Below, piece after piece: positions 1 through 64,000 of a stretch of 64,000 nucleotides of DNA. Positions within the stretch are counted from its first letter, which is position 1; each line of letters opens with the position of its first letter. The notes beneath the pieces were generated by a model that saw only the letters and a list, made by a program, of their open reading frames with translations, was not told the DNA's origin and made no database searches. Origin of the DNA: Occultella glacieicola (lineage in GTDB: Bacteria; Actinomycetota; Actinomycetes; Actinomycetales; Beutenbergiaceae); the NCBI RefSeq assembly GCF_004353825.1, contig NZ_SMNA01000002.1:62001-126000 (forward strand). The letters run 5' to 3'. Position numbers and translations under genes: made by a program.

Positions 1-1302
1 GAGGGCACCACGGGTGGTGAGGTCGAGGGTCTCGCCGGGTCGCGGCGTCGCCTCCAGGGTCCCTATCGTCCGTTCCCCGGAGACCAGTGGAAGGGCCACG
101 GGCGTGCCGGTCGGGGAGCCCCAACCAGCCAGCACCGGTCCCGGCGGCTGCCGGAGCGTCGCATCCGCCGGCGGCGCGGCCCACTCGGTGCCGCGCACGG
201 TCACCGATTCCAGCCGCAGGGCGGTCCCGACGCTCTCGACGAGCGAGGTGAGCAGGCCCTCGTCCGTGCCGGTTCGTCCGATCCGGGTGCCCATCGACCC
301 GGCCACCCGCCAATGGTCGTGCGCGACCCCGTACACCAGCCGCCGGATGCGCGCGGCGAACCACAGACGTGTCGGTCCGACCGCGATGACCACCGCGGCG
401 GCCGCGGCCGCCTGGGCGACGCCCTGTCCCGGGACCAGCACCCCGGCGAGCAACGCGGCGACGAGATAGATCCCCGCGAGCGCCGCCGTCAGCACCCCGG
501 CCAGGAGCGCTCGCGAGACCGCCAGCTCGATGCCCCAGAGCCGCTGCCGAAGGATCACGGTGAGGATCGCCGCTGGGAACAGCGCCTGGCTGGCCAGGTG
601 CAGCGCCGGGGTCAGCCAGTCCGGCACGGTCCCCACCGGCGCCAGCAGCGGCACGAACGACACGGCGAGCACCAAGGTGCCCAGGCCGAGCCAGCCCAGA
701 CCGACCGCCTCGGACTCGGGCGACCTCCGCCGTCGGACCTCCACCGCGGCCGCGGTGACCGCCCCGAAGCCGACGGCGGCAACGAGCACCCCCGCGAGCA
801 TCGCGTAGTTGCCCGCCAGGCTCGCCGCCAGGGCGGCGACGCTGATCAGTCCCCCGGTCGCGGGCCCCCACCAGGCGGACCCGAGCGGTCGCTCCCGGAC
901 CAGCCACGGCACCACGAGGAACAACGCGAGGGTGCCCGGGACCCAGGCCCAGCCGAACGTGTCCGCGAGCGGGCCGGGCGTCAGGCCCCGGCTCTCGGTG
1001 AACATGCGCCACCCGCCGCCGAGCGCGGACAGTCCGCCACCGAGCGCCGTGAGCGCCACCAGGTAGCCGACCGGGTGGCGGCGTCGGGACAGGACGAGGG
1101 CCGCGACCGCCCCGTAGACGAGGCCGACCATGACATCCACGATCAGGAACAGGTCGTCGACCGTGCCGACCGGTCGGGCGGCCAGGAACAGCAGCAGACC
1201 GAGGAACGCGAGGAGTCCGGGCAGTCCGGCCGCCCAGGCCGCCACGAACCCCGGGCGCGGCGGTCCGTGACCGCCGCGTCCGCCGTCGCCGGGCTCTGAC
1301 AT
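1..1302 (-). CDS. Membrane-bound sensor histidine kinase, N-terminal part (cut by window edge)
   Basis: Open frame of 434 codons running off the left edge without a stop, starting at the ATG at 1302. It begins with a short Gly/Pro-rich tail and about eight hydrophobic segments (roughly residues 18-310), then a sequence RIRRLVYGVAHD followed by a region of the kind (GTDEGLLTSLVESVGTALRLESV) that opens the GAF domain of NarL-partner histidine kinases in actinobacteria. The kinase domain itself would lie outside the window, so the call rests on the sensor half. The gene begins 19 bases after the preceding gene on the same strand, yet has its own TACAGT -10 element six bases before the start, so it may be read both from its own leaderless promoter and by read-through. 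Confidence 0.72.
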   Translation of the reverse strand, partial: MSEPGDGGRGGHGPPRPGFVAAWAAGLPGLLAFLGLLLFLAARPVGTVDDLFLIVDVMVGLVYGAVAALVLSRRRHPVGYLVALTALGGGLSALGGGWRMFTESRGLTPGPLADTFGWAWVPGTLALFLVVPWLVRERPLGSAWWGPATGGLISVAALAASLAGNYAMLAGVLVAAVGFGAVTAAAVEVRRRRSPESEAVGLGWLGLGTLVLAVSFVPLLAPVGTVPDWLTPALHLASQALFPAAILTVILRQRLWGIELAVSRALLAGVLTAALAGIYLVAALLAGVLVPGQGVAQAAAAAAVVIAVGPTRLWFAARIRRLVYGVAHDHWRVAGSMGTRIGRTGTDEGLLTSLVESVGTALRLESVTVRGTEWAAPPADATLRQPPGPVLAGWGSPTGTPVALPLVSGERTIGTLEATPRPGETLDLTTRGAL

Positions 1303-1308
1303 GAGCAA

Positions 1309-1314
1309 ACTGTA
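1309..1314 (-). promoter_or_regulatory. Leaderless -10 element TACAGT
   Basis: TACAGT (TAnnnT class) ends six bases before the ATG of the histidine kinase. Transcription would start at or next to the start codon, and no Shine-Dalgarno sequence is present. No convincing -35 box is visible. Confidence 0.5.
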
Positions 1315-1321
1315 GGGACGA

Positions 1322-2035
1322 TCAGCGCCCCGCCGAGGCGAATTCCGGCCGTGATTGCGCGCGCAGCGCCGCGAGCCCCACGACGAGCAGCCAGATCGGG
1401 CCGACGAAGCCCGCCATGTACTGCAGCGGGGAGACCCCGACCAGGACGATCAAGGCGCCGAGGACCACGCTGACCAGACCGACGACGCGACCGAATGCGC
1501 CGTGCCGGATTGCGGCCAGGCCGAGGGCGAGCCCGCTCACGCCGGCGGTGACCCAGAGCCAGGGGATCGTCGCTACCCAGTGCGAGTAGAACGACACGTC
1601 GGTGGCGACCAGCAGTTCCGGTTCGGTCAGCCCGAACACGAACTCGGTGTCCAGGCCCGATCCCAGCACGAGCACGGCCGAGAGCACGACCAGCCCGACA
1701 GCGGCCACGCCCGGCAGGAGCGACCCGGCCGGGGTGCGACGGGTCAGGTGTCGGTGCAGCCCGACAGCGAACGGGATCAGCGCCAGCCCGGCGACGATGG
1801 TCGCGACGTGGAAGCCGAGGAGCTGCGGCACCATCGTGGAAAGGTGCGCGGTGATCGACTCCGGGGTCGGTGGCGCCGCCGGGTCGTACGCTGGGCTGAC
1901 GGTCAGCGACAGGTAGATGCTCGCCATCCCCGCCAGGCCCGCTCCGACGCCGGCGAGGGCCCAGCCGCGGGACGTGCGCTCCGGCGCCGGACCGCTCGGC
2001 GGCACCCGATGGGACGCAACGGCATGAGTGGACAT
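1322..2035 (-). CDS. Hypothetical six-helix membrane protein
   Basis: 237 residues. After a basic, Pro-rich N-terminus there are about six hydrophobic helices (near residues 27-46, 73-92, 106-125, 152-172, 183-203, 208-226), so it is an integral membrane protein. I do not recognise a catalytic motif; its size and layout resemble small DUF998/DUF4386-type membrane proteins but this is not established. The start is supported by a clear GAAGGAG 8 bases upstream. It precedes the histidine kinase on the same strand with only 19 bases between them. A 17-base palindrome at 2065-2081 lies in its promoter region. Confidence 0.65.
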   Translation of the reverse strand: MSTHAVASHRVPPSGPAPERTSRGWALAGVGAGLAGMASIYLSLTVSPAYDPAAPPTPESITAHLSTMVPQLLGFHVATIVAGLALIPFAVGLHRHLTRRTPAGSLLPGVAAVGLVVLSAVLVLGSGLDTEFVFGLTEPELLVATDVSFYSHWVATIPWLWVTAGVSGLALGLAAIRHGAFGRVVGLVSVVLGALIVLVGVSPLQYMAGFVGPIWLLVVGLAALRAQSRPEFASAGR

Positions 2036-2064
2036 GATGGTTCTCCTTCACACACCCGCCGGGG

Positions 2065-2081
2065 CCGGTCACCGTGACCGG
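2065..2081. promoter_or_regulatory. 17-base palindrome, candidate operator
   Basis: CCGGTCAC and GTGACCGG face each other around a single C, 30 bases upstream of the membrane protein start at 2035. Size and position fit a dimeric repressor site (TetR/MarR-like); no regulator gene is adjacent, so the binding protein is unknown. Confidence 0.4.
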
Positions 2082-2188
2082 GGCGCGCGGGCTGAGGAAC
2101 GCCATGCTCGGTGACCCACCGTCCCGGCCGACAGGGCCGTGCGTCCCGGGATGCCGGGCAGTTCCGGCGGGACCGGGTCGAGGGACCC

Positions 2189-2524
2189 TCAGACGCAGGT
2201 GACGCAGGTCCGAGCGGCCGGCCGGGCCTCGAGCCGAGCGGCCGGGATCGGCCGACCGCATCGCTCGCAGACGCCGTACGTCCCGTCCGCGGCCCGGACC
2301 AGGGCCGCGTCCAGCTCCTCGCGTTCGCGCTCCGCGTCGGCGATCAGAGAACCGATCTGGGCCCGGTCGTAGGCGATCGTCGAGCCCTCCGGGTCGTGCT
2401 CGTCGTCGGCGTTCGACGACGCCGAGGAAGCCACGATCTCGGCGTGGGACGCGGTCAGGCCGCGCAGCCGCGCCTCGAGCGTGGCTCGCCGCTCGCGCAG
2501 CCGGGCCTGGGGGTCGACGGGCAT
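2189..2524 (-). CDS. TraR/DksA-type zinc-finger protein
   Basis: 111 residues from the ATG at 2524; an in-frame GTG at 2560 would add 12 residues. The N-terminal two-thirds is a charged helical hairpin (RLRERRATLEARLRGL ... EREREELDAALVRAADG) and the C-terminus carries the C4 zinc finger CERCGRPI ... CVTC with the usual ~20-residue spacing (roughly residues 87-110). This is the layout of small DksA/TraR proteins, which bind in the secondary channel of RNA polymerase and adjust promoter activity. The acidic tip residues needed for classical DksA activity cannot be assigned with certainty, so the exact effect is open. It lies downstream of the GNAT gene on the same strand, 55 bases after its stop. 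Confidence 0.8.
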   Translation of the reverse strand: MPVDPQARLRERRATLEARLRGLTASHAEIVASSASSNADDEHDPEGSTIAYDRAQIGSLIADAEREREELDAALVRAADGTYGVCERCGRPIPAARLEARPAARTCVTCV

Positions 2525-2579
2525 GTGGAGGCAACGCGGCGTGAGGCACGGGCATTCCACCTCGCCCGCGCCCGGTGGG

Positions 2580-3281
2580 TCAGTCGATCCGCAGGAACTC
2601 CCGCACCGCCTCGGTACCGGTGAGGGTGACGTCCGGCAGCCGTGCGGACGCGTTCGCCTCCCAGTCCGCCCGGTCCAGGCGATAGTGCAGCTTCTCGGCG
2701 GGCTTGCCCTCGCGGGCCTCCAGCCGCACCCCGTTCGTGGTGTAGCCGAGTTTGCGGGTGACCCCGTTGGAGGGTCCGTTGTCCGCCCAGGCGCTGGTGG
2801 TGGCGATCTCGGCGCCGAGGCCGGCGAACGCCAGGTGCAGCATCAGCGCCCGCATCCGGGTCCCGACACCGTGGCCCTGGTGGGCGCGGCCCAGCCAGGA
2901 GCCGGTCTCGACGGTGTGGGCCACCGTGAAGTCCCGTGCGTCGATCGCCTGGATCCCGGCCGGCACACCGTCCACGACGACGCCGAGCTCGATCGTCCAG
3001 CCCGCGGGTGACATCGCCGCACGCTTGCCCCATTCGTAGGCGAGCACGCTGCGGGCCACCTCCGCCGGGGTCCCGCGCGTCCACGGGTGGTCGAACGGCA
3101 TGAAGCCCTCGGCATGCACCCCGGCGGCGGCGACGGCGGCGACGGCGAACAGCAGGTCGTCGTCGAGGTAGCGCAGTTCGAGGTCGCCCGACCGAGCGGA
3201 GAGACCCGGGAAGGGCCAGAGGGCAGCAGGGCTCAGGCCCTCGTCGGGGTGGATCTCGGCATGCGTGCGGCGTTCGGGCAT
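2580..3281 (-). CDS. GNAT-family N-acetyltransferase (RimJ/RimL-like)
   Basis: 233 residues. The acetyl-CoA loop is seen as LGRAHQGHGVGTRMR (Q-x-x-G-x-G type) near residue 133, followed by ATTSAWADNGPSNGVTRKLGY, the asparagine-containing segment typical of RimJ/RimL-type enzymes that acetylate N-termini or small molecules. The substrate cannot be read from sequence. No signal peptide; cytoplasmic. The ATG at 3281 has a TAGGGT -10 element ending five bases upstream and no ribosome binding site, so the mRNA is probably leaderless. Transcription away from the divergent lipase gene at 3431. Confidence 0.85.
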   Translation of the reverse strand: MPERRTHAEIHPDEGLSPAALWPFPGLSARSGDLELRYLDDDLLFAVAAVAAAGVHAEGFMPFDHPWTRGTPAEVARSVLAYEWGKRAAMSPAGWTIELGVVVDGVPAGIQAIDARDFTVAHTVETGSWLGRAHQGHGVGTRMRALMLHLAFAGLGAEIATTSAWADNGPSNGVTRKLGYTTNGVRLEAREGKPAEKLHYRLDRADWEANASARLPDVTLTGTEAVREFLRID

Positions 3282-3286
3282 GCGTC

Positions 3287-3292
3287 ACCCTA
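3287..3292 (-). promoter_or_regulatory. Leaderless -10 element TAGGGT
   Basis: TAGGGT lies five bases upstream of the GNAT start at 3281; no Shine-Dalgarno is present. Confidence 0.45.
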
Positions 3293-3379
3293 GCCGTCGA
3301 CATCGGCGGCGATCACGCTCAATTCGGGCGCGTCACGTTGGACGACGGACGACCCTGATCGGTTGAATGGGACGGAGCC

Positions 3380-3400
3380 GGTCGAACGGGTTGTTCGACC
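3380..3400. promoter_or_regulatory. Inverted repeat, candidate operator of the lipase gene
   Basis: Perfect 8-base arms GGTCGAAC and GTTCGACC separated by five bases, 30 bases upstream of the lipase ATG. As DNA it would suit a TetR-like dimer; as RNA it would form a hairpin in the leader. Nothing in the window identifies the regulator. Confidence 0.4.
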
Positions 3401-3430
3401 ACGCGCCGAGGTGCGCTGGGAGACCCGAAG

Positions 3431-5281
3431 ATGACCGAGGACCGACGTAAGCGGTGGTGGCGGGACCGGATCCGGGCGCTGCCCTGGGTGACCGCTCGAG
3501 CGCCGTGGTGGGTGGCGGCGGTGCTCGGGGTGATCCTGGTCGCGGCCGGGCTGGTGCTGGTGAGCCACCCGCTGGGGGCGCTCGGCGTCCTCGGCTTCTA
3601 CGTCGGGGCGAGCTGCGTGGTCTCGGGCGTCGCCGACCTGCTGGGACGCGGCCCGGCGGCACTGCGCACTGGCGGGGTCGACAGCGCCGAACCGGCCGGT
3701 GCGACGTCGGCGCGGTCGCTGTCGGACCGGCTCCTCCCGTGGTTCTGGATCGCGGTCGGCGTCGTTGTGATCGTCTGGCTCGGACGCGACGTCGGCCTGT
3801 TCGGGCCGGCCATCGCGATCGCGATGATCGTGTCCGGCTGCGTATCGGTGCTGCGACCGATCGTCGGCCGGACCTGGCGGGGAGCACCCGAGGCGATGCT
3901 CGGGATCGCCGAGGTCACCTTCGGGGTACTGGCTCTGCTCTGGCCGGACGCCACCCTCATCGTGATCGCGGTGCTCTTCGGGGCTCGCACCGTTCTGTTC
4001 GGCCTGACGCTGCTGATCCGCGCCGGGCAACAGGTGTGGCGGCCCGGGCATCGTCCCGAACTCCGGGATCGCCGCACGGCGGTCCTGCGCTGGGTCGGCG
4101 CCGCGGCGGTGCTCGCGCTGGCCGTCGGTGCCGGATGGATCAGCCACACGTTGCGGGCCGGCATCCCCGTTGCGGACTCCTTCTTCGACACCCCGGGCGA
4201 GTTGCCGGACACCCCCGGGCACCTGATCCGGTGGGAGGAGTACTCCGGCAACCTGCCGGACGGGATGGTCGGCTTCCGGATCTTCTACACCACCACGAAC
4301 GCCTGGGGCGAGGTCGTGCCCAGCAGCGGGATGCTCGCGGTCCCCGCGGATGCCGACGGTCCGGTCCCGCTGATCACCTGGGCACACGGGACGGTCGGGG
4401 TGGCCCGGGCCTGTGCCCCCTCGATCGGACCCGACGCCCTGACCGTCGGTGGCCAGCCGGCCGCAGCGCAGCTCGCGGACCTGGGCTGGGCGATGGTCGC
4501 GTCCGACTACCCCGGCATGGGCGCCGCAGGCGACGACCCGTACCTGATCGGTGAGGGTGAGGGCCGGGCGGTGCTGGACGCCGCCCGGGCCGCACGTCAG
4601 CTGGAGACCACGTCACTGTCCGACCAGACCGTCATCTGGGGACACTCCCAGGGCGGGCACGGGGCACTCTGGGCCGGGCAGCTGGCCGATGACTACGCAC
4701 CGGACCTAAATGTCCTCGGCACCGCCGCACTCTCACCCGCGAGCAACCCGCGAGCCCTGGCGGACAGCGTCCTGGCCCACCCGGACGCGGCCGGGGCGAC
4801 GCTCGGGATCGCGTTCGTGGTGGACTCCTACACCCGGTACTATCCGGACCTCGCCCTCGATGACACGGTGGTTCCGGCCGGCCGCACGATCGTGCGCGAG
4901 GCGGCGTCCCGGTGCACCGGCGAGGGCGGCACCCTGGTCACGATCCTGGCCGGCCTCTCGGTCGCCCGGGACCAGCCGATCGTGGACCCGGACGCGCTCG
5001 CCGGAACCTTCGGCGACCGGCTCACCGAGAACACGGCGACCGGCCCGTGGGCCGCGCCGGTGTTCATCGGACAGGGTGAGGCCGACGAGGTGATCGAGTT
5101 CGGGATCAACACCGACTATGTCGGTCTGCTCTGCGGTCAGGGCGTCGACGTCGAGTTCCACGGCTACCCCGACGGCACCCACATGAGCGTGCTCGCCACC
5201 GGGTCGCAACTGAACGCCGACGTCGTGCGGTGGACCCAGGAGCGGCTCGCCGGCAGTCCGTCGGAGCCGAACTGCCCGTGA
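3431..5281 (+). CDS. HdeD-like membrane domain fused to a secretory-lipase-type alpha/beta hydrolase
   Basis: 616 residues, two parts. Residues ~20-235 hold six or seven hydrophobic helices with the repeated Gly-rich pattern of HdeD/DUF308 membrane proteins (for example GVLGFYVGASCVVSG, MLGIAEVTFGVLALLWP). Residues ~245-616 form an alpha/beta hydrolase of the LIP (secretory lipase) kind: nucleophile Ser406 in GHSQGG, oxyanion region TWAHGTVG, a late Asp in GQGEADEVI and His in PDGTHMS. Lipases of this family act outside the cell, so the membrane part probably anchors the hydrolase with its domain on the outer face (inference). Start chosen at 3431 for the GGGAG eight bases upstream. Substrate (lipid, ester) unknown. 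Confidence 0.8.
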   Translation: MTEDRRKRWWRDRIRALPWVTARAPWWVAAVLGVILVAAGLVLVSHPLGALGVLGFYVGASCVVSGVADLLGRGPAALRTGGVDSAEPAGATSARSLSDRLLPWFWIAVGVVVIVWLGRDVGLFGPAIAIAMIVSGCVSVLRPIVGRTWRGAPEAMLGIAEVTFGVLALLWPDATLIVIAVLFGARTVLFGLTLLIRAGQQVWRPGHRPELRDRRTAVLRWVGAAAVLALAVGAGWISHTLRAGIPVADSFFDTPGELPDTPGHLIRWEEYSGNLPDGMVGFRIFYTTTNAWGEVVPSSGMLAVPADADGPVPLITWAHGTVGVARACAPSIGPDALTVGGQPAAAQLADLGWAMVASDYPGMGAAGDDPYLIGEGEGRAVLDAARAARQLETTSLSDQTVIWGHSQGGHGALWAGQLADDYAPDLNVLGTAALSPASNPRALADSVLAHPDAAGATLGIAFVVDSYTRYYPDLALDDTVVPAGRTIVREAASRCTGEGGTLVTILAGLSVARDQPIVDPDALAGTFGDRLTENTATGPWAAPVFIGQGEADEVIEFGINTDYVGLLCGQGVDVEFHGYPDGTHMSVLATGSQLNADVVRWTQERLAGSPSEPNCP

Positions 5282-5297
5282 GCCGGGCCCGCTCCCG

Positions 5298-6617
5298 TCA
5301 GCCGGCCTCGACCTCGGTGAACACCTCGTCGTAGATCGCGAGCGCCTGGGCCACCTCGTCATCGGTCACGATGCACGGCGGCACCACGTGGATCCTGTTC
5401 TCCGCGGCGAACACGAGCAGGCCGCGGTCCGCGCACGCGGCCTTGATCGCCCCGACCGTGGCCGGCGGCGCCGGGGTGCGCGCCTGCGGGTCCGTGACCA
5501 GGTCGAGGGCCCAGAACACGCCCATCCCCCGGACCTCGCCGATGATCGGATGCTTCTCGGCGAGCGCGCGCAGGCCCGGCCCGAGCACGTCGGTCCCGAT
5601 CCGGTTCGCGTTGGCCACGATGCCCTCGGACTCCATCGCCCGCAGGGCCGCGAGGATGGACGCCGCGGCGAGCGGGTGTCCCGAGTAGGTGAGCCCACCG
5701 GGGAACACCGTGTCGTCGAACGTCTTCGTGATCGGCTCGGAGATCATCACCCCGCCGACCGGCACGTAGCCGGAGTTGACGCCCTTCGCGAACGTGACCA
5801 GGTCCGGGACCACCGTGCCGCCGTCGACCCCGTCCAGGGCGAGCCAGTGCCCGGTGCGGCCGAACCCGGCCATCACCTCGTCCAGGACCAGCATGATGCC
5901 GTGCCGGGTCGCCAGTTCCCGGACCCCGGTCAGGTACCCCGGCGGGGGCACGATCACGCCGGCGGTGCCGGGCACGGTCTCGAGCAGGATCGCCGCGATC
6001 GAGTTCGGCCCCTCACTGAGGATGACCCGCTCGAGGTGGTGCAGGGCGCGCTCGGTCTCCTGCTCCGGGGAGTCGGACCAGAACTCGGACCGGTACGGGA
6101 ACGGCCCGAAGAAGTGCACATGCCCACGGGCGTACTCGTTCGGGATCCGCCGCCAGTCACCGGTGGCGACGACGGCGGCGCCCGTGTTCCCGTGGTAGCT
6201 GCGGTAGGTGGACAGCACCTTGTCCCGTCCGGTGTGCAGGCGCGCCATCCGGATCGCGTTCTCGACGGCGTCCGCCCCGCCGTTGGTGAGGAACACCTTC
6301 GTGAAACCCTCGGGTGCGTGCCGCAGGATCTCGGCGACGGCGCGGCCCCGGACCAGGTTCGCCGTCGGCGGGGCGATGGTGGCCAGCTCGGCCGCCTGCT
6401 CGGCGATCGCGGCGACCACCTTCGGGTGACTGTGCCCGATGTTGGTGTTGACCATCTGCGAGGAGAAGTCCAGGTACTCCCGCCCCGCGTGGTCCCAGAG
6501 CCGCGAGCCTTGGCCGCGGGCGATCGCGATCGGGTTCAGGTGCGCCTGCGCGGACCAGGAGTGGAAGACCTGTTTGTCCAGCGCCAGTGCCTCGGCGCCG
6601 AGGTCGGTGTCCGTCAT
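5298..6617 (-). CDS. Class III aminotransferase, probably beta-alanine or other omega-amino acid transaminase
   Basis: 439 residues, full family length. PLP-enzyme signatures are present: the substrate/cofactor Gly-Gly segment FLTNGGADAVENAIRMAR, LVLDEVMAGFGRTG (Asp for the pyridine nitrogen) and Schiff-base Lys in TFAKGVNSGYVPVGG. Closest in pattern to omega-amino acid:pyruvate transaminases. It is the last gene of a leftward cluster holding beta-ureidopropionase and dihydropyrimidinase, whose end product is beta-alanine, so a beta-alanine transaminase role giving malonate semialdehyde is the natural inference. It is separated from the preceding binding-protein gene by a long hairpin (6643-6679), which may set its expression apart from the transporter genes. 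Confidence 0.82.
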   Translation of the reverse strand: MTDTDLGAEALALDKQVFHSWSAQAHLNPIAIARGQGSRLWDHAGREYLDFSSQMVNTNIGHSHPKVVAAIAEQAAELATIAPPTANLVRGRAVAEILRHAPEGFTKVFLTNGGADAVENAIRMARLHTGRDKVLSTYRSYHGNTGAAVVATGDWRRIPNEYARGHVHFFGPFPYRSEFWSDSPEQETERALHHLERVILSEGPNSIAAILLETVPGTAGVIVPPPGYLTGVRELATRHGIMLVLDEVMAGFGRTGHWLALDGVDGGTVVPDLVTFAKGVNSGYVPVGGVMISEPITKTFDDTVFPGGLTYSGHPLAAASILAALRAMESEGIVANANRIGTDVLGPGLRALAEKHPIIGEVRGMGVFWALDLVTDPQARTPAPPATVGAIKAACADRGLLVFAAENRIHVVPPCIVTDDEVAQALAIYDEVFTEVEAG

Positions 6618-6642
6618 CGATGATCAGCCTTCTGTTCTGGGT

Positions 6643-6679
6643 GGGCCGTACCCGGCGAGGCTATCGCCGGGCACGGCCC
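6643..6679 (-). terminator. Intercistronic hairpin between transporter and transaminase genes
   Basis: Sixteen-base arms (6643-6658 and 6664-6679) pair with a single mismatch around a five-base loop. No run of T follows on the minus strand, so it is either a weak terminator or a stabilising/attenuating stem between the binding-protein gene and the aminotransferase. Confidence 0.55.
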
Positions 6680-6715
6680 AGTGTGGACGGGGTGGGTGAG
6701 GTTGCGTGGCGGGGC

Positions 6716-7873
6716 CTAGTTGCCGCCCTCCACCAGTTCCACCTCGATCGGCTGGAAGTCGGCGCCCATCACGTCCAGGCCCTCGGCCTCGACGTCCTCG
6801 AGCGCCTGCTCGATGTACTGCATGTCCAGCGCCGTCTCCGGCGGCGGTGCAGTGATCAGCGTCGAACCGGTCTCGTTCTGGGTCTGCAGGGCCATGTCCA
6901 CGGTGTTGTCCCAGGTGCCCTGGTCGACGAGCCCGATGCCGTTCGTGGACGGCCAGATGAGCCGGTTCGTCTCGTTCGTCATCCACAGCTGGTGGCTCTC
7001 ACCGAGGGTGGACCCGGCGTTCGTGACGATCGTGGCCGACTCCTCGGGGTTGTCCCTGGCGTAGACCCAGCCGCGGATGACCGCGCGCAGGAACGCGGTC
7101 GTGGTCTCCGCGAAGCCCTCCTCGTTGGCCAGCCGCTCGGTGTCCGCCCAGATCGCATCCTGCAGCATCGCCGACCCGACCTCGTTGTAGTCGATGATGT
7201 TCAGGTCCTCCGGCTGGTACAGCTCACCGGTGTCCGGGTTGAGGGTCTCGAGCACCTGCGCGTACTCGTTGTAGGTCATCGCCTGGGCGGCCTCGATGTC
7301 TCCGGAGAGGAAGCCGAGCATGTCGAAGCCCTGGGTGACGAGCTCGATGTCGTCGACCGTCAGACCCTCCTGGGTCATCGCGGCGAAGATCTCCCACTCG
7401 TTGCCGAAGCCCCAGGACCCGACCCGGCGGCCCTCGAAGTCCGCGATCGTCTCGATCCCGGAGTCCGCCATGGACAGCTGCAGTGTCCCGGACCGTTCGA
7501 AGATCTGCGCGATGTTCGTGATGTTCGCGCCCTGCTCGATCGACCCGAGCACCTTCGGCACCCACGCGATCGCGTAGTCGACGTCCCCGTTGACCAGGGC
7601 GTCCTGCGGCACGATGTCGCCACCGCTCTCGACGATCTCCACCTCGAGACCCTCGTCGGCGAAGAAGCCCTGGTCCTGTGCGGCGAAATAGCCCGCGAAC
7701 TGGCCCTGCGTGAGCCATTGCAGCTGCAGCCGCACCTGGGTCAGTTCACCGTCGCCACCGGTCTCGCCCGATCCGGTGCCGTTGTCGCCACCGTCGTCGA
7801 CGGTGCAGGCGGCCAGCAGCAGCGCTGCCGCGACCGCCCCGGCGCCGATCGCCAGTCGTCTTGAATGCCTCAT
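6716..7873 (-). CDS. NMT1/THI5-like ABC transporter substrate-binding lipoprotein
   Basis: 385 residues with a lipoprotein signal peptide: basic MRHSRR, hydrophobic stretch and lipobox LLAAC at about residue 23, then an acidic Gly-rich linker. The mature part begins VRLQLQWLTQGQFAGYFAAQDQGFF, the signature of NMT1/THI5-type binding proteins, which capture pyrimidine-like or small organic ligands for import. Two permeases and an ATPase of matching type lie just upstream. Beside dihydropyrimidinase and ureidopropionase the ligand is most likely a pyrimidine or hydantoin (inference). Start has GGAAGGAA nine bases upstream. Confidence 0.88.
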   Translation of the reverse strand: MRHSRRLAIGAGAVAAALLLAACTVDDGGDNGTGSGETGGDGELTQVRLQLQWLTQGQFAGYFAAQDQGFFADEGLEVEIVESGGDIVPQDALVNGDVDYAIAWVPKVLGSIEQGANITNIAQIFERSGTLQLSMADSGIETIADFEGRRVGSWGFGNEWEIFAAMTQEGLTVDDIELVTQGFDMLGFLSGDIEAAQAMTYNEYAQVLETLNPDTGELYQPEDLNIIDYNEVGSAMLQDAIWADTERLANEEGFAETTTAFLRAVIRGWVYARDNPEESATIVTNAGSTLGESHQLWMTNETNRLIWPSTNGIGLVDQGTWDNTVDMALQTQNETGSTLITAPPPETALDMQYIEQALEDVEAEGLDVMGADFQPIEVELVEGGN

Positions 7874-7930
7874 CGTGGTTCCTTCCGTTGGGTGGTGCGA
7901 GTGCTTCAGGGCCCGACGGCGGTGGTCGCC

Positions 7931-8689
7931 TCAGGCCGGGCGGCGCCGCAGCGCGAGGGTCTCGACGGCGAGCGCGGCCAGGTAGAAGATCAGGCCGAGC
8001 ACGATCGAGGCGAGGACGTAGGACCAGGCCCGCGCGTAGTCGCTGCCTGCCACGGACGCGGTGATGAACGTGCCGAGCCCACCCCGTGGGCCGCCGAAGT
8101 ACTCGGCCACGAGGGCGGCGATCACGGAGAGTGAGGACGCGATCCGCAGGCCGGTGAAGATGAACGGGCGAGCAGTCGGCAGGGTCACGGTGCGCATGGC
8201 CTGCCGGCGGGTGGCGGCGTAGGCCCGCATCAGGTCCCGGTGCACGGGCCGGGTCTGACGCAGGCCGCGCAGCGTGTTCAGGAAGACCGGCACGAACACA
8301 CTGATGCCGGCCACGACCTGCCGGGCGGACTGCAGGTCCGCGCCGAACATCGTGTAGAGCACCGGCGCGAGCGCCACGATCGGGATCACCGCCAGGGCCG
8401 CGACCAGCGGCACCGTCAGCTCGTCGAACACCCGGGCGTTCGCCGCCACCAGGGCCAGTGCGATCCCGAGGACGCTGCCGATGACGAGGCCGACCAGGGC
8501 GTTCCACCCGGTCACCAGGGCCGCGGACACCAGCACCGGGAGGTAGGCGAGCGTCTCGGCGAGGATGGCCGACGGACTCGGCAGCACCAGTTCCGGGATC
8601 GCCAGCACCGTGACCGTGGCCTGCCAGATCACGAGCGCCACGACACCGAGGACCACCGGTGGCAGCACCCGGCGGGCCACGAGGTTCAT
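7931..8689 (-). CDS. ABC transporter permease (nitrate/taurine/NMT1 type), second subunit
   Basis: 252 residues, about six membrane helices, typical length for the SsuC/TauC-like permease group. The cytoplasmic coupling segment is visible in the stretch RDLMRAYAATRRQAMRTVTLPTARPFIFTGL (a degenerate EAA loop). The ATG at 8689 overlaps the stop of the ATPase gene by four bases, so translation is coupled. Forms the membrane channel with the permease at 9525-10478, giving a heterodimer driven by the ATPase between them. Confidence 0.87.
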   Translation of the reverse strand: MNLVARRVLPPVVLGVVALVIWQATVTVLAIPELVLPSPSAILAETLAYLPVLVSAALVTGWNALVGLVIGSVLGIALALVAANARVFDELTVPLVAALAVIPIVALAPVLYTMFGADLQSARQVVAGISVFVPVFLNTLRGLRQTRPVHRDLMRAYAATRRQAMRTVTLPTARPFIFTGLRIASSLSVIAALVAEYFGGPRGGLGTFITASVAGSDYARAWSYVLASIVLGLIFYLAALAVETLALRRRPA

Positions 8690-9528
8690 GTCGCCTCCCC
8701 GGAGCCGCCCGCACTGCCCGCGTGCAGGGCCTCCCGGATCGCTGTGACCGCCTCGAAGAACCGGGGGTCCTCCCGCAGGGCGTCGGTGCGCTGGCCGACC
8801 GGACCGAGCCCGGTGGTCACCGTGGTGGTGACCCGGCCGGGTCGCGGCGACATCACGACCACCCGGTCGGACAGGAACGCGGCCTCCGAGATCGAGTGCG
8901 TGACGAACACGACGGCGGCGCCGGTCTCGGCGCTGATCCGGGCCAACTCGGTCTGCATCCGTTCCCGGGTCATCTCGTCCAGGGCACCGAACGGTTCGTC
9001 CATGAGCAGCAGCCGGGGCCGCTCCGCCAGGGCCCGGGCGATCGCGACCCGCTGCTGCATGCCACCGGAGAGCTGGTCGGGGAACCGGGCAGCGAACTCG
9101 CTCAGTCCGACCAGGTCGAGCAGTTCGGCGGAGCGGGTCCGGCGTTCGGACCTGCCCACGCCGTGCAGTTCGAGCGGGAGTTCGACGTTCGCGGCCACGG
9201 TGCGCCAGCCGAGCAGCCCGGCCTGTTGGAACGCGATGCCATAGGCCTGGTCGAGGCGGGCCTGCGGGGCCGACGTCCCGAACACCCGAACCTCCCCCGA
9301 GGTGGGCCGCTCCAGGTCGGCGATGATCCGCAGCAGGGTGCTCTTGCCGCATCCGGAGGGCCCGATCAGGGACACGAACTCACCGGCGGCGACCGCCAGG
9401 TCGATGCCCTCGAGGGCCTGGGTCAGGCCGTCGGAGGTGGTGAAGGTCTTGTCCAGCCCGGCGACGGCGACGGCCGGCACACCTGCGTCGGCCCGCCCGG
9501 GAGGTGCCGTGGTCTCGGTGGTACTCAT
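8686..9528 (-). CDS. ABC transporter ATP-binding protein (SsuB/TauB type)
   Basis: 280 residues. Walker A GPSGCGKST, Q-loop in AFQQAG, signature LSGGMQQRVAIARAL, Walker B LLLMDEPFGALD and switch His in FVTHSISEA are all intact. The longer open frame extends upstream, but the ATG at 9528 overlaps the preceding permease stop as ATGA and yields the normal family length. Energises import by the flanking permeases; the three genes are translationally coupled. Confidence 0.9.
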   Translation of the reverse strand: MSTTETTAPPGRADAGVPAVAVAGLDKTFTTSDGLTQALEGIDLAVAAGEFVSLIGPSGCGKSTLLRIIADLERPTSGEVRVFGTSAPQARLDQAYGIAFQQAGLLGWRTVAANVELPLELHGVGRSERRTRSAELLDLVGLSEFAARFPDQLSGGMQQRVAIARALAERPRLLLMDEPFGALDEMTRERMQTELARISAETGAAVVFVTHSISEAAFLSDRVVVMSPRPGRVTTTVTTGLGPVGQRTDALREDPRFFEAVTAIREALHAGSAGGSGEAT

Positions 9529-10478
9529 GCGGGTTCCTCTCCACGTCGGTAGCGGCGCAGCGCCAGGCCGAGCAGCGCGACAGCGCCGGCGGCGAGCAGA
9601 CCGAGAACGATGGCGCCGAAGATCGGTGCCCAGGACTTCGGCGGGTCCCCGGCCGCCGACTGCGCGAACTCGAGGATCATCCGCCCGATCCCGCCACGCA
9701 GGCCGATGGACACCTCGGCCACGACGGTGCCGATGACGGCGTTCGCGGCAGCCAGGCGCAGGGCGGGCAGCAGATAGGGCACGCTCGCCGGCAGCCGGAG
9801 CCTGATCAGGGTCTGCCACCAGGAGGCCGCGTAGGAGCGGAGCAGGTCGGCGTGGATCGCGTCCGGGGACTTCAGGCCGCGCAGGGCACCGACCGCCACC
9901 GGAAAGAACGCCAGGTAGGACGCGATGACCGCGACCGACATCCAGTTCTCCCAGGAGATCGGTCCGACGGACAGCCGTGAGCCCCAGTTCCGCACGAGCG
10001 GGGCGAGCGCGATCAACGGGACGGTCTGGGACAGCACCACCCAGGGCAGCACCGCCGACTCCGCAGTACGCAGCCGCTGCATCAGCAGGGCCAGGGCCAG
10101 GCCCACGCTCACTCCGATGACCCAGCTCAGCGCGGCCACCCCGAGGCTGAAGGCTGCTGCCTTGGCGGTGGCCACCCAGAGCAGGTCCGCCCCTTCGGCC
10201 CGGGTCACCGGTTCGGTCAGCCGGACGGCCATGTCCCACAGGTGCGGCATCGCGATATCCGTGGTCCGTGGCAGGATCCGCACCCCGGCCACCACCACCC
10301 CGTCGTCCGGGCCGATGAACTTGTAGGCCTCCCATGCCACCCCCACGGCGAAGACCCCGAGCACCCCCATCAGCACCCGCCGCGTCCGGCCGGTCCGCTC
10401 GTGGGGCGGTGTGGTCAGGGCCGCCGCGGGGTCGGCGGTGCGCTCGGCGACCGCGGTCGCCGTCGTGTGCTCGCTCAT
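9525..10478 (-). CDS. ABC transporter permease (nitrate/taurine/NMT1 type), first subunit
   Basis: 317 residues with about six helices after a ~30-residue hydrophilic N-terminus. The EAA-like loop is DLLRSYAASWWQTLIRLRLPASVPYLLPALR. Partner of the permease at 7931-8689; the two differ enough to be distinct subunits rather than recent duplicates. It follows the LLM oxidoreductase gene after 34 bases and overlaps the ATPase start by four bases, so it belongs to the pyrimidine-type operon. Confidence 0.87.
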   Translation of the reverse strand: MSEHTTATAVAERTADPAAALTTPPHERTGRTRRVLMGVLGVFAVGVAWEAYKFIGPDDGVVVAGVRILPRTTDIAMPHLWDMAVRLTEPVTRAEGADLLWVATAKAAAFSLGVAALSWVIGVSVGLALALLMQRLRTAESAVLPWVVLSQTVPLIALAPLVRNWGSRLSVGPISWENWMSVAVIASYLAFFPVAVGALRGLKSPDAIHADLLRSYAASWWQTLIRLRLPASVPYLLPALRLAAANAVIGTVVAEVSIGLRGGIGRMILEFAQSAAGDPPKSWAPIFGAIVLGLLAAGAVALLGLALRRYRRGEEPA

Positions 10479-10512
10479 CGGCGGGCCCGTCCGCCGATCG
10501 CGACCGGCGGCC

Positions 10513-11535
10513 TCATACGGCGGCGAACCGGTCGATCACGTGCGCGCCGTAGGCCTCCAGGGTGGCGTCGATGGCGTCGTGCTGGAGATAGGCGGCGAAC
10601 TGGTCCACGCCGAGGTCGGCCAGCACCCGGAGCTTGGCGAGGTGCTCCTCCGGGGTGCCGATGATGCAGAACCGTTCCACGATCTCGTCGGGCACGAACG
10701 TGGTGTGGGTGTTCCCGGCCCGGCCGTGCTCGGCGTAGTCGTAACCCTCGCGGCCCTTGATGTAGTCGGTCAGGGCCTGCGGCACGACTCCCGCACTGCC
10801 GTCGCCGTAGCGCGCGACGATGTCGGCGACGTGGTTGCCGACCATCCCCCCGAACCACCGGCACTGCTCCAGCGCATGCGCCCGAGCCTCCGGTCCGCCG
10901 TCGGGCAGCACGTACGCGGGTGCGGCCACGCAGAACGCGATAGCACTCGGATCCCGGCCCACGGCCTCGGCGGCGGCGCGAACGGCGGTGATCATCCACG
11001 AGGCGATCTCCGGGTCGGCCAACTGCAGGATGAACCCGTCCCCCACCTCTCCGGCCAGGGCGAGCGCCTTCGGCCCGTACGCCGCCACCCACACCTCGAG
11101 CTGGGACGACGTGATCCACGGGATCCGCAGCGTCTTCTCGCCCACGGTGGCCTGCCGGCCGTTGGCGAGCTCCCGGATCACGCCGACCGACTCCCGCAGG
11201 CTCGCGAGGGTGGTCGGCCGCCCGCCCTGCACCCGCACGGCCGAGTCCCCCCGCCCGATCCCGCAGATGGTGCGATTGCCGTACATCTCGTTCAGGGTGG
11301 CGAACATCGACGCCAGGACGCTCCAGTCCCGGGTGGCCGGGTTGGTCACCATCGGCCCGACGAGCACCCGCTGCGTGCGGGCGAGCATCGCCGAGTAGAT
11401 GACGAACGGTTCCTCCCACAGCACGTGCGAGTCGAACGTCCACACATGGGAGAACCCGGCCTCCTCCGCGGCCACGGTGAGGTCGACCACGCGCGAGGCG
11501 GGCGGGTTGGTCTGCAGGACGATGCCGAGATCCAT
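10513..11535 (-). CDS. LLM-class (luciferase-like) flavin/F420-dependent oxidoreductase, TIGR03842-like
   Basis: 340 residues of the bacterial luciferase-like TIM-barrel family: N-terminal MDLGIVLQTNPPASRVVDL, the segment FSHVWTFDSHVLWEEPFVIYS and a central AAYGPKALALAGEVGDGFILQ cofactor region. The overall pattern matches the TIGR03842 group as I remember it. Members use F420 or FMN. It sits between dihydropyrimidinase (16 bases away) and the ABC importer. As the cluster has no dihydropyrimidine dehydrogenase, this enzyme is the obvious candidate for the step that feeds dihydropyrimidinase, but no sequence feature proves the substrate. Confidence 0.8.
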   Translation of the reverse strand: MDLGIVLQTNPPASRVVDLTVAAEEAGFSHVWTFDSHVLWEEPFVIYSAMLARTQRVLVGPMVTNPATRDWSVLASMFATLNEMYGNRTICGIGRGDSAVRVQGGRPTTLASLRESVGVIRELANGRQATVGEKTLRIPWITSSQLEVWVAAYGPKALALAGEVGDGFILQLADPEIASWMITAVRAAAEAVGRDPSAIAFCVAAPAYVLPDGGPEARAHALEQCRWFGGMVGNHVADIVARYGDGSAGVVPQALTDYIKGREGYDYAEHGRAGNTHTTFVPDEIVERFCIIGTPEEHLAKLRVLADLGVDQFAAYLQHDAIDATLEAYGAHVIDRFAAV

Positions 11536-11551
11536 GTGCGCTCCTTCGCGG

Positions 11552-12973
11552 TCAGATCAGGTACTGGGACAGGCCGCGCTTGATGTACCGGCCGTGTCCC
11601 GCGCGCCCGCGGTACTCACCGTCGTCGACCACCACGGTGCCCCGGGAGAGCACCGTGTCCACGTGACCGTCGATCTCGAAGCCCTCCCATGCGGAGTAGT
11701 CCATGTTCATGTGGTGGGTCTTGCCGAGCCCGATGGACGTGTGCCCGTTCGGGTCGTAGACCACGACGTCCGCGTCGGCACCGGGTTCGATGACTCCCTT
11801 GCGCCCGTACATGCCGAACATCCGCGCCGGGGTGGTGGACGTGATCTCGACCCACCGTTCCAGGCTGAGCCGGCCCTCGACCACGCCCTGGTAGAGCAGG
11901 TCCATCCGGTGCTCCACCGAGCCGATGCCGTTCGGGATCTTCGAGAAGTCCCCGACGCCCATGTCCTTCTGGTCCTTCATGCAGAACGGGCAGTGGTCGG
12001 TGGAGACCATCTGGATGTCGTTCGTGCGCAGGCTCCGCCACATGTGGTCCTGATGGCCCTCGGCCCGGGCCCGCAGCGGCGTGGAGCAGACCCACTTGGC
12101 ACCCTCGAAGCCGGGCGCACCCAACTGCTCCTCGAGCGAGAGGTACAGGTACTGCGGGCAGGTCTCGCCGAAGACGTTCATGCCGCGGTCCCGGGCGGAC
12201 ATGATCTGCTCCACGGCCTGCTTCGCGGACACGTGCACCACATACAGGGGCGCCCCGGTGACGTCGGCGATCATGATCGCCCGGTGGGTGGCCTCCTCCT
12301 CGGCCTGCCAGGGGCGGGAGATCCCGTGGTAGTACGGGTCGGTCTTGCCCTCGGCGATCAGTTGCTGCACGAGCACATCGATCATGGCGCCGTTCTCGGC
12401 GTGCATCATCATCATCGCGCCGTTGTCGGCCCCCTTCTGGAACGCCCGAAGGATCTGGCCGTCGTCGGAGAGGAACACCCCCTTGTAGGCCATGAACAGC
12501 TTGAAACTCGTGACGCCCTCGCTGACGAGCTCGTCCATGGCGCTCAGCGAGGAGTCCTGCACGTCGGAGAGGATCTGATGGAACCCGTAGTCGATGGCGC
12601 AGTTGCCCGCAGCCTTCTCGTGCCAGAGGTGGTACTGGTCCAGGACGTTCTGATCCGGGTACTGGACCACGAAGTCCACGATCGAGGTGGTGCCGCCCCA
12701 GGCCGCGGCCCGGGTGCCGGTCTCGAACGTGTCCGAGGCGAAGGTGCCGCCGAACGGCATCTCCATGTGGGTGTGCGCGTCGATCCCGCCGGGGATGACG
12801 TACTTGCCGCTCGCGTCGATGACGGTGTCCACTGTTGTCCGCAGGTCCGAGCCGAGCACGGTGGAGCCGGGCTCGAGCAGTGCGACGATGCGCTCGCCGT
12901 CGATGAGCACGTCGTACTCGCGGCGACCGGTGCTGGAGACGACGGTGCCTCCGCTGATCAGGGTGGTGGCCAT
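11552..12973 (-). CDS. hydA: Dihydropyrimidinase / D-hydantoinase
   Basis: 473 residues, standard length. Binuclear metal site of the cyclic amidohydrolase family: His67 and His69 in GIDAHTHMEM, the lysine to be carboxylated in SFKLFMAYKG, His in MMMHAENG and YVVHVSAK, Asp in MVSTDHCPF. The enzyme opens the ring of 5,6-dihydrouracil or hydantoins to the N-carbamoyl amino acid. The next gene upstream (29 bases) encodes the amidohydrolase for that product, which favours a reductive pyrimidine pathway over hydantoin salvage. GAGGAG ribosome binding site eight bases before the ATG. Confidence 0.93.
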   Translation of the reverse strand: MATTLISGGTVVSSTGRREYDVLIDGERIVALLEPGSTVLGSDLRTTVDTVIDASGKYVIPGGIDAHTHMEMPFGGTFASDTFETGTRAAAWGGTTSIVDFVVQYPDQNVLDQYHLWHEKAAGNCAIDYGFHQILSDVQDSSLSAMDELVSEGVTSFKLFMAYKGVFLSDDGQILRAFQKGADNGAMMMMHAENGAMIDVLVQQLIAEGKTDPYYHGISRPWQAEEEATHRAIMIADVTGAPLYVVHVSAKQAVEQIMSARDRGMNVFGETCPQYLYLSLEEQLGAPGFEGAKWVCSTPLRARAEGHQDHMWRSLRTNDIQMVSTDHCPFCMKDQKDMGVGDFSKIPNGIGSVEHRMDLLYQGVVEGRLSLERWVEITSTTPARMFGMYGRKGVIEPGADADVVVYDPNGHTSIGLGKTHHMNMDYSAWEGFEIDGHVDTVLSRGTVVVDDGEYRGRAGHGRYIKRGLSQYLI

Positions 12974-13002
12974 GGGGTGCTCCTCTCAGGTCCGGATCCG
13001 GT

Positions 13003-13851
13003 TCAGGGCTTGGGGATCGAGGTGTAGGACTCGGGCCGGCGGTCCCGGTAGAACTGCCAGTCGTTGCGCACCTGGCGGATCAGGTCCAGGTCGAGGTCGC
13101 GGATCACCACCTCCTCGTGCTCGGCGGAGCCGAGGTCCCCGATGTGGTTACCGCGCGGGTCCACGAACTGGCTGGAGCCGTAGAAGGTCACGGCGAGGTC
13201 CCCGTACTCGTTGTCCTCGGTGCCGACCCGGTTCGGGGCGGCCACGAAGTAGCCGTTCGCGGCAGCCGCGGCGGGCTGTTCGATCTCCCAGAGCCGGTTC
13301 GACAGGCCCGGCTTGGTGGCGTTCGGGTTGAACACGATCTGGGCGCCGTTCAGGCCGAGCTCGCGCCAGCCCTCGGGAAAGTGCCGGTCGTAGCAGATGT
13401 AGACCCCGACCGGGCCGACGGCGGTGGCGAACACCGGGTAGCCGAGGTTGCCCGGCCGGAAGTAGAACTTCTCCCAGAACTTGTCGAGGTTCGGGATGTG
13501 GTGCTTGCGGTAGGAGCCGAGGATGGTGCCGTCGGCGTCGACCACGACGGCGGTGTTGTAGTAGACGCCGGGCTGCTCCTCCTCGTAGATGGGCAGGATC
13601 ATCACCAGGGCGAGTTCCTTGGCGAGGGCGGCGAAGCGCTGCACGATCGGCCCGTCCGCCGGCTCGGCGTAGGCGTAGTACTTGGGATCCTCGGTGATGC
13701 CGAAGTACGGGCCGTAGAACAGCTCCTGGAAGCAGATGATCTGCGCCCCCTGTTCCTTCGCGTCCCGGGCGAACTGCTCGTGCTTGGCGACCATCGACTC
13801 CTTGTCACCGGTCCAGGTCGTCTGCGTGATCGCAGCGCGTACGACGGTCAT
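13003..13851 (-). CDS. Nitrilase-superfamily N-carbamoyl-beta-alanine amidohydrolase (beta-ureidopropionase)
   Basis: 282 residues. The nitrilase-superfamily triad is present: Glu43 (FQELFYG), Lys116 (YRKHHIPN) and Cys153 (YICYDRHFPEGWRELG). The sequence around the cysteine and YFRPGNLGYPVF is the pattern of bacterial beta-ureidopropionases, which cleave N-carbamoyl-beta-alanine to beta-alanine, CO2 and ammonia. First gene of the leftward operon; the ~275 bases upstream hold candidate regulatory repeats. The hydantoin-type alternative (N-carbamoyl-D-amino acid hydrolase) is less likely from the motif pattern. Confidence 0.9.
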   Translation of the reverse strand: MTVVRAAITQTTWTGDKESMVAKHEQFARDAKEQGAQIICFQELFYGPYFGITEDPKYYAYAEPADGPIVQRFAALAKELALVMILPIYEEEQPGVYYNTAVVVDADGTILGSYRKHHIPNLDKFWEKFYFRPGNLGYPVFATAVGPVGVYICYDRHFPEGWRELGLNGAQIVFNPNATKPGLSNRLWEIEQPAAAAANGYFVAAPNRVGTEDNEYGDLAVTFYGSSQFVDPRGNHIGDLGSAEHEEVVIRDLDLDLIRQVRNDWQFYRDRRPESYTSIPKP

Positions 13852-13897
13852 CCCGCTCTCCCATCCTCCGGGCGGGCGGTCGATCGATCCGCGCCCG

Positions 13898-13966
13898 GTA
13901 CGTGTCCGGTCATTCTTTGACGTACGTGTTACGGCGGCATTTCACTCGGTGTCTCGCATGTGACAC
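13898..13966. promoter_or_regulatory. Operon promoter region with direct and inverted repeats
   Basis: Upstream of the pyrimidine-type operon start (13851) the octamer GTACGTGT occurs twice (13898-13905 and 13922-13929, 24 bases apart), followed by an inverted repeat GTGTC-N8-GACAC (13949-13966). These are plausible regulator sites. I see no gene between 13852 and 14127. Confidence 0.35.
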
Positions 13967-14127
13967 GCCGTCGTGCCAGCCCCAACGTAACGCGAGGGAG
14001 GTCACCATGGCACGAATTTCCTCCGGCCGGGGCGGGTACCGATCCGTGAGCCCCCGATGCCTACCCTCCGGGCGGACCGGAGGAATCGTCCATCGCCGAC
14101 CCGGCACCTTGGCGCCGACGGTAGGAG

Positions 14128-14604
14128 TCAGCCGACGGGCGCGCAGGTGTACTGCAGCTCGGCGCCGTCATGCTGCACGTAGTGCAGCCCGGTGAAACCA
14201 TGTCCTCCGACGAACTCCACGCTGACCTGACTCTCGTCCTCGTCGAGCTGGAACAGCGTGGACGTCAACCTCGTCCCGTTCGCCGCCTCGACGACGATGT
14301 CGATGCTGCGACCCTCCGGCGCATCACCGATGTACCGGGCGGCCAGTGTCATGGTCGCGAAATCCAGGACCTCGGGTCCACTCGCCCCGCCGATCCTCGG
14401 GACGACGAGCGTGCGGCTCTCCTCACCAACGTCAGAGCCGGCCTGGGGCCGGTACTTCGCGGCGCACTCGATCGCATCCGGTGGCGTTGCCTGCGGCTCG
14501 GGCGCAGCAGTGCAGGACACGAGCAGGGCGCCCGCGGCCGCCCACCCGAGGAAGGTCACCGTCCGTGGCGCGCTGACCTGCGTGATCGAGCGGGTCATGG
14601 ACAC
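14128..14604 (-). CDS. Hypothetical small lipoprotein
   Basis: 158 residues. N-terminal signal TFLGWAAAGALLVSC ends in a lipobox (LVSC, Cys near residue 31), predicting a lipid-anchored extracytoplasmic protein. The mature ~125 residues contain three further cysteines (AIECAAKY ... LQYTCAPVG gives a likely disulfide) and are rich in beta-strand-like segments. I recognise no family. An alternative start is the second methionine at 14598. It precedes no obvious partner; the next gene on this strand is the pyrimidine operon 277 bases on. Confidence 0.65.
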   Translation of the reverse strand: MSMTRSITQVSAPRTVTFLGWAAAGALLVSCTAAPEPQATPPDAIECAAKYRPQAGSDVGEESRTLVVPRIGGASGPEVLDFATMTLAARYIGDAPEGRSIDIVVEAANGTRLTSTLFQLDEDESQVSVEFVGGHGFTGLHYVQHDGAELQYTCAPVG

Positions 14605-14668
14605 TCCTCGATTTGGGGTTTCGGGGCTTCGGCCGCCCGTCGCTCGGTGGCTCTCGGCTCGTGCCGGC

Positions 14669-15454
14669 TCAGAGCCCGACGCCGCGGGCCACCTGCGTGT
14701 TCGAGGCCTGCGCGACGGGCCGAATCGTGAGCGAGTCGATGTTGACGTGCCGCGGCCGGGTCAGAGTCCAGGTGATCGCATCCGCGACGTCCTCGGCGAG
14801 CAACGGGTTCGCGACGCCGTCGTAGACGGCCGCGGCCCGGGCCGGGTCGCCGAGCCGGTTCACCGCGAACTCCTCCGTGCGCACCATTCCCGGGGCGACC
14901 TCGATCACCCGGATCGGCTCGCCGTTCAGTTCCAGGCGGAGGGTGTTCCCGAGCACCCGCTCGGCGTGCTTGGCGGCCACGTACCCGGCGCCGCCGGGAT
15001 AGGTGCCGTGCGCCGCGGTGGAGGTGAGCAGCAGGATGTCCCCGCCTCCGTCGGCCCGCAGCTGCGGCAGCAGCGCCTGCGTGACCCGCAGGGTCGAGGA
15101 GACGTTGATCCGGAACATCTCCTCCCAGTCCGCCACCGATCCGGACTCGACCGGATCGGCGCCACGGGCGCCGCCGGCGTTGTTCACGAGGGCGTCGAGC
15201 CGTCCGCCCTCGGCGACGGCCTTCGCCAGGGCAGCCACGTCCTCGTCGCGGGTGAGGTCGGCGACGACGTACTCGGCACCGGTCTCGGCGGCCAGCGCCG
15301 CCAGCCGGTCGGACCGGCGGGCGGTGGCGACGACGGCGTACCCCGCCGTCCGCAGGGAGCGCACCGTCGCGGCACCGATGCCGGTGGATGCGCCGGTGAC
15401 GACCGCGCGCCGCACGATCGGCGCGTCGGGTCCCGTGGTGGGTGGCTGGCTCAT
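14669..15454 (-). CDS. Short-chain dehydrogenase/reductase
   Basis: 261 residues. NAD(P)-binding TGASTGIG near residue 20, the structural NNAG (VNNAGGARG), catalytic Ser in LLTSTAAHG and the Tyr-x-x-x-Lys pair YVAAK at about residue 157. The arginines after the glycine motif (ATARRSDR) suggest NADP(H). Substrate unknown. Immediately upstream lie two inverted repeats (15463-15509), one of which begins only eight bases from the ATG, so expression is probably controlled. Confidence 0.88.
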   Translation of the reverse strand: MSQPPTTGPDAPIVRRAVVTGASTGIGAATVRSLRTAGYAVVATARRSDRLAALAAETGAEYVVADLTRDEDVAALAKAVAEGGRLDALVNNAGGARGADPVESGSVADWEEMFRINVSSTLRVTQALLPQLRADGGGDILLLTSTAAHGTYPGGAGYVAAKHAERVLGNTLRLELNGEPIRVIEVAPGMVRTEEFAVNRLGDPARAAAVYDGVANPLLAEDVADAITWTLTRPRHVNIDSLTIRPVAQASNTQVARGVGL

Positions 15455-15462
15455 GGCGTCAT

Positions 15463-15494
15463 GGTGCTACCGGCCCCGGCCGACCGGTAGCACC
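15463..15494. promoter_or_regulatory. 11-base inverted repeat at the SDR start
   Basis: GGTGCTACCGG and its exact complement are separated by ten bases, eight bases upstream of the SDR start codon. It may be an operator, or an RNA stem masking the start region; it could also terminate transcripts of the upstream secreted-protein gene. Confidence 0.5.
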
Positions 15495-15509
15495 GTCCAT
15501 TGGATGGAC
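15495..15509. promoter_or_regulatory. Short inverted repeat GTCCAT-N3-ATGGAC
   Basis: Six-base arms around TGG, directly next to the 11-base repeat and followed by a partial tandem copy (CTGGATGGATG). Candidate regulator half-sites upstream of the SDR gene. Confidence 0.35.
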
Positions 15510-15541
15510 TGGATGGATGCAGGCGGCCGCGGTCCCCGGGG

Positions 15542-16267
15542 TCAGAGGTAGCCGCAGGCGCTGCCCCAATTCGTGTAGTGGCCGAGCCCGACGTAACGCC
15601 AGAACCGGGCGCTGTAGTTCGTGCTGGCTCCCGAGTACACGCTCACGCTGCGCTGCACGCCGTAGGTGTATCCGGACACGCCACTGCTGACGAGCTTCGG
15701 GGAGGACCCGCAGCTCTTGTAGATGCTCATGTATCCGGAGATGCTGCCGCCGCCGTAGTAGGCGAAGCTGCTCACCACGTAGTTGCCGCTGCGGTACACG
15801 CAGAGCGAACCGGGGCCGCTCGTCGTGGAGCAGTCGGCGCCGGTCGCGCCGAATCGCTGGGTGTGCGCCTGGGCCGTCGCCAGACCCTGGGTGGTGGAGC
15901 CGAAGGTCGTGGTGCGCGCCGGTGCGCAGTCCTCACGACGGTCGACAACGGGCAGCAACACGTCCGCCGGTGCGCCGATCTGGGCGGCGACCTCTGGCAT
16001 GGTGGTGTCGGTGATCTCCACCGAGAGCAGGGTGCAGCCGCGCTGGGCCGCGTCCGCCGCCCAGTCGGTGGCACGGGCGGTCGCGCGTTCGGCCTCGGAC
16101 CACGCATACCACTCGGCGTCGGTCGCGTCGGCCGCCGGCTGGCCTGCGGCCTCGGGCTCCAACGGCTCGGCATCGGCCGAGGCCGGCGCCACCAGGAGCA
16201 CCCCCGCCAGCAGGGCCGCTGCACCGGCGACCGCGGCAGCGGTGGCCCTCATTCGTGAGGTACTCAC
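15542..16267 (-). CDS. Secreted protein of unknown function
   Basis: 241 residues from a GTG start (an ATG five codons later is possible). Signal peptide: MRATAAAVAGAAALLAGVLLVAPASADA with a probable cut after ASA. The mature N-half is Ala/Glu-rich with a helical look; the C-terminal ~100 residues are rich in Gly, Ser and Tyr (NYVVSSFAYYGGGSISGYMSIYKSCG) with paired cysteines, suggesting a small beta-rich extracellular domain. No catalytic motif recognised. Divergent from the sigma factor gene; a CRP-like site lies between them. Confidence 0.65.
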   Translation of the reverse strand: MSTSRMRATAAAVAGAAALLAGVLLVAPASADAEPLEPEAAGQPAADATDAEWYAWSEAERATARATDWAADAAQRGCTLLSVEITDTTMPEVAAQIGAPADVLLPVVDRREDCAPARTTTFGSTTQGLATAQAHTQRFGATGADCSTTSGPGSLCVYRSGNYVVSSFAYYGGGSISGYMSIYKSCGSSPKLVSSGVSGYTYGVQRSVSVYSGASTNYSARFWRYVGLGHYTNWGSACGYL

Positions 16268-16329
16268 GTACTCCCCCTTCGCCGGTCTCTCGACCGGGGT
16301 TGGTTCCAGTTGTCTCGTGCCACCACGAT

Positions 16330-16345
16330 CGTGACACAGATCACG
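16330..16345. promoter_or_regulatory. CRP/GlxR-like site CGTGA-N6-TCACG
   Basis: A perfect 5-base inverted repeat with six-base spacer matching the core GTGA-N6-TCAC of cAMP-receptor-type regulators. It sits between the divergent secreted-protein and sigma-factor genes, so it could act on either. Confidence 0.45.
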
Positions 16346-16404
16346 TGTGTAATCACCCCAGGGGTGCCGGACATATCAGGTTGTAGGGGACGGGGAGAGG
16401 GTGG

Positions 16405-16947
16405 ATGAAGGCCACGCCGGAGGAGCGGTTCGAGTCGTTGTACTGGACTCACCACCGTGAGCTGTTGGCCTTCATCCGCCGTCGGACCTCGCCGAACGTC
16501 GCGGAGGACATCCTGGCCGAGACGTTCGTGGTCACATGGCGACGGATCGAGGAGGTGCCGATGGAAGCGCGACCGTGGTTGTTCGGCGTCGCCCGGAATT
16601 CGATCCGGAACTACCTGCGCGCGGACGGTCGGCAGCAGGCGTTGCGGATCCGGCTCGAGCAGGAGCCGCCGGAGGCGCAGCCGGACCTCTCGGTGGCGAT
16701 CGCCAGCCGGGCGGACCTGGTCACCGCCTGGAACCTGTTGACCGACTCCGAGCAGGAGGTCATCGCGCTGACCGCGTGGGATGACCTCAGCAACAGCGAG
16801 GCCGCGACGGTGCTGGGGTGCACCAAGAGCGCGTTCGCCGTGCGCCTGTTCCGGGCGCGCAGACGCCTCCTCCATCTGTTGGAGCGCACCGGGACCGGAT
16901 CCTCGCGTTCGGGTCCGCGGCGACAGGCGCAGGGGAGCCAGTCATGA
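16405..16947 (+). CDS. ECF-type RNA polymerase sigma factor
   Basis: 180 residues. Region 2 is seen in RFESLYWTHHRELLAFIRRRT ... DILAETFVVTWRR (core binding and -10 recognition), region 4 in LTDSEQEVIALTAWDDLSNSEAATVLGCTKSAFAVRLFRARRRL (helix-turn-helix for -35). GGGGAGAGG precedes the ATG. The downstream gene overlaps by four bases and encodes a single-span membrane protein, the usual sigma/anti-sigma arrangement. Signal sensed and regulon are unknown. Confidence 0.9.
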   Translation: MKATPEERFESLYWTHHRELLAFIRRRTSPNVAEDILAETFVVTWRRIEEVPMEARPWLFGVARNSIRNYLRADGRQQALRIRLEQEPPEAQPDLSVAIASRADLVTAWNLLTDSEQEVIALTAWDDLSNSEAATVLGCTKSAFAVRLFRARRRLLHLLERTGTGSSRSGPRRQAQGSQS

Positions 16948-17783
16948 GCGACAACAACTCGACGCTGCTGCGTGCCGTGCAGCAGCTTGACCCGCAGGCG
17001 AACCCGGACCCGGTGGACAGCGACGCCCTTCTGGCGCGGGTCCGGTTGGCGATCGCGGACGCTCCTGCGGAGATGCCGGACCTCGCGCCGAGGCCGGTGC
17101 CACGGACCACCCGACGGGTCGTGGTCGGAGCGGCGGCCACGATCCTTCTCGGCGCCGCCGTCTACACGGTCGCGAATCCGGCCCAGCCGCCCGCGTACGC
17201 CTCCTGGACGCCGACCCCGACGGAACTCACCGCCCCGGTGGCTGCCGAGCGCGCCGTCGAATGCCCGACGGTGGAGGTCATGCAGGGCCCGCCCGAGGAC
17301 CCCACCGACATGACCGACATTCCGCTCACCATGAATCTGGCCGAGGAGCGCGGCGACTACACGTTCGCGGTGTCCTCGGGGGTCGGCGCCGAGGGGGAGA
17401 GCGCGTACAGCGTCTGTCTCATCGAACCGGACCGCATCACCGCGCAGGGGGAGGTCCTGCCGGCGGATGCGCTGACGCCCCCGGCCGCGTCCGACGTTGT
17501 CGTGCTGAACTCGAGCATCGACTGGAGTGTGAGTTCCGAGGAGGACGCCATCACCTACCTGGTCGGAACCGCCGGTGCGGACGTGACGGGCATCGATGTG
17601 AACGCTGTGGCCGGCAGCTTCGCCCACGCCTCGCTCGCCGACGGCTGGTGGGCCGTGTGGTTCCCGGGCGACGTGGACCTGACCACCGATCTGACCGTGA
17701 CCACGAGCGACGGCACCACCCGGGAGGTCGCCGCGGTGCCGGGCAGCTCGGACGACACCGGCGATCCGGAGGACACCGACTGA
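16944..17783 (+). CDS. Single-span membrane protein, putative sigma-factor partner
   Basis: 279 residues. An N-terminal cytoplasmic segment (~50 residues: LLRAVQQLDPQANPDPVDSDALLARVRLAIAD) is followed by one hydrophobic helix (RRVVVGAAATILLGAAVYTVA, ~residues 53-73) and a ~200-residue outer domain ending in an acidic tail. There is no HxxxCxxC zinc motif, so it is not a ZAS-type anti-sigma factor; the pattern recalls CU044_5270-family partners of ECF genes. ATGA overlap with the sigma gene shows coupled translation. Role as anti-sigma factor is inferred from position. Confidence 0.7.
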   Translation: MSDNNSTLLRAVQQLDPQANPDPVDSDALLARVRLAIADAPAEMPDLAPRPVPRTTRRVVVGAAATILLGAAVYTVANPAQPPAYASWTPTPTELTAPVAAERAVECPTVEVMQGPPEDPTDMTDIPLTMNLAEERGDYTFAVSSGVGAEGESAYSVCLIEPDRITAQGEVLPADALTPPAASDVVVLNSSIDWSVSSEEDAITYLVGTAGADVTGIDVNAVAGSFAHASLADGWWAVWFPGDVDLTTDLTVTTSDGTTREVAAVPGSSDDTGDPEDTD

Positions 17784-17882
17784 GTCGGAACACAACCGAA
17801 CAAGTCTTGGACGGCCCGGTCGGCACGCCGATCGTGCAGGTCCGGGCACCGGAGTGGGGAGGGCCATCCGGCGCCCCACGGG

Positions 17883-17908
17883 GCCGGCCGCGCGGGGGCG
17901 CGGCCGGC
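17883..17908 (+). terminator. Strong GC hairpin after the sigma/anti-sigma pair
   Basis: Perfect 11-base arms (17883-17893 and 17898-17908) around a GGGG loop, 100 bases after the stop at 17783. Followed only by a weak T-poor tract, so termination may need help. Its 3' edge (GGCTCC, 17906-17911) is complementary to GGAGCC spanning the ribosome binding site of the next gene at 18020-18025. Confidence 0.6.
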
Positions 17909-17918
17909 TCCCGTTGTA

Positions 17919-18014
17919 GGGTGGGAGACCACGGACACCGGGGCTGACTGTGCCCCGAGTTTGACCGGCCCGATCTGGCCGGCGGGTCCTTTGCGCATCC
18001 CCGAGATCCCACCC
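17919..18014 (+). ncRNA. Candidate structured leader RNA upstream of the F420-0-type ABC transporter
   Basis: The 5' strand GGGTGGGA (17919-17926) pairs perfectly with TCCCACCC (18007-18014), closing a 96-base region. Inside are two further stems, CGGGGC/GCCCCG (17939-17944 with 17952-17957, seven-base loop) and CCGGCC/GGCCGG (17965-17970 with 17977-17982, six-base loop), giving a three-way junction. The closing stem ends five bases before the GGAG ribosome binding site (18020-18023) of the transporter gene. I could not match it to the conserved cores of the cobalamin, TPP or SAM riboswitches as I know them. Folding and position are seen; a ligand-binding role is only inferred. Confidence 0.45.
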
Positions 18015-18030
18015 GCGCTGGAGCCTGCCC

Positions 18031-19056
18031 ATGTCCCATGCTCGTCCCGTCGCCGCGCGCCCGGCCGCGGCGTTGCCCCTCGTCCTCGCCCTGGCCGCCT
18101 GCTCGGGCGGCGCCGCACCGGACCCGCCCGGCGCCGTGCCGCAGGAGTCGACCGTTCAGGCCGAGGTCGGGTACCCGGTGACCGTCGACAACTGCGGCAC
18201 GGAGGTGTCGCTGGAGGCGCCACCGGAACGCATCGTCACCATCAAGTCGGCCCCGACGGAGATGGTCCTGGCGCTCGGCCTCGGCGACCGGCTCGTCGGG
18301 ACCGCGTTCGCCGACGGTCCGCTCCCGGACGACCTGGCCGACGCCGGAGCCGACGTTCCCGTGCTCGCCGAGCAGGCGCCGTCGTCGGAGGTGGTGCTGT
18401 CCACCGAACCGGACCTGGTCTACGCGGGCTGGGAATCGAACCTGAGCGCCGAGACGGCCGGCGACCGGACCGCACTGGCCGACCTGGGCGTGGCCACCTA
18501 TGTGAGTCCTGCGGCGTGCCTCGAGGAGGGCTACCAACCGGACCCACTCACATTCGACGGCGTGTTCGCCGACATCATCGAGGCCGGGGACCTGCTCGGG
18601 GCCCCCGACGCGGCCGCGGACCTGGTGGCCGCACAGCAGGAGGAGCTGGCGGCCGTGGCGCCGTCGGACTCCGGGCTGAGTGCGCTCTGGTACTCCTCGG
18701 GCTCGGACACCCCGTACGTCGGAGCCGGGATCGGCGCGCCCCAGATGCTGATGGACGCGATCGGCGTGGAGAACATCGCCGCGGACATCGACGACTCGTG
18801 GTCCTCGCTGTCCTGGGAGGCGATCGCCGACGCCGAGCCGGACCTGATCATCCTGGTCGACTCCGCCTGGAACACGGCCGAGTACAAGATCGGCCAGCTG
18901 GAGGCGAACCCGACCACCGCGGCGCTGCCCGCGGTGCAGGAGGGGCGGTACCTGATCGTGGACTTCCCCGCCACCGAGGCCGGGGTGCGCAGCGTCCCGG
19001 CCGCGACCGAGCTCGCCGACCAGCTGGCGCAGCTGGAGTCGGGACCCGGCTCATGA
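18031..19056 (+). CDS. ABC transporter substrate-binding lipoprotein, putative F420-0 (BtuF-like) type
   Basis: 341 residues. Lipoprotein signal with lipobox LALAAC at about residue 28. The mature protein is a class III (BtuF/FhuD-like) binding protein: VTVDNCGTEVSLEAPPERIVTIKSAPTEMVLALGL opens lobe one, and FADIIEAGDLLGAP lies near the connecting helix. Such proteins carry cobalamin, siderophores or, in an actinobacterial clade linked to cofE, presumably F420-0. cofE and an F420-dependent enzyme lie 4 kb downstream, which favours the last. A GGAG lies seven bases before the ATG. Ligand not proven by sequence. Confidence 0.8.
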   Translation: MSHARPVAARPAAALPLVLALAACSGGAAPDPPGAVPQESTVQAEVGYPVTVDNCGTEVSLEAPPERIVTIKSAPTEMVLALGLGDRLVGTAFADGPLPDDLADAGADVPVLAEQAPSSEVVLSTEPDLVYAGWESNLSAETAGDRTALADLGVATYVSPAACLEEGYQPDPLTFDGVFADIIEAGDLLGAPDAAADLVAAQQEELAAVAPSDSGLSALWYSSGSDTPYVGAGIGAPQMLMDAIGVENIAADIDDSWSSLSWEAIADAEPDLIILVDSAWNTAEYKIGQLEANPTTAALPAVQEGRYLIVDFPATEAGVRSVPAATELADQLAQLESGPGS

Positions 19057-20237
19057 CCCGGCTCGACGTCGAGGCGGCTCGGGCGCCGCAGGAGCTCCGT
19101 TCGGGTGCGCCGTCCGCTCGACCGGCCGGCGCGACCTCCGCGGCCGCCGGACCCGACCCTGCGGTACCCCGGCCGGGCCCCGGGGCCACGCCCCGGCGGC
19201 CCGGCCGGATCCTGCTCTGGCTGCCGGCCGCGATCGCGGTCCTGGTCGTCTCCCTCCTGGTGTCGTTGACGATCGGTCCGGCGCAGATCACCGTCGCCGA
19301 GATCGTCGGGTCCGCATGGCACCACGTCCTGGCCTGGCTGCACGGTCTCGGGCTCGGCGTGGACGTGCCGCCCAACCCACTCACCGAGATCCGTGACGCG
19401 ATCATCTGGTCCGGCCGCGCACCCCGGCTCGCCACCGGCGCGTTCGTGGGTGCCGGGCTCGCCCTGTGCGGCGGGGTGATGCAGGCGATCACCCGCAATC
19501 CGCTCGCGGACCCGTACCTGCTGGGGGTGTCCTCCGGCGCCGCCCTCGGCGCGGTCGCGGTGCTGCTCCTCGGACTCGGTCTGGCCCTGCCCGTCGCGGC
19601 CTTCGGTGGGGCGCTGCTCGCCCTCGGCGCCACCCTCGCCCTGGCCGGGCTCGGCGGGCGGCTCAGCCCGAACCGGACCGTGCTGGCCGGGATCGCGGTG
19701 GCCCAGGCCTGCTCGGCACTCGTGTCCTTCACGATCTTCGCCGGCGCCCGCGGCGACGCCTACCGGGAGATCATCAACTGGCTGATGGGGTCACTGGCGG
19801 GCCGGACCTGGGCCTCCGTCGCGATCGCCGGGATCGCGACCGTCGTGATCGGCGTCGTGCTGCTCGGGTTCGGGCGCACGCTGGATGCGTTCGCGTTCGG
19901 GGACACGTCCGCCGCCTCCCTCGGCGTGCACGTGGTGCGGACCCGGTGGGTGCTGCTGACGCTCACGGCACTGCTCACCGGCGCCCTGGTCAGCGTCAGC
20001 GGAGCGATCGGTTTCGTCGGGCTCGTCCTGCCGCACGTGGTCCGGCTCCTGATCGGTGGGCGACACCTCCGCCTGCTCCCGGTCGCGGCGTTCGGCGGGG
20101 CCACGTTCCTGATCTGGGCCGACACCGCGGCACGGACCGTGTTCGCACCCCAGGAGGTCCCGGTCGGCATCCTCACCGCCGCGATCGGTGCCCCGGTGTT
20201 CGCGTGGCTGCTGGTCCGCTCGAGGAGGACCGCATGA
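19053..20237 (+). CDS. ABC transporter permease, putative F420-0 (FecCD/BtuC) type
   Basis: 394 residues. After a ~50-residue Pro/Ala-rich tail come about nine to ten membrane helices of the FecCD family; hallmarks are RAPRLATGAFVGAGLALCGGVMQAITRNPLADPYLLGVSSGAALG and GFVGLVLPHVVRLLIGGRHLRLLP. The ATG overlaps the binding-protein stop as ATGA. Only one permease gene is present, as expected for a homodimeric BtuC-like channel. Confidence 0.87.
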   Translation: MTRLDVEAARAPQELRSGAPSARPAGATSAAAGPDPAVPRPGPGATPRRPGRILLWLPAAIAVLVVSLLVSLTIGPAQITVAEIVGSAWHHVLAWLHGLGLGVDVPPNPLTEIRDAIIWSGRAPRLATGAFVGAGLALCGGVMQAITRNPLADPYLLGVSSGAALGAVAVLLLGLGLALPVAAFGGALLALGATLALAGLGGRLSPNRTVLAGIAVAQACSALVSFTIFAGARGDAYREIINWLMGSLAGRTWASVAIAGIATVVIGVVLLGFGRTLDAFAFGDTSAASLGVHVVRTRWVLLTLTALLTGALVSVSGAIGFVGLVLPHVVRLLIGGRHLRLLPVAAFGGATFLIWADTAARTVFAPQEVPVGILTAAIGAPVFAWLLVRSRRTA

Positions 20238-21091
20238 GCGGCGCACCGGACGCGACGGTGACCGTCGCGGACCTGTGGGCGAGCGAGTTGCGGTACCGGA
20301 TCAACGCGGCCGAGATCCTCGGCGGCGTGGACGTGAGCGTGCGCGCCGGGCAGATCACCGGGGTGCTCGGGCCGAACGGCTCCGGGAAGTCGACGCTGCT
20401 GCGGCTGATCGTGGGCGCCCTGGTGCCCTCGAGCGGTCACGTGCACCTGCTCGGCCGGGACGTGGCCCGGGTGGGCCGGCGCGAGCGGGCCCGCCAGGTG
20501 GCATTCGTCGAGCAGGAGGCGCACGCCGAGGTGGACCTACCGGTCCGGGACGTGGTGCTCCTCGGCCGGACCCCCCACCGGCCGGTGTTCTCCGGCGACA
20601 GTGCCACGGACCTGGACCTGGTCGAGTCCACGCTCCGACGCGCGGGTGCGCTGGAGCTGGCGGACCGGGCCTACGCGACGCTGTCCGGTGGGGAGAAGCA
20701 GCGGGTCCAGATGGCCCGGGCCCTGGCCCAGACACCGCGGGTGCTCCTCCTCGACGAACCGACGAACCACCTCGATGTCGCCGCCCAGCTGCAGGCACTG
20801 ACGCTGGTCCGGGAGGTGGCCGCCGCCGGCACCGGCGTACTGATGGCCATCCATGACCTCGCCCACGCCGCCGCGGTCTGCGACGACGTCCTGGTACTGC
20901 ACGAGGGCCTGGTGGTCGCCGCCGGGCCCCCGCGGGAGGTGCTCACCCCCGGGCTCATCGCCGCCGTGTACGGCGTGCACGCCGAATGGGTCGACGGCGA
21001 ACACGGGGCCGCTCTGGTGTTCTCACCACTGCGCGGCGAGGGTACGGCTCACCACCATCGGGCGATGCTGGCGGAGTCCTTGCGACGGTAG
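20234..21091 (+). CDS. ABC transporter ATP-binding protein, putative F420-0 (BtuD/FecE) type
   Basis: 285 residues. Walker A GPNGSGKST, Q-loop AFVEQEAH, signature LSGGEKQRVQMARAL, Walker B LLLDEPTNHLD and switch His in MAIHDLAHA are intact; the pattern LRLIVGAL...LLGRDVARVGRRERARQVAFVEQ is typical of FecE/BtuD ATPases. Start set at 20234 by the ATGA overlap with the permease and GAGGAGG upstream. Completes the importer. Confidence 0.88.
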   Translation: MSGAPDATVTVADLWASELRYRINAAEILGGVDVSVRAGQITGVLGPNGSGKSTLLRLIVGALVPSSGHVHLLGRDVARVGRRERARQVAFVEQEAHAEVDLPVRDVVLLGRTPHRPVFSGDSATDLDLVESTLRRAGALELADRAYATLSGGEKQRVQMARALAQTPRVLLLDEPTNHLDVAAQLQALTLVREVAAAGTGVLMAIHDLAHAAAVCDDVLVLHEGLVVAAGPPREVLTPGLIAAVYGVHAEWVDGEHGAALVFSPLRGEGTAHHHRAMLAESLRR

Positions 21092-21094
21092 GTT
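21089..21094 (+). promoter_or_regulatory. Leaderless -10 element TAGGTT
   Basis: TAGGTT overlaps the stop codon of the ATPase gene and ends seven bases before the phospholipase D-type ATG; no Shine-Dalgarno is present. Confidence 0.4.
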
Positions 21095-21101
21095 GGGCAC
21101 C

Positions 21102-22388
21102 ATGCCCTTGAGCGACGGACGGCGCTGGCGCCTCGACATCCCCCGCCCGAGCGTGAAGACCCTGAGCACGGCCGCCCGATGGTGGCTCGCGGCCACCGTG
21201 GCGGCCCACCTCGGGGCGGCCGTCACCGTCATGACCGTCGACCACATCCGTAAGCGTCGGACCCCGCTGGCGGGCGAGTTCCCCCGCACCCCACCGGGCA
21301 CCGTGCCGGTGGCGGACTCCGAGGTGACCACCTACACCTTCGGTGCGGACGTGTTCGACGCGATGCTCGACTCGATCAACAACGCTAAGCACACGATCCT
21401 GTTCGAGACCTACATCTGGAAGGCCGACGAGGTCGGGCACCAGTTCAAGGACGCACTCATCGCCGCCGCCCGGCGGGGCGTGGACGTGTACCTCATCTGG
21501 GACACGTTCGGGAACCTGGTGGTCGATCCGCGCTTCTACCGGATGCCGGACCTACCCACACTGCACGCGCTCCGGTTCCCGCTGTTCCGCGGCGGCTTCC
21601 TCACCCTGAATGTGCGCAAGACCGGCCTCGACCACCGCAAGATGCTCGTGGTGGACGGCGAGACCGGCTACGTCGGCGGGTACAACATCGGGTCGCTGTA
21701 CCGCACCCAATGGCGCGACACCCACGTACGCGTCGAGGGGCCGTCGGTCTGGGAGCTGCAGAACGCCTTCGTCGACTTCTGGAACGACCACCGCCGCTCG
21801 TTCCACCCGGAGCTGCCGGACACCGGGGCGCACGGCTGGGAGCCCCGGATCCGTGCCGCCCAGAACGAACCGAGCCGGTTGTTGTTCCCGGTCCGCGGCC
21901 TCTACCTGGAGGCGATCGACCGGGCCGAGTCCCACGTGTACATCACGCAGGCGTACTTCATCCCGGACCGGGAGATCCTGGCCACCCTGATCGCGGCCGC
22001 GCGGCGGGGCGTCGACGTGCGGGTGCTCATCCCGGAGGTCTCCAACCACGTCCTCGCGGACTGGGCCGCACGGACCTACTACACCCGCCTGCTGGAGGCC
22101 GGGGTCACCCTGTGGCTGTTCAAGGGCGCCATGGTGCACGCCAAGACCATGACCGTGGACGGTCGCTGGTCCACGATCGGCACCACGAACATCGACCGGA
22201 TGTCGATGACCGGGAACTTCGAGGTGAACCTCGAGTTCTACGACGACGACCTCGCCGCGCAGATGGAGCGCGTGTTCACCACCGACCTGACCAACGCCCG
22301 CCAGCTCACGCACGAGGAGTGGACCGGACGGAGCCGGGGGACGCGGGTCCTGGAGTACCTGACCAAGCCGTTCGGGCCGCTGCTCTAG
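21102..22388 (+). CDS. Phospholipase D / cardiolipin synthase-like protein
   Basis: 428 residues. One N-terminal hydrophobic helix (WWLAATVAAHLGAAVTVMTV, ~residues 24-43) then two HKD catalytic motifs: DHRKMLVVDGETGYVGGYN and HAKTMTVDGRWSTIGTTN, the pair needed for phosphatidyl transfer. This is the layout of ClsA/B-type cardiolipin synthases; the enzyme joins phosphatidylglycerol at the membrane. A nuclease or other PLD-type role cannot be excluded. Start at 21102 is supported by the TAGGTT -10 seven bases upstream. Confidence 0.85.
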   Translation: MPLSDGRRWRLDIPRPSVKTLSTAARWWLAATVAAHLGAAVTVMTVDHIRKRRTPLAGEFPRTPPGTVPVADSEVTTYTFGADVFDAMLDSINNAKHTILFETYIWKADEVGHQFKDALIAAARRGVDVYLIWDTFGNLVVDPRFYRMPDLPTLHALRFPLFRGGFLTLNVRKTGLDHRKMLVVDGETGYVGGYNIGSLYRTQWRDTHVRVEGPSVWELQNAFVDFWNDHRRSFHPELPDTGAHGWEPRIRAAQNEPSRLLFPVRGLYLEAIDRAESHVYITQAYFIPDREILATLIAAARRGVDVRVLIPEVSNHVLADWAARTYYTRLLEAGVTLWLFKGAMVHAKTMTVDGRWSTIGTTNIDRMSMTGNFEVNLEFYDDDLAAQMERVFTTDLTNARQLTHEEWTGRSRGTRVLEYLTKPFGPLL

Positions 22389-22406
22389 CCCGGAGCCCAC
22401 CTCGGT

Positions 22407-22946
22407 CTAGACGCCCGTGAGGGCGTAGTGGGGCTCCGGTGGCAGTTCGACGGCGATCGCTTCCCCCGGCCGGACGGTGCCGCTGCGCGCCACGACACCC
22501 ATGACCCCGGCGAGCTTGTGCACCTGCCCGGAGTCGTCCTTGCGGAGCACCTTCTTGAGCAGTCCGGGCTGGAAGTCGTTGATCTGCTGGCACGGGTTCC
22601 GCAGCCCGGTCACGATGACGACCGCGTCCGCGATGTGCAGCCGGGCGCCGACGGGCAGGTCGAGCAGGTCGATCCCCACCGTGGTGATGTTCTCGCCCAG
22701 CTGCCCGGGCCCGACGCGGTGCCCCGTCATGCCGAGCTCCTCGAGGAGTTCGGCGTGGATCAGGTGCACCTGACGCAGGTTCGGCTGACTGGGGTTGGCG
22801 GCCACCCGGCTCCGGTGTCTCACCGTGGTACCCGCGTGGGCATCCCCTCGGACGCCGACGCCCTCGACGAGTTCGATCTGCGGGGTGGTGGACTTGCTGA
22901 AGGTGTGGGTCGGGCTGACGTGGACCGAATCGACTCGTGCGCTCAT
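22407..22946 (-). CDS. MOSC-domain protein
   Basis: 179 residues. MOSC domain features: start SVHVSPTHTFSK, the segment GVGVRGDAHAG, NLRQVHLIHAELLEELG, PGQLGENITTVGIDLLDLPVG and the conserved Cys in LRNPCQQI. MOSC proteins handle molybdenum-cofactor-bound sulfur or related oxidoreductions; standalone ones are poorly characterised (YiiM-like proteins reduce N-hydroxylated compounds). The ATG at 22946 is chosen over a longer frame because the upstream extension has no homology-like content. Lies downstream of cofE with 70 bases between. Confidence 0.85.
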   Translation of the reverse strand: MSARVDSVHVSPTHTFSKSTTPQIELVEGVGVRGDAHAGTTVRHRSRVAANPSQPNLRQVHLIHAELLEELGMTGHRVGPGQLGENITTVGIDLLDLPVGARLHIADAVVIVTGLRNPCQQINDFQPGLLKKVLRKDDSGQVHKLAGVMGVVARSGTVRPGEAIAVELPPEPHYALTGV

Positions 22947-23016
22947 GGGGTGGTGATCCTCGGCGGGTCGGCGGACTCGGCCCGTGCCTGGTCGCGAAGC
23001 CCGCGTGGTGGAACGG

Positions 23017-23751
23017 TCAGTTGCCGGTGCGGAACATGTCCTCCTCGGGCGGGCGGATCGCGACGGCGGCGCCGTCACCGTCCTCCTGGGTGACCAGGTG
23101 CCCGAGGCCGCGGACCACGGCGAACGGGCGTCCCTTCGCCTTGCCGCGGACCAGGTCCGCGGCCCCGGCGATCTCGTCGGCGACGGCGATCACGCTGGCC
23201 CGCAGGTCCCGGCCCTGCATGTCCTGCTGGCCGCGCAGGTCCTCCAGCACGTTCAGGCCGGCCGCGCCGATCGAGATGTCGGCGATGCCGCGCCGCCACG
23301 GGCGACCCACGGTGTCGGTGACCAGCACCCCGGGCCGAACCCCGAGCCGGGCGTTCAGGCCGCGCCGGATCCGGCGGGCTGAGGCGTCCGGGTCCTCCGG
23401 CAACAGCAGCACGGTACCGGGCAGCACGTTCGAGGCGTCCACCCCGGCGGCGGCCATCACCAGGCCCTGCTTGTTCTCCACGATCCGTAGCGTGGACCCG
23501 TCCGGGTACTCGCGGGTGGCCACCACCCGCACCGTCTCGGCGGTGATCGCGGCCTCGCGGTCCTTGCCGGCCACCAGGCGGCCCTCCGCCTTGGCGACGA
23601 TCTTGGAGGCGATCACGATGATGTCCCCCTCGGCCGGCCCGGTCGAGCCGTCGGGCCAGGTCAGGGCGGCGAGCAGCGGGGTGAGCAAGGCGGCCAGGTC
23701 CGTTCCGGACGTGACCTCACCGACGCCGTCGGGCGCTTGGACGAGCAGCAT
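23017..23751 (-). CDS. cofE: Coenzyme F420-0:L-glutamate ligase
   Basis: 244 residues, CofE domain only; it lacks the nitroreductase-like C-terminal domain of mycobacterial FbiB. Diagnostic segments are [79 protein letters not shown] and [15 protein letters not shown]. The enzyme adds glutamates to F420-0 using GTP, building the tail that F420-dependent enzymes bind. Its ATG directly follows the TGA of the upstream LLM gene, so the two form an operon. Other F420 synthesis genes (cofC, cofD, fbiC) are not in the window. Confidence 0.92.
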
Positions 23752-24750
23752 TCAGCGGACCACCTTGGGCAGGACGTCGCGGCCGAAGGTCTCGATCCAT
23801 TCGGTCTGGTTCCGGCCGACGTTGTGCAGATAGATACGGTCGAATCCTAGGTCCGCGTAGGCCTGGATCGCACGCAGGTGCACCTCCGGGTCCGCGGAGA
23901 CCACCATCCGGCCCTCGAAGTCCTCCGGTCGCACCATCTTCGCGACCTGGGCGAACTCGAACGGTGAGCGGATGTCCGCCTTCGGGAACCGCATCGCCCC
24001 GTTCGGCCACTGGGTCATCGCGTTCGCGAGGGCCACCTCGTCGGTCTCGGCCCAGGACAGGTGCAGCCGGACCACCTTCGTCATCGACGCCGGATCCCGG
24101 CCGGCCTCCTTCGCGCCGGCGGCGAACCGCGCGAGCAGGGTAGCCACCTTGTCCACCGGTGCACCGATCGTGATCAGGCCGTCCGCATGCTTTCCGGCGC
24201 GGCGCGCGGTCACCGGCCCACCCGCGGCGATCAGGATCTCCGGCGCGACCTCGGGCATGGTCCACAGCCGGGTCGACTCGAGTTTGAAGAACTCGCCGGA
24301 ATGCTTGTAGTCCCGGCCGGCCAGTGAGTTCGAGAACAGCCGCGCGATGAGGTCCACGGCCTCGAACATCCGGTTGATCCGCTCCGGCGCCTCCGGCCAG
24401 TAGCCACCGACGATGTGCTCGTTGATCGCCTCCCCGGAGCCGATGCCGAGCCAGTGCCGACCCGGGTACATCGCCGCCAGCGTCGCGCTCGCCTGCGCCA
24501 CCATCGCCGGATGCCACCGGAACGTCGGCGCACTCACGCCGGGACCGAGGTCCCCGGCGGTCCGCTCCCCCAGCGCCGCCAGCACGTTCCAGACGAACGA
24601 CGCCTGCCCCTGCGCCGGCACCCACGGCTGGTAGTGGTCGGCCGCCATCACCCCGGAGAACCCGTGTGCCTCCGCCTGTGTGGCGTAGGAGAGCACCTCC
24701 CTCGGGTGGAACTGCTCGAGCATCGCCGCGTAGCCGATGGTCAACGTCAT
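23752..24750 (-). CDS. F420-dependent LLM-class oxidoreductase (G6PD-related family)
   Basis: 332 residues. Related to F420-dependent glucose-6-phosphate dehydrogenase: IGYAAMLEQFHPREVLSYATQAE, AADHYQPWVP (His and Trp of the active site) and GIGSGEAINEHIVG (Glu). It lacks Fgd's exact substrate-loop sequence, so the substrate differs or is unknown (TIGR03557-like group). The ATG at 24750 is preferred over one 17 codons upstream because TAGGCT (24758-24763) lies seven bases before it. First gene of the operon with cofE. Confidence 0.85.
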   Translation of the reverse strand: MTLTIGYAAMLEQFHPREVLSYATQAEAHGFSGVMAADHYQPWVPAQGQASFVWNVLAALGERTAGDLGPGVSAPTFRWHPAMVAQASATLAAMYPGRHWLGIGSGEAINEHIVGGYWPEAPERINRMFEAVDLIARLFSNSLAGRDYKHSGEFFKLESTRLWTMPEVAPEILIAAGGPVTARRAGKHADGLITIGAPVDKVATLLARFAAGAKEAGRDPASMTKVVRLHLSWAETDEVALANAMTQWPNGAMRFPKADIRSPFEFAQVAKMVRPEDFEGRMVVSADPEVHLRAIQAYADLGFDRIYLHNVGRNQTEWIETFGRDVLPKVVR

Positions 24751-24757
24751 GGACGCG

Positions 24758-24763
24758 AGCCTA
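24758..24763 (-). promoter_or_regulatory. Leaderless -10 element TAGGCT
   Basis: TAGGCT on the minus strand, seven bases before the LLM/cofE operon start at 24750, without a Shine-Dalgarno sequence. Confidence 0.45.
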
Positions 24764-24785
24764 ATGGGCACACCGGGACGCTTAT

Positions 24786-24800
24786 CGGGAATGCTTCTCA
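24786..24800. promoter_or_regulatory. Candidate Zur-like site upstream of L33
   Basis: CGGGAATGCTTCTCA agrees at 10 of 15 positions with the palindromic actinobacterial Zur consensus as I remember it. It lies about 80 bases upstream of a cysteine-free L33 gene, where Zur control is expected. Match is imperfect, so this is tentative. Confidence 0.3.
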
Positions 24801-24878
24801 CCCGAGAGTGGTTGTTCGTGGTGCCGGCGGATCGCCGGCTCAGTGGTGCGGTGAGACCGCGCAGAAGGAGAAGTGTCG

Positions 24879-25049
24879 ATGGCCTCGACCAGCAGGAGCG
24901 TCCGGCCGAAGATCACATTGCGATCGACGGCGGGGACCGGCTATCAGTACGTATCGGAGAAGAGTCGGCGCAACGACCCCGACCGGATTGTGCTGAGCAA
25001 GTACGACCCGCGGGTGCGGCGGCACGTGGAGTTCCGCGAGGCGCGCTGA
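24879..25049 (+). CDS. rpmG: 50S ribosomal protein L33, zinc-free paralogue
   Basis: 56 residues: [21 protein letters not shown], then [35 protein letters not shown]. This is the L33 fold, but none of the four zinc-binding cysteines of the C+ form is present, so it is the C- paralogue. Actinobacteria express C- ribosomal proteins when zinc is scarce, normally under Zur. GAAGGAG lies eight bases before the ATG. No companion C- gene (L28, S14, S18) is adjacent. Small, but the match is unmistakable. Confidence 0.93.
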
Positions 25050-25100
25050 GGCCGCCGGGTCGCCCGCCGCGGTGGAGGAGTCAGGCCCCGGCCCGAGGAA

Positions 25101-26030
25101 TCAGTCCCCGGCGACCCCTTCGGTCCACTCCCCCGGGAGTTCCTGGGCCGGGTTGGCGACCCGCACCTGCGGCCAGAGCGCGGCCCAGCCGGTCTCGTCG
25201 AACGCCCCGTCCGGGCAGACGAACCGCAACTCGGTGGTGTCCAGGTAGGCGGTGCCCCAGTGGTCCAGCATCACCTCGGTGCGGGCCGCTCCGCGGACCT
25301 CGGCGCCGTCCGTGTTGGTCCAGCCGGACATCAGCAGGTTGGTCCGGTCCTCCTCGGCCGTCTCGGACGAAGGCCCGTTGTAGAGGGCGAGGTCGGCGGC
25401 CGCGGTGGCTCCGGTGGCCCCGTCCGCGGCCTGATGGCCCGTGAGCGTGGTGGCCGACAGGTCGCGAGCATCACCGGCCTCACGCGGGTTGACGGGCTCC
25501 CCGCCCGCACTCGCCCGGGTCAGGTACGTGCACTGGCCGACCAGGACCTCCTCCCAGCCGTCCTCGGTCACCGCGCCCGCGGTCCGGGTGTAACCCGGCG
25601 GCGGGCGCAGCAGCGTCGGTGGCGTGGGCTCGGGCGTGACCCCAGGGTCGGTGGGCGGGTCGGAGGGCTCCGGGGACGGTGACGTGGTCGGCTCCGCCGA
25701 GGTGGGGTCCGGCGACGGCGTCACGCCGGGATCGGCGGTGGACGGCTCCGGTGTCGTCGTGGTGGCCGGGTCGCTGGGGTCCGACGGGCCGGAATCATCC
25801 GGCGGCGTGGGGCTCCCACCCGGAGCCTCAGTACCGCCCGGTGTCGTGGCCGGCGGCGGGTCCCCCGGTTGGTGGTCGGTGCTGCCGGGTTCGGGCGTGG
25901 TCGGCTGGGGGGAGGACGGGACCGGTTCCTCCGGCGGGAGGGTGCGCTCGGCGGCGCAGCCCGCGAGCGTCAGACCGGCCACGAGGGTCAGCCCGACGAC
26001 GGCGCGGCGCACCCGCGACACTCCCGCCAT
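25101..26030 (-). CDS. Lipoprotein with long Pro/Ser/Thr linker, unknown function
   Basis: 309 residues from the ATG at 26030, chosen because GAGGGG lies six bases upstream; two upstream ATGs lack such a site. Signal VGLTLVAGLTLAGC ends in a lipobox. Residues ~25-140 are a low-complexity linker of P, S, T, G and D (probably extended through the cell wall), followed by a ~160-residue C-terminal domain with paired cysteines (VGQCTYL, LRFVCPDG) and no motif I know. Probably an envelope protein that projects its C-terminal domain outward. Confidence 0.7.
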   Translation of the reverse strand: MAGVSRVRRAVVGLTLVAGLTLAGCAAERTLPPEEPVPSSPQPTTPEPGSTDHQPGDPPPATTPGGTEAPGGSPTPPDDSGPSDPSDPATTTTPEPSTADPGVTPSPDPTSAEPTTSPSPEPSDPPTDPGVTPEPTPPTLLRPPPGYTRTAGAVTEDGWEEVLVGQCTYLTRASAGGEPVNPREAGDARDLSATTLTGHQAADGATGATAAADLALYNGPSSETAEEDRTNLLMSGWTNTDGAEVRGAARTEVMLDHWGTAYLDTTELRFVCPDGAFDETGWAALWPQVRVANPAQELPGEWTEGVAGD

Positions 26031-26138
26031 AGACATCCCCTCGGTCTGCTGATTCATCCCCCGCGCCCGTGGCGCCGCCCCCCGGCGATTCCGAGTGTGC
26101 CATGGCCGCGGAGGAATGACACCAACCTGTGGGATGAC

Positions 26139-27479
26139 TCACGCCGCGTGCAGGACCGCCGCGATCTGCGGGCTGGCGGCCAGGTAGCCGTCCACGAGCC
26201 GGCGGGCCAGGTCCACCGAGTCCACGAGCGGGTGGGTCCCGAACGCGCGCCAGGCGAGCTCGCGCGAGCCGGTGCGAGCGGCCTCGATGAGTTGCCGGTC
26301 GGCCGCCTTGACGGCGGTGACCAGGCCCAGTTCGTCCAGGCTCAGCGGCGTCGGCGGCGTCATCGGGTGCACTCCCGCGGAGTCCACCCGGCAGGGCACC
26401 TCGATCACGGCGTCGTCGGGCAACGTCGGGATGATGCCCTTGTTCGCGACGTCCAGGATCATCGAGGCCCGCTCACCCGAGCGCAGGGCGGCCATCAGGT
26501 CAACGGCCACCTCGTGATAGCCGCCGCCCTCCACGTCCGCCTGCTCCCGTTCGCCGTCGCGGGCCTCGGCCATGTACGTGGCCTCCCGTTCGTGCAGGGT
26601 CTGGTCCCAGGCCGCACGGGCCGAACCGGCCCCGGTGCCCGCCCGGGCGTAGAACGTCGACTGCTGCGCGTCGAGGAACTCCCCGCGGGTCTGCTCGGCG
26701 CGGGAGATCCGAGCCGCCGCCTCCCGGGCGTAGTAGTAGTAGTAGAGGTATTCGTTCGGGATCGCGCCGAGCGCGCGGACCCACTCCGGGCCGAGGGTGC
26801 GCGCCTCCTCGATCGAGGCGAGCAACCCGTCGTCGGCGAGCAGTTCGGGAAGGCGGTCGACCCCGTCGACCACCAGCGAGTGCAGCCAGCCGAGGTGATT
26901 CAGCCCGACGTAGTCGACCACCGTCCGGTCGAGGGCCACGCCGAGCGTGCGGGCCACCCGCCGGACCAGTCCGATCGGGGTGTCGCAGATGCCGATGACC
27001 CGGTCCCCGAGGTGGGTGCGCATCGCCTCGGTGATGATGCCCGCGGGGTTCGTGAAATTGATGGTCCAGGCCTGCGGCGCGAGTGCCGCGATGCGGGCGG
27101 CGACGTGGTCCATGACCGGCACCGTGCGCAGGGCGTAGGCGAGACCACCGGCGCCGATCGTCTCCTGGCCGAGCAGCCCGAGGTCGAGGGCGACCCGCTC
27201 GTCGACGGTGCGGCCGTGCGTGCCGCCCACCCTGATCGCACTGAACACGACGTCGATGCCGTCGACGGCGGAGTCAAGGTCGGGCGCGAGGCTCACCCTG
27301 GGCGCGTGCGGCAGATCGGCGGCCAGGCCGTCCAGGACGGCCGCCATGGTGCGCAGCCGCGAGGCGTCGGTGTCCTGCAGCACCACCTCGGTGGTGTCCA
27401 CGCGATCGTGGGCGCGGGCCAGCGCCGAGTAGACCAGCGGCACCCGGAACCCCCCGCCGCCGAGGATGGCAATTCTCAT
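26139..27479 (-). CDS. Family 4 glycoside hydrolase (6-phospho-beta-glucosidase type)
   Basis: 446 residues. GH4 hallmarks: N-terminal NAD-binding MRIAILGGGGFRVPLVYSALA, metal-binding Cys in GICDTPIGL and the Asn-His of YVGLNHLGW, with INFTNPAGI. GH4 enzymes cleave phospho-glycosides by an NAD+/Mn2+-dependent redox mechanism, inside the cell. An unusual run YLYYYYYAREA is seen but fits a helix. ATG at 27479 with TACGTT six bases upstream (leaderless). Divergent from a PfkB kinase and next to a sugar importer; whether the imported sugar is phosphorylated by that kinase before GH4 acts is inference. Confidence 0.9.
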   Translation of the reverse strand: MRIAILGGGGFRVPLVYSALARAHDRVDTTEVVLQDTDASRLRTMAAVLDGLAADLPHAPRVSLAPDLDSAVDGIDVVFSAIRVGGTHGRTVDERVALDLGLLGQETIGAGGLAYALRTVPVMDHVAARIAALAPQAWTINFTNPAGIITEAMRTHLGDRVIGICDTPIGLVRRVARTLGVALDRTVVDYVGLNHLGWLHSLVVDGVDRLPELLADDGLLASIEEARTLGPEWVRALGAIPNEYLYYYYYAREAAARISRAEQTRGEFLDAQQSTFYARAGTGAGSARAAWDQTLHEREATYMAEARDGEREQADVEGGGYHEVAVDLMAALRSGERASMILDVANKGIIPTLPDDAVIEVPCRVDSAGVHPMTPPTPLSLDELGLVTAVKAADRQLIEAARTGSRELAWRAFGTHPLVDSVDLARRLVDGYLAASPQIAAVLHAA

Positions 27480-27485
27480 GTCCGC

Positions 27486-27491
27486 AACGTA
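27486..27491 (-). promoter_or_regulatory. Leaderless -10 element TACGTT
   Basis: TACGTT on the minus strand, exactly six bases before the GH4 ATG at 27479. The divergent kinase start is only 19 bases from the GH4 start, so the promoters overlap the coding starts. Confidence 0.45.
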
Positions 27492-27498
27492 GCCCACC

Positions 27499-28698
27499 AT
27501 GGCAGACTCGCTACTCACCATGATTTACCCCACTCGTCCGCCCGGCCCCGCCCCCGTCACCCCCACGCTCGACGTGCTGCTCGCCGGGACGGTGTTCTTC
27601 GACCTGGTCTTCACCGGGTTCCCGAACGCACCCGCGCCGGGCACCGAGGTCTGGACGGAGGGCATGGGGTCCTCACCGGGGGGCATCGCGAACCTGGCCG
27701 TGGCCACGGCCCGACTGGGCCTGCGCACCGGCCTTGCCGCCGGTTTCGGCGACGACCTGTACGGCGACTGGATGTGGTCGGTCCTGCGCGACCAGGAGCA
27801 TGTGGACCTGAGCCGGTCCCGTCGCTTCCACGGCTGGCACACCCCGGTCACGGTCTCCCTCGCTCTCGACGACGACCGCTCGATGGTCACCCACGGGCAC
27901 CCCGCCCCCGAGCCGATCACCGACCTGCTGTCGCCGCCGCCGCGCACCCGCGCGGTCCTCGCGGACCTCGGTGACCGCGAGGTGCGGAAGGCCTCCTGGT
28001 GGCGCGACGCGGCCGCCGACGGCGCGCTGGTGTTCGCCGACGCCGGCTGGGACCCGGAGCAGCGGTGGGACCCGCAGATCCTCACCGACCTCGCGCACTG
28101 CCACGCGTTCACCCCGAACGCCGACGAGGCCATGGGCTACACCCGCACCGACACCCCGGAGGCCGCCCTGGTGGCGCTCGCCGAACACGTGCCGCTCGCC
28201 GTGGTCACCCGCGGGTCGCGCGGAGTGATCGCCATCGACTCCTCCACCGGCGAACGGGCCGCGGCGCCGTCACTGCGCGTCGGGGCGATCGACCCGACCG
28301 GCGCCGGCGACGTGTTCGCCGCGGCGCTGGTGCTCGGCACCCTGCGCGGCTGGCCGCTGCTCAAGCGGCTGCGGTTCGGGGTGCTGTGCTCGGCGCTGGC
28401 CGTTCAGCAGTTCGGTGGCTCCCTGGCCGCACCCGGCTGGGGCGACCTCACCGACTGGTGGCGCCTGACCAAGGAGGCCGCGGGCGCCGGTGACCCGAAC
28501 TCCCGGGAGACCGTGACGCACTACGGCTTCATGGACGACTGCCTGCAGGGGGTCGACACCCGGCGGGTACGCCGCGCCGAGGCCACCATCGCCCGGTTCT
28601 CCGACGCGGATGTGGCCATCGACGAACCCGTCGCCCAACCCTCGCTGCGCTATCCGCCGCCGCCCCCACGACCTGACGCTCCGCCGTCGACCCGCTGA
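27499..28698 (+). CDS. PfkB-family carbohydrate kinase
   Basis: 399 residues. Substrate-side GG motif in GSSPGGIANLAVATARLGL, and the ATP/anion-hole signature DPTGAGDVFAAALVLG with its catalytic Asp. Longer than typical PfkB kinases by a ~60-residue C-terminal extension ending in a proline-rich tail. A second ATG at 27520 could be the real start, leaving more room for the divergent GH4 promoter. Likely phosphorylates a sugar or nucleoside; with GH4 and the importer 27 bases downstream, a sugar is favoured. Confidence 0.85.
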   Translation: MADSLLTMIYPTRPPGPAPVTPTLDVLLAGTVFFDLVFTGFPNAPAPGTEVWTEGMGSSPGGIANLAVATARLGLRTGLAAGFGDDLYGDWMWSVLRDQEHVDLSRSRRFHGWHTPVTVSLALDDDRSMVTHGHPAPEPITDLLSPPPRTRAVLADLGDREVRKASWWRDAAADGALVFADAGWDPEQRWDPQILTDLAHCHAFTPNADEAMGYTRTDTPEAALVALAEHVPLAVVTRGSRGVIAIDSSTGERAAAPSLRVGAIDPTGAGDVFAAALVLGTLRGWPLLKRLRFGVLCSALAVQQFGGSLAAPGWGDLTDWWRLTKEAAGAGDPNSRETVTHYGFMDDCLQGVDTRRVRRAEATIARFSDADVAIDEPVAQPSLRYPPPPPRPDAPPSTR

Positions 28699-28725
28699 TC
28701 ACACCCCCCGAACGCAAGGACGACC

Positions 28726-30093
28726 ATGAACCTCAAGACCCTGAAGATCTCGACGGCGGTGCTCGCCGCCGGCGTGCTGCTCGCCGCCTGCGCGCCCGGC
28801 TCGGGCGCCGGCGACCCGACGGAGCCCGAGGACCGGGAGGTCTCCACCGATCTCGCCGCCCTCGGGGACGTCACCCTGACCGTCTGGGACCAGGAGACCC
28901 GCGGCGGCCAGAACGAGCAGATGGAACGGCTCAACGACGCGTTCATGGAGGCGTACCCGAACATCACGATCGAGCGGACCTCACAGTCCTTCGACGACCT
29001 GGAGACCACGCTGCGCGGCGCCATCACCGCCGACGACGCCCCGGACGTGGTGCAGGCGAACAACTCGCGCGGCACCATGGGCGCGTTCGTCGGCGCCGGC
29101 CTGCTCCGGGACCTGACCCCCTACGCGGACGAGTACGGCTGGGCCGACCGGTACCCCCCGTCGGTGCTGGCGGCGTCGACCTATTCCGCGGACGGCGTGA
29201 CGTTCGGCGAGGGCAACATCTACGGACTACCGCAGGTCGGTGAGATCGTCGGGGTGTTCTACTCGCGGACGGCGCTGAGCGCCGCCGGGATCGACGAAGC
29301 GGCCCTGCGCGAGGGCACGTGGGCGGACTTCACGGCGGCGCTGGCGACTGCGCATGCCGCCGGTCAGGTGCCGATCCAGCTCGGCAACCTGGACGGCTGG
29401 CCGGCCGTGCACGTGTTCGGCCCGATCCAGGGCCAGCACGTGCCCGCCGACCAGATCGCCGCACTCGGGCAGGGCAACGCCGGCGCGTCCTGGCTGACCC
29501 CCGAGAACGAGGCCGCGGCCGCCGAACTGCAGTCCTGGGTCGACTCCGGCTACTTCAACGAGGGCCCCAACGGCACCGACTACGACGCCGCCTGGGCCAC
29601 GTTCGGCGAGGGCACCGGCACGTTCCTGATCGGCGGGTCCTGGCTCGCGGCGGACCTCGAGGCGGCCATGGGTGAGGACGTCGGCTTCATGTCGCCGCCG
29701 CCCGCGGAGACCGGGGGCCAGCGGGCCACCACCGGCGCGACCGGACTGCCGTTCGCGGTGACCGAGGCGAGCGCGAACGCCGACGCCGCGGCCGGGTACA
29801 TCGACTTCATCACCAGTGACGACGCGATGGCGATCCTCGCCGAGACCGGCAACATGCCCGTGAACCGGACCGCCGAGCTGGCTCCGGAGTCCGGCGTGAA
29901 CGCGGACATCTTCGCCGCGTTCGGCGACGTCAGCGAGAACGGGCACCTGCTGCCCTACCTGGACTGGGCGACCCCGACCATGGGCGACACGATCGGCGCG
30001 GCGCTGCAGGACCTGATCGCGGGCCAGACCGACCCGGCGCAGTTCACGCAGGCGCTCGAGGACGACTACAGCGCGTTCGTCGAGCAGGGCTGA
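28726..30093 (+). CDS. Sugar ABC transporter substrate-binding lipoprotein (CUT1 type)
   Basis: 455 residues. Lipoprotein signal with lipobox VLLAAC at ~residue 22. Mature protein is a family 1 extracellular solute-binding protein: LTVWDQETRGGQNEQMERLNDAFMEAYPNITIE, DAPDVVQANNSRG, GEGTGTFLIGGSWL. Binds an oligosaccharide or glycoside outside the membrane and hands it to the permeases at 30156 and 31022. AAGGACG precedes the start. Specific sugar unknown. Confidence 0.9.
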   Translation: MNLKTLKISTAVLAAGVLLAACAPGSGAGDPTEPEDREVSTDLAALGDVTLTVWDQETRGGQNEQMERLNDAFMEAYPNITIERTSQSFDDLETTLRGAITADDAPDVVQANNSRGTMGAFVGAGLLRDLTPYADEYGWADRYPPSVLAASTYSADGVTFGEGNIYGLPQVGEIVGVFYSRTALSAAGIDEAALREGTWADFTAALATAHAAGQVPIQLGNLDGWPAVHVFGPIQGQHVPADQIAALGQGNAGASWLTPENEAAAAELQSWVDSGYFNEGPNGTDYDAAWATFGEGTGTFLIGGSWLAADLEAAMGEDVGFMSPPPAETGGQRATTGATGLPFAVTEASANADAAAGYIDFITSDDAMAILAETGNMPVNRTAELAPESGVNADIFAAFGDVSENGHLLPYLDWATPTMGDTIGAALQDLIAGQTDPAQFTQALEDDYSAFVEQG

Positions 30094-30155
30094 GCGGGTT
30101 TGAACAGGTTGCCGGGACCGACGGCGGTGGGCCGGGTACCGGGGGTGGGTGAGCG

Positions 30156-31025
30156 ATGAGGCACCAGCGCCGCTACCTGCCGTACCTGTACCTGACTCCC
30201 GCCCTGCTGCTCTTCGGCACCTTCCTGCTCTACCCGCTGGTGCGGTCGGCGCAGTTCTCGCTGTTCTCCTGGGACGGGCTGGGGGCCTCGGAGTTCGTCG
30301 GGTTCGACAACTACGTCGAGCTGTTCACCGACGAGGTGCTTCGGGCCGCGTTCGGGCACGCGCTCGTGCTGATCCTCTTCTTCAGCGTGCTGCCGCTGGG
30401 GCTCGGCCTCGTGATCGCGGCGATCCTGAACCGGGGCCAGGTGCGGGGCCTGGGGCTGTTCCGGACCGTGGTGTTCCTGCCCCAGGTGCTCGCGATGGTC
30501 GTCGTGGCCGTCGCCTGGCGGCAGATCTACGCACCGAACGGCACCCTGAACACGGCGCTGCGCGCCGTCGGGCTCGACGAGCTCACCCGCACCTGGCTCG
30601 GTGACTACACCTGGACCCTGCCGGCGGTGGGCATGGTGGGCACCTGGGTGCAGACCGGGCTGGTGACGGTGCTGCTGCTCGCCGGAATGGGCCGGGTTCC
30701 GCGGGACCTCTTCGAGGCGGCCCGACTCGACGGCGCGGGTGCGGTCCGGGAGTTCTTCGCGATCACGCTGCCGAGTGTGCGCGGGGAGATCGCGGTGGCG
30801 CTGACCCTGACGATCGTGGCCGCCCTGAAGACGTTCGACCTGGTCTACGTGACCACCGGCGGCGGTCCGGGCAACTCGACCACGGTGCCCGCCTACGAGG
30901 TGTTCCAGCGGGCGTTCCGGGAGGGCGCGGTGGGCTCGGCGGCCGCGATCGCCATCGCCCTGACCGCGATCATCTTCGTGCTGAACGTGATCGTGAACCG
31001 GATCGCCGAAGGGCGGGAGGAATGA
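30156..31025 (+). CDS. Sugar ABC transporter permease, MalF-like
   Basis: 289 residues, six membrane helices starting at YLPYLYLTPALLLFGTFLLYPL. The EAA coupling loop is EAARLDGAGAVREFFAITLPSVR. Overlaps the next permease by four bases (ATGA). No ATPase gene lies in the cluster, so the importer probably uses a shared MsiK-type ATPase encoded elsewhere, as is usual in actinobacteria. Confidence 0.9.
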   Translation: MRHQRRYLPYLYLTPALLLFGTFLLYPLVRSAQFSLFSWDGLGASEFVGFDNYVELFTDEVLRAAFGHALVLILFFSVLPLGLGLVIAAILNRGQVRGLGLFRTVVFLPQVLAMVVVAVAWRQIYAPNGTLNTALRAVGLDELTRTWLGDYTWTLPAVGMVGTWVQTGLVTVLLLAGMGRVPRDLFEAARLDGAGAVREFFAITLPSVRGEIAVALTLTIVAALKTFDLVYVTTGGGPGNSTTVPAYEVFQRAFREGAVGSAAAIAIALTAIIFVLNVIVNRIAEGREE

Positions 31026-31840
31026 GCACCTCCGCCGCCGAGCGCGCCGTCAACTACGTGATCCTCATCGTGTTCGCCGCGTTCGCGCTCGCCCCGATCG
31101 TGACGGTGCTGGCCGCGGCCCTCTCACCGCAGTCCGGCGCCGAGTCCGCCGGGCTCGCTGGCCTGCACCCGGGCAACTTCGTGGACGCCTGGAGCGAGGG
31201 TGAGTTCTCCCGGTACCTGCGCACCTCCGTGCTGGTGGCCGTGACCGTGGTGTCGGTGGCCGTGATCGCGTCCATCCTGTCCGGGTTCGCGTTCGGCACC
31301 ATGAGGTTCGGCGGGTCCCGGGTGCTCTTCTACCTGTTCCTGCTCGGCATCATGGTGCCGGCCGAGGCGATCGTGGTGCCGCTGTTCTACGACCTGCGCG
31401 AGGTCGGCCTGACGAACACCCTGTGGGCGGTGGCGCTGCCGCAGATCGCCCAGTCGATCGCGTTCGGCACCTACTGGATGCGCGCGTACTTCCGCACCAG
31501 CCCACCCTCGCTGATCGAGGCCGCCACCCTCGACGGGGCGAGCCCGCGCCGGGTGCTGTGGTCGATCCTGGTGCCGATCGGCCGGCCGGCCGTGATGACG
31601 CTGACCGTCCTGGCGTTCATGTGGACCTGGAACGAGTTCCTGATCCCGCTGGTGATGAGCCCGAACGGGGACTTCCGCACGGCGCCGCTGGCCCTGGCGA
31701 TCTTCAAGGGCCAGCACGTGCAGGCGACCGCGCTGCTGGCCGCGGCCGCGGTGCTGGTGGCGCTGCCCGTGGTCATCGTGTACCTGTTCGCGCAGCGGCA
31801 CTTCATCCGGGGCATGCTGGAGGGTGCCGTGCGCGAGTAG
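31022..31840 (+). CDS. Sugar ABC transporter permease, MalG-like
   Basis: 272 residues, six helices. EAA loop EAATLDGASPRRVLWSILVPIGRPAV, ending in the usual FIRGMLEGAVRE. Translationally coupled to the MalF-like gene. Last gene of the importer; the next gene begins 59 bases on and is unrelated. Confidence 0.9.
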   Translation: MSTSAAERAVNYVILIVFAAFALAPIVTVLAAALSPQSGAESAGLAGLHPGNFVDAWSEGEFSRYLRTSVLVAVTVVSVAVIASILSGFAFGTMRFGGSRVLFYLFLLGIMVPAEAIVVPLFYDLREVGLTNTLWAVALPQIAQSIAFGTYWMRAYFRTSPPSLIEAATLDGASPRRVLWSILVPIGRPAVMTLTVLAFMWTWNEFLIPLVMSPNGDFRTAPLALAIFKGQHVQATALLAAAAVLVALPVVIVYLFAQRHFIRGMLEGAVRE

Positions 31841-31899
31841 CGGACGTAATCTGGGACCCCGGCCGCGACGGCGCGGCCCCGAGATGGAGGTGGTCCCCC

Positions 31900-32292
31900 A
31901 TGACCGGTCGTGTGGTGCACTTCGAGATCCCGTTCGACGACGGTGACCGGGCCCGCGGCTTCTACCGCGACATCTTCGGCTGGCAGATCGAGACCGTCTC
32001 CGGCTTCGACTACTCCTTCGTCGCCACCGGCCCGAGCTCGCCCGACCAGGGGCCCACCGAGCCCGGCTACATCGGTGGCGGCATGATGCAGCGCGAGGGC
32101 CCGATCGACAAGCCGGTGATCACGATCGACACGACGGACATCGACGCCACCCTGGAGAAGGTGGGTGCCGCCGGCGGCGCGACCGTGCTCGGCAAGACCG
32201 AGATCGGTCAGGACATGGGTTTCACCGCCTACATCACCGACACCGAAGGCAACCTGATCGGCCTGTACCAGAGCGCACGGAAGGGCGGGTGA
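31900..32292 (+). CDS. VOC (glyoxalase/bleomycin-resistance) family protein
   Basis: 130 residues. A two-module beta-alpha-beta-beta-beta protein: VVHFEIPFDDGDRARGFYRDIFGWQ in the first half, ITIDTTDIDATLEKVGAAGGATVLGKTEIG ... FTAYITDTEGNLIGLYQ in the second. This is the subgroup of small VOC proteins with unknown substrate; metal-site residues are only partly conserved (His in VVHFE, Glu in TEGN). A strong GGAGG precedes the ATG at eight bases, fixing the start inside a longer frame. Confidence 0.88.
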   Translation: MTGRVVHFEIPFDDGDRARGFYRDIFGWQIETVSGFDYSFVATGPSSPDQGPTEPGYIGGGMMQREGPIDKPVITIDTTDIDATLEKVGAAGGATVLGKTEIGQDMGFTAYITDTEGNLIGLYQSARKGG

Positions 32293-32347
32293 GGCTCACC
32301 CGAATTCGATTCGGTCGCGCCCCCGCGATCTGGGATGATCTGGAACC

Positions 32348-35038
32348 ATGACTTCCAGCGCCTCCTCCACCCGTCCCGCACCAGCTCCGACCGAGGCCAT
32401 CCGCCCGGTCGCGCAGGTACCGGACAAGCCCTCCCTTGAGGGTCTGGAGGACCGGTGGGGTGCGACCTGGGCGCAGGAGCAGACGTACGCGTTCGACCGC
32501 TCCGCGACCCGCGAACAGGTGTACTCGATCGACACCCCGCCGCCCACTGTGTCCGGCTCGCTGCACATCGGTCACGTGTTCTCCTACACGCACACCGACG
32601 TGGTGGCCCGGTTCCAGCGGATGCGCGGGCGCGAGGTGTTCTACCCGATGGGCTGGGACGACAACGGCCTGCCCACCGAGCGCCGGGTGCAGAACTACTA
32701 CGGGGTGCGGTGCGACCCGTCGCTGCCGTACGTGGAGAACTTCACTCCCCCGCACGACGGCGGCGACGGCAAGTCCGTGAAGGCCGCGGACCAGCAGCCC
32801 ATCTCCCGGCGCAACTTCGTGGAACTGTGCGAGCGGCTCACGGCCGAGGACGAGCAGCAGTTCGAGAAGCTGTGGCGCCATCTCGGGCTGAGCGTGGACT
32901 GGTCGCAGCACTACCAGACCATCGGCGCGCGGGCCCAGAGGGTCGCGCAGACCGCGTTCCTGCGCAACCTCGCACGTGGCGAGGCGTACCAGGCGGCGGC
33001 GCCCGGACTGTGGGACGTGACGTTTCAGACGGCGGTCGCGCAGGCAGAGCTGGAGGCACGGGACTACCCGGGCCACTTCCACAAGATCACGTTCCATACC
33101 CCCGACGGCGAGCGCGTGATCATCGAGACCACTCGCCCCGAGTTGCTCCCGGCCTGTGTGGCACTGATCGCGCACCCGGACGACGAGCGGTACACCCACC
33201 TGTTCGGCACCACCGTGACCTCCCCGCTGTTCGGTGTGGAACTGCCGGTGCTCGCGCACCCGGCCGCCGAGCCGGACAAGGGCGCCGGGATCGCGATGTG
33301 CTGCACGTTCGGTGACCTCACTGACGTGACCTGGTGGCGTGAGCTGCAGCTGCCCACCCGGCCGGTCATCGCCCGGGACGGACGCCTGGTGCCAGAGATC
33401 CCGGACTGGCTCACCACCGAGGCGGGCCGCGCGACGTACGCCGAGATCGGCGGCAAGACGACGTTCTCGGCACGCGCCGCCGTCGTCGATGCGTTGCGCT
33501 CCAGCGGCGACCTGGTCGGCGAGCCCGTGGCCACCCAGCGCAAGGCGAACTTCTTCGAGAAGGGCGACAAGCCGCTCGAGATCGTCACCTCCCGGCAGTG
33601 GTACATCCGCAACGGTGGCCGTGAGGCGCCGGGGCGGGACCTGCGCGGCGAACTGCTCGCCCGCGGTGCCGAGCTCGACTTCAACCCCGAGTTCATGCGG
33701 GTGCGGTACGCGAACTGGGTCAGCGGCCTGAACGGGGACTGGTTGGTCTCCCGACAGCGGTTCTTCGGCGTGGCGATCCCACTCTGGTACCCGGTCGGCG
33801 CGGACGGCGAGGTCGACCACGACCACCCGATCGTCCCGGCCGAGGCGACCCTGCCGGTGGACCCGTCCTCGCACGTGCCCGCCGGGTACACCGAGGACCA
33901 GCGCGGCGTGCCGGGCGGCTTCGTGGGCGACCCGGACATCATGGACACCTGGGCGACGTCCTCGCTGAGCCCGCAGATCGCCGGCGGCTGGCTGGAGGAC
34001 GAGGACCTGTTCGGCCGGGTGTTCCCGATGGATGTGCGCCCGCAGGGGCAGGACATCATCCGGACCTGGCTGTTCTCGACCGTGGTCCGCTCGCACCTGG
34101 AGTTCGACACCCTGCCCTGGCAGCATGCCGCGATCTCCGGCTGGATCCTGGACCCGGACCGCAAGAAGATGTCGAAGTCCAAGGGCAACGTGGTGACCCC
34201 GATGGGGCTGCTGGTCGAGCACGGTTCCGATGCGGTGCGGTACTGGTCGGCCTCCGCCCGGCTCGGCACCGACGCCTCGTTCGATCCGCAGCGGCCCACC
34301 CAGATGAAGATCGGGCGCCGGCTCGCGATCAAGATCCTGAACGCCTCGAAGTTCGCTCTCTCGTTCGCCGGGGACTCCCCCGTGACGCTGGACCCGGCCG
34401 CGGTCACGGAGCCGATCGACCGGGCCGTCCTGCGCGCGCTCGCGGACGTCGTGGACACCGCCACCGAGTCGCTCGAGTCCTACGACCACACCCGGGCCCT
34501 GGAGGTGTCCGAGACGTTCTTCTGGACGTTCTGCGACGACTACCTGGAGCTGGTCAAGGACCGGGCGTACGGCCGCGAGGGCATGGACCCGGATGCGGTG
34601 GCCTCCGCCCGAGCGGCCCTGTGGCTCGCCCTGGACGTAATCCTGCGCCTGTTCGCCCCGGTGCTGCCGTACGCCACCGAGGAGGTCTGGTCGTGGTGGC
34701 GGGACGGTTCGGTGCACCGCGCCGCCTGGCCCACCTCCGACGTGCTGCGCGAGGCCGCCGGTGATGGCGACCCCGAGTTGGTCGCCGTGGCCGGCGCCGC
34801 CCTGGCCGCACTGCGCAAGGTGAAGTCCGAGGCCAAGGTGTCCCAGCGGACGAAGTTCGCCTCGGCCGAGCTGACCCTGGACGCGGCGCAGCACGACCGG
34901 GTCCTGGCCGTGCTGCCGGATCTTCGCGCCGCCGGGGGTGTGGCCGGGGAACTCACCCTGGTCGCAGCGGAGGCCGGCCCGGACACCGTGGGCGTCACCG
35001 TCGCCGGGGACCTCCTGCCTGCCGAGCCGAAGCGGTAG
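32348..35038 (+). CDS. valS: Valine-tRNA ligase
   Basis: 896 residues, the expected length. Class I signatures: HIGH at residues 73-76 (LHIGHVFSYTHTD) and KMSKS at 607-611; an editing domain lies between (EIVTSRQWYI, GIAMCCTFGD). Attaches valine to tRNA-Val. It is a single-gene unit; just downstream lie two palindromic repeats (35047-35194) that probably terminate transcription. No T-box-like leader was seen in the 55 bases upstream. Confidence 0.96.
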   Translation: MTSSASSTRPAPAPTEAIRPVAQVPDKPSLEGLEDRWGATWAQEQTYAFDRSATREQVYSIDTPPPTVSGSLHIGHVFSYTHTDVVARFQRMRGREVFYPMGWDDNGLPTERRVQNYYGVRCDPSLPYVENFTPPHDGGDGKSVKAADQQPISRRNFVELCERLTAEDEQQFEKLWRHLGLSVDWSQHYQTIGARAQRVAQTAFLRNLARGEAYQAAAPGLWDVTFQTAVAQAELEARDYPGHFHKITFHTPDGERVIIETTRPELLPACVALIAHPDDERYTHLFGTTVTSPLFGVELPVLAHPAAEPDKGAGIAMCCTFGDLTDVTWWRELQLPTRPVIARDGRLVPEIPDWLTTEAGRATYAEIGGKTTFSARAAVVDALRSSGDLVGEPVATQRKANFFEKGDKPLEIVTSRQWYIRNGGREAPGRDLRGELLARGAELDFNPEFMRVRYANWVSGLNGDWLVSRQRFFGVAIPLWYPVGADGEVDHDHPIVPAEATLPVDPSSHVPAGYTEDQRGVPGGFVGDPDIMDTWATSSLSPQIAGGWLEDEDLFGRVFPMDVRPQGQDIIRTWLFSTVVRSHLEFDTLPWQHAAISGWILDPDRKKMSKSKGNVVTPMGLLVEHGSDAVRYWSASARLGTDASFDPQRPTQMKIGRRLAIKILNASKFALSFAGDSPVTLDPAAVTEPIDRAVLRALADVVDTATESLESYDHTRALEVSETFFWTFCDDYLELVKDRAYGREGMDPDAVASARAALWLALDVILRLFAPVLPYATEEVWSWWRDGSVHRAAWPTSDVLREAAGDGDPELVAVAGAALAALRKVKSEAKVSQRTKFASAELTLDAAQHDRVLAVLPDLRAAGGVAGELTLVAAEAGPDTVGVTVAGDLLPAEPKR

Positions 35039-35046
35039 TCCCGCTC

Positions 35047-35091
35047 GTGAGGGCGCGGTCCTGCGGCGCATCCGGCCGTTGCGCCGCAGGA
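35047..35091 (+). repeat. 58-bp palindromic repeat family, copy 1 (after valS)
   Basis: Core of a dispersed element: a 13-mer of the GYGAGGGYGYSRT type, 19 variable bases and TTGCGCCGCAGGA. It folds into a hairpin with perfect 12-base arms (35058-35069 and 35081-35092) and an 11-base loop nine bases after the valS stop. Likely also acts as a terminator. Confidence 0.65.
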
Positions 35092-35138
35092 CTGCACGCT
35101 CGCCGGAGTAACCCCCGGGCCGCGCAGCCACCACACCC

Positions 35139-35194
35139 GCGAGGGTGTCATTCTGCGGCGCCACCGCCCGTTGCGCCGCAAGACCGCGCGCTCG
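35139..35194 (+). repeat. 58-bp palindromic repeat family, copy 2
   Basis: GCGAGGGTGTCAT, 19 bases, TTGCGCCGCAAGA, with identical spacing to copies 1 and 3. The inner arms TGCGGCGC/GCGCCGCA (35154-35161, 35173-35180) form a hairpin. Same orientation as copy 1, 92 bases further on. Confidence 0.65.
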
Positions 35195-35221
35195 TAGCGC
35201 GGGCACCCAGGATCGGGTTGA

Positions 35222-36520
35222 ATGGCGCCCGTGAATCCTGCGCACGCGTGGCTGACCCACGCCCGGTTCGGCATGTTCGTCCACTGGGGGCTGTACTCCC
35301 TGGCCGCCCGGCACGAGTGGGTGATGAACCGTGAGCGGACCCCGCTGGCCGACTACGAGCGGTACGCGACCCGATTCGAGGCGGACCGCTACGACCCGCG
35401 TGCCTGGGCCAGGGCCGCGAAGGCTGCGGGCATGGAGTACGTGGTGCTGACCACGAAGCACCATGAGGGGTTCTGCCTGTGGGACTCCGCCCTCACCGAG
35501 TACAAGGCGACGAACACGCCGTTCGGGCGGGACGCCGTCGCCGAGTTCGTCGAGGCGGTCCGCGCCGAAGGGCTGCGGGTCGGCTTCTACCACTCGCTCA
35601 TCGACTGGCATCACCCGGACTTCACCATCGACGGCGCCCACCCGCGTCGTGACGACGCCGACGTGGCCGCTCAGAACGCGGGGCGGGACATGGGGCGCTA
35701 TCGCGAGTACCTGCACGGACAGGTCCGCGAACTGCTGACCGGTTACGGGCGGGTCGACTACCTGTTCTTCGACTTCTCCTACCCGGACGCGTTCGGTGGC
35801 TCGGACCTGCCCGGCAAGGGCGCCGCGGACTGGGATGCCGAGAATCTGCTCGCGCTGGTCCGCGAGTTGCAGCCGGACATCATCGTCAACGACCGGCTCG
35901 GCATCCCCGGCGACCTGATCACCCCGGAGCAGTACCAGCCGACCGGCCCGATGGAGCGCGACGGGGCGCCGGTCGTCTGGGAGGCGTGCCAGACGCTGAA
36001 CGGGTCCTGGGGCTACGACCGGGACAACCACGACTACAAGGCCCCCGACCTGCTGGTGCGGATGCTGATCGACGGCGTCGCCAAGGACGGCAACCTGCTG
36101 CTGAACGTCGGGCCGACCGGGCGGGGCGACCTGGACCCGCGGGCCGTCGAGTCCCTCGCCGGGATCGGTGCCTGGATGGACACCCACGCCCGCGCGATCC
36201 GCGGGGCCGGGGCCACCGACCTGGTTCCCCCGCCGGATGCCCGCTACACCCGTGCCGGTGACCGGCTCTACCTGCACCTGTTCGCGTGGCCGTTCGGGCA
36301 CGTGCACCTGCCGGGGCTCGCCGGGAAGGTCAGGTACGCCCAGTTCCTGCATGACGCCTCCGAGGTGGCCTACTCCGAGATCGATCCGGACCAGGCCGGC
36401 TGGAACACCACTCCGGACGGGCCGGCACCCGGCACCCTGACGTTGACGCTGCCGGTGCGACGTCCGGACGTGGCGGTTCCCGTGGTGGAACTGTTTCTGG
36501 GTCCGACGGCGGCCGGCTGA
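35222..36520 (+). CDS. Family 29 glycoside hydrolase (alpha-L-fucosidase)
   Basis: 432 residues. GH29 features: WLTHARFGMFVHWGLYSL at the N-terminus, YVVLTTKHHEGFCLWDS, FYHSLIDWHHPD, and the nucleophile Asp184 in YLFFDFSYPD; WEACQTLNGSWGY and LLLNVGPTGRGDLD follow in order. No signal peptide, so it acts inside the cell on imported fuco-oligosaccharides or glycosides. GH29 also contains related specificities, so the exact bond is not certain. Followed after 62 bases by a GH3 gene in the same direction. Confidence 0.9.
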   Translation: MAPVNPAHAWLTHARFGMFVHWGLYSLAARHEWVMNRERTPLADYERYATRFEADRYDPRAWARAAKAAGMEYVVLTTKHHEGFCLWDSALTEYKATNTPFGRDAVAEFVEAVRAEGLRVGFYHSLIDWHHPDFTIDGAHPRRDDADVAAQNAGRDMGRYREYLHGQVRELLTGYGRVDYLFFDFSYPDAFGGSDLPGKGAADWDAENLLALVRELQPDIIVNDRLGIPGDLITPEQYQPTGPMERDGAPVVWEACQTLNGSWGYDRDNHDYKAPDLLVRMLIDGVAKDGNLLLNVGPTGRGDLDPRAVESLAGIGAWMDTHARAIRGAGATDLVPPPDARYTRAGDRLYLHLFAWPFGHVHLPGLAGKVRYAQFLHDASEVAYSEIDPDQAGWNTTPDGPAPGTLTLTLPVRRPDVAVPVVELFLGPTAAG

Positions 36521-36582
36521 GTCCGGCGCGCGTGCGCGCCTCATCCTGATCACAGCTCCAAGCACCTGAAAGGTCCGTTGAC

Positions 36583-38886
36583 ATGGTCGTCACCGTTTCC
36601 GACATCCCCCGCCTCCTCGCCGAACTCACCCTCGAGGAGAAGGCGTCGTTGCTGTCCGGCTCCGACTTCTGGCACACCCAGGCCGTCGACCGGCTCGGAA
36701 TCCCGGCCGTGATGCTGACCGACGGGCCGCACGGGTTGCGCAAGCAGGCCGGCGCGACCGACCACCTCGGCCTGAACGACTCGGTGCCGGCCACCTGCTT
36801 CCCGTCCGCCGCCGGGCTCGGCTCCACCTGGGACCCGGACCTGCTCCGCCGGGTCGGGCAGGCGCTCGGCGCGGAGACCCTCGCCAACGACGTGGCCGTG
36901 CTGCTCGGCCCGGGCATCAACATGAAGCGCAGCCCCTTGTGCGGGCGGAACTTCGAGTACGTCGCCGAGGACCCGCACCTGGCCGGCGAACTCGCGGCGC
37001 CGCTGGTCGAGGGCATCCAGTCCCAGGGGGTCGGCACCTCGCTGAAGCACTTCGCCGCGAACAACCAGGAGACCGACCGGATGCGCATCTCGGCCGAGGT
37101 CGATGAGCGGACCCTCCGGGAGATCTACCTGCCGGCCTTCGAGAAGGTCGTCACCCGCGCCCAGCCGTGGACGGTGATGTGTTCCTACAACAGGATCAAC
37201 GGCACCTATGCCTCGCAGGACCCCTGGCTGCTCACCGACGTGCTCCGCAGCGAGTGGGGCTTCGAGGGGCTCGTGGTCTCCGACTGGGGCGCGGTGGACG
37301 ACCGGGTCGCCGGCGTCGCCGCAGGCCTCGACCTGGAGATGCCGGCCTCGGACGGGATCAACGACGCGCGAGTGGTCGAGGCAGTGCGCTCGGGCGACCT
37401 CGCCGAGGCCGACCTCGACCGTGCCGTGGCCCGGGTCCTCCACCTGGTCGCGCGCTCGCAGGCCGCCCGGGCCGAACCGGGCACCACGGATCATGAGGCG
37501 AACCATGCCCTGGCCCGCGAGGCGGCGACCCGCGCCGCGGTGCTGCTGAAGAACGACGACGGCGCGCTCCCACTGGAGCGCGGGTCGCTGCCGGCCACCA
37601 CGGTCGTCATCGGTGAGATGGCACGCACGCCGCGCTACCAGGGCGCCGGGTCCTCACAGGTGAACCCGACCCGGCTGGTGAGCGCTCTGGACGCCCTGCG
37701 TGAGCAGGGCCTCGACGTGCCGTTCGCCCCGGGCTACGTGCTCGCGGAGGCGAGCACCGCCGTCGGGCAGGAGCGCAGCGACGTCGACCTGAGGCGCGAG
37801 GCCGTCGAGCTGGCCACCGGGCGAACGGCGGTGCTGTTCCTCGGCCTGCCCGCGATCGATGAGTCCGAGGGCTACGACCGTGCCCACCTGGACCTGCCGG
37901 CCAGCCACATCGCGCTGCTCGCGGACGTCGCCGCCGTGGCCGACCGCACGATCGTGCTGCTGTCCAACGGGTCCGCCGTGGCCGTGGCCGACTGGCAGGA
38001 GCATGCCGACGCGATCCTCGAACTCTGGCTCGGCGGACAGGCCGGCGGCCCGGCCGCGGTCGACCTCCTGCTCGGCGACGCCGCGCCGTCCGGCCGGTTG
38101 GCCGAGTCGATCCCGGAGCGGCTCGCGGACGTCCCCGCGCAACTGAACTTCCCGGGTGAGAACGGGGTGGTGCGCTACGGCGAGGGCATCTTCATCGGAT
38201 ACCGCGGCCTGGACGCGACGGGCGCCGCCGTGTCCTACCCGTTCGGGCACGGCCTGACCTACACCACGTTCGCCTACGCCGACCTCGCCGTCGACGGCGG
38301 CCCCGTGACCGAGGCCACGGGCGCCGACGACGTCGTGGTCCGCGTGCGGGCCGTGGTCACCAACACCGGTGGGCGAGCGGGCGCCGCCGTCCCGCAGCTG
38401 TACGTCGGCCGGCCGGACTCGCTGCTCGCCCGGGCACCACGTGAGCTGCGGGGCTTCGCCCGGCTCGAGCTCGCGCCCGGCGAGTCCCGGCCGGTCGAGT
38501 TCACCCTGACCCGGCGTGACCTCAGCCACTGGGACACGGTCACCCGCGGCTGGTCGGTCGAGCCGGGGGCGCTGGAGGTCTCGGTGGGCGCATCGTCGCG
38601 GGACCTGCCCCTGCGCGCGGTGCTGCCGCTGGAGGCGCCGGCGCGCCGGGCGCCCCTCACCGGGTACTCGACGATCGGCGAATGGGTCGCCGATCCCGAG
38701 GCGGGGCCGGCACTGATCGGGGCGATGGGCGAGTTCGGGGCCATGTTCGGCCCGGACAGCCCGGACGCGTCGATGGCCGCGTTCCTGACCTCGATGCCCG
38801 TGGTCAAGGTGCCACTGATGGGGATGAGCCGGGCCCTCACCGTCGAGACGCTCGAGGACCTGATCGCCCGGTACGGGACGCGCTGA
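36583..38886 (+). CDS. Family 3 glycoside hydrolase (beta-glucosidase type)
   Basis: 767 residues: N-terminal barrel with DGPHGLRKQ, KHFAANNQETDRM and the nucleophile Asp234 in GLVVSDWGAV; middle sandwich domain (LLKNDDGALPLERG ... GAGSSQVNP); fibronectin-III-like domain (YPFGHGLTYTTFAYADL, NTGGRAGAAVPQLYVG). C-terminal ~80 residues extend beyond the usual end. No signal peptide, so cytoplasmic. Removes terminal beta-linked sugars; AAAGG before the ATG. Probably works with the upstream GH29 on the same substrate. Confidence 0.92.
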   Translation: MVVTVSDIPRLLAELTLEEKASLLSGSDFWHTQAVDRLGIPAVMLTDGPHGLRKQAGATDHLGLNDSVPATCFPSAAGLGSTWDPDLLRRVGQALGAETLANDVAVLLGPGINMKRSPLCGRNFEYVAEDPHLAGELAAPLVEGIQSQGVGTSLKHFAANNQETDRMRISAEVDERTLREIYLPAFEKVVTRAQPWTVMCSYNRINGTYASQDPWLLTDVLRSEWGFEGLVVSDWGAVDDRVAGVAAGLDLEMPASDGINDARVVEAVRSGDLAEADLDRAVARVLHLVARSQAARAEPGTTDHEANHALAREAATRAAVLLKNDDGALPLERGSLPATTVVIGEMARTPRYQGAGSSQVNPTRLVSALDALREQGLDVPFAPGYVLAEASTAVGQERSDVDLRREAVELATGRTAVLFLGLPAIDESEGYDRAHLDLPASHIALLADVAAVADRTIVLLSNGSAVAVADWQEHADAILELWLGGQAGGPAAVDLLLGDAAPSGRLAESIPERLADVPAQLNFPGENGVVRYGEGIFIGYRGLDATGAAVSYPFGHGLTYTTFAYADLAVDGGPVTEATGADDVVVRVRAVVTNTGGRAGAAVPQLYVGRPDSLLARAPRELRGFARLELAPGESRPVEFTLTRRDLSHWDTVTRGWSVEPGALEVSVGASSRDLPLRAVLPLEAPARRAPLTGYSTIGEWVADPEAGPALIGAMGEFGAMFGPDSPDASMAAFLTSMPVVKVPLMGMSRALTVETLEDLIARYGTR

Positions 38887-38888
38887 CC

Positions 38889-39282
38889 TCAGGGGTGCCC
38901 CGTGGCCTCCGCGTCGCCGATGTGGCCCGGCGCGTTCACGGCGAGCACCCGCTGGACGAACCCGCTGTACTCCTCCATGTAGTGCCGCAGGAAGTCCGCG
39001 GTCGAGGGGTCCGTGCACTCGCCGTCGTCGGCGAAGTCATCGGGCTTGAACGTGATGTAGGCCTCGGGCGCGTTCAACTGGGGGGCGTCGAGGAAGCTCA
39101 GCACGCTGCGCATCGACGACTGCATGACGGCGGTGCCGATGCCGCCGATCGAGGCACCGATGATCCCGCTCGGTTTGCGAGCGAAGGAATTCGTGCCCCA
39201 CGGGCGCGAACCCCAGTCGATCGCGTTCTTCAGCGCGCCCGGGATCGAGGCTCCCCACGAAGTAGCCGATCTTGAAGGCCAT
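38889..39282 (-). pseudogene. Broken NADPH-dependent FMN reductase gene (internal deletion and frameshift)
   Basis: From the ATG at 39282 the frame reads MAFKIGYFVGSL, the exact start of NAD(P)H-dependent FMN reductases, then loses sense. Another frame continues with SIPGALKNAIDWGSRPWGT, RKPSGIIGASIGGIGTAV, RSVLSFLDAPQLN and FLRHYMEEYSGFVQRVL, the C-terminal half of the same family. The junction is near 39243-39250. By comparison with the family, roughly 75-80 residues (the catalytic loop and PEYNR region) are missing and the two parts are out of frame. An intact frame covers only the C-terminal part, so no functional reductase is expected. Confidence 0.85.
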
Positions 39283-39301
39283 GCCACTCTCCCATCTCGC
39301 G

Positions 39302-39322
39302 GGATCGGCGGGGAGCCGATCC
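39302..39322. promoter_or_regulatory. Inverted repeat upstream of the broken reductase gene
   Basis: GGATCGGC and GCCGATCC around five bases, 20 bases upstream of the former start codon at 39282. It may be the remaining operator of the dead gene or a hairpin between the two leftward genes. Confidence 0.35.
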
Positions 39323-39404
39323 GCCCGCGTGCGGTGGACCCGCAGGGTTCCATCCTGAACCCCGGGCGTCGTCCCGTCACGCTGGGGGCCCGGGCATGCC
39401 GCCC

Positions 39405-42400
39405 TCAGGCGCAGGTCACCGCCTCATACGCCACACTGAAGCGCTCGTACACGGACTGACCGTCGTTCCAGGCGTACGCGGCGACGGTCACCGATCCGGC
39501 GTCGACCGCCGCGGCTCCGCTCGTGAAGCCGTGGTAGCCGGCCGCGCCTGGCGCGGTGCCGGTCAGTTTGTGGCTGCCGTAGTCCGTCGTCATGCGGATG
39601 TCGAGCGGCACCTCCGAAGTGTTGACGACGTGGACGGCGATGACCGCTTCGGCTCCCCAGCACTGCGGTCGGACGGAGATCCGCAGCGTGACCGGTGGCA
39701 GCGGTTCGTCGGTCACGGCGAGGACGAGAGCGTTGAACAGCGAGACGTTCTTGGTCTCGGCGAGTCCGAGTCCCCAGCTCAGCCAGCCCTCGCGGCCGGA
39801 GCCGTCGTTCTCGTTCAGGACGACCGTGCTCGCCAGCAGCCGCCCGGCCGGGTCGATGCCGATCTCGGCCCAGCTGATCGCGACCTCGTAGGTCGTGGTC
39901 GCGGCGCCCTCGTCGCGGACGACGGCGGCGCTCACACCGGCGGGCGTGCCGGCGACGTCGGCGGGCGCCCACCTGTGCACGACCACCTCGCCGGCATCGG
40001 TGAGGGCGACTCCGATCTCCTGCGGTACCGGGTCCTCGCCGGGCGCTCCGGCGACGAGTCCGATCTGCACGCTGTCGCCCTGCCAGATGTCACCGCCGGT
40101 GCTGGGCTGGGCGTGGACGTCATCCTGGGCACGAAGCGTCAGGTAGAGGTTCTCGTCGTCGTGGGTCAGCCAGATCGACGCCGAGGCGTCCGCTGGGCCC
40201 TCCCAGCCGGGGAGCGCGGGCGCCTCTTCCGTCCCGACCTCCTGCGCGGCCAGTTCCAGCACCGCCGGGTCGGCGACGCCGTCGACGTCGATCCCAAGGC
40301 CGGGCACCCCGACCGGCTCGCCCAAGGGCGTCAGGGTGCCCGACGCGGCGGCGGGCGTGCCGGCGGTGGTCAGGACCGTCGCGGTCCAGCCGGTCGGCTC
40401 GGTCGGCGCGATCGGGACGCTCAGCACGACGGTGCCCGTTGCCGGCACCGACTCGCCCTCACCCACCCGCGTGCGCTCGTCCCCGACGGCCACGTCGACG
40501 CCGTCGAGCGTGATCGCCGTGGGTGTCGCGTTCGTGACCTGCAGCCGCAGGACCTGACCGTCGGGGTCGACGCCGTGCACACCGGTGATCGAGAGTGCCG
40601 GCGTGGGCGAACCCGTGGTGCGCAGCAGCGCGACCGCGACGCCGTCGACCCGTGCGAGCACCGAGTAGGTACGCTCGGCGCCGGAATTCTGCGGCAGGTA
40701 GGCGACGTCGACCGTCGCGCTCTGCCCGGCACCGACGCTCGCGCTCGCCGAGTCGCCTCCGACGGGCTCGAGCTCGAGCTCGATGCCCGACCGTCCGGTC
40801 CGGTCGACGACGACGTGGCCGGTCGCAGGGGTTCCCGCGACCTCGGGCTGGATGTCGAATCGGTACGCGTCCGAGACCGAGACGGTGGTGATGGCACCCT
40901 CGACGTAGATGGGCTCCTCGTCGAGGCTCACGTGCACCAGCCCGTCGCTGTCCGGGGCGAGTTCGACAGCGCCGCCGTAGGCGTCGGTGACGGTGACAGG
41001 ACCCGTCGCAGCGAACGCAGCCGTGGTCGGGACGGTGGCCCACGCCGCGTGGACTGTGCGGTTCCCGTCCGAGAACACGACATCCCACGCATCGTCCCCG
41101 AGGTCGCCGGAGCTCTCGAAGGGCAGGCCCGCGAGCATCCGGTTCATGACGGCGCTGGTCACGTAGGCGGGCTTGGGCACCCAGGCACCGCGGGGGTCGT
41201 CGGTGTTGCGCACGATCCCGAACCGGTGCTCGACCTCACCGGAGTCGGTGCCGTCGTCCATGAAGTCGTAGATGGTGAAGTTCTGCGCGCCGTCAGCGAA
41301 GGCGGTCAGCTGACCGCGAACCATCAGGCGTGCCTGGGTCGCCTCGTCGACGCCGACGGCCGTCTCGGCCGTCGGCCAGCCGACCTCGGACAGCAGCAGC
41401 GGCATGTCGGCGTGGCCGTGCTCACTCATGATCGTGCGGAGCGCGCCGTACTGGCCCTGGAACCGCGACGACCCCTCGGGGGCGTTCGGGTGCGTGTAGG
41501 GGTGGGTCGATACCGCGTCGATCAACTCGAGCCCACCGAGGTCGGCGAACTCGGAGAACCAGTCCTGCCAGTCGTTCATCGGTGCGAGCGCGGGCCCCAC
41601 CAGCACCGCGTCCGGGTAGGCGGCCTTGACCGCGTCGTGCACGACCTGCAGCAGCGCGACGTACTGGGACGCGCTGCCGGCCGCCGGCCCGTCGAGGTCG
41701 CGCCAGTTCCACTCGTTCCAGACCTCGAAGTAGTTGCCCTCGACGCCCAGCTCCGCCACGGTGGCGATGGCGTAGCGTGCGAACGCCTCCCGACCCTCGG
41801 GCGTCGTCGGTGCCTCGTCCGGGAAGTACAGCGGGTTCCCATAGCTGAGCACGCGGAAGTGGCCGAGGCCGAGGTCCTCGAACTCGTCCTGGTAGGCCAC
41901 GACCTTGTCCTGCCAGACGATCTGACCGGGCGTCGTCTCCTGGCCGGCCCAGTAGGCCTCGTCCCGAGCGAGCCCGAATCCCGCATCGGCGACCAGAGCG
42001 GCGGTCTCCAGGGGCCAGGACTGGCCGTAGTGGGTGGCGACGCCGAAGCGGGGATCGCGCACGAAGTCCGCCGGCAGCGGCTCGAGAACCGCGAGGTCGG
42101 TGCCGACCAGGTACCGGGTGCCGTCCGCCGTGGTCCCGACGACATCCGCCGTGTACCAGCCGGGATCGGTGACGCCGAAGGGGAGCGTTCCCTCCAGGTC
42201 GGCGGCCGGGGTCGCGCCCTGGTCGACGACGGTACCGTGCGCGTCGCGGACGGTCCAGGACAGCTCGACGACGTCGTCGCCCGTGAAGGCGACGGCGACG
42301 TCATCGCCGGTGTGGAAGACGTTTCCGCGCGCGAGTGTCTGCAGCGTCAGCGGCGCGGTCACGACGTCGACCTCCGCGACGACGGCATCGATGTCGAGCG

Positions 42401-42971
42401 TGCCCGCGGTGCTGCCCTCCCGGAACGACCAGGTGTCCAGGATGACCGAGAACGCTCGCAGCGGGCCGTGCCAGACGCCGTCGTCGGCGCCACCGAAGTG
42501 CAGGTAGCCGTCGCCCGAGGTGAAGTCCTCGAGGCGAAGGGTCTGCCAACCCTCGGCATCCGGGTCGACGGCCACGCGCTGCTGGTGTGCCTGGCCGGTC
42601 GAGTCCTGCAGCCGGAGGGTGACGAGGTCGACGTCCGCCGTGCGCACCTGCAGCTCGAGCGCCGTGGCCTCGATCTGACCTGGCCAGCGGGCGAGCTCGA
42701 AGGTGCCGGTCGGCACCGAGGCCTCGATCCGGCCGTGCCCGGCTCCGCTGGCCGGTGCCTCGGTGGCGAGGGTGATCGCGCCGCTGGCCGCCCCGGTCGT
42801 GTACACGTCCCAGTCCGGCGAGCCCGGTTCGAAGTCGCCGACGACGACCTGCCCGGTCGCGGCCGGTGCGAGTTCGGCAGGGAGCGGCGCCGCGGTGGCG
42901 CCGATGGCGGTGACGGCGCTGGCCGCCAGGGCGAGGATGGCGGCGAGTGCCGCCGATCGGTATCGCATCAT
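39405..42971 (-). CDS. Large secreted glycoside hydrolase-like protein (clan GH-A core, CBM9-like tail)
   Basis: 1188 residues. Signal peptide MMRYRSAALAAILALAASAVTAIGATAA. An N-terminal beta-sandwich (residues ~40-190, carbohydrate-binding-module-like) precedes a (beta/alpha)8 domain (~300-640) with the clan GH-A acid/base in EVWNEWNWRDL and the nucleophile in MPLLLSEVGWPT, similar to GH39/GH5-like enzymes. Two or more sandwich domains follow (LTLDGVDVAVGDERT...), then a CBM9-like domain (ASIWLTHDDENLYLTLRAQDDVHAQ ... WQGDSVQIGL) and a final beta domain. Probably an extracellular polysaccharide-cleaving enzyme; linkage unknown. A LacI-type operator lies 62 bases upstream. Confidence 0.82.
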   Translation of the reverse strand: MMRYRSAALAAILALAASAVTAIGATAAPLPAELAPAATGQVVVGDFEPGSPDWDVYTTGAASGAITLATEAPASGAGHGRIEASVPTGTFELARWPGQIEATALELQVRTADVDLVTLRLQDSTGQAHQQRVAVDPDAEGWQTLRLEDFTSGDGYLHFGGADDGVWHGPLRAFSVILDTWSFREGSTAGTLDIDAVVAEVDVVTAPLTLQTLARGNVFHTGDDVAVAFTGDDVVELSWTVRDAHGTVVDQGATPAADLEGTLPFGVTDPGWYTADVVGTTADGTRYLVGTDLAVLEPLPADFVRDPRFGVATHYGQSWPLETAALVADAGFGLARDEAYWAGQETTPGQIVWQDKVVAYQDEFEDLGLGHFRVLSYGNPLYFPDEAPTTPEGREAFARYAIATVAELGVEGNYFEVWNEWNWRDLDGPAAGSASQYVALLQVVHDAVKAAYPDAVLVGPALAPMNDWQDWFSEFADLGGLELIDAVSTHPYTHPNAPEGSSRFQGQYGALRTIMSEHGHADMPLLLSEVGWPTAETAVGVDEATQARLMVRGQLTAFADGAQNFTIYDFMDDGTDSGEVEHRFGIVRNTDDPRGAWVPKPAYVTSAVMNRMLAGLPFESSGDLGDDAWDVVFSDGNRTVHAAWATVPTTAAFAATGPVTVTDAYGGAVELAPDSDGLVHVSLDEEPIYVEGAITTVSVSDAYRFDIQPEVAGTPATGHVVVDRTGRSGIELELEPVGGDSASASVGAGQSATVDVAYLPQNSGAERTYSVLARVDGVAVALLRTTGSPTPALSITGVHGVDPDGQVLRLQVTNATPTAITLDGVDVAVGDERTRVGEGESVPATGTVVLSVPIAPTEPTGWTATVLTTAGTPAAASGTLTPLGEPVGVPGLGIDVDGVADPAVLELAAQEVGTEEAPALPGWEGPADASASIWLTHDDENLYLTLRAQDDVHAQPSTGGDIWQGDSVQIGLVAGAPGEDPVPQEIGVALTDAGEVVVHRWAPADVAGTPAGVSAAVVRDEGAATTTYEVAISWAEIGIDPAGRLLASTVVLNENDGSGREGWLSWGLGLAETKNVSLFNALVLAVTDEPLPPVTLRISVRPQCWGAEAVIAVHVVNTSEVPLDIRMTTDYGSHKLTGTAPGAAGYHGFTSGAAAVDAGSVTVAAYAWNDGQSVYERFSVAYEAVTCA

Positions 42972-43032
42972 GTTGCCTGGCCTCGATCTCGTCGGTGAGC
43001 GTCGGGTGACCGGAACCGCTGGTCGGGGTCGG

Positions 43033-43050
43033 TGCGAAAGCAGTTTCGCA
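43033..43050. promoter_or_regulatory. LacI-family-type operator TGCGAAA-N4-TTTCGCA
   Basis: Perfect 7-base inverted repeat with four-base spacer, 62 bases upstream of the secreted glycosidase start. Operators of LacI/ROK sugar repressors in actinobacteria often have GAAA-N-TTTC cores. A partial second copy (TGCGGTTTCGCGG) lies about 55 bases further upstream. The matching repressor gene is not in the window. Confidence 0.55.
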
Positions 43051-43200
43051 TACGTCTACGAGAACGTCTAGAGTCGCTACAAATCCATGGGATTCGGGGT
43101 GCGCTTGCGGTTTCGCGGATGCATCACGGCCAGGGCGTCGCCGGACCTCGAGGGCTACGTCGCGGCCGGTCCTATGCCGGTGTCACGGCCCCACCTCCGG

Positions 43201-43214
43201 GTATGCTGGCATAC
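43201..43214 (+). promoter_or_regulatory. Toxin-antitoxin promoter/operator GTATGC-N2-GCATAC
   Basis: A perfect palindrome abutting the antitoxin ATG at 43215. It contains the -10-like TATGCT (43202-43207), seven bases before the ATG, so the transcript is leaderless and binding of the antitoxin would cover the promoter. Confidence 0.6.
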
Positions 43215-43442
43215 ATGAAGCGCACAACCGTCAAGATCCCCGACGCACTCGACGCCCGCCTACGGCACGAAGCCGAACGCCGAGGAACGACCATCGCCGA
43301 AGTCAGCCGTGAGGCACTCGAGGCCTACCTCGGCGGACCCTCGACCCGACGCCAGCTCGGTGCAGCCGCAGCCGGGCGAAGCGGAAGAAGCGACGTCTCC
43401 GAGCGCATCGAAGAGATCCTCGCCTCCGAGGTCGGACAATAG
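43215..43442 (+). CDS. Ribbon-helix-helix antitoxin (VapB-like)
   Basis: 75 residues. MKRTTVKIPDALDARLRHEAERRGTTIAEVSREALEAYLG is a ribbon-helix-helix DNA-binding domain; the C-terminal ~30 residues (SDVSERIEEILASEVGQ) would wrap and block the toxin. Leaderless start next to a perfect palindrome it is likely to bind. Its stop overlaps the start region of the PIN gene, giving coupled translation. The pair is a type II system. Confidence 0.85.
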   Translation: MKRTTVKIPDALDARLRHEAERRGTTIAEVSREALEAYLGGPSTRRQLGAAAAGRSGRSDVSERIEEILASEVGQ

Positions 43443-43855
43443 CGGCGCTCATCGTCGACGCCGGGCCGCTCTACGCCTACGTCGACGCCGACGACGCGCA
43501 CCACGCGGCCGCGCTGGAACTTCTCGAAACACATGCCGGCCCGCTGATCGTCCCCACCCTGGTCATCACCGAGGTGGTCTACCTCCTGGCGACCCGACTC
43601 GGGACAGGTCCGGAAGTCCGCTTCCTCGGCGACCTGGCCGGCGGCTCGTTCACCGTCGAGCCAGTCGCTGCCGCGGACTGGCTACGCATCGCCGAGTTGG
43701 TCGCGCGCTACCGGGACCTGCCACTGGGGACCGTCGACGCCTCGGTCGTGGTCACCGCGGAACGTCTCGGGGTCAGTGAGATCGCCACCGTCGACCGACG
43801 TCACTTCACCGTGGTGCGACCCGCCCACGTCGACGCATTCACTCTCCTGCCGTGA
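43439..43855 (+). CDS. PIN-domain toxin (VapC-like) with a non-canonical AUA start
   Basis: 138 residues if read from ATA at 43439. The PIN fold is intact: Asp7 (LIVDAGPLYAYVD), Glu45 (VITEVVYLL), Asp100 (GTVDASVVVTAERLG) and Asp119 (ATVDRRHF), the Mg2+ site of these RNases. No ATG, GTG or TTG occurs in frame before Asp7; the first is a GTG at 43574, which would drop the first two catalytic residues. GAGG (43428-43431) lies seven bases before the ATA and ATA overlaps the antitoxin stop (ATAG), as ATG would in ATGA. So ATA seems to replace a former ATG. Activity may be very low or absent. Confidence 0.75.
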   Translation: MAALIVDAGPLYAYVDADDAHHAAALELLETHAGPLIVPTLVITEVVYLLATRLGTGPEVRFLGDLAGGSFTVEPVAAADWLRIAELVARYRDLPLGTVDASVVVTAERLGVSEIATVDRRHFTVVRPAHVDAFTLLP

Positions 43856-43896
43856 GGCCCGGCGATGCTCAGGTCGTCCTCGGACCGGCTCGGCGC

Positions 43897-45159
43897 TCAG
43901 CCGGCCGCGCCGCCCGCCAGCCGGGCCTGCTCGTCGGAGGTCCACAGCCCGATCAGCCCGCGGAAGTGGGCGAGGAACTCCTCGTGCTCGTGCGGCGGGT
44001 AGGTGGCCCGCACGGTGTCGGTGAGCATGCGGTCGAAGTCTGGTGAGGTGACCCAGTCCAGCACCCGTTCGGGCAGGTCCGCCAGGTGCGTGGCGCACCA
44101 GTCCCAGTACCGGTCGGTCTCGAAGTGGTCGTCGGCGAGGCGCCGGTAGGCGGCCATCCTCCCCGGGTAGTCGAGTTCGGGGTCGTCGGCGATCGCGAAG
44201 TAGGCCGCGGTACTCGTGTCGACCGGCGTGCGACGGCCGGTCACGAGCGCGTACGTGCTCCACCGCACCAGCGCCGTGATCGCCCACGGGAAGTAGTAGT
44301 GCAGCGACGTCACGGCCACGTCCGGACACGCGTTCGCGTAGTCGATCGGGTACACCGCGTCCCCGGTCACGAGCATCTCCGCGGAGTTGAACTCCCACCG
44401 GAAGAACGCGTTCACCAGCCGGGAGACGGTCACCGCCTGCTCACCGGCCGACGGCGTGAGGAAGTCGTGACTGACGGCGTACCGCTGATGCATCGGCTGG
44501 TCCGGGCGGAAGTCCATCACCATGGTCTCGGGCCCGATGGACAGTGCCCTGGCGAAGTGCTCGTAGTCGACGGTGGCCTGCAGGTGCATGAGCATCTGCC
44601 CCGAGGAGTCGTAGGCGGTGCGCAGATCCTCGGGGTTGTCGATCCGGGACACCCCACGCCAGCCACCGCCGTCAAACGGTTTCATGTACAGCGGATAGCC
44701 GAGGTCGGCGGCGATCGCCTCGAGGTCGAAGGGCTCGTTGTACTTCGCGGACGTGTACGCCCAGCGGGCGTTGTCCACCGGGTTCTTGTACGGCACCAGC
44801 ACGGTGCGCGGGATGTTCAGCCCGAGCCGCAGCATGGCGCAGTAGGCACTGTGCTTCTCCATCGACTGGAACGTGAACGGGGAGTTCAGCAGGTAGGTGT
44901 CGTCCATCAGCGCGGCCTTCTTCAGCCACTCCCGGGGCACGTAGTACCAGTAGGCGAGCCGGTCGATGACGAGGTCGGAGGACACCGGGTCGGTGAGTTC
45001 GAACGGGGCGATGGTCAGGCGTTGCGTAGCGATCTCGTGGGTGCGCCCGCCGGCGTCGGTGATCGGTCCGAGCCGCGCCACGATCGACTCGAACGCGCGC
45101 GGCCAGTCCTCCTCCTGCCCGAGCAGCAGGCCGATCAGGTGCCGGGAGATGTCGACCAT
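43897..45159 (-). CDS. ATP-grasp (RimK-like) protein of unknown function
   Basis: 420 residues from the ATG at 45159 (GGAGG five bases upstream). An ATP-grasp core is suggested by YPLYMKPFDGGGWRGVSRI (lysine and Gly-rich loop), RWEFNSAEML and VYPIDYANACPDVAVTSLHYYFPWA near the metal-binding side; an N-terminal pre-ATP-grasp domain and a C-terminal helical part follow the usual order. Such enzymes join a carboxylate to an amine or thiol with ATP. Substrate unknown. Two esterase genes and a P-loop kinase gene are neighbours. Confidence 0.75.
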   Translation of the reverse strand: MVDISRHLIGLLLGQEEDWPRAFESIVARLGPITDAGGRTHEIATQRLTIAPFELTDPVSSDLVIDRLAYWYYVPREWLKKAALMDDTYLLNSPFTFQSMEKHSAYCAMLRLGLNIPRTVLVPYKNPVDNARWAYTSAKYNEPFDLEAIAADLGYPLYMKPFDGGGWRGVSRIDNPEDLRTAYDSSGQMLMHLQATVDYEHFARALSIGPETMVMDFRPDQPMHQRYAVSHDFLTPSAGEQAVTVSRLVNAFFRWEFNSAEMLVTGDAVYPIDYANACPDVAVTSLHYYFPWAITALVRWSTYALVTGRRTPVDTSTAAYFAIADDPELDYPGRMAAYRRLADDHFETDRYWDWCATHLADLPERVLDWVTSPDFDRMLTDTVRATYPPHEHEEFLAHFRGLIGLWTSDEQARLAGGAAG

Positions 45160-45236
45160 TGCGTCCTCCGCAGGTGGGTTTCGTGCCTGGCTGCAACCTA
45201 CTCGGTCGTGGCAACGGCGCCCGTCGGCCGCCACGA

Positions 45237-45242
45237 TAGGGT
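45237..45242 (+). promoter_or_regulatory. Leaderless -10 element TAGGGT
   Basis: TAGGGT ends six bases before the GTG start of the kinase gene at 45249. Confidence 0.45.
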
Positions 45243-45248
45243 CGCCCG

Positions 45249-45833
45249 GTGGTCGCCTACGCCGACGAGGACACCCTCGCGCAACGGATCGCCGCGCTCC
45301 CCGGCCGGGCCACCATCGGGATCTCGGGGTACGCCGGCGCGGGTAAGTCCACGCTCACCCGTGCCCTCGTCGGCCGGATACCTGGCGCGACCCGCCTGCG
45401 CGGGGACGACTTCCTGGACCCGGCCCGATCACATCGCCGGTCCCCGGACTGGGACGGTGTCGGGCGGGACCGGCTGCGCGAGGAGGTGCTCCGGCCGCAC
45501 CTGCGCGGCGACCGCACCATTCGGTACCGACCGTTCGACTGGTCACGGCGCGAGCCCGGTGAGCCGGTCACGCTGCCCACCGGGGACGTCCTCGTGCTCG
45601 ATGCGATCGGCATCTTCCATCCCGACCTCCTGGACCTGTTCTCGCTCACGATCTGGGTCGAGGCCGACCCCGAGGATGCGGTTCGGCGCGGGATGGCGCG
45701 CGACCGAGCGCTCGGGCGCCTCCACGATCGGCTCTGGACCGAGGTCTGGGCGCCGAACGATGTCGAGTTCGCGGCGAGGTTCGCGCCGGCCGGTCGGGCC
45801 GAGCTGCGCTACCGGGCCGATCTCGAGCGCTGA
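45249..45833 (+). CDS. Uridine kinase-like P-loop protein
   Basis: 194 residues from a GTG. P-loop GISGYAGAGKST near residues 24-35, then RLRGDDFLDPARSHRRSPDWDGVG (DDF motif of the uridine kinase/phosphoribulokinase group) and LVLDAIGIFHP as Walker B. Phosphorylates a nucleoside or similar small molecule, exact substrate unknown. Leaderless start with TAGGGT. Lies on the opposite strand between the ATP-grasp and esterase genes. Confidence 0.82.
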   Translation: MVAYADEDTLAQRIAALPGRATIGISGYAGAGKSTLTRALVGRIPGATRLRGDDFLDPARSHRRSPDWDGVGRDRLREEVLRPHLRGDRTIRYRPFDWSRREPGEPVTLPTGDVLVLDAIGIFHPDLLDLFSLTIWVEADPEDAVRRGMARDRALGRLHDRLWTEVWAPNDVEFAARFAPAGRAELRYRADLER

Positions 45834-45842
45834 GCGGGTCGC

Positions 45843-46589
45843 TCAGCAGAACCGCGGCAGATGATGCGCGATCTGCTTGCGCCACCACGGCCACTGATGG
45901 GACACGTCGTGGCCCCAGACGTCCAGCTCGTGCCCGATGCCCTTGTCCGTGAGCAGCCGGTCCATCGCCAGGGTCGCCGGCAGCGCCCCGGTCGGATCCA
46001 CCTCGAACTCCCCCCGCCCGACGGTCAGGACCGGGTACACCCGCGAGCGCAGCCAGTCCAGGTGGTCGCCGTCGGCCCCGCGCAGGTAGTCCATCGGGTT
46101 CGTGAAGTACGCGTCGTCGCCGCGCTCGCCCCAGGTGCGCCAGAACGACGGGTCGTAGTTGCCCGACTGGCAGATCGCGACCGTGAACAGGTCCGCCCGC
46201 GTCAACATCAGGTGCAGGGCGTGGTAGGCGCCGAGGCTGGCGCCCGTGGTGATCAGGTCCCCCGCGCCCGGGGAGTCGTCGCGGATCACCGGCACGACGG
46301 CGTCGGTCACCCAGCGCTCGTAGTCCCGGTACCGCCGGGCTCGCTCCTCGTGGGAGATCGAGGTGTCCGACCAGGTCAGGTGGTCGAAGGAGTCCACGCA
46401 GTAGAGCTTGATCCGGCCGTCGTCGATCAGCGACGCGAGCGCCCCGACCATGCCGTTCTCCTCGTACTCCCAGGCCCGCCCCAGCTCGGTGGGGAACACC
46501 ACCACCGGGCGGCCCCAGTGCCCGTAGGCGATCAGAGTGCCCGGCCGGTCCAGGCCGGGGGCGTCCAGTTCGACCTGGTCACGTCGCAT
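45843..46589 (-). CDS. Esterase-family alpha/beta hydrolase
   Basis: 248 residues. Nucleophile Ser in TTGASLGAYHAL (GxSxG), an acidic residue near VGRGEFEVD, and His in WGHDVSHQWPWWRK, close to the COG4947-type esterases. No signal peptide. It overlaps the upstream esterase gene by 11 bases and so is made from the same mRNA. The ester it cleaves is unknown. Confidence 0.82.
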   Translation of the reverse strand: MRRDQVELDAPGLDRPGTLIAYGHWGRPVVVFPTELGRAWEYEENGMVGALASLIDDGRIKLYCVDSFDHLTWSDTSISHEERARRYRDYERWVTDAVVPVIRDDSPGAGDLITTGASLGAYHALHLMLTRADLFTVAICQSGNYDPSFWRTWGERGDDAYFTNPMDYLRGADGDHLDWLRSRVYPVLTVGRGEFEVDPTGALPATLAMDRLLTDKGIGHELDVWGHDVSHQWPWWRKQIAHHLPRFC

Positions 46590-47649
46590 CGTGGCCTCCG
46601 GCCACCTTGTGCCCGACGGCGGCGGTCACCAACCGGGTCAGGTGCGGCTCCAGGGCGTCGCGCCAAGAGACGTAGTTGTGCAGGTCGTCGGTCTCGGCGT
46701 AGCGCACGTCCCAGCCCAGCCGGCTCAGGTGGGCTGCCATCAGCCGGTTGTTCACGACGTTCTCCTCCGTCGCGCCACAGGTGAGCGTGACGACCGGCAG
46801 CATGACCGACCCAGGCTCCGCCGTCGCCCCGGCGATCTCGGCCACGAACGAGGTGATGTCGCCGAACCTGGCGAACCACGACTCCTGGGCGTCGGTGCCC
46901 GGCGTGAAGAAGGAGCCGGACTGCAGGAACAGGCCGTCGAAGGCACCGGGGTGACGCCACTGGGCGTGCAGGGCGGCGAGCGCGCCGAGGCTGACGCCGG
47001 CGGCGACCATGACGGTCGTGGGCCACTGGTCACGGGCGGCGTCCAGGACGTGCAGCACGAGGGCGTCGGCGTAGTCGTCGTTCGCGGCGTACCAGGACAT
47101 CCGGTCCGGTGAGCCGAGCAGCAACACCCGCAGTGGCGCGAGGACGCCGGCGTCGATCCGGGACCCGATGAAGTCGGTGAGGTGCCCCATCGCGGCGTAG
47201 TCGGGCCCGTCGTGGGCGATCAGCAGCGGCGCCGGCTCGTCCGGGTCGAGCCGCTCCGGGACCCAGAGGGTGCCGTCGATGTCGCCCACCGGGGTGTCGG
47301 TGAAGGAGACGTCCGCGAGCCGGCTCGCGATCGGTTCGGCCGCCAGCCAGCCGGGCGTGGCATAGCCCGGCAGCTCCAGCACCGACCGGTCGCCGAACCC
47401 ACCGGGAGCGGTGTGCGGGTTGGCCGGGTCCAGGAGGGTGGTGGTGACCTCGAACCGGTACTCCACCCGTCCCAGCGGCGGCCGCGGGATGCACAGCTCC
47501 CAGACGCCGTCGGTGCGGGTCAGGTCCCGGGGTGAGTCGGTGGTGCCGAGGTCGGCATCGAGGCGGACCCGCCGGTAGCGCGCGTCGGGATCGGCGAGCC
47601 GGAAGCACACCTCGTTCCCGGAGGTCTCGGTGCTGGGGTCCTCGCGCAT
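46579..47649 (-). CDS. Enterochelin-esterase-like hydrolase with N-terminal beta domain
   Basis: 356 residues. Residues ~10-100 form an immunoglobulin-like (CBM48-type) domain (VCFRLADPDARYRRVRL ... VWELCIPRPPLGRVEYRFEVTT); the rest is an alpha/beta hydrolase with Ser in VAAGVSLGALAALHAQW and His in TDDLHNYVSWRDALEPHL. This domain order is that of Fes/enterochelin esterases, but no siderophore gene is near. No signal peptide. TAGTCT lies six bases before the ATG (leaderless). Confidence 0.82.
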   Translation of the reverse strand: MREDPSTETSGNEVCFRLADPDARYRRVRLDADLGTTDSPRDLTRTDGVWELCIPRPPLGRVEYRFEVTTTLLDPANPHTAPGGFGDRSVLELPGYATPGWLAAEPIASRLADVSFTDTPVGDIDGTLWVPERLDPDEPAPLLIAHDGPDYAAMGHLTDFIGSRIDAGVLAPLRVLLLGSPDRMSWYAANDDYADALVLHVLDAARDQWPTTVMVAAGVSLGALAALHAQWRHPGAFDGLFLQSGSFFTPGTDAQESWFARFGDITSFVAEIAGATAEPGSVMLPVVTLTCGATEENVVNNRLMAAHLSRLGWDVRYAETDDLHNYVSWRDALEPHLTRLVTAAVGHKVAGGHDAT

Positions 47650-47655
47650 GGTTGG

Positions 47656-47661
47656 AGACTA
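47656..47661 (-). promoter_or_regulatory. Leaderless -10 element TAGTCT
   Basis: TAGTCT on the minus strand, six bases before the esterase start at 47649. Confidence 0.45.
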
Positions 47662-47712
47662 GCCACCCGCGCGTGGTTGCGCCGGACCGGCCATCGCGGA
47701 ATAGGAGTACCG

Positions 47713-48165
47713 GTGATCCGGGTTCGACCGTGCATGACCGACACCACGTTCGATCCCCGCACCGTGCTCACCACCGCCAAGATCGGCGTTCTCGCCACGA
47801 TCAAGGCGAACGGGCTGCCCCAGCTCTCCCCGGTGACCCCGTTCTACGACCGCGATGCCGAGCAGCTCCTGGTCTCGATGACCGAGGGCCGCGCCAAGAC
47901 GACCAACCTGCGCCGCGACCCGCGGGCCGCGCTCGAGGTGACCAGTGAGAACGGCTGGGAGTGGGCGACCGCCGAGGGTCCGGTGACCCTGACCGGGCCG
48001 GGCACCGACCCGAACGGACCCGAGGTCGAGGCGCTCGTGGACTACTACCGGCGCGCCGCCGGAGAGCACCCGGACTGGCAGGAGTACCGCGACGTCATGG
48101 TCGCCGACCGCCGGGTCCTGATGACGATGAAGGTCGAGCGTGTGTACGGGGCGAAGATCCGCTGA
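47713..48165 (+). CDS. PPOX-class F420-dependent oxidoreductase
   Basis: 150 residues from the GTG at 47713 (GGAG five bases upstream); an ATG at 47734 gives 143 residues. The split-barrel fold is seen in LTTAKIGVLATIKANGLPQLSPVTPFYD, MTEGRAKTTNLRRDPRAALEVTSENGWEWATAEGPVTLTG, matching the Rv1155-like group of pyridoxamine-phosphate-oxidase-fold proteins that bind F420. A typical actinobacterial F420-using reductase; substrate unknown. Confidence 0.83.
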   Translation: MIRVRPCMTDTTFDPRTVLTTAKIGVLATIKANGLPQLSPVTPFYDRDAEQLLVSMTEGRAKTTNLRRDPRAALEVTSENGWEWATAEGPVTLTGPGTDPNGPEVEALVDYYRRAAGEHPDWQEYRDVMVADRRVLMTMKVERVYGAKIR

Positions 48166-48177
48166 CGCGGCGGCCCG

Positions 48178-48948
48178 TCAGCACGCCAGGTACCGGTCCA
48201 GCACCAGGTCCACCAGCTCGACCGGCGGAACCTCGCCGTCGACGAGCAGCGGCGGGGTGACCACGTCCGCACCGCAGCCCACGGCGAGGTCGGCGAAGTA
48301 GCCCGGCGCGAGCAGGTAGGTCGCGACGACGACGCGACCTGCGCCGTCGGGCCGGGCCCGCAGGCCGGCCCGCGCGGTCGCGACCGCGTCCCCCAGGCTC
48401 GGGCCGGCCGCGGAGATGAAGCCGGTGATGACGTCACGGCGCAGCGCCGCGGCGAGCATCTCGCCGGTCTGTTCGCAGTGGGCCACGGCGCCCGCGTCCG
48501 AGGAGCCGGCGGCCGCCAGGACGACCGCATCACCGGCCGCCAGGCCCGCCTCGGTGAGTCGGTGCTGCAGTTGGCGGACGAGCCGCGGATCCGGGCCGAG
48601 TGCGCGCATCACCCGGGTGTCGGGGTTCGTGGCGGCGGCCTCGGTGAGGTCCACGTGCACGTGGTAGCCGGCCGAGAGCAGCAGCGGCACGATCCGCACC
48701 GCCCCGCGGCCCAGCCCGGTCAGCGACGTCGGCACGTCGGGCTGCTGCACGTCGACGAACGAGCCGGCCACGGGCACGTCCGGACGACGGTCCGCCACCG
48801 CCTGCACCAGGCCGGCGACGGCCCGCTGGCCCGCGGGCGAGGACGTGCCGTGCGAGCACGCGAGCAGGGCCGGCATCGTCCGGGTGGCGGGGGTGAGCGG
48901 GGCTCGGCCGTGGCGGGTGTGCGGGGCGCCGGCGAGGATCGCTGTCAT
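48178..48948 (-). CDS. CbiX/SirB-type sirohydrochlorin chelatase
   Basis: 256 residues. Chelatase hallmark ALLACSHGTSSPAGQRA (His of the active site), SFVDVQQPDVPTSLTGL, RIVPLLLSAGYHVHVDL (second His) and a second, degenerate chelatase half (VVLAAAGSSDAGAV ... VVVATYLLAPGYFADL). Inserts iron (siroheme) or cobalt into sirohydrochlorin. It stands near a methyltransferase gene (50101) and the nitrite reductase locus that needs siroheme. The ATG at 48948 is supported by TAGCGT six bases upstream. Confidence 0.85.
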   Translation of the reverse strand: MTAILAGAPHTRHGRAPLTPATRTMPALLACSHGTSSPAGQRAVAGLVQAVADRRPDVPVAGSFVDVQQPDVPTSLTGLGRGAVRIVPLLLSAGYHVHVDLTEAAATNPDTRVMRALGPDPRLVRQLQHRLTEAGLAAGDAVVLAAAGSSDAGAVAHCEQTGEMLAAALRRDVITGFISAAGPSLGDAVATARAGLRARPDGAGRVVVATYLLAPGYFADLAVGCGADVVTPPLLVDGEVPPVELVDLVLDRYLAC

Positions 48949-48954
48949 GCCCCG

Positions 48955-48960
48955 ACGCTA
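48955..48960 (-). promoter_or_regulatory. Leaderless -10 element TAGCGT
   Basis: TAGCGT on the minus strand, six bases before the chelatase start at 48948. Confidence 0.45.
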
Positions 48961-49030
48961 GGTGGGCGCTGTTACGCCGGAGGGTGTCGATCGGTTTCGG
49001 GACGGTTAAGACTTCCGCACGCCGCGCCGG

Positions 49031-50053
49031 TCACCCGTGCGCGCGCAGCCGCGGCGCGAGGTCTCGCTCGAAGAGCTCCAGGAACCGGCGCTGGTCCTGC
49101 CCGGGGGCGTGGAAGACGAGGTGGTTGAACCCGGCCCGGCGGTATTCGAGGACCTTCTCGGCGGCCTCGTCCGGGTCCGCGGAGACGATCCAGCGCTGCG
49201 CGATGGTCTCGATCGGCAGCGCGTCCGCGGCCCGTTCCATCTCGATGGGGTCGTGGATCGAGTGCTTCTGCTCGGCGGTGAGCGACAGCGGCGACCAGAA
49301 CCTGGTGTGCTCCAACGCAGCTTCGGGATCGGTGTCGTAGGAGAGCTTGATCTCGATCATCCGGTCGATCGTGGCGGGGTCCCGCTCGGCCTTGGCCGCA
49401 CCCTCGGCAACCGCCGGGATGAGCTTCTCGGTGTACAGGTCCCAGCCCTTGCCGGACGTGCAGATGAACCCGTCCCCGGCCCGGCCCGCGTACCGGGCCA
49501 CCATCGGACCGCCGGCCGCGATGTAGACGGGGATGCCGCCGTCGGGCCGGTCGTAGATGCTCGCGCCGTGCGTGGAGTAGTACTCGCCCTCGAAGTCGAC
49601 CCGGTCGCCGCTCCACAGCTCCCGCATCAGGCGGACCGCCTCGCGCAGCCGGGCGAACCGCTCCTTGAACTCCGGCCAGTCCTGCTCCCCGGCACCGCGG
49701 AACCCGGTGGCGATCTCGTTCAGCGCCTCCCCGGTGCCGACACCGAGCATGATCCGCCCCGGGTAGAGCACGCCCATGGTCGCGAACGCCTGGGCGATCA
49801 CGGCGGGGTTGTACCGGAACGTCGGCGTCATCACGGAGGTGCCGATCTGCACCCGGGAGGTCCGCTCCCCCACCGCCGCCATCCACGCCAGCGAGAACGG
49901 AGCGTGCCCACCATCGTGGCGCCACGGCTGGAAGTGGTCGCTGACCGCGACGCTCTCCATCCCGTGCTCCTCCGCCGCGACGGCGATCTCCACGAGTTCC
50001 CGGGGGGCGAACTGTTCGGCCGAGGCCTTGTAACCGAGCTTCAGGGGCAGCAT
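49031..50053 (-). CDS. fgd: F420-dependent glucose-6-phosphate dehydrogenase
   Basis: 340 residues. Nearly collinear with mycobacterial Fgd1: [19 protein letters not shown], His40 and Trp44 in SDHFQPWRH, Glu109 in [29 protein letters not shown]-like [16 protein letters not shown] (phosphate pocket) and [16 protein letters not shown]. Oxidises glucose-6-phosphate and reduces F420, the main source of F420H2 in actinobacteria. It has a four-residue insertion near 116-120. Strong evidence that this organism uses F420. Confidence 0.95.
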
Positions 50054-50100
50054 GAGACATTCCTGTCGTGGCGGGTGCGGTGCCTCAAACGTAGTCGACA

Positions 50101-51138
50101 ATGATCAGCACCGAACGAGAGGGAACGCCGCGAATGCTGATCGAGACCCGGGTCGACGGTCTGACCGTGCTCGTCCTCGGCGCCGGCGCGCAGGCCGCCC
50201 GCCTCGAGCGCCGCTATGCCGCCGCGGGCGCGCTGGTGCGCACCGCGTCGATGCCCGACGACGTCACGCCGGCCCTGCTCGACGGCGTCGCTCTGGTGGT
50301 GGTCGCCTTCACCCCGGCCGAGGTCTCGGCGGAGTGGGACCTGACGCTCGCCGGGGTGGCCCGCACGCACCTGCTCAGCCGCGAGCCCGAGGCTCCGGCC
50401 GGGCAGGTGACCCTCGTCGGGGGCGGTCCGGGCGCCGACGACCTGCTCACCCTCGCCGCCGTACGCGCCCTCGCCACCGCGGACGTGATCCTGTTCGACC
50501 GGCTCGCGCCCACCGATCACCTGGCCGACCTCGCTCCCGGCGCGGAGCTGATCGACGTCGGCAAGCGGCCCGGTCATCACCCGCTGGGTCAGACCGAGAT
50601 CGAGTCCCTGATGATCGAGCGGGCCCGAGCCGGTCAGCGGGTGGTCCGGCTCAAGGGCGGAGACCCGTTCGTCTTCGGCCGCGGCGCCGAGGAACTCGGG
50701 TCCGCGCGGGCCGCGGGGGTATCCGCGCGCGTCGTCCCCGGGATCAGTGCGGCGATCGCGGTGCCGGCGGCGGCCGGGATCCCGGTGACCTATCGCGAGG
50801 TCTCCCACCACTTCACCGTGATCTCCGGGCACCACCCCCTCTCCGGCGACGAGCACGCCCACCTGACCCGCGCGCTCACCCTCGGCGGGACCGTCGTGGT
50901 CCTGATGGGCGTCGGCACCCTGCCGCACCTGCTCGCCGGGCTGCTGCGGGCCGGGCTCGCCCGCCAGACCCCGGTCGCGGCGATCGAGCGCGGATACACC
51001 CCGGACCAGGCGAGCACCCTCAGCACCGTCGGGGAGGCCGTCGCCGAGGCGACCCTCGCCGGGATCTCCTCCCCCGCCGTCATCGTGCTCGGGAACGTGG
51101 TCCGGATCGGCGGCCGAGCCGACCTCCCCGGGACTTGA
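50101..51138 (+). CDS. cobA: Uroporphyrinogen-III C-methyltransferase with a shortened CysG-like N-terminus
   Basis: 345 residues (an ATG at 50134 gives 334). Residues ~15-95 show a Rossmann start, [27 protein letters not shown], like the NAD-binding half of siroheme synthase (CysG/Met8), but the dimerisation/catalytic half is missing. The rest is a full methyltransferase: [57 protein letters not shown]. Adds two methyls to uroporphyrinogen III. Whether the short domain still oxidises precorrin-2 is doubtful. A second such enzyme is at 55847-56740. Confidence 0.88.
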
Positions 51139-51140
51139 CC

Positions 51141-51154
51141 TCAACCATGGTTGA
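51141..51154. promoter_or_regulatory. 14-base perfect palindrome TCAACCATGGTTGA
   Basis: Lies three bases after the cobA stop and 47 bases before the oxidoreductase start. Its core CAACCATGGT recurs in the operator of the toxin-antitoxin pair at 52281-52302. Typical size for a MarR/TetR site. Confidence 0.5.
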
Positions 51155-51201
51155 TGTCGTTGGGTGGGATCCCTGACCCACCGACCCCAGGGAGACCATC
51201 G

Positions 51202-52185
51202 ATGGACGCCATCCGCCTGCACGCCTTCGGCCCGCCCGAGAACCTCGTCCTGGACGAGGTCCCCGACCCCGAGCCGGGCCCGGGCCAGGTGTTGATCGCC
51301 GGGCGCGCGCACGGTGTGCACCTGCTCGACACGACGCTGCGCCGCGGCGAGCCCGGTCCGCTGCCGCTGCCGGCTCTGCCGACGATCCCGGGCCGCGAGG
51401 TCGCCGGCTCCGTCGCCGCGGTCGGACCTGGGGTCGACCCGGCCTGGGTCGGTCGCCGGGTCGCCGCGCACCTGGGGGCGGTGCCCGACGGCGGAGGTTA
51501 CGCGAGGCTGGTCGTGGCACCGCTCGAGGTGCTGCACCCGATCCCCGACGGGCTCTCGGAGGCCGTGGCGGTCGCGATGATCGGCACCGGCCGGATGGCC
51601 ACGATCGTGCTCGACGCCGCCCAACTCGAGTCCGAGGACAGGGTGGTCATCACCGCCGCCGCTGGTGGGTTGGGCAACCTGTTCGTGCAGGCCGCACTGC
51701 GGGCCGGCGCCCGGGTGGTCGCCCTCGTCGGCGGCCCGGCGAAGGCGGACCGATTCGCCGAGGTGCTCGCCGACATCGACACGTCCGCCCTCACCGTCCT
51801 CGACTATCGCGCCGACGACTGGCTCGACGAGGCCCGCTCGGCACTCGGCGACGGCGGCGCGACCGTGGTGTTCGACGGCGTCGGCGGCGAGTCCGGCACC
51901 GCGGCCGCGTCCCTGCTCGTCTCCGGTGGCCGCCTGGTCTGCTACGGCTGGGCCTCCGGCGCCGCGACCGACGTCCCGGCCGACGCCGCCTACACGGTGG
52001 TGCCGATCGTCGGACCCGGTGCCAAGCCGATCACCGACATCTTCCAACGCCAGCAGCATGCCCTCGCCCTCGCGGCCGCCGGCACGTGGCGTCCACTGCT
52101 CCACGAGGTCCCGTTCGCCGACGCAGCCGGCGCCCACCGCGACCTGGAGGCCCGGGCGACCACCGGGAAGGTCGTCCTGGTCTGA
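51202..52185 (+). CDS. Zinc-binding-alcohol-dehydrogenase-type (quinone oxidoreductase-like) enzyme
   Basis: 327 residues. MDR fold: N-terminal GroES-like domain (FGPPENLVLDEVPDPEPGPGQVLI, PTIPGREVAGSVAAVGPGV), then the NADPH-binding AAAGGLGNLFVQAALRAGARVVALVG. No catalytic zinc ligands (Cys/His) are seen in the usual places, so it is of the zinc-free quinone oxidoreductase group. GGGAG precedes the ATG. Its last ~48 codons recur as a fragment at 53887-54030. Confidence 0.87.
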   Translation: MDAIRLHAFGPPENLVLDEVPDPEPGPGQVLIAGRAHGVHLLDTTLRRGEPGPLPLPALPTIPGREVAGSVAAVGPGVDPAWVGRRVAAHLGAVPDGGGYARLVVAPLEVLHPIPDGLSEAVAVAMIGTGRMATIVLDAAQLESEDRVVITAAAGGLGNLFVQAALRAGARVVALVGGPAKADRFAEVLADIDTSALTVLDYRADDWLDEARSALGDGGATVVFDGVGGESGTAAASLLVSGGRLVCYGWASGAATDVPADAAYTVVPIVGPGAKPITDIFQRQQHALALAAAGTWRPLLHEVPFADAAGAHRDLEARATTGKVVLV

Positions 52186-52190
52186 CGTCA

Positions 52191-52248
52191 GCGAAGGGTG
52201 CGCTCTTGCGGCGCAAGGGCGCCATCAGCCGCGCGATGACACCCTCGC
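52191..52248 (-). repeat. 58-bp palindromic repeat family, copy 3
   Basis: On the minus strand: GCGAGGGTGTCAT, 19 bases, TTGCGCCGCAAGA, both 13-mers identical to copy 2 and equally spaced. It begins six bases after the oxidoreductase stop, in opposite orientation to copies 1 and 2. Position after a gene matches the other copies. Confidence 0.65.
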
Positions 52249-52280
52249 TCCGCGGAGTCTCAGCCTTGTTGACCAGGGAT

Positions 52281-52310
52281 GGTTGACCAACCATGGTCAA
52301 CCGGTAGAAT
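52281..52310 (+). promoter_or_regulatory. Promoter with operator of the second toxin-antitoxin pair
   Basis: A near-consensus promoter: -35 TTGACC (52283-52288), 16-base spacer, -10 TAGAAT (52305-52310), with the ATG six bases further (leaderless). A 7-base inverted repeat GGTTGAC/GTCAACC (52281-52287 and 52296-52302) covers the -35 and spacer, fitting autorepression by the antitoxin. The half-site TTGACCA also occurs at 52269-52275. Confidence 0.7.
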
Positions 52311-52316
52311 CGACCC

Positions 52317-52544
52317 ATGGAGCACGTGAAAGTCCAGTACGCGAAGACGCACCTCTCCGCGCTGATCGCTTCGGTCGAGCGTGGCGAGGAGGTCGTCATC
52401 GCCCGAGGAGATCAACCCGTTGCCCGGCTCGTGCCCATCGAGGGCCGCGAGCACCGCGACCTCGGGTTCGTCGCCTACCCCGTACCCGACGAGTTCTTCG
52501 CGCCGCTGCCGGAGGACGAGTTGGCCGCATGGGAGGGCGCGTGA
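52317..52544 (+). CDS. Phd/YefM-family antitoxin
   Basis: 75 residues. MEHVKVQYAKTHLSALIASVERGEEVVIARGDQPVARLVPIE is the Phd/YefM DNA-binding fold; the C-terminal tail (FAPLPEDELAAWEGA) would bind the toxin. Leaderless transcription from the promoter just upstream. Overlaps the toxin gene as GTGA. Note that this antitoxin family differs from the ribbon-helix-helix one at 43215. Confidence 0.9.
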   Translation: MEHVKVQYAKTHLSALIASVERGEEVVIARGDQPVARLVPIEGREHRDLGFVAYPVPDEFFAPLPEDELAAWEGA

Positions 52545-52930
52545 CGTTCCTGCTCGACACGCATGCGCTGCTCTGGGCGCTCACCGACCCTGAACGCCTC
52601 GGTCCCGAGTCGAGCCGGATCATCTCCGCCCGCTCGTCCCGGCTCATCGCCTCGGCCGCATCGGCGTGGGAGATCTCCACCAAGCAGCGTCTCGGCAGAC
52701 TTCCGCACGCCGACGCGCTCGTCGGTGCCTATCCCCGACATCTCGATCGCTTGGGCGTTGTCCGGCTGCCCATCAGCGAGGAGCACGCGCTCCTCGCCGG
52801 AGGGCTCGAGTGGGCCCATCGCGATCCGTTCGACCGACTGCTGGCCGCACAAGCGATGATCGAGTCCCTGACGCTGCTGACCAAGGACCCGGCGTTCACC
52901 GGGCTTCCCGGGCTTGCGACCACCTGGTGA
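52541..52930 (+). CDS. PIN-domain toxin (VapC-like)
   Basis: 129 residues from the GTG at 52541, which overlaps the antitoxin stop and has GGGAGGG in front. PIN active-site acids: Asp6 (LLDTHALLWAL), Glu44 (ASAWEISTKQRLG), Asp98 (HRDPFDRLLAAQA). RNase of the group often paired with Phd-type antitoxins; cleaves RNA to stop growth when the antitoxin is lost. Confidence 0.9.
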   Translation: MTFLLDTHALLWALTDPERLGPESSRIISARSSRLIASAASAWEISTKQRLGRLPHADALVGAYPRHLDRLGVVRLPISEEHALLAGGLEWAHRDPFDRLLAAQAMIESLTLLTKDPAFTGLPGLATTW

Positions 52931-52980
52931 GTACGCCATCAGGGACCCTCTCCTTCGACCCGTGGACGTAGGGCTGGTGC

Positions 52981-53553
52981 TCACCCGACGACGATGGGTC
53001 GCAGAATCGGGGTCAGCCACCAGAGGATGACCCCCCAGGCCAGCGCAACGACGAGGATCGACGGCACCGCAGTCGTCCACCACCGGCGCAGGCGTCTGCG
53101 GACGGGGCGACCGTCCACGGCATCGCCGGGGTCTCCGTCAACCCATGCCCGCATGGCCCTGCCCGCGTCGGAGAGTCGCCGACTCACGAGGAAGGCCTGC
53201 AGGAGCGACGAGCCGTAGGCGGCCGGCTCGAAACTTCTCGAGTCGAACAGGTGCACGGTGATCCCGTCGTGCCACTCAACGTCCACGATCAGGGACCGGG
53301 GGATCCGTGACTCGATGATGACGTCCGTGATCACCAGGTCGTCGTCCTGGGCGTAGACCTGGGCGGTCCCGATCGCCCCGAAGAAGCCGAGCATCCCGGT
53401 GATCAGGACTGGATAGCCCACATACCCGGGCCACGCCGCATCACTGACCATGACGAGGGAGAACATCGTGAACACGACCACTGACGCAATCGCGCAAAGA
53501 CCGACGAGCACCGGCCGTGGTGGTGCCAGACTCAGCCGCGCAGCGGAGCTCAT
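52981..53553 (-). CDS. Hypothetical membrane protein
   Basis: 190 residues. Two N-terminal helices (residues ~14-36 and 46-66), a ~75-residue soluble middle (DDDLVITDVIIESRIPRSLIVDVEWHDGITVHLFDSRSFEPAAYGSSLL) with a PH-like beta pattern, and one C-terminal helix (VPSILVVALAWGVILWWL). Resembles small PH-domain-containing membrane proteins of actinobacteria; no known function. Stop-to-start neighbour of the VapC gene, facing it. Confidence 0.65.
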   Translation of the reverse strand: MSSAARLSLAPPRPVLVGLCAIASVVVFTMFSLVMVSDAAWPGYVGYPVLITGMLGFFGAIGTAQVYAQDDDLVITDVIIESRIPRSLIVDVEWHDGITVHLFDSRSFEPAAYGSSLLQAFLVSRRLSDAGRAMRAWVDGDPGDAVDGRPVRRRLRRWWTTAVPSILVVALAWGVILWWLTPILRPIVVG

Positions 53554-53886
53554 CGAGGCGTACCGCGCGCTGTTGGCCCTCGGCTGTGCTGCTCAGCGGT
53601 AGCGTCCCGGGTCGCCCGTTCCGGACCGGGCTCTGTGACCGGGTCGGAACGCAGCAGCGCGATGCCCGGGCTCGGTCCTCGCGTCATGCCGGTTCGTTCC
53701 AGCGCCCGCAACTCCTGCCCATCAGCCACGACCTCCCGTTCCGCCCTCGACGGATAGCGCAGAGTATCGAGCCGGGCGGTCGGGGTGTGGTCGATCGGCG
53801 TCGGAGAGTCGTGACCGACTCGGGCTGGCCGGTGGCGGCCGGAGCAGTGAGGATCGGGCAAGTTCGAGCCGCTAGCCCACTTGACG
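53554..53886. other. Region without a recognisable gene
   Basis: About 330 bases between the membrane protein gene and the dehydrogenase fragment. Open frames exist on both strands but show no convincing start site, domain or family pattern. Possibly decayed sequence linked to the nearby duplication remnant. Confidence 0.5.
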
Positions 53887-54030
53887 AACATCTTCCAGCG
53901 CCAGCAGCGGGCGCTCGTCCTCGCGGCCGCCGGGACCTGGCGTCCGCTGCTCCACGAGGTCCCGTTCGCCGAGGCCGCCCGCGCCCACCCCGACCTGGAG
54001 GCCCGGGCGACCACTGGGAAGGTCGTCCTG
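53887..54030 (+). pseudogene. Fragment duplicating the 3' end of the quinone-oxidoreductase-like gene
   Basis: 144 bases that match the last part of the gene at 51202-52185 with about 13 differences (about 91 % identity by hand count), translating as NIFQRQQRALVLAAAGTWR ... HPDLEARATTGKVVLLE. The 5' part and the original stop are missing. It is a remnant of a second, related gene or of a local duplication; not functional. Confidence 0.85.
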
Positions 54031-54064
54031 CTCGAGAATCGCGCATTCCGCACTTCTGTACGTC

Positions 54065-54589
54065 TCAGCGCGCTCGGCGGCCGGAGAAGATCCACGTCGT
54101 CCCGGCGTCACCGGCCACGGTGACTCGCACCTTCTGCCACAGCCGCGGCCGCGGGATCCCTGCGGTGTACTTGCCAGTGGCCAGCGCGGAGATCACGGCG
54201 AGAAGGTCGCTCTCCGAGATGTAGCACTCGGCACGTGGGATCTCGATCTCGAGATCCGAATACCCCACCCACAAGTACGCATCATCCTCTTCGATCACCT
54301 CGATCGTCCGAGGCGGCGAGACGCTCACTATCCTCAGAACAGGGGTGTCGTCGGCGCCGACGGCTCTCGCCCGCACCGGCGAGACATGAGCGACGACCCC
54401 CTCGTCATCCCGCCTGACTCGGTCCGAAACGTAGCCCAGCACGGGCCATCCCATCCCGAGCAGACTCAGGAGCGCAACAAGCCTGGAGGAGATCCACGCA
54501 ACCTTGCGCCATCTCCGGTTCGATGCCGTGAGAGCCCTGCGTTCACTGGTCATGCGGATGCTTCCGAGGCGCCACCCGAGTTCGGTCAT
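54065..54589 (-). CDS. Hypothetical protein with one membrane helix
   Basis: 174 residues from the ATG at 54589; an in-frame start at 54616 would add nine residues. A basic N-terminus (RRALTASNRRWRKVAW) is followed by one helix (ISSRLVALLSLLGMGWPVLGYV) and a ~115-residue outer domain with alternating strands (TPVLRIVSVSPPRTIEVIEEDDAYLWVGYSDLEIEIP). I recognise no family. Its end lies 34 bases from the dehydrogenase fragment. Confidence 0.6.
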   Translation of the reverse strand: MTELGWRLGSIRMTSERRALTASNRRWRKVAWISSRLVALLSLLGMGWPVLGYVSDRVRRDDEGVVAHVSPVRARAVGADDTPVLRIVSVSPPRTIEVIEEDDAYLWVGYSDLEIEIPRAECYISESDLLAVISALATGKYTAGIPRPRLWQKVRVTVAGDAGTTWIFSGRRAR

Positions 54590-54719
54590 GGAACACCTGG
54601 GGCCCTCTCTCAGCATCCCGTCACCGACGGTGAGCGAAATCTACCGAGAGCGGTGATACGCAAGCAGCCGAAACAACGTCACAGATCGTCCACACGACGT
54701 GGCGCACCGTCAGATCCCA

Positions 54720-55850
54720 CTAGGCGAGCTCGAGCCGGTAGCCCCTCTTGACCACCGTCTTGATCAGGTCACGCCCGGCCGCCTCGCGCAGGCGGGCGAT
54801 GGCCACCTCGGCGGCGTGCGGGTCGGTGGAGTCCCCGGGCAGCACGGCCAGCACCGCCTCGCGGGAGACCACACCACCTCCCGCGAGCAGGCGCAGCACC
54901 TCCACCCCGGTCGGTGACAGCGGCAGCACCTGCCCGTCGAGGACAGCGACCCGGGACCGGATCTGCAAGGCGCCGACGGCGGTGTTCAGGGCGAGCGTCT
55001 CGGCGTGCTCATAGTGGCCGACCAGGGTCCGCACGAGCGCACCGAGGCGGCCCCGCTCAGGCTGCAGCGGCACGATCCCTCGGTGCTCCAACGGTTTCGC
55101 TGTGATCGGCCCGACTGCTGCGGCGATCATCGCACCCGACGCGAACCGCGCCACGATCTCGGGTCCGAACCCCTCCTCCTCGGCCGCGGACAGCCATGCC
55201 TCGGCGCCGGGAGCGGAGGTGAACACGACGGCGTCGATCTCGCCGGTGGCTGCCGCGCGGGCCGACGCCCGGACCGCGTCGGCGTCGAGGGCGGGACCCC
55301 ACCGGTACACGATCAGGCTCTGCACGTCGGCGCCCGCCTTGGCGAAGACCGCGTCCAGGCCGTCCGCTCCGGCGCCGTGATGCTGCACGGCCACCCGCAG
55401 GCCGGCTACCCCCTCGCCGAGCAGGACGTCGGCGATCTCTCCGGAGGTCTCGGACTCGGCGACCCAGTCGGCCTGCAGCCCGGCCGCCTGGATGGCGCCG
55501 CGGGCCTTCGGGCCGCGGGCCACGATCCGTGAACCGGCGAGCACGGCCAGCAGGTCATCGGCGATGCCGTGCGCGTCCGCGGCCTCGATCCAGCCGCGGA
55601 ACCCGATCCCGGTGGTGACGACCACGACGTCCGGGGCGTGTTCGACCAGCTCCCGGGTGTCGGCGATGAGCTGCTCGTCGTCGACGTTGGACAGGATGCT
55701 CAGCGCGGGCGCGTGCCGCACCTGGGCGCCACGCCTGGTCAGTGCCGCGGCGAGCTCGGCGGAGCGGCGGTCCGCGGTGATCAGCACGGTGCACCCGGCC
55801 ATCACCTGACCGAGGGCGGGCCTGCCCGACGGCAGGTCCTCGCGGTTCAC
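54720..55850 (-). CDS. nnaR: NnaR-type regulator: uroporphyrinogen-III synthase-like domain fused to a winged helix
   Basis: 376 residues from a GTG overlapping the upstream methyltransferase stop. Residues ~18-265 form a HemD-like domain (VLITADRRSAELAAALTRRGAQV ... VVFTSAPGAEAWLSAAEEEG). Residues ~290-376 are an OmpR-type winged helix (LSPTGVEVLRLLAGGGVVSREAVLAVL ... VAIARLREAAGRDLIKTVVKRGYRL). This domain order is that of NnaR, which activates nitrate assimilation genes together with GlnR in Streptomyces and mycobacteria. Being the last gene of the nir locus supports this; it could also make uroporphyrinogen III. Confidence 0.85.
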   Translation of the reverse strand: MNREDLPSGRPALGQVMAGCTVLITADRRSAELAAALTRRGAQVRHAPALSILSNVDDEQLIADTRELVEHAPDVVVVTTGIGFRGWIEAADAHGIADDLLAVLAGSRIVARGPKARGAIQAAGLQADWVAESETSGEIADVLLGEGVAGLRVAVQHHGAGADGLDAVFAKAGADVQSLIVYRWGPALDADAVRASARAAATGEIDAVVFTSAPGAEAWLSAAEEEGFGPEIVARFASGAMIAAAVGPITAKPLEHRGIVPLQPERGRLGALVRTLVGHYEHAETLALNTAVGALQIRSRVAVLDGQVLPLSPTGVEVLRLLAGGGVVSREAVLAVLPGDSTDPHAAEVAIARLREAAGRDLIKTVVKRGYRLELA

Positions 55851-56740
55851 GCGAGGAGCACCCGGGCGCCGGGCGCCACGTCGTGACCCGCATGCTCGGG
55901 GTCGAACCCGGAGCGCACCCGAGCCGGGCGACCCGCCACCCCGTGGTCCCTGGTGGGCGCCGGCGTGAGCAGGCCCGGCGCGGCGACGTCGCCGAGCACG
56001 ATCACGGCGGGATTGCGCACCCCTACCTGCTCGGCGCGGGCGACCAGCTCCCCCAGCGGCGCACGGGTGACCCGCTGGGCCGGCGTGGACCCGTTCTCGA
56101 CGATGGCTGCGGGCAGGCCGGGGGCGGACCCGGCGGCCAGCGCCTGGTCCACGATCCGCTCCAGCATCGCGACGCCCATCAGGATGACGACGGTAGCGCT
56201 GCGGTGTTTCAGACAGGTGACGGCCGCCTCGTCGAGTCCGTCATGGCCACTGAGCACGTGGAACGCGGCCACGGTGCCGCGGTGGGTCACCGGGATGTCC
56301 GCGAGCGCGGGAACGGACAGTGCGCTGCTCACCCCGGGGATGATCTCGACGGCGATGCCGGCCTCCCGGCACGCGATCGCCTCCTCGCCGCCGCGGCCGA
56401 ACACGAACGGGTCGCCGCCCTTGAGGCGCACCACCACGCGGCCCCGCCGGGCCTGCTCGAGGAGGATCTCGTTGATCTCCTCCTGCGGCACCCGGTGGTG
56501 GCCGGGCACCTTCCCGACGTCGATGACCTCGACGTGCGGCGGCAGGTCGTCGAGCACCTCGGTCGGGGCCAACCGGTCCACCACCACCACGTCGGCCGTC
56601 TGCAGTGCCCGCCACGCCCGCAGGGTGAGCAGATCCAGCGCGCCCGGGCCGCCGCCGACGAGGATCACCCGGCCGACGCCGCCGGAGGCCCCTGCGGCAC
56701 ATGCGGCACCTGCCGCAGCACCCGCCCGCTGCGTGCTCAC
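55847..56740 (-). CDS. cobA: Uroporphyrinogen-III C-methyltransferase
   Basis: 297 residues from the GTG at 56740, which overlaps the nirD stop as GTGA. SUMT motifs: [75 protein letters not shown]. Makes precorrin-2 for siroheme, the cofactor of nitrite reductase next door. No oxidase domain attached. C-terminal ~30 residues are a low-complexity tail. Confidence 0.92.
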   Translation of the reverse strand: MSTQRAGAAAGAACAAGASGGVGRVILVGGGPGALDLLTLRAWRALQTADVVVVDRLAPTEVLDDLPPHVEVIDVGKVPGHHRVPQEEINEILLEQARRGRVVVRLKGGDPFVFGRGGEEAIACREAGIAVEIIPGVSSALSVPALADIPVTHRGTVAAFHVLSGHDGLDEAAVTCLKHRSATVVILMGVAMLERIVDQALAAGSAPGLPAAIVENGSTPAQRVTRAPLGELVARAEQVGVRNPAVIVLGDVAAPGLLTPAPTRDHGVAGRPARVRSGFDPEHAGHDVAPGARVLLA

Positions 56741-57162
56741 GCGGCCGGCTCCGCGGCGCCGTCGAGCAGTCCCACCTGCACCACGCCATCGGTGACCCGC
56801 ACCGGGAAGGTGCGCAGGTTCGCCTGCGCGGGGTCGAGCGGGGTGTACCCGACCGGGTCGAGGCAGGCGCCGGTCTCGAGGCTGAACACCTGCTTGTACA
56901 TCGGTGCCGCGACCGTGGGCCGACCCTGCCGGGTACCGACGATCCCGCGGGACATGATGTTCGCGCCGCTGTACGGGTCGCGCTGCTGCACCGCGCGGAC
57001 GGAGTCGTCCGGGAGCCGGAACAGGGCGATCTGGTCGCCGTCCACGAGCGCGGCGGCGCCGCGTTCGACCGCGAGGTCGTGCAGCAGACAGACGCGCACC
57101 CAACGCCCGACGGCGGTGCTCGCCTCGTCCGCGGCGGTGGCGGTGCTGGCGGTGGTACTCAT
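56737..57162 (-). CDS. nirD: Nitrite reductase (NADH) small subunit
   Basis: 141 residues. Rieske-like fold without the iron ligands, as in NirD: RVCLLHDLAVERGAAALVDGDQIALFRL, NIMSRGIVGTRQGRPTVAAPMYKQVFSLETGACLDP. Partner of NirB, overlapping it by four bases. N-terminal ~20 residues are a Thr/Ala-rich extension. Confidence 0.92.
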   Translation of the reverse strand: MSTTASTATAADEASTAVGRWVRVCLLHDLAVERGAAALVDGDQIALFRLPDDSVRAVQQRDPYSGANIMSRGIVGTRQGRPTVAAPMYKQVFSLETGACLDPVGYTPLDPAQANLRTFPVRVTDGVVQVGLLDGAAEPAA

Positions 57163-59849
57163 GAGCGGACCGCCAGGGTGGCGCCGGCGATCAGGACGGG
57201 CGCGCCGGTCTCGGCGGCAGCCTCGCGTTCCGCCTCGGTGGCTGGGCGGATCTGACCACGCTCGGGCACGTAGGCCAGGTCCGGGTCGGCGGTGGCCGGG
57301 GCGTTCACGAAGGAACCGAACCGGCGGAGCTTCTCCGGGTCCTCCAGGACGGCCCGCCACTCGTCCTCGTAGTTGCCGACGTGGGCGGCCATCGCGGTGT
57401 CCAGGTCCGCGGCGATGCCGAGGGAGTCGTTCATGATGACCTCGCGGACGCCGTCGAGGCCGCCCTCGACGTCCTCGATCCAGGGCGCGGTGCGCTGCAG
57501 CCGGTCCGCGGTGCGGATGTAGTACATGAGGAACCGGTCGATGGTGCGGATCAGGGCGCGGGAATCGAGGTCCTCGGCGAGCAGCTGCGCGTGCCGCGGG
57601 GTGAACCCGCCGTTGCCGCCGACGTAGACGTTCCAGCCCTTGTCCGTGGCGATCACGCCGACGTCCTTGCCGCGGGCCTCGGCGCACTCACGGGCGCACC
57701 CGGAGACGCCGAGCTTGAGCTTGTGCGGGGACCGCAGACCCCGGTAGCGCAGCTCCAGCTCGACGGCCATGCCGACCGAGTCCTGCACCCCGTACCGGCA
57801 CCAGGTGGACCCGACGCAGGACTTCACGGTGCGCAGCGACTTGCCGTAGGCGTGCCCGGACTCGAAGCCGTGCTCCACGAGCCGTCGCCAGATCTGCGGG
57901 AGCTGCTCGATCCGGGCGCCGAACATGTCGATGCGCTGGCCACCGGTGATCTTCGTATAGAGGCCGAAGTCCTTGGCCACCTGCCCGATGACGAGCAGCC
58001 CGTCCGGGGTGATCTCGCCGCCGGGGATCCGCGGCACCACCGAGTACGTGCCGTCCTTCTGCAGGTTCGCCATCACGTGGTCGTTCGTGTCCTGCAGGGT
58101 GGCCTGCTCCCCGTCGAGGATGTGCCCGTTGCCGAGGGAGGCCAGGATCGAGGCGACCACCGGCTTGCAGATGTCGCATCCGCGGCCCGGCCCCACGCCG
58201 TCGGGCACTTCCGCGGAAGCGGCGCTGACGGAGCCGAGAGTCCCGACAGCGCCGAACCGGCCGATGATCTCGCTGAACGTGTGCAGCTCCGCGACCCGGA
58301 CGGCGTCGAAGAGCTGCGCCCGGGACAGGTCGAAGTGCTCGCAGAGGGCGCCCGAGACCTCCACACCGGCCCGTTCGAGCTCGGTGGTGGTGAGCTTCTT
58401 CACCAGCGGCAGGCAGGACCCGCAGGAGGTGCCGGCCTTCGTGCAGGCCTTCACGCCGGCCACGTCGGTGCACGCGTGTTCGGTGACCGCGGCTCGGATC
58501 GTCCCGGCGGTGACGTTGTTGCAGGAGCACACGGTGGCGGCGTCGGGCAGTTCCAGGCTCGCCGCGCCGCCGCCGGTGGACTCCGGCAGCAGGAACGCGC
58601 CCGGATCGCCCGGCAGCTCGCTTCCGACCATGGGACGAAGCGACGCGTATGGGCTCGCGTCCCCCACGAACACGCCGCCGAGCAGGGTGCGGGCGTCGTC
58701 GGAGAGCACCAGCTTCTTGTAGACGCCGGCCACCGGGTCCGCCCAGACGAGTTCCATCGCGCCCTCGGTGCGGGCGAACGCGTCCCCGAAGCTGGCCACG
58801 TCGACACCCTGCAGCTTCAGCTTGGTGGCGGTGTCCGCGCCGGGGAACGTGGCCTTGCCGCCGAGGAGCCGGTCCGCGACCACCTCGGCCATCGCATACC
58901 CCGGGGCGACGAGGCCGATGCAGCGGCCCTCGATGCAGGCGACCTCACCGACCGCCCAGACGTGCGGGTCCTGCGTGCGGCAGTCGAGATCCACCACGGC
59001 GCCGCCGCGTTCCCCGATGTCCAGGCCGGCGGCCCGGGCCAGCTCGTCGCGGGGACGGACACCGGTGGCGACGACCACGACGTCGACGTCGAGCCGGCCG
59101 CCGTCGACGAAGTCGAGCCGGCCCACGTGACCACTCCGGCGGGACGGGCGCAGCTGCGCGGTGGCGGTGTCCGTGCGCACGGCGATGCCCATGTCGTTGA
59201 TGAGGCGCTTGAGGGCCTGCCCGCCGCCGAGGTCGATCTGGGCGTCCATCAGGTGCGTGCCGAACTGGATCACGGTGGCCTGCGCGCCGAGCGCCTTGAG
59301 CGCGCCGGCGGCCTCGAGGCCGAGCAGGCCACCACCGATGACGGCGCCGCGGACCGGGCGCTCGAAGTCGGTGGACCTCCCCTTGCCGGCGGCGGCGCGC
59401 TTGTCCTCGACCCAGCCGCGCAGGGCGGCGACGTCGTCGATGGTGCGGTAGACGAACACGCCGGGCAGGTCGTTGCCGGGGATCGGCGGCATCGCCGCGC
59501 TGGAACCGGTCGCGAGGATGAGCTCGTCGTAGTGGTGGGTGCGGCCGAGCCGGTCGGTGACCTGGTGGGAGTCCCGGTCGATCGTGGTGATCGCGCAGTC
59601 CCGGTGGAGCGTGACCAGCGGGTCCTCCCACAACTCCGGGTCGCCGAGCGTGAGTTCCTCGGGGTCACGGGCGGAGAAGTAGGAGGTCAGGGCCACCCGG
59701 TCGTAGGGCTTCGCGGCCTCCTCGGCGAACACGCTGATCCGCCAGGCGCCGGCACCGTCCCGGGCGCGCAGGGCCTCCACGAGGCGCTGGGCCACCATAC
59801 CGCCACCGACGACGACCAGGTGCTTGGGCTGGTTTCCGCTCTGGCTCAT
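57159..59849 (-). CDS. nirB: Nitrite reductase (NADH) large subunit
   Basis: 896 residues. N-terminal FAD/NADH domains (HLVVVGGGMVAQRLVEAL, GAVIGGGLLGLEAAGAL), a BFD-type [2Fe-2S] domain around residue 440-480 (CSCNNVTAG ... CGSCLPL), then the sulfite/nitrite reductase half with the siroheme-[4Fe-4S] ligands in SCVGSTWCRYG (~685) and SGCARECAEA (~719). Six-electron reduction of nitrite to ammonium in the cytoplasm. GGAGG precedes the ATG. Starts the nirBD-cobA-nnaR unit, 84 bases after the nitrate reductase genes. Confidence 0.96.
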   Translation of the reverse strand: MSQSGNQPKHLVVVGGGMVAQRLVEALRARDGAGAWRISVFAEEAAKPYDRVALTSYFSARDPEELTLGDPELWEDPLVTLHRDCAITTIDRDSHQVTDRLGRTHHYDELILATGSSAAMPPIPGNDLPGVFVYRTIDDVAALRGWVEDKRAAAGKGRSTDFERPVRGAVIGGGLLGLEAAGALKALGAQATVIQFGTHLMDAQIDLGGGQALKRLINDMGIAVRTDTATAQLRPSRRSGHVGRLDFVDGGRLDVDVVVVATGVRPRDELARAAGLDIGERGGAVVDLDCRTQDPHVWAVGEVACIEGRCIGLVAPGYAMAEVVADRLLGGKATFPGADTATKLKLQGVDVASFGDAFARTEGAMELVWADPVAGVYKKLVLSDDARTLLGGVFVGDASPYASLRPMVGSELPGDPGAFLLPESTGGGAASLELPDAATVCSCNNVTAGTIRAAVTEHACTDVAGVKACTKAGTSCGSCLPLVKKLTTTELERAGVEVSGALCEHFDLSRAQLFDAVRVAELHTFSEIIGRFGAVGTLGSVSAASAEVPDGVGPGRGCDICKPVVASILASLGNGHILDGEQATLQDTNDHVMANLQKDGTYSVVPRIPGGEITPDGLLVIGQVAKDFGLYTKITGGQRIDMFGARIEQLPQIWRRLVEHGFESGHAYGKSLRTVKSCVGSTWCRYGVQDSVGMAVELELRYRGLRSPHKLKLGVSGCARECAEARGKDVGVIATDKGWNVYVGGNGGFTPRHAQLLAEDLDSRALIRTIDRFLMYYIRTADRLQRTAPWIEDVEGGLDGVREVIMNDSLGIAADLDTAMAAHVGNYEDEWRAVLEDPEKLRRFGSFVNAPATADPDLAYVPERGQIRPATEAEREAAAETGAPVLIAGATLAVRS

Positions 59850-59933
59850 CTGGACTCCTCCGGTGATCGTCGACCGCTGCCGATCGGCAGTGGTGGGGCG
59901 ATGTCGGTGACGCTATGAGGCGGCGGTTTCACG

Positions 59934-61580
59934 TCAGTGCCCCGCCCGTTGCCCGGTCGTAACGTTGTTCTCACGCGTCGCCCGAGCAGGGTGAGAGATC
60001 GCGTCGCTGCGGCCCGACGGCGTTGGCCGGGTCGGTCGCTCGGCTGCGCCGAGCCAGTCCAGCAGCCCGCAGACGGTCTCCTTGCAGCCGCCGCACCCGG
60101 TTGTCGCCCGGGTGGCGCGCGCGATGTCCGCGGCGGTGTGGGCGCCGTCGCGGCAGGCCGTCACGATGTCCCCCTTGGTGACCCCGTTGCACAGGCACAC
60201 GGTGGCCGAGTCCGGCATCCGCTCCGGAGTGGCCGCGGGGGCCGCGGCACTCGCGAGGGGCCGGATCAGCAACTGCGCCGGGTCGGCGGGGACCGGGGTG
60301 CGGCGCGTGTACGCGGCGCTCAGGTCCGCGGCCACCTCGGGCGCCCCCACGCAGGTGGCGCCGACGAGCAGCCCGTCGGCGACGACCACCTCGACGTGGC
60401 GGCCGGAGGCCGGGTCGGACAACCGTACTGAGCGGTGGCCGGGGTCCCGGCGTCGCCGGGTGCCGCTGACGCCCATCGTCACCACCTCGAGACCGGCGGC
60501 CTTGAGGCGGACCACGTCGGTGCCCGCGGCTAGGGCAGGCGTCGCCGCAAGCCCGGCCGGGCGGGACACCACCCCCGCGTTCAGGCTGAGCCGCAGCGCG
60601 ATGCTCGGCCGCTCCGGCCGGGCCGCGGACGGCGGCCCCTGTCCCGGGCGGGAGAGCCGGTCGGCGAGCCGGCGGGCCTGGTCCCACCCTTGGGCGATCA
60701 GACCGGCCCCACCCTCGGGCGGCTGGGCGCAGTCCCCGATCGCGAAGATCCTGGGGTCGTCGGGGCTGGCCAGGTCCTCGCCGACCAACACGCCGCGGTC
60801 GACGGCGAGGCCCGCGGAGCGGGCCAGCGCCACCTCCGGGGTGGTGCCGCAGGCGAGGACCACCAGGTCGGCGGCCAGGGTGACCGGCCGCTCCCCTGCG
60901 TCGACCTCGATGCTGGTGACCCGGCCCTCCTCGACGACGACCCGCCGGGTCCTGGCCCCGGTCCAGGCGGCGATGCCGAGGCCGGCGAGGGAAGCCTGCG
61001 CCACCTGGCCGGCGTCGGCGTCGAGCTGGCGGTCCATCACGGTCGGTGCGGCGTGGATCACGGCCACCTCGAGCCCGCGGCGGGCCAGCCCGCACGCGGC
61101 TTCCAGGCCGAGCACCCCGGCGCCGATGACGACGGCGCGGCGGGCGTTCGCGGTCGCCGCGACGATCTCGCGGGCGTCGTCGAGGGTGCGCAGCGCGTGC
61201 ACGCCGGCGGGCAGGTCGCACTCGAGCCCGGGCAGGTCCGGGATCCGGGCGACCGAGCCGGTGGCGAGCACCACCCGGTCATAGCGGTGCGACCCGGAAC
61301 TGGTGAGCACGGTCCGCGAGGCGCGGTCGATCGCGATGACCGGGGCGCCGCGCTCGACGCGCACCCGGTCGCCGTCGGGCTCGGGCAGTGCAAGGGCGGA
61401 CATGTCGACCTTGCCGGCGACCACCTCGGAGAGCAGCACCCGGTTGTAGGGGTGGTACTCCTCCTCGCCGAGCAGCGTCACGTCGAACTCGGCGTCGGCG
61501 TCCCGGGCAGTCAGGTCGGCGACGAACCGGGAGCCGACCATGCCGTTGCCGACCACGACGATCCTGGTGGTTGCGGTCAC
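59934..61580 (-). CDS. Nitrate reductase electron-transfer flavoprotein (NasB/NirB-N-like, with BFD [2Fe-2S] domain)
   Basis: 548 residues from the GTG at 61580 overlapping the nitrate reductase stop. FAD/NAD(P)H oxidoreductase domain (RIVVVGNGMVGSRFVADL, AVVIGAGVLGLEAACGL, IFAIGDCAQ) followed by a BFD-type [2Fe-2S] domain near residues 460-505 (VCLCNGVTKGDIV ... TGCGGCKETVCGLL). It would pass electrons from NAD(P)H to the molybdenum subunit next to it. Its N-terminal half is a paralogue of NirB's. Confidence 0.88.
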   Translation of the reverse strand: MTATTRIVVVGNGMVGSRFVADLTARDADAEFDVTLLGEEEYHPYNRVLLSEVVAGKVDMSALALPEPDGDRVRVERGAPVIAIDRASRTVLTSSGSHRYDRVVLATGSVARIPDLPGLECDLPAGVHALRTLDDAREIVAATANARRAVVIGAGVLGLEAACGLARRGLEVAVIHAAPTVMDRQLDADAGQVAQASLAGLGIAAWTGARTRRVVVEEGRVTSIEVDAGERPVTLAADLVVLACGTTPEVALARSAGLAVDRGVLVGEDLASPDDPRIFAIGDCAQPPEGGAGLIAQGWDQARRLADRLSRPGQGPPSAARPERPSIALRLSLNAGVVSRPAGLAATPALAAGTDVVRLKAAGLEVVTMGVSGTRRRRDPGHRSVRLSDPASGRHVEVVVADGLLVGATCVGAPEVAADLSAAYTRRTPVPADPAQLLIRPLASAAAPAATPERMPDSATVCLCNGVTKGDIVTACRDGAHTAADIARATRATTGCGGCKETVCGLLDWLGAAERPTRPTPSGRSDAISHPARATRENNVTTGQRAGH

Positions 61581-63757
61581 GGGGCGACCGCCTGCGCTGC
61601 GGCCATCGGCTCGGCGACGGGGACCATCGGGGTCACCGAGACGGCGCAGACCTTGAACTCCGGCATGTGCGAGATCGGGTCGGTCGCGTCGGTGGTGATC
61701 CGGTTGACGCTGCCGGCGCCGCTCCAGTGGAACGGCATGAACACGGTGTCCGGCCGGATCCGGTCGGTCCAGCGTGCGGGTGCCTGGACCGTGCCGCGTG
61801 CGGAGGTGAGCCGGACCCGGTCGCCGTCGGCGATGCCGAGGCGGAACCCGAGGATGGGGTGCAGCTCCACGAACGGCTCGCCGCTGATCCGCTCCAGGTC
61901 CGGCACCCGGTGGGTCTGCGCGCCGGACTGGTAGTGCTGCAGCACCCGGCCGGTGACGAGATAGATCGGCGCGTCCGGCCGGACGTCGTCGCTCGGGCCG
62001 ACGTGGTCGACCGCGATCATCCGGGCCCGCCCGTCCGGGGTCGGGAACGCGTCCAGGAACAGCCGCGGCGTGCCCGGGTGGTCCGGCCCGGGGACCGGCC
62101 AGAACAGGCCGGGGCCGCCGTCGACCTCGTCGGCGTCGAGGCGGGCGTGGCTCAGGCCGGCGTAGTCCGCGATCCCGCCGGCGGAGGCCGCGGCGAGTTC
62201 GTCGAAGACGACGGCCGGGTCGGTCTCGAAGTGGACGTCGGAGCCGAGCCGGCGGGCCAGCTCGGCGAGGATCCACAGCTCCGAGCGGGCCTGCCCGGGG
62301 GCGTCGACGGCGCGGCGCCGTCGGATCACACGGCCCTCGAGCGAGGTCATGGTGCCCTCCTCCTCCGCCCACTGGGTGACTGGCAGCACCACGTCCGCGA
62401 GGAGCGCGGTCTCCGAGGGGACGAAATCGCACACCACGAGCAGGTCCAGGGCAGCCAGCCGGTCCGCGACCCGGTCGGTGTTCGGGGCGCTGACGAGCAC
62501 GTTCGAGCCGTGCACGAACAGCGCCCGGGGGCCGCCCGGGGTGCCGAGCGAGGTCAACAACTGCACGGCGGGCTTGCCGGGCCCGGGGATCGTGGCCTCC
62601 TCCACGCCCCAGACCCGTGCGACGTGGGCGCGGGCGGCCGGGTCGTCGATCTTGCGGTAGCCGGGCAGCTGGTCGGACTTCTGGCCATGTTCGCGCCCAC
62701 CCTGCCCGTTGCCCTGCCCGGTGATGGCGCCGTAGCCGGAACCGAGGCGGCCGGGCAGCCCGAGCGCCAGGGCGAGGTTGATGGCGGCGGTGACGGTGGC
62801 GGTGCCCTGTCTGGACTGCTCGACGCCGCGTCCGGTGAGGATGTAGGCACCGGGACCCCCGTGTGCCGGCGCGGCGGCGGCGAGCAACCGGGCCACCTCC
62901 CGCAGTTGCGCCGCCGGCACCCCGCACACGCCCTCGGCTCGTTCGGGCCACCACGCCGCCACCGAGCGCTGCACGTCGGCGGCGCCGGTGGTGCGGTCGG
63001 CGAGGTAGGCCTGGTCGGCGAGCCCTTCGGTGAGCACCACGTGCGTGAGCGCGAGCAGGACCACCAGGTCCGTGCCGGGCACCGGCTGCAGGTGCACCCC
63101 ACCCTCGCCGGTGCCCGGCCCCGCCCCGGTGAGGGCCGCCGTCGTACTCCGACGCGGGTCCACCACCACGAGACCGCCGCGTTCACGCACCCCGGCCAGA
63201 TGCTGCACGGACGGCGGCATCGTCTCGGCGAGGTTGGACCCGAGCAGCATGACCGCGCCGGCCCCGGCGAGGTCGGCGAGCGGGAACGGCAGCCCGCGGT
63301 CCGCGCCGAGGCTGCGGTTCGCCCCGGCCGCGGCGCTGGCCATGCAGAACCGGCCGTTGTAGTCGATGTTCGGGGTGCGCAGGACGGTGCGGGCGAACTT
63401 GCCGAGCGCGTACGCCTTCTCGTTCGTGAGCCCGCCGCCGCCGAACACGGCGACGGCGTCGCGCCCGTGGGCGGACCAGATCGCCTCGATCCGGGTGGTG
63501 ATCACGGTGAGTGCCTCGTCCCAGGTGGCCGGGTGCAGGTCACCGTCCGGGCCGCGCAGCAGCGGGGTGGTGATCCGGTCCGGGGTGTTCAGCACGGTGG
63601 CGCTGGTCCAGCCCTTCTGGCACAGGCCCCCGAGGTTCGTCGGGAACTGCCGCGGCCCGATGGTCACCGGCGTCGTGGTGCCCGGCGCCGCGGGGGTCAG
63701 CGTCATCGCGCACTGCAACGCGCAGTACGGGCAGTGGGACATGGTGCCGGCAGTCAC
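61577..63757 (-). CDS. nasA: Assimilatory nitrate reductase catalytic subunit (molybdopterin)
   Basis: 726 residues from the GTG at 63757 (an ATG five codons in is possible). N-terminal [4Fe-4S] ligands Cys9, Cys12, Cys16 (CPYCALQC) and the later GLCQKGW; molybdopterin-binding segments FGGGGLTNEKAY, LLGSNLAETMPP, TGRGVEQS and a C-terminal MopB barrel (LVTGRVLQHYQSGAQTHRVPDL, LTSARGTVQAPA). Cytoplasmic, no Tat signal. Reduces nitrate to nitrite for NirBD. Confidence 0.93.
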   Translation of the reverse strand: MTAGTMSHCPYCALQCAMTLTPAAPGTTTPVTIGPRQFPTNLGGLCQKGWTSATVLNTPDRITTPLLRGPDGDLHPATWDEALTVITTRIEAIWSAHGRDAVAVFGGGGLTNEKAYALGKFARTVLRTPNIDYNGRFCMASAAAGANRSLGADRGLPFPLADLAGAGAVMLLGSNLAETMPPSVQHLAGVRERGGLVVVDPRRSTTAALTGAGPGTGEGGVHLQPVPGTDLVVLLALTHVVLTEGLADQAYLADRTTGAADVQRSVAAWWPERAEGVCGVPAAQLREVARLLAAAAPAHGGPGAYILTGRGVEQSRQGTATVTAAINLALALGLPGRLGSGYGAITGQGNGQGGREHGQKSDQLPGYRKIDDPAARAHVARVWGVEEATIPGPGKPAVQLLTSLGTPGGPRALFVHGSNVLVSAPNTDRVADRLAALDLLVVCDFVPSETALLADVVLPVTQWAEEEGTMTSLEGRVIRRRRAVDAPGQARSELWILAELARRLGSDVHFETDPAVVFDELAAASAGGIADYAGLSHARLDADEVDGGPGLFWPVPGPDHPGTPRLFLDAFPTPDGRARMIAVDHVGPSDDVRPDAPIYLVTGRVLQHYQSGAQTHRVPDLERISGEPFVELHPILGFRLGIADGDRVRLTSARGTVQAPARWTDRIRPDTVFMPFHWSGAGSVNRITTDATDPISHMPEFKVCAVSVTPMVPVAEPMAAAQAVAP

Positions 63758-63764
63758 GCGCCGC

Positions 63765-64000
63765 TCAGATCCCGGCCGTGGCCATCGCGGACCCGCGCCG
63801 CGCGTATACGGCCCAGGTGACCACGGCCATCGCCGCGTACACGGCGATGAAGATCGCGAGCGCCGGCGCCAGCGAGCCCGCGAGTTCATTCGACGCCGCG
63901 AACCCGCGTGGGATGAGAAACCCGCCGAACGCCCCGATCGCGCCCGCGATACCGATGCACCCGGCGGCGGCCTTCACCGCGGCCGGCCCACCGCCGTCGG
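63765..64000 (-). CDS. narK: NarK-type nitrate/nitrite transporter, C-terminal end (cut by window edge)
   Basis: Only the last ~78 codons are in the window; the frame runs off the right edge. Two membrane helices with GCIGIAGAIGAFGGFLIPRGF (a NarK glycine-rich signature) and FIAVYAAMAVVTWAVYARR match the C-terminus of major-facilitator nitrate transporters. Its stop lies seven bases before the nitrate reductase start. Confidence 0.82.
   Translation of the reverse strand, partial: DGGGPAAVKAAAGCIGIAGAIGAFGGFLIPRGFAASNELAGSLAPALAIFIAVYAAMAVVTWAVYARRGSAMATAGI

Follow-up and report, generated by a model that had tools for sequence, protein, structure and literature searches.

The operon for a putative F420-precursor importer in the window, the whole 64,000-nt stretch of DNA analysed here, is preceded by a conserved, structured element of 57 nt with a three-way-junction core. 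The element occupies positions 17933-17989 of the plus strand and was scored at 55.3, 55.2 and 50.7 bits by three covariance models (R1, R2 and R3, respectively); the R1 match has an E-value of 2.3e-12 over 631 kb, the window sequence being among the 24 seeds of that model. We regard the element as almost certainly a real conserved RNA. It is best explained as a conserved cis-acting leader RNA of ∼57 nt at the 5′ end of the mRNA that makes uptake by the importer follow deazaflavin status, a reading to which we assign a probability of about one half. More tentatively, and at somewhat less than even odds, we propose that it is a new class of riboswitch that directly senses Fo, F420-0 or F420 and controls the uptake of F420 precursors in bacteria without Fo synthesis.

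In the window, a closing stem P1 is formed by GGAC (17933-17936) and GTCC (17986-17989). It holds hairpin P2 (17939-17957; CGGGGC, loop TGACTGT, GCCCCG) and hairpin P3 (17965-17982; CCGGCC, loop CGATCT, GGCCGG), all on the plus strand. A linker (17990-18019), which has no clear extra hairpin in Occultella, leads to the Shine-Dalgarno sequence GGAG (18020-18023). The first-pass annotation had described a junction-type leader RNA in front of the importer, and a structured element is indeed present; its closing stem, however, is P1 and not the 8-bp pairing of 17919-17926 with 18007-18014 that had been put forward. The two strands of that outer stem, GGGTGGGA and TCCCACCC, are perfectly complementary, two further stems lie between them as described, and the gap from 18014 to the GGAG at 18020 is five bases, as claimed. 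As an RNA stem (17919-18014, plus strand) it was rejected: it overlaps the presumed −10 box, it is absent from the consensus fold, and its differences in three relatives of the same genus are uncompensated, with two mismatches in L005 and one mismatch and one G-U pair in each of L003 and L004. We conclude that the outer stem is probably not in an RNA.

A similar fate met the proposed alternative fold, in which GGCTCC (17906-17911) would pair with GGAGCC (18020-18025). The two sequences are complementary, but the −10 box lies downstream of GGCTCC, and on this ground a switch between them is rejected. Upstream of this box, and outside the leader, there is also a GC-rich hairpin of 16 pairs and one bulge (17878-17914, plus strand) in the predicted fold of 17860-18040. 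This fold beats 200 of 200 shuffles (z −3.32), but since the stretch includes the upstream hairpin, much of the signal probably does not concern the leader.

The genome of the window was placed in Ruaniaceae, Micrococcales, its nearest named relatives being O. gossypii and O. aeris with a substrate-binding protein 85% identical. Orthologous leaders came from 24 genomes of the family and from the best 80 of 192 loci of named relatives. By script and by eye, many of these leaders share GGAY, a hairpin, a linker, a second hairpin and RTCC right after a TANNNT box; 66 of 102 leaders were parsed for this architecture, a few of them wrongly. Model R1 was built from a seed alignment of 24 leaders, R2 from 72 matches at E ≤ 0.012 from 96 sources (the same 72 being among 88 kept) and R3 from 89 matches found in 100 sources chosen by hand. 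The 89-row alignment has a median pairwise identity of 0.61.

Covariation was found among orthologous leaders for the stems of the inner element in the covariance-model alignments. With alignment A4 chosen by pairing and A6 and A7 fitted to the structure, the pair counts are favoured and the cells are not independent; read in this way, 96.3% of the cells are paired in the seed alignment, with double-sided changes in 11 of 17 pairs, and 95.6% are paired in both the 64 and the 85 distinct rows, with double-sided changes in 15 of 17 pairs. In shuffles of the 85 distinct rows the mean number of double-changed pairs was 11.2, and 15 were reached in 1 of 500. The number of double-changed cells was 204, compared with a shuffle mean of 52.6, and none of the 500 shuffles had as many. 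Slid controls on the 85-row alignment were only 24-59% paired. By stem, double-sided changes affect three of the four pairs of P1, all seven model pairs of P2 and five of the six of P3. The sequence of P1 is GGA/UCC in most rows and CGA/UCG in some Microbacteriaceae, a compensating change.

Untrimmed MAFFT alignments were also folded with RNAalifold. Only the inner hairpins P2 and P3 were predicted for 15 Ruaniaceae-type leaders, the window included, while P2, P3 and a further hairpin, P4, were predicted for 18 other leaders of the Promicromonosporaceae/Cellulomonadaceae type, where P4 lies in the region of the linker. The short stem P1 was not recovered by RNAalifold on these alignments. P4 stands just after P1, and its core, GCGAGATGGCGCG, is almost invariant in many Promicromonosporaceae-type leaders (for example, L060:2811-2831 and L066:2769-2792). 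The core is found in 21 of 102 upstream regions, and double-sided changes of P4 occur in the wider set.

A presumed −10 box, TAGGGT, lies at 17917-17922 (plus strand) in the window. Of 89 leaders, 87 have a TANNNT sequence 5-12 nt ahead of P1, at 6-7 nt in 60 of the 87, and none of the 89 has one in the next 22 nt upstream. Because the box sits just before P1, the element should open the transcript, with the start at P1 or, for the 10-nt gap found in the window, a few bases upstream of it. A scan for consensus sigma-70 promoters returned none in 17700-18100. The presumed promoters of the 89 leaders have no −35 consensus; the base four positions upstream of the −10 box is G in 72% of them, an unusual form of extended −10.

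Inverted repeats immediately 3′ of a −10 box occupy a classical place for repressor binding. The element could thus be a DNA operator, its two dyads being bound by a repressor. We consider this highly improbable, since G-U combinations fill 98 cells while C-A combinations fill 16, an excess expected of an RNA read from this strand but not of a DNA operator. The loops are asymmetric, and the letters of the stems turn over with pairing kept, as in the GGA/UCC to CGA/UCG change of P1.

The distribution of the element was examined by scanning 396 genomes of the order with R2, which gave 49 matches in 47 genomes. As many as 45 of the 49 lie 173-674 nt upstream of a TIGR03868 domain on the same strand, though R2 was built from importer leaders, some of which are among the 45. 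The remaining four overlap long reading frames, and no other type of target gene was found in the scan. The order contains 97 importers over the cut-off; 44 were matched in the scan, and 31 of the 53 missed leaders were recovered at full sensitivity (E ≤ 0.01), so that the element precedes the importer in 75 of 97, some of these leaders having been used to build the models. For 22 of the 97 there was no match at the thresholds used. Weak matches elsewhere were taken as chance, namely two in the window (21818-21894 and 56126-56157) and two in its own genome (24.1 and 21.5 bits, the former within a reading frame).

Scanning with R3 was extended to a class-wide draw of 394 genomes. Eleven of 18 matches lie before an importer by coordinates; the remaining seven, all weak at 32-40 bits, comprise six that overlap long reading frames and one (L247) outside them, and were taken as chance and not as new targets. 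Outside the order, R3 matches were found upstream of the gene in 13 of 19 over-cut-off importers, with E-values of 0.0023-0.21 that are individually weak. Eleven of the 13 come from one family, have a mean column identity of 89% and stand right after a TTAAGAT-like box. Leaders L258-L270 (family f38, outside the order) show the same architecture before importers with strongly conserved sequence, and several genomes of this family hold two or three TIGR03868 relatives.

Spacing from the element to the gene varies, with a median of 55 nt and a range of 11-182 nt by a simple start-codon rule that misplaces some starts. This variable spacing and the predicted location at the transcript start would suit a structure that stabilizes the 5′ end or serves as a ribosome stand-by site with no role in sensing. 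Such a structure would hardly be restricted to one type of operon or have conserved loop letters, and we give this explanation the least credence of all.

The importer is encoded on the plus strand by genes for a substrate-binding protein (18031-19056; TIGR03868, 459.9 bits against a cut-off of 392.4; Peripla_BP_2), a permease of the FecCD type (19053-20237; TIGR03869, 466.4 bits against 437.35, with a FecCD match) and an ATPase (20234-21091; best family TIGR03873, 321.8 bits, below the cut-off of 372.4). Two genes related to F420 are found 2-4 kb from the importer in the window, both on the minus strand and above their cut-offs: cofE (23017-23751; TIGR01916) and an F420-type LLM oxidoreductase (23752-24801; TIGR03557). 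Directly upstream of the operon, 16405-17783 holds an ECF sigma factor gene followed by a gene for a protein with no NCBIfam or Pfam match. On its 3′ side lies a cardiolipin-synthase-like gene on the same strand (21102-22388; 255.4 bits, below the family cut-off of 290). A reading frame for a MOSC-domain protein (22407-23078, minus strand), whose start is ambiguous, shares ∼60 nt with the 3′ end of the cofE frame.

We also compared the occurrence of the importer with that of genes for F420 synthesis. In a test that covered 80 of the 97 importer genomes, Fo synthase (TIGR03551) was above the cut-off in 1 of 80, compared with 28 of 77 cofD-positive genomes without the importer; at E ≤ 1e-40 the counts were 3 of 80 and 51 of 77. 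The TIGR03551 search returned no Fo synthase candidate in the genome of the window. This pattern of replacement is not clean, since 26 of the 77 cofD-positive genomes have neither the importer nor a TIGR03551 match. Many actinobacteria that bear the importer seem to have lost de novo F420 synthesis. cofD is above the cut-off in 58 of 97 importer genomes, including that of the window (G000:C20:369508-370404). Among 38 same-contig pairs selected by eye, 23 (one of them with an importer below the cut-off) have cofD on the same strand, with its start 1810-2017 nt beyond the substrate-binding domain. This spacing is that of a fourth gene of the operon; G171, G258, G145 and G382 are among the examples.

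Because cofD is present in many importer genomes, and often close to the importer itself, Fo is likelier than F420-0 to be the cargo in genomes that retain cofD, and ‘F420-0 importer’ as a family name may conceal an Fo importer. The simplest reading is that Fo is imported in genomes that retain cofD, and F420-0 or F420 in those that have lost it. An F420-related ligand had been offered as speculation in the first-pass annotation. It is now better supported, by the 45 of 49 matches that precede the importer and by the near absence of Fo synthase, and we still put it forward as a conjecture. The proposal rests on one importer with a predicted substrate, because no other type of gene carries the element. 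The cargo might instead be another cofactor or a metal chelate, in which case the RNA would be a riboswitch for a ligand other than a deazaflavin. The FecCD type of the permease fits this idea, and the NCBIfam models that label the importer are hypoth_equivalog, so that the F420-0 label is itself a hypothesis. Yet the scarcity of Fo synthase in importer genomes and the link to cofD speak against it, as does the lack of a match to cobalamin, FMN or other Rfam riboswitches, and we judge it improbable.

The terminal loops of P2 and P3 are alike. The consensus of their hexaloops is SGAYYU, with a final U in 44 of 44 (L2) and 49 of 50 (L3) cases; with all loop lengths included, 79 and 84 of 89 end in U. 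L2 and L3 of one leader are more alike than permuted loops (none of 1000 permutations as high). Such repetition points to a bipartite binding site, whether for a ligand or for a protein. Kissing between the two loops found no covariation support; their pairing energy was −1.58 kcal/mol in the same leader and −1.37 kcal/mol in permuted combinations, and 24 of 300 permutations were as good. Pairing of the loops with the next 90 nt was likewise unsupported, with 35 of 60 (L2) and 9 of 60 (L3) permutations being as good.

A protein could use such a repeated site. An RNA-binding regulator, perhaps a dimer, would grip both hairpins and block or free translation or transcription; the shared hexaloop consensus, the likeness of the loops within a leader and their U ends all suit it. 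The loop signature of ANTAR targets, A1 and G4, is absent from the 44 L2 and the 50 L3 hexaloops (the other 45 and 39 of the 89 loops are not 6 nt long), which rejects the element as an ANTAR target and counts against this explanation. We consider a protein-binding leader unlikely, although not to the degree of the other alternatives.

Folding of single sequences was also examined. On its own, the element is more stable than 195 of its 200 shuffles (z −2.25). For the whole leader, taken from 17931 into the gene, the stability is unremarkable (z +0.88), being equalled or exceeded by 169 of 200 shuffles. In folds of 85 whole leaders the mean probabilities of P1, P2 and P3 are 0.10, 0.58 and 0.42, respectively. 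In the predicted fold of the full leader of the window, P1 does not form and its 3′ strand (17986-17989) pairs instead with the Shine-Dalgarno region. This prediction suggests a switch in which P1 and the Shine-Dalgarno region would compete for that strand. Over 84 leaders this pairing shows no covariation (171 of 300 permutations as good). Among the other strands compared with the Shine-Dalgarno region, permutations were as good in 11 of 300 for the 5′ strand of P1 (the best of five tests, uncorrected), 23 of 300 for the first 40 nt after the element (likewise uncorrected for five tests), 279 of 300 for its middle and 300 of 300 for the first 40 nt of the gene.

The proposed deazaflavin-responsive leader could operate as follows. 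The short closing stem P1 would hold the two like-looped hairpins at the 5′ end of the importer mRNA, and the leader would tie uptake to the deazaflavin (Fo, F420-0 or F420) status of the cell, most simply by binding the deazaflavin directly. Binding would then alter whether P1 stays closed, and with it the readability of the start of the importer gene. Control would most likely be exerted on translation, an assignment favoured by the window leader, since a simple scan of 17700-18100 found no terminator with a T run. As to direction, repression in the presence of ample F420 would make physiological sense, whereas the modelled competition between P1 and the Shine-Dalgarno region would give activation on binding.

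If confirmed, a deazaflavin riboswitch would, as far as open-access searches reach, be the first RNA known to sense F420 or one of its precursors, and it might serve to report deazaflavin inside cells. Even with the ligand set aside, the tie of a covarying leader to a single importer opens the substrate of that importer to direct testing. The gene pattern points to frequent uncoupling of F420 use from Fo synthesis in Micrococcales; Fo could therefore be a shared good in communities.

The element has in common with riboswitches a conserved, covarying structure in the 5′ leader of an operon linked to metabolism. No match to the cobalamin, TPP or SAM cores had been recognized by the first-pass annotation, and comparison with Rfam 15 agrees: at gathering scores there were no matches in the 64-kb window or in 20 leader loci, and a permissive search of 17780-18100 returned only two matches, both at chance level. 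Riboswitches of the purine type are three-way junctions in which a closing stem carries two hairpins whose loops, L2 and L3, pair with each other. The element is alike in its closing stem and two hairpins, but it has no Rfam match and no support for loop-loop pairing. The guanidine-II (mini-ykkC) riboswitch consists of two small hairpins with like loops; the element resembles it in this respect but has SGAYYU loops in place of its loop signature, a closing stem and no match to Rfam. In the FMN riboswitch, a flavin is sensed by an aptamer built as a multi-helix junction of larger size. The ligand proposed for the element is likewise of the flavin type, but the element is smaller and again lacks an Rfam match.

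The published work considered consists of passages from PMC11109978, PMC12855090, PMC6429828, PMC8164766 and PMC2864571. No riboswitch for a deazaflavin or F420 is named in the parts of the open-access literature covered by our search, which did not extend to a 2017 catalogue of 224 candidate RNAs. Two-hairpin RNAs that are targets of ANTAR proteins have been reported across actinobacteria, with hexaloops that carry A1 and G4 (PMC8164766). Like the ANTAR targets described there, the element has two adjacent hairpins joined by a linker, often with 6-nt loops, and lies in leaders. It differs from them in its closing stem P1 and in its association with one family of target genes.
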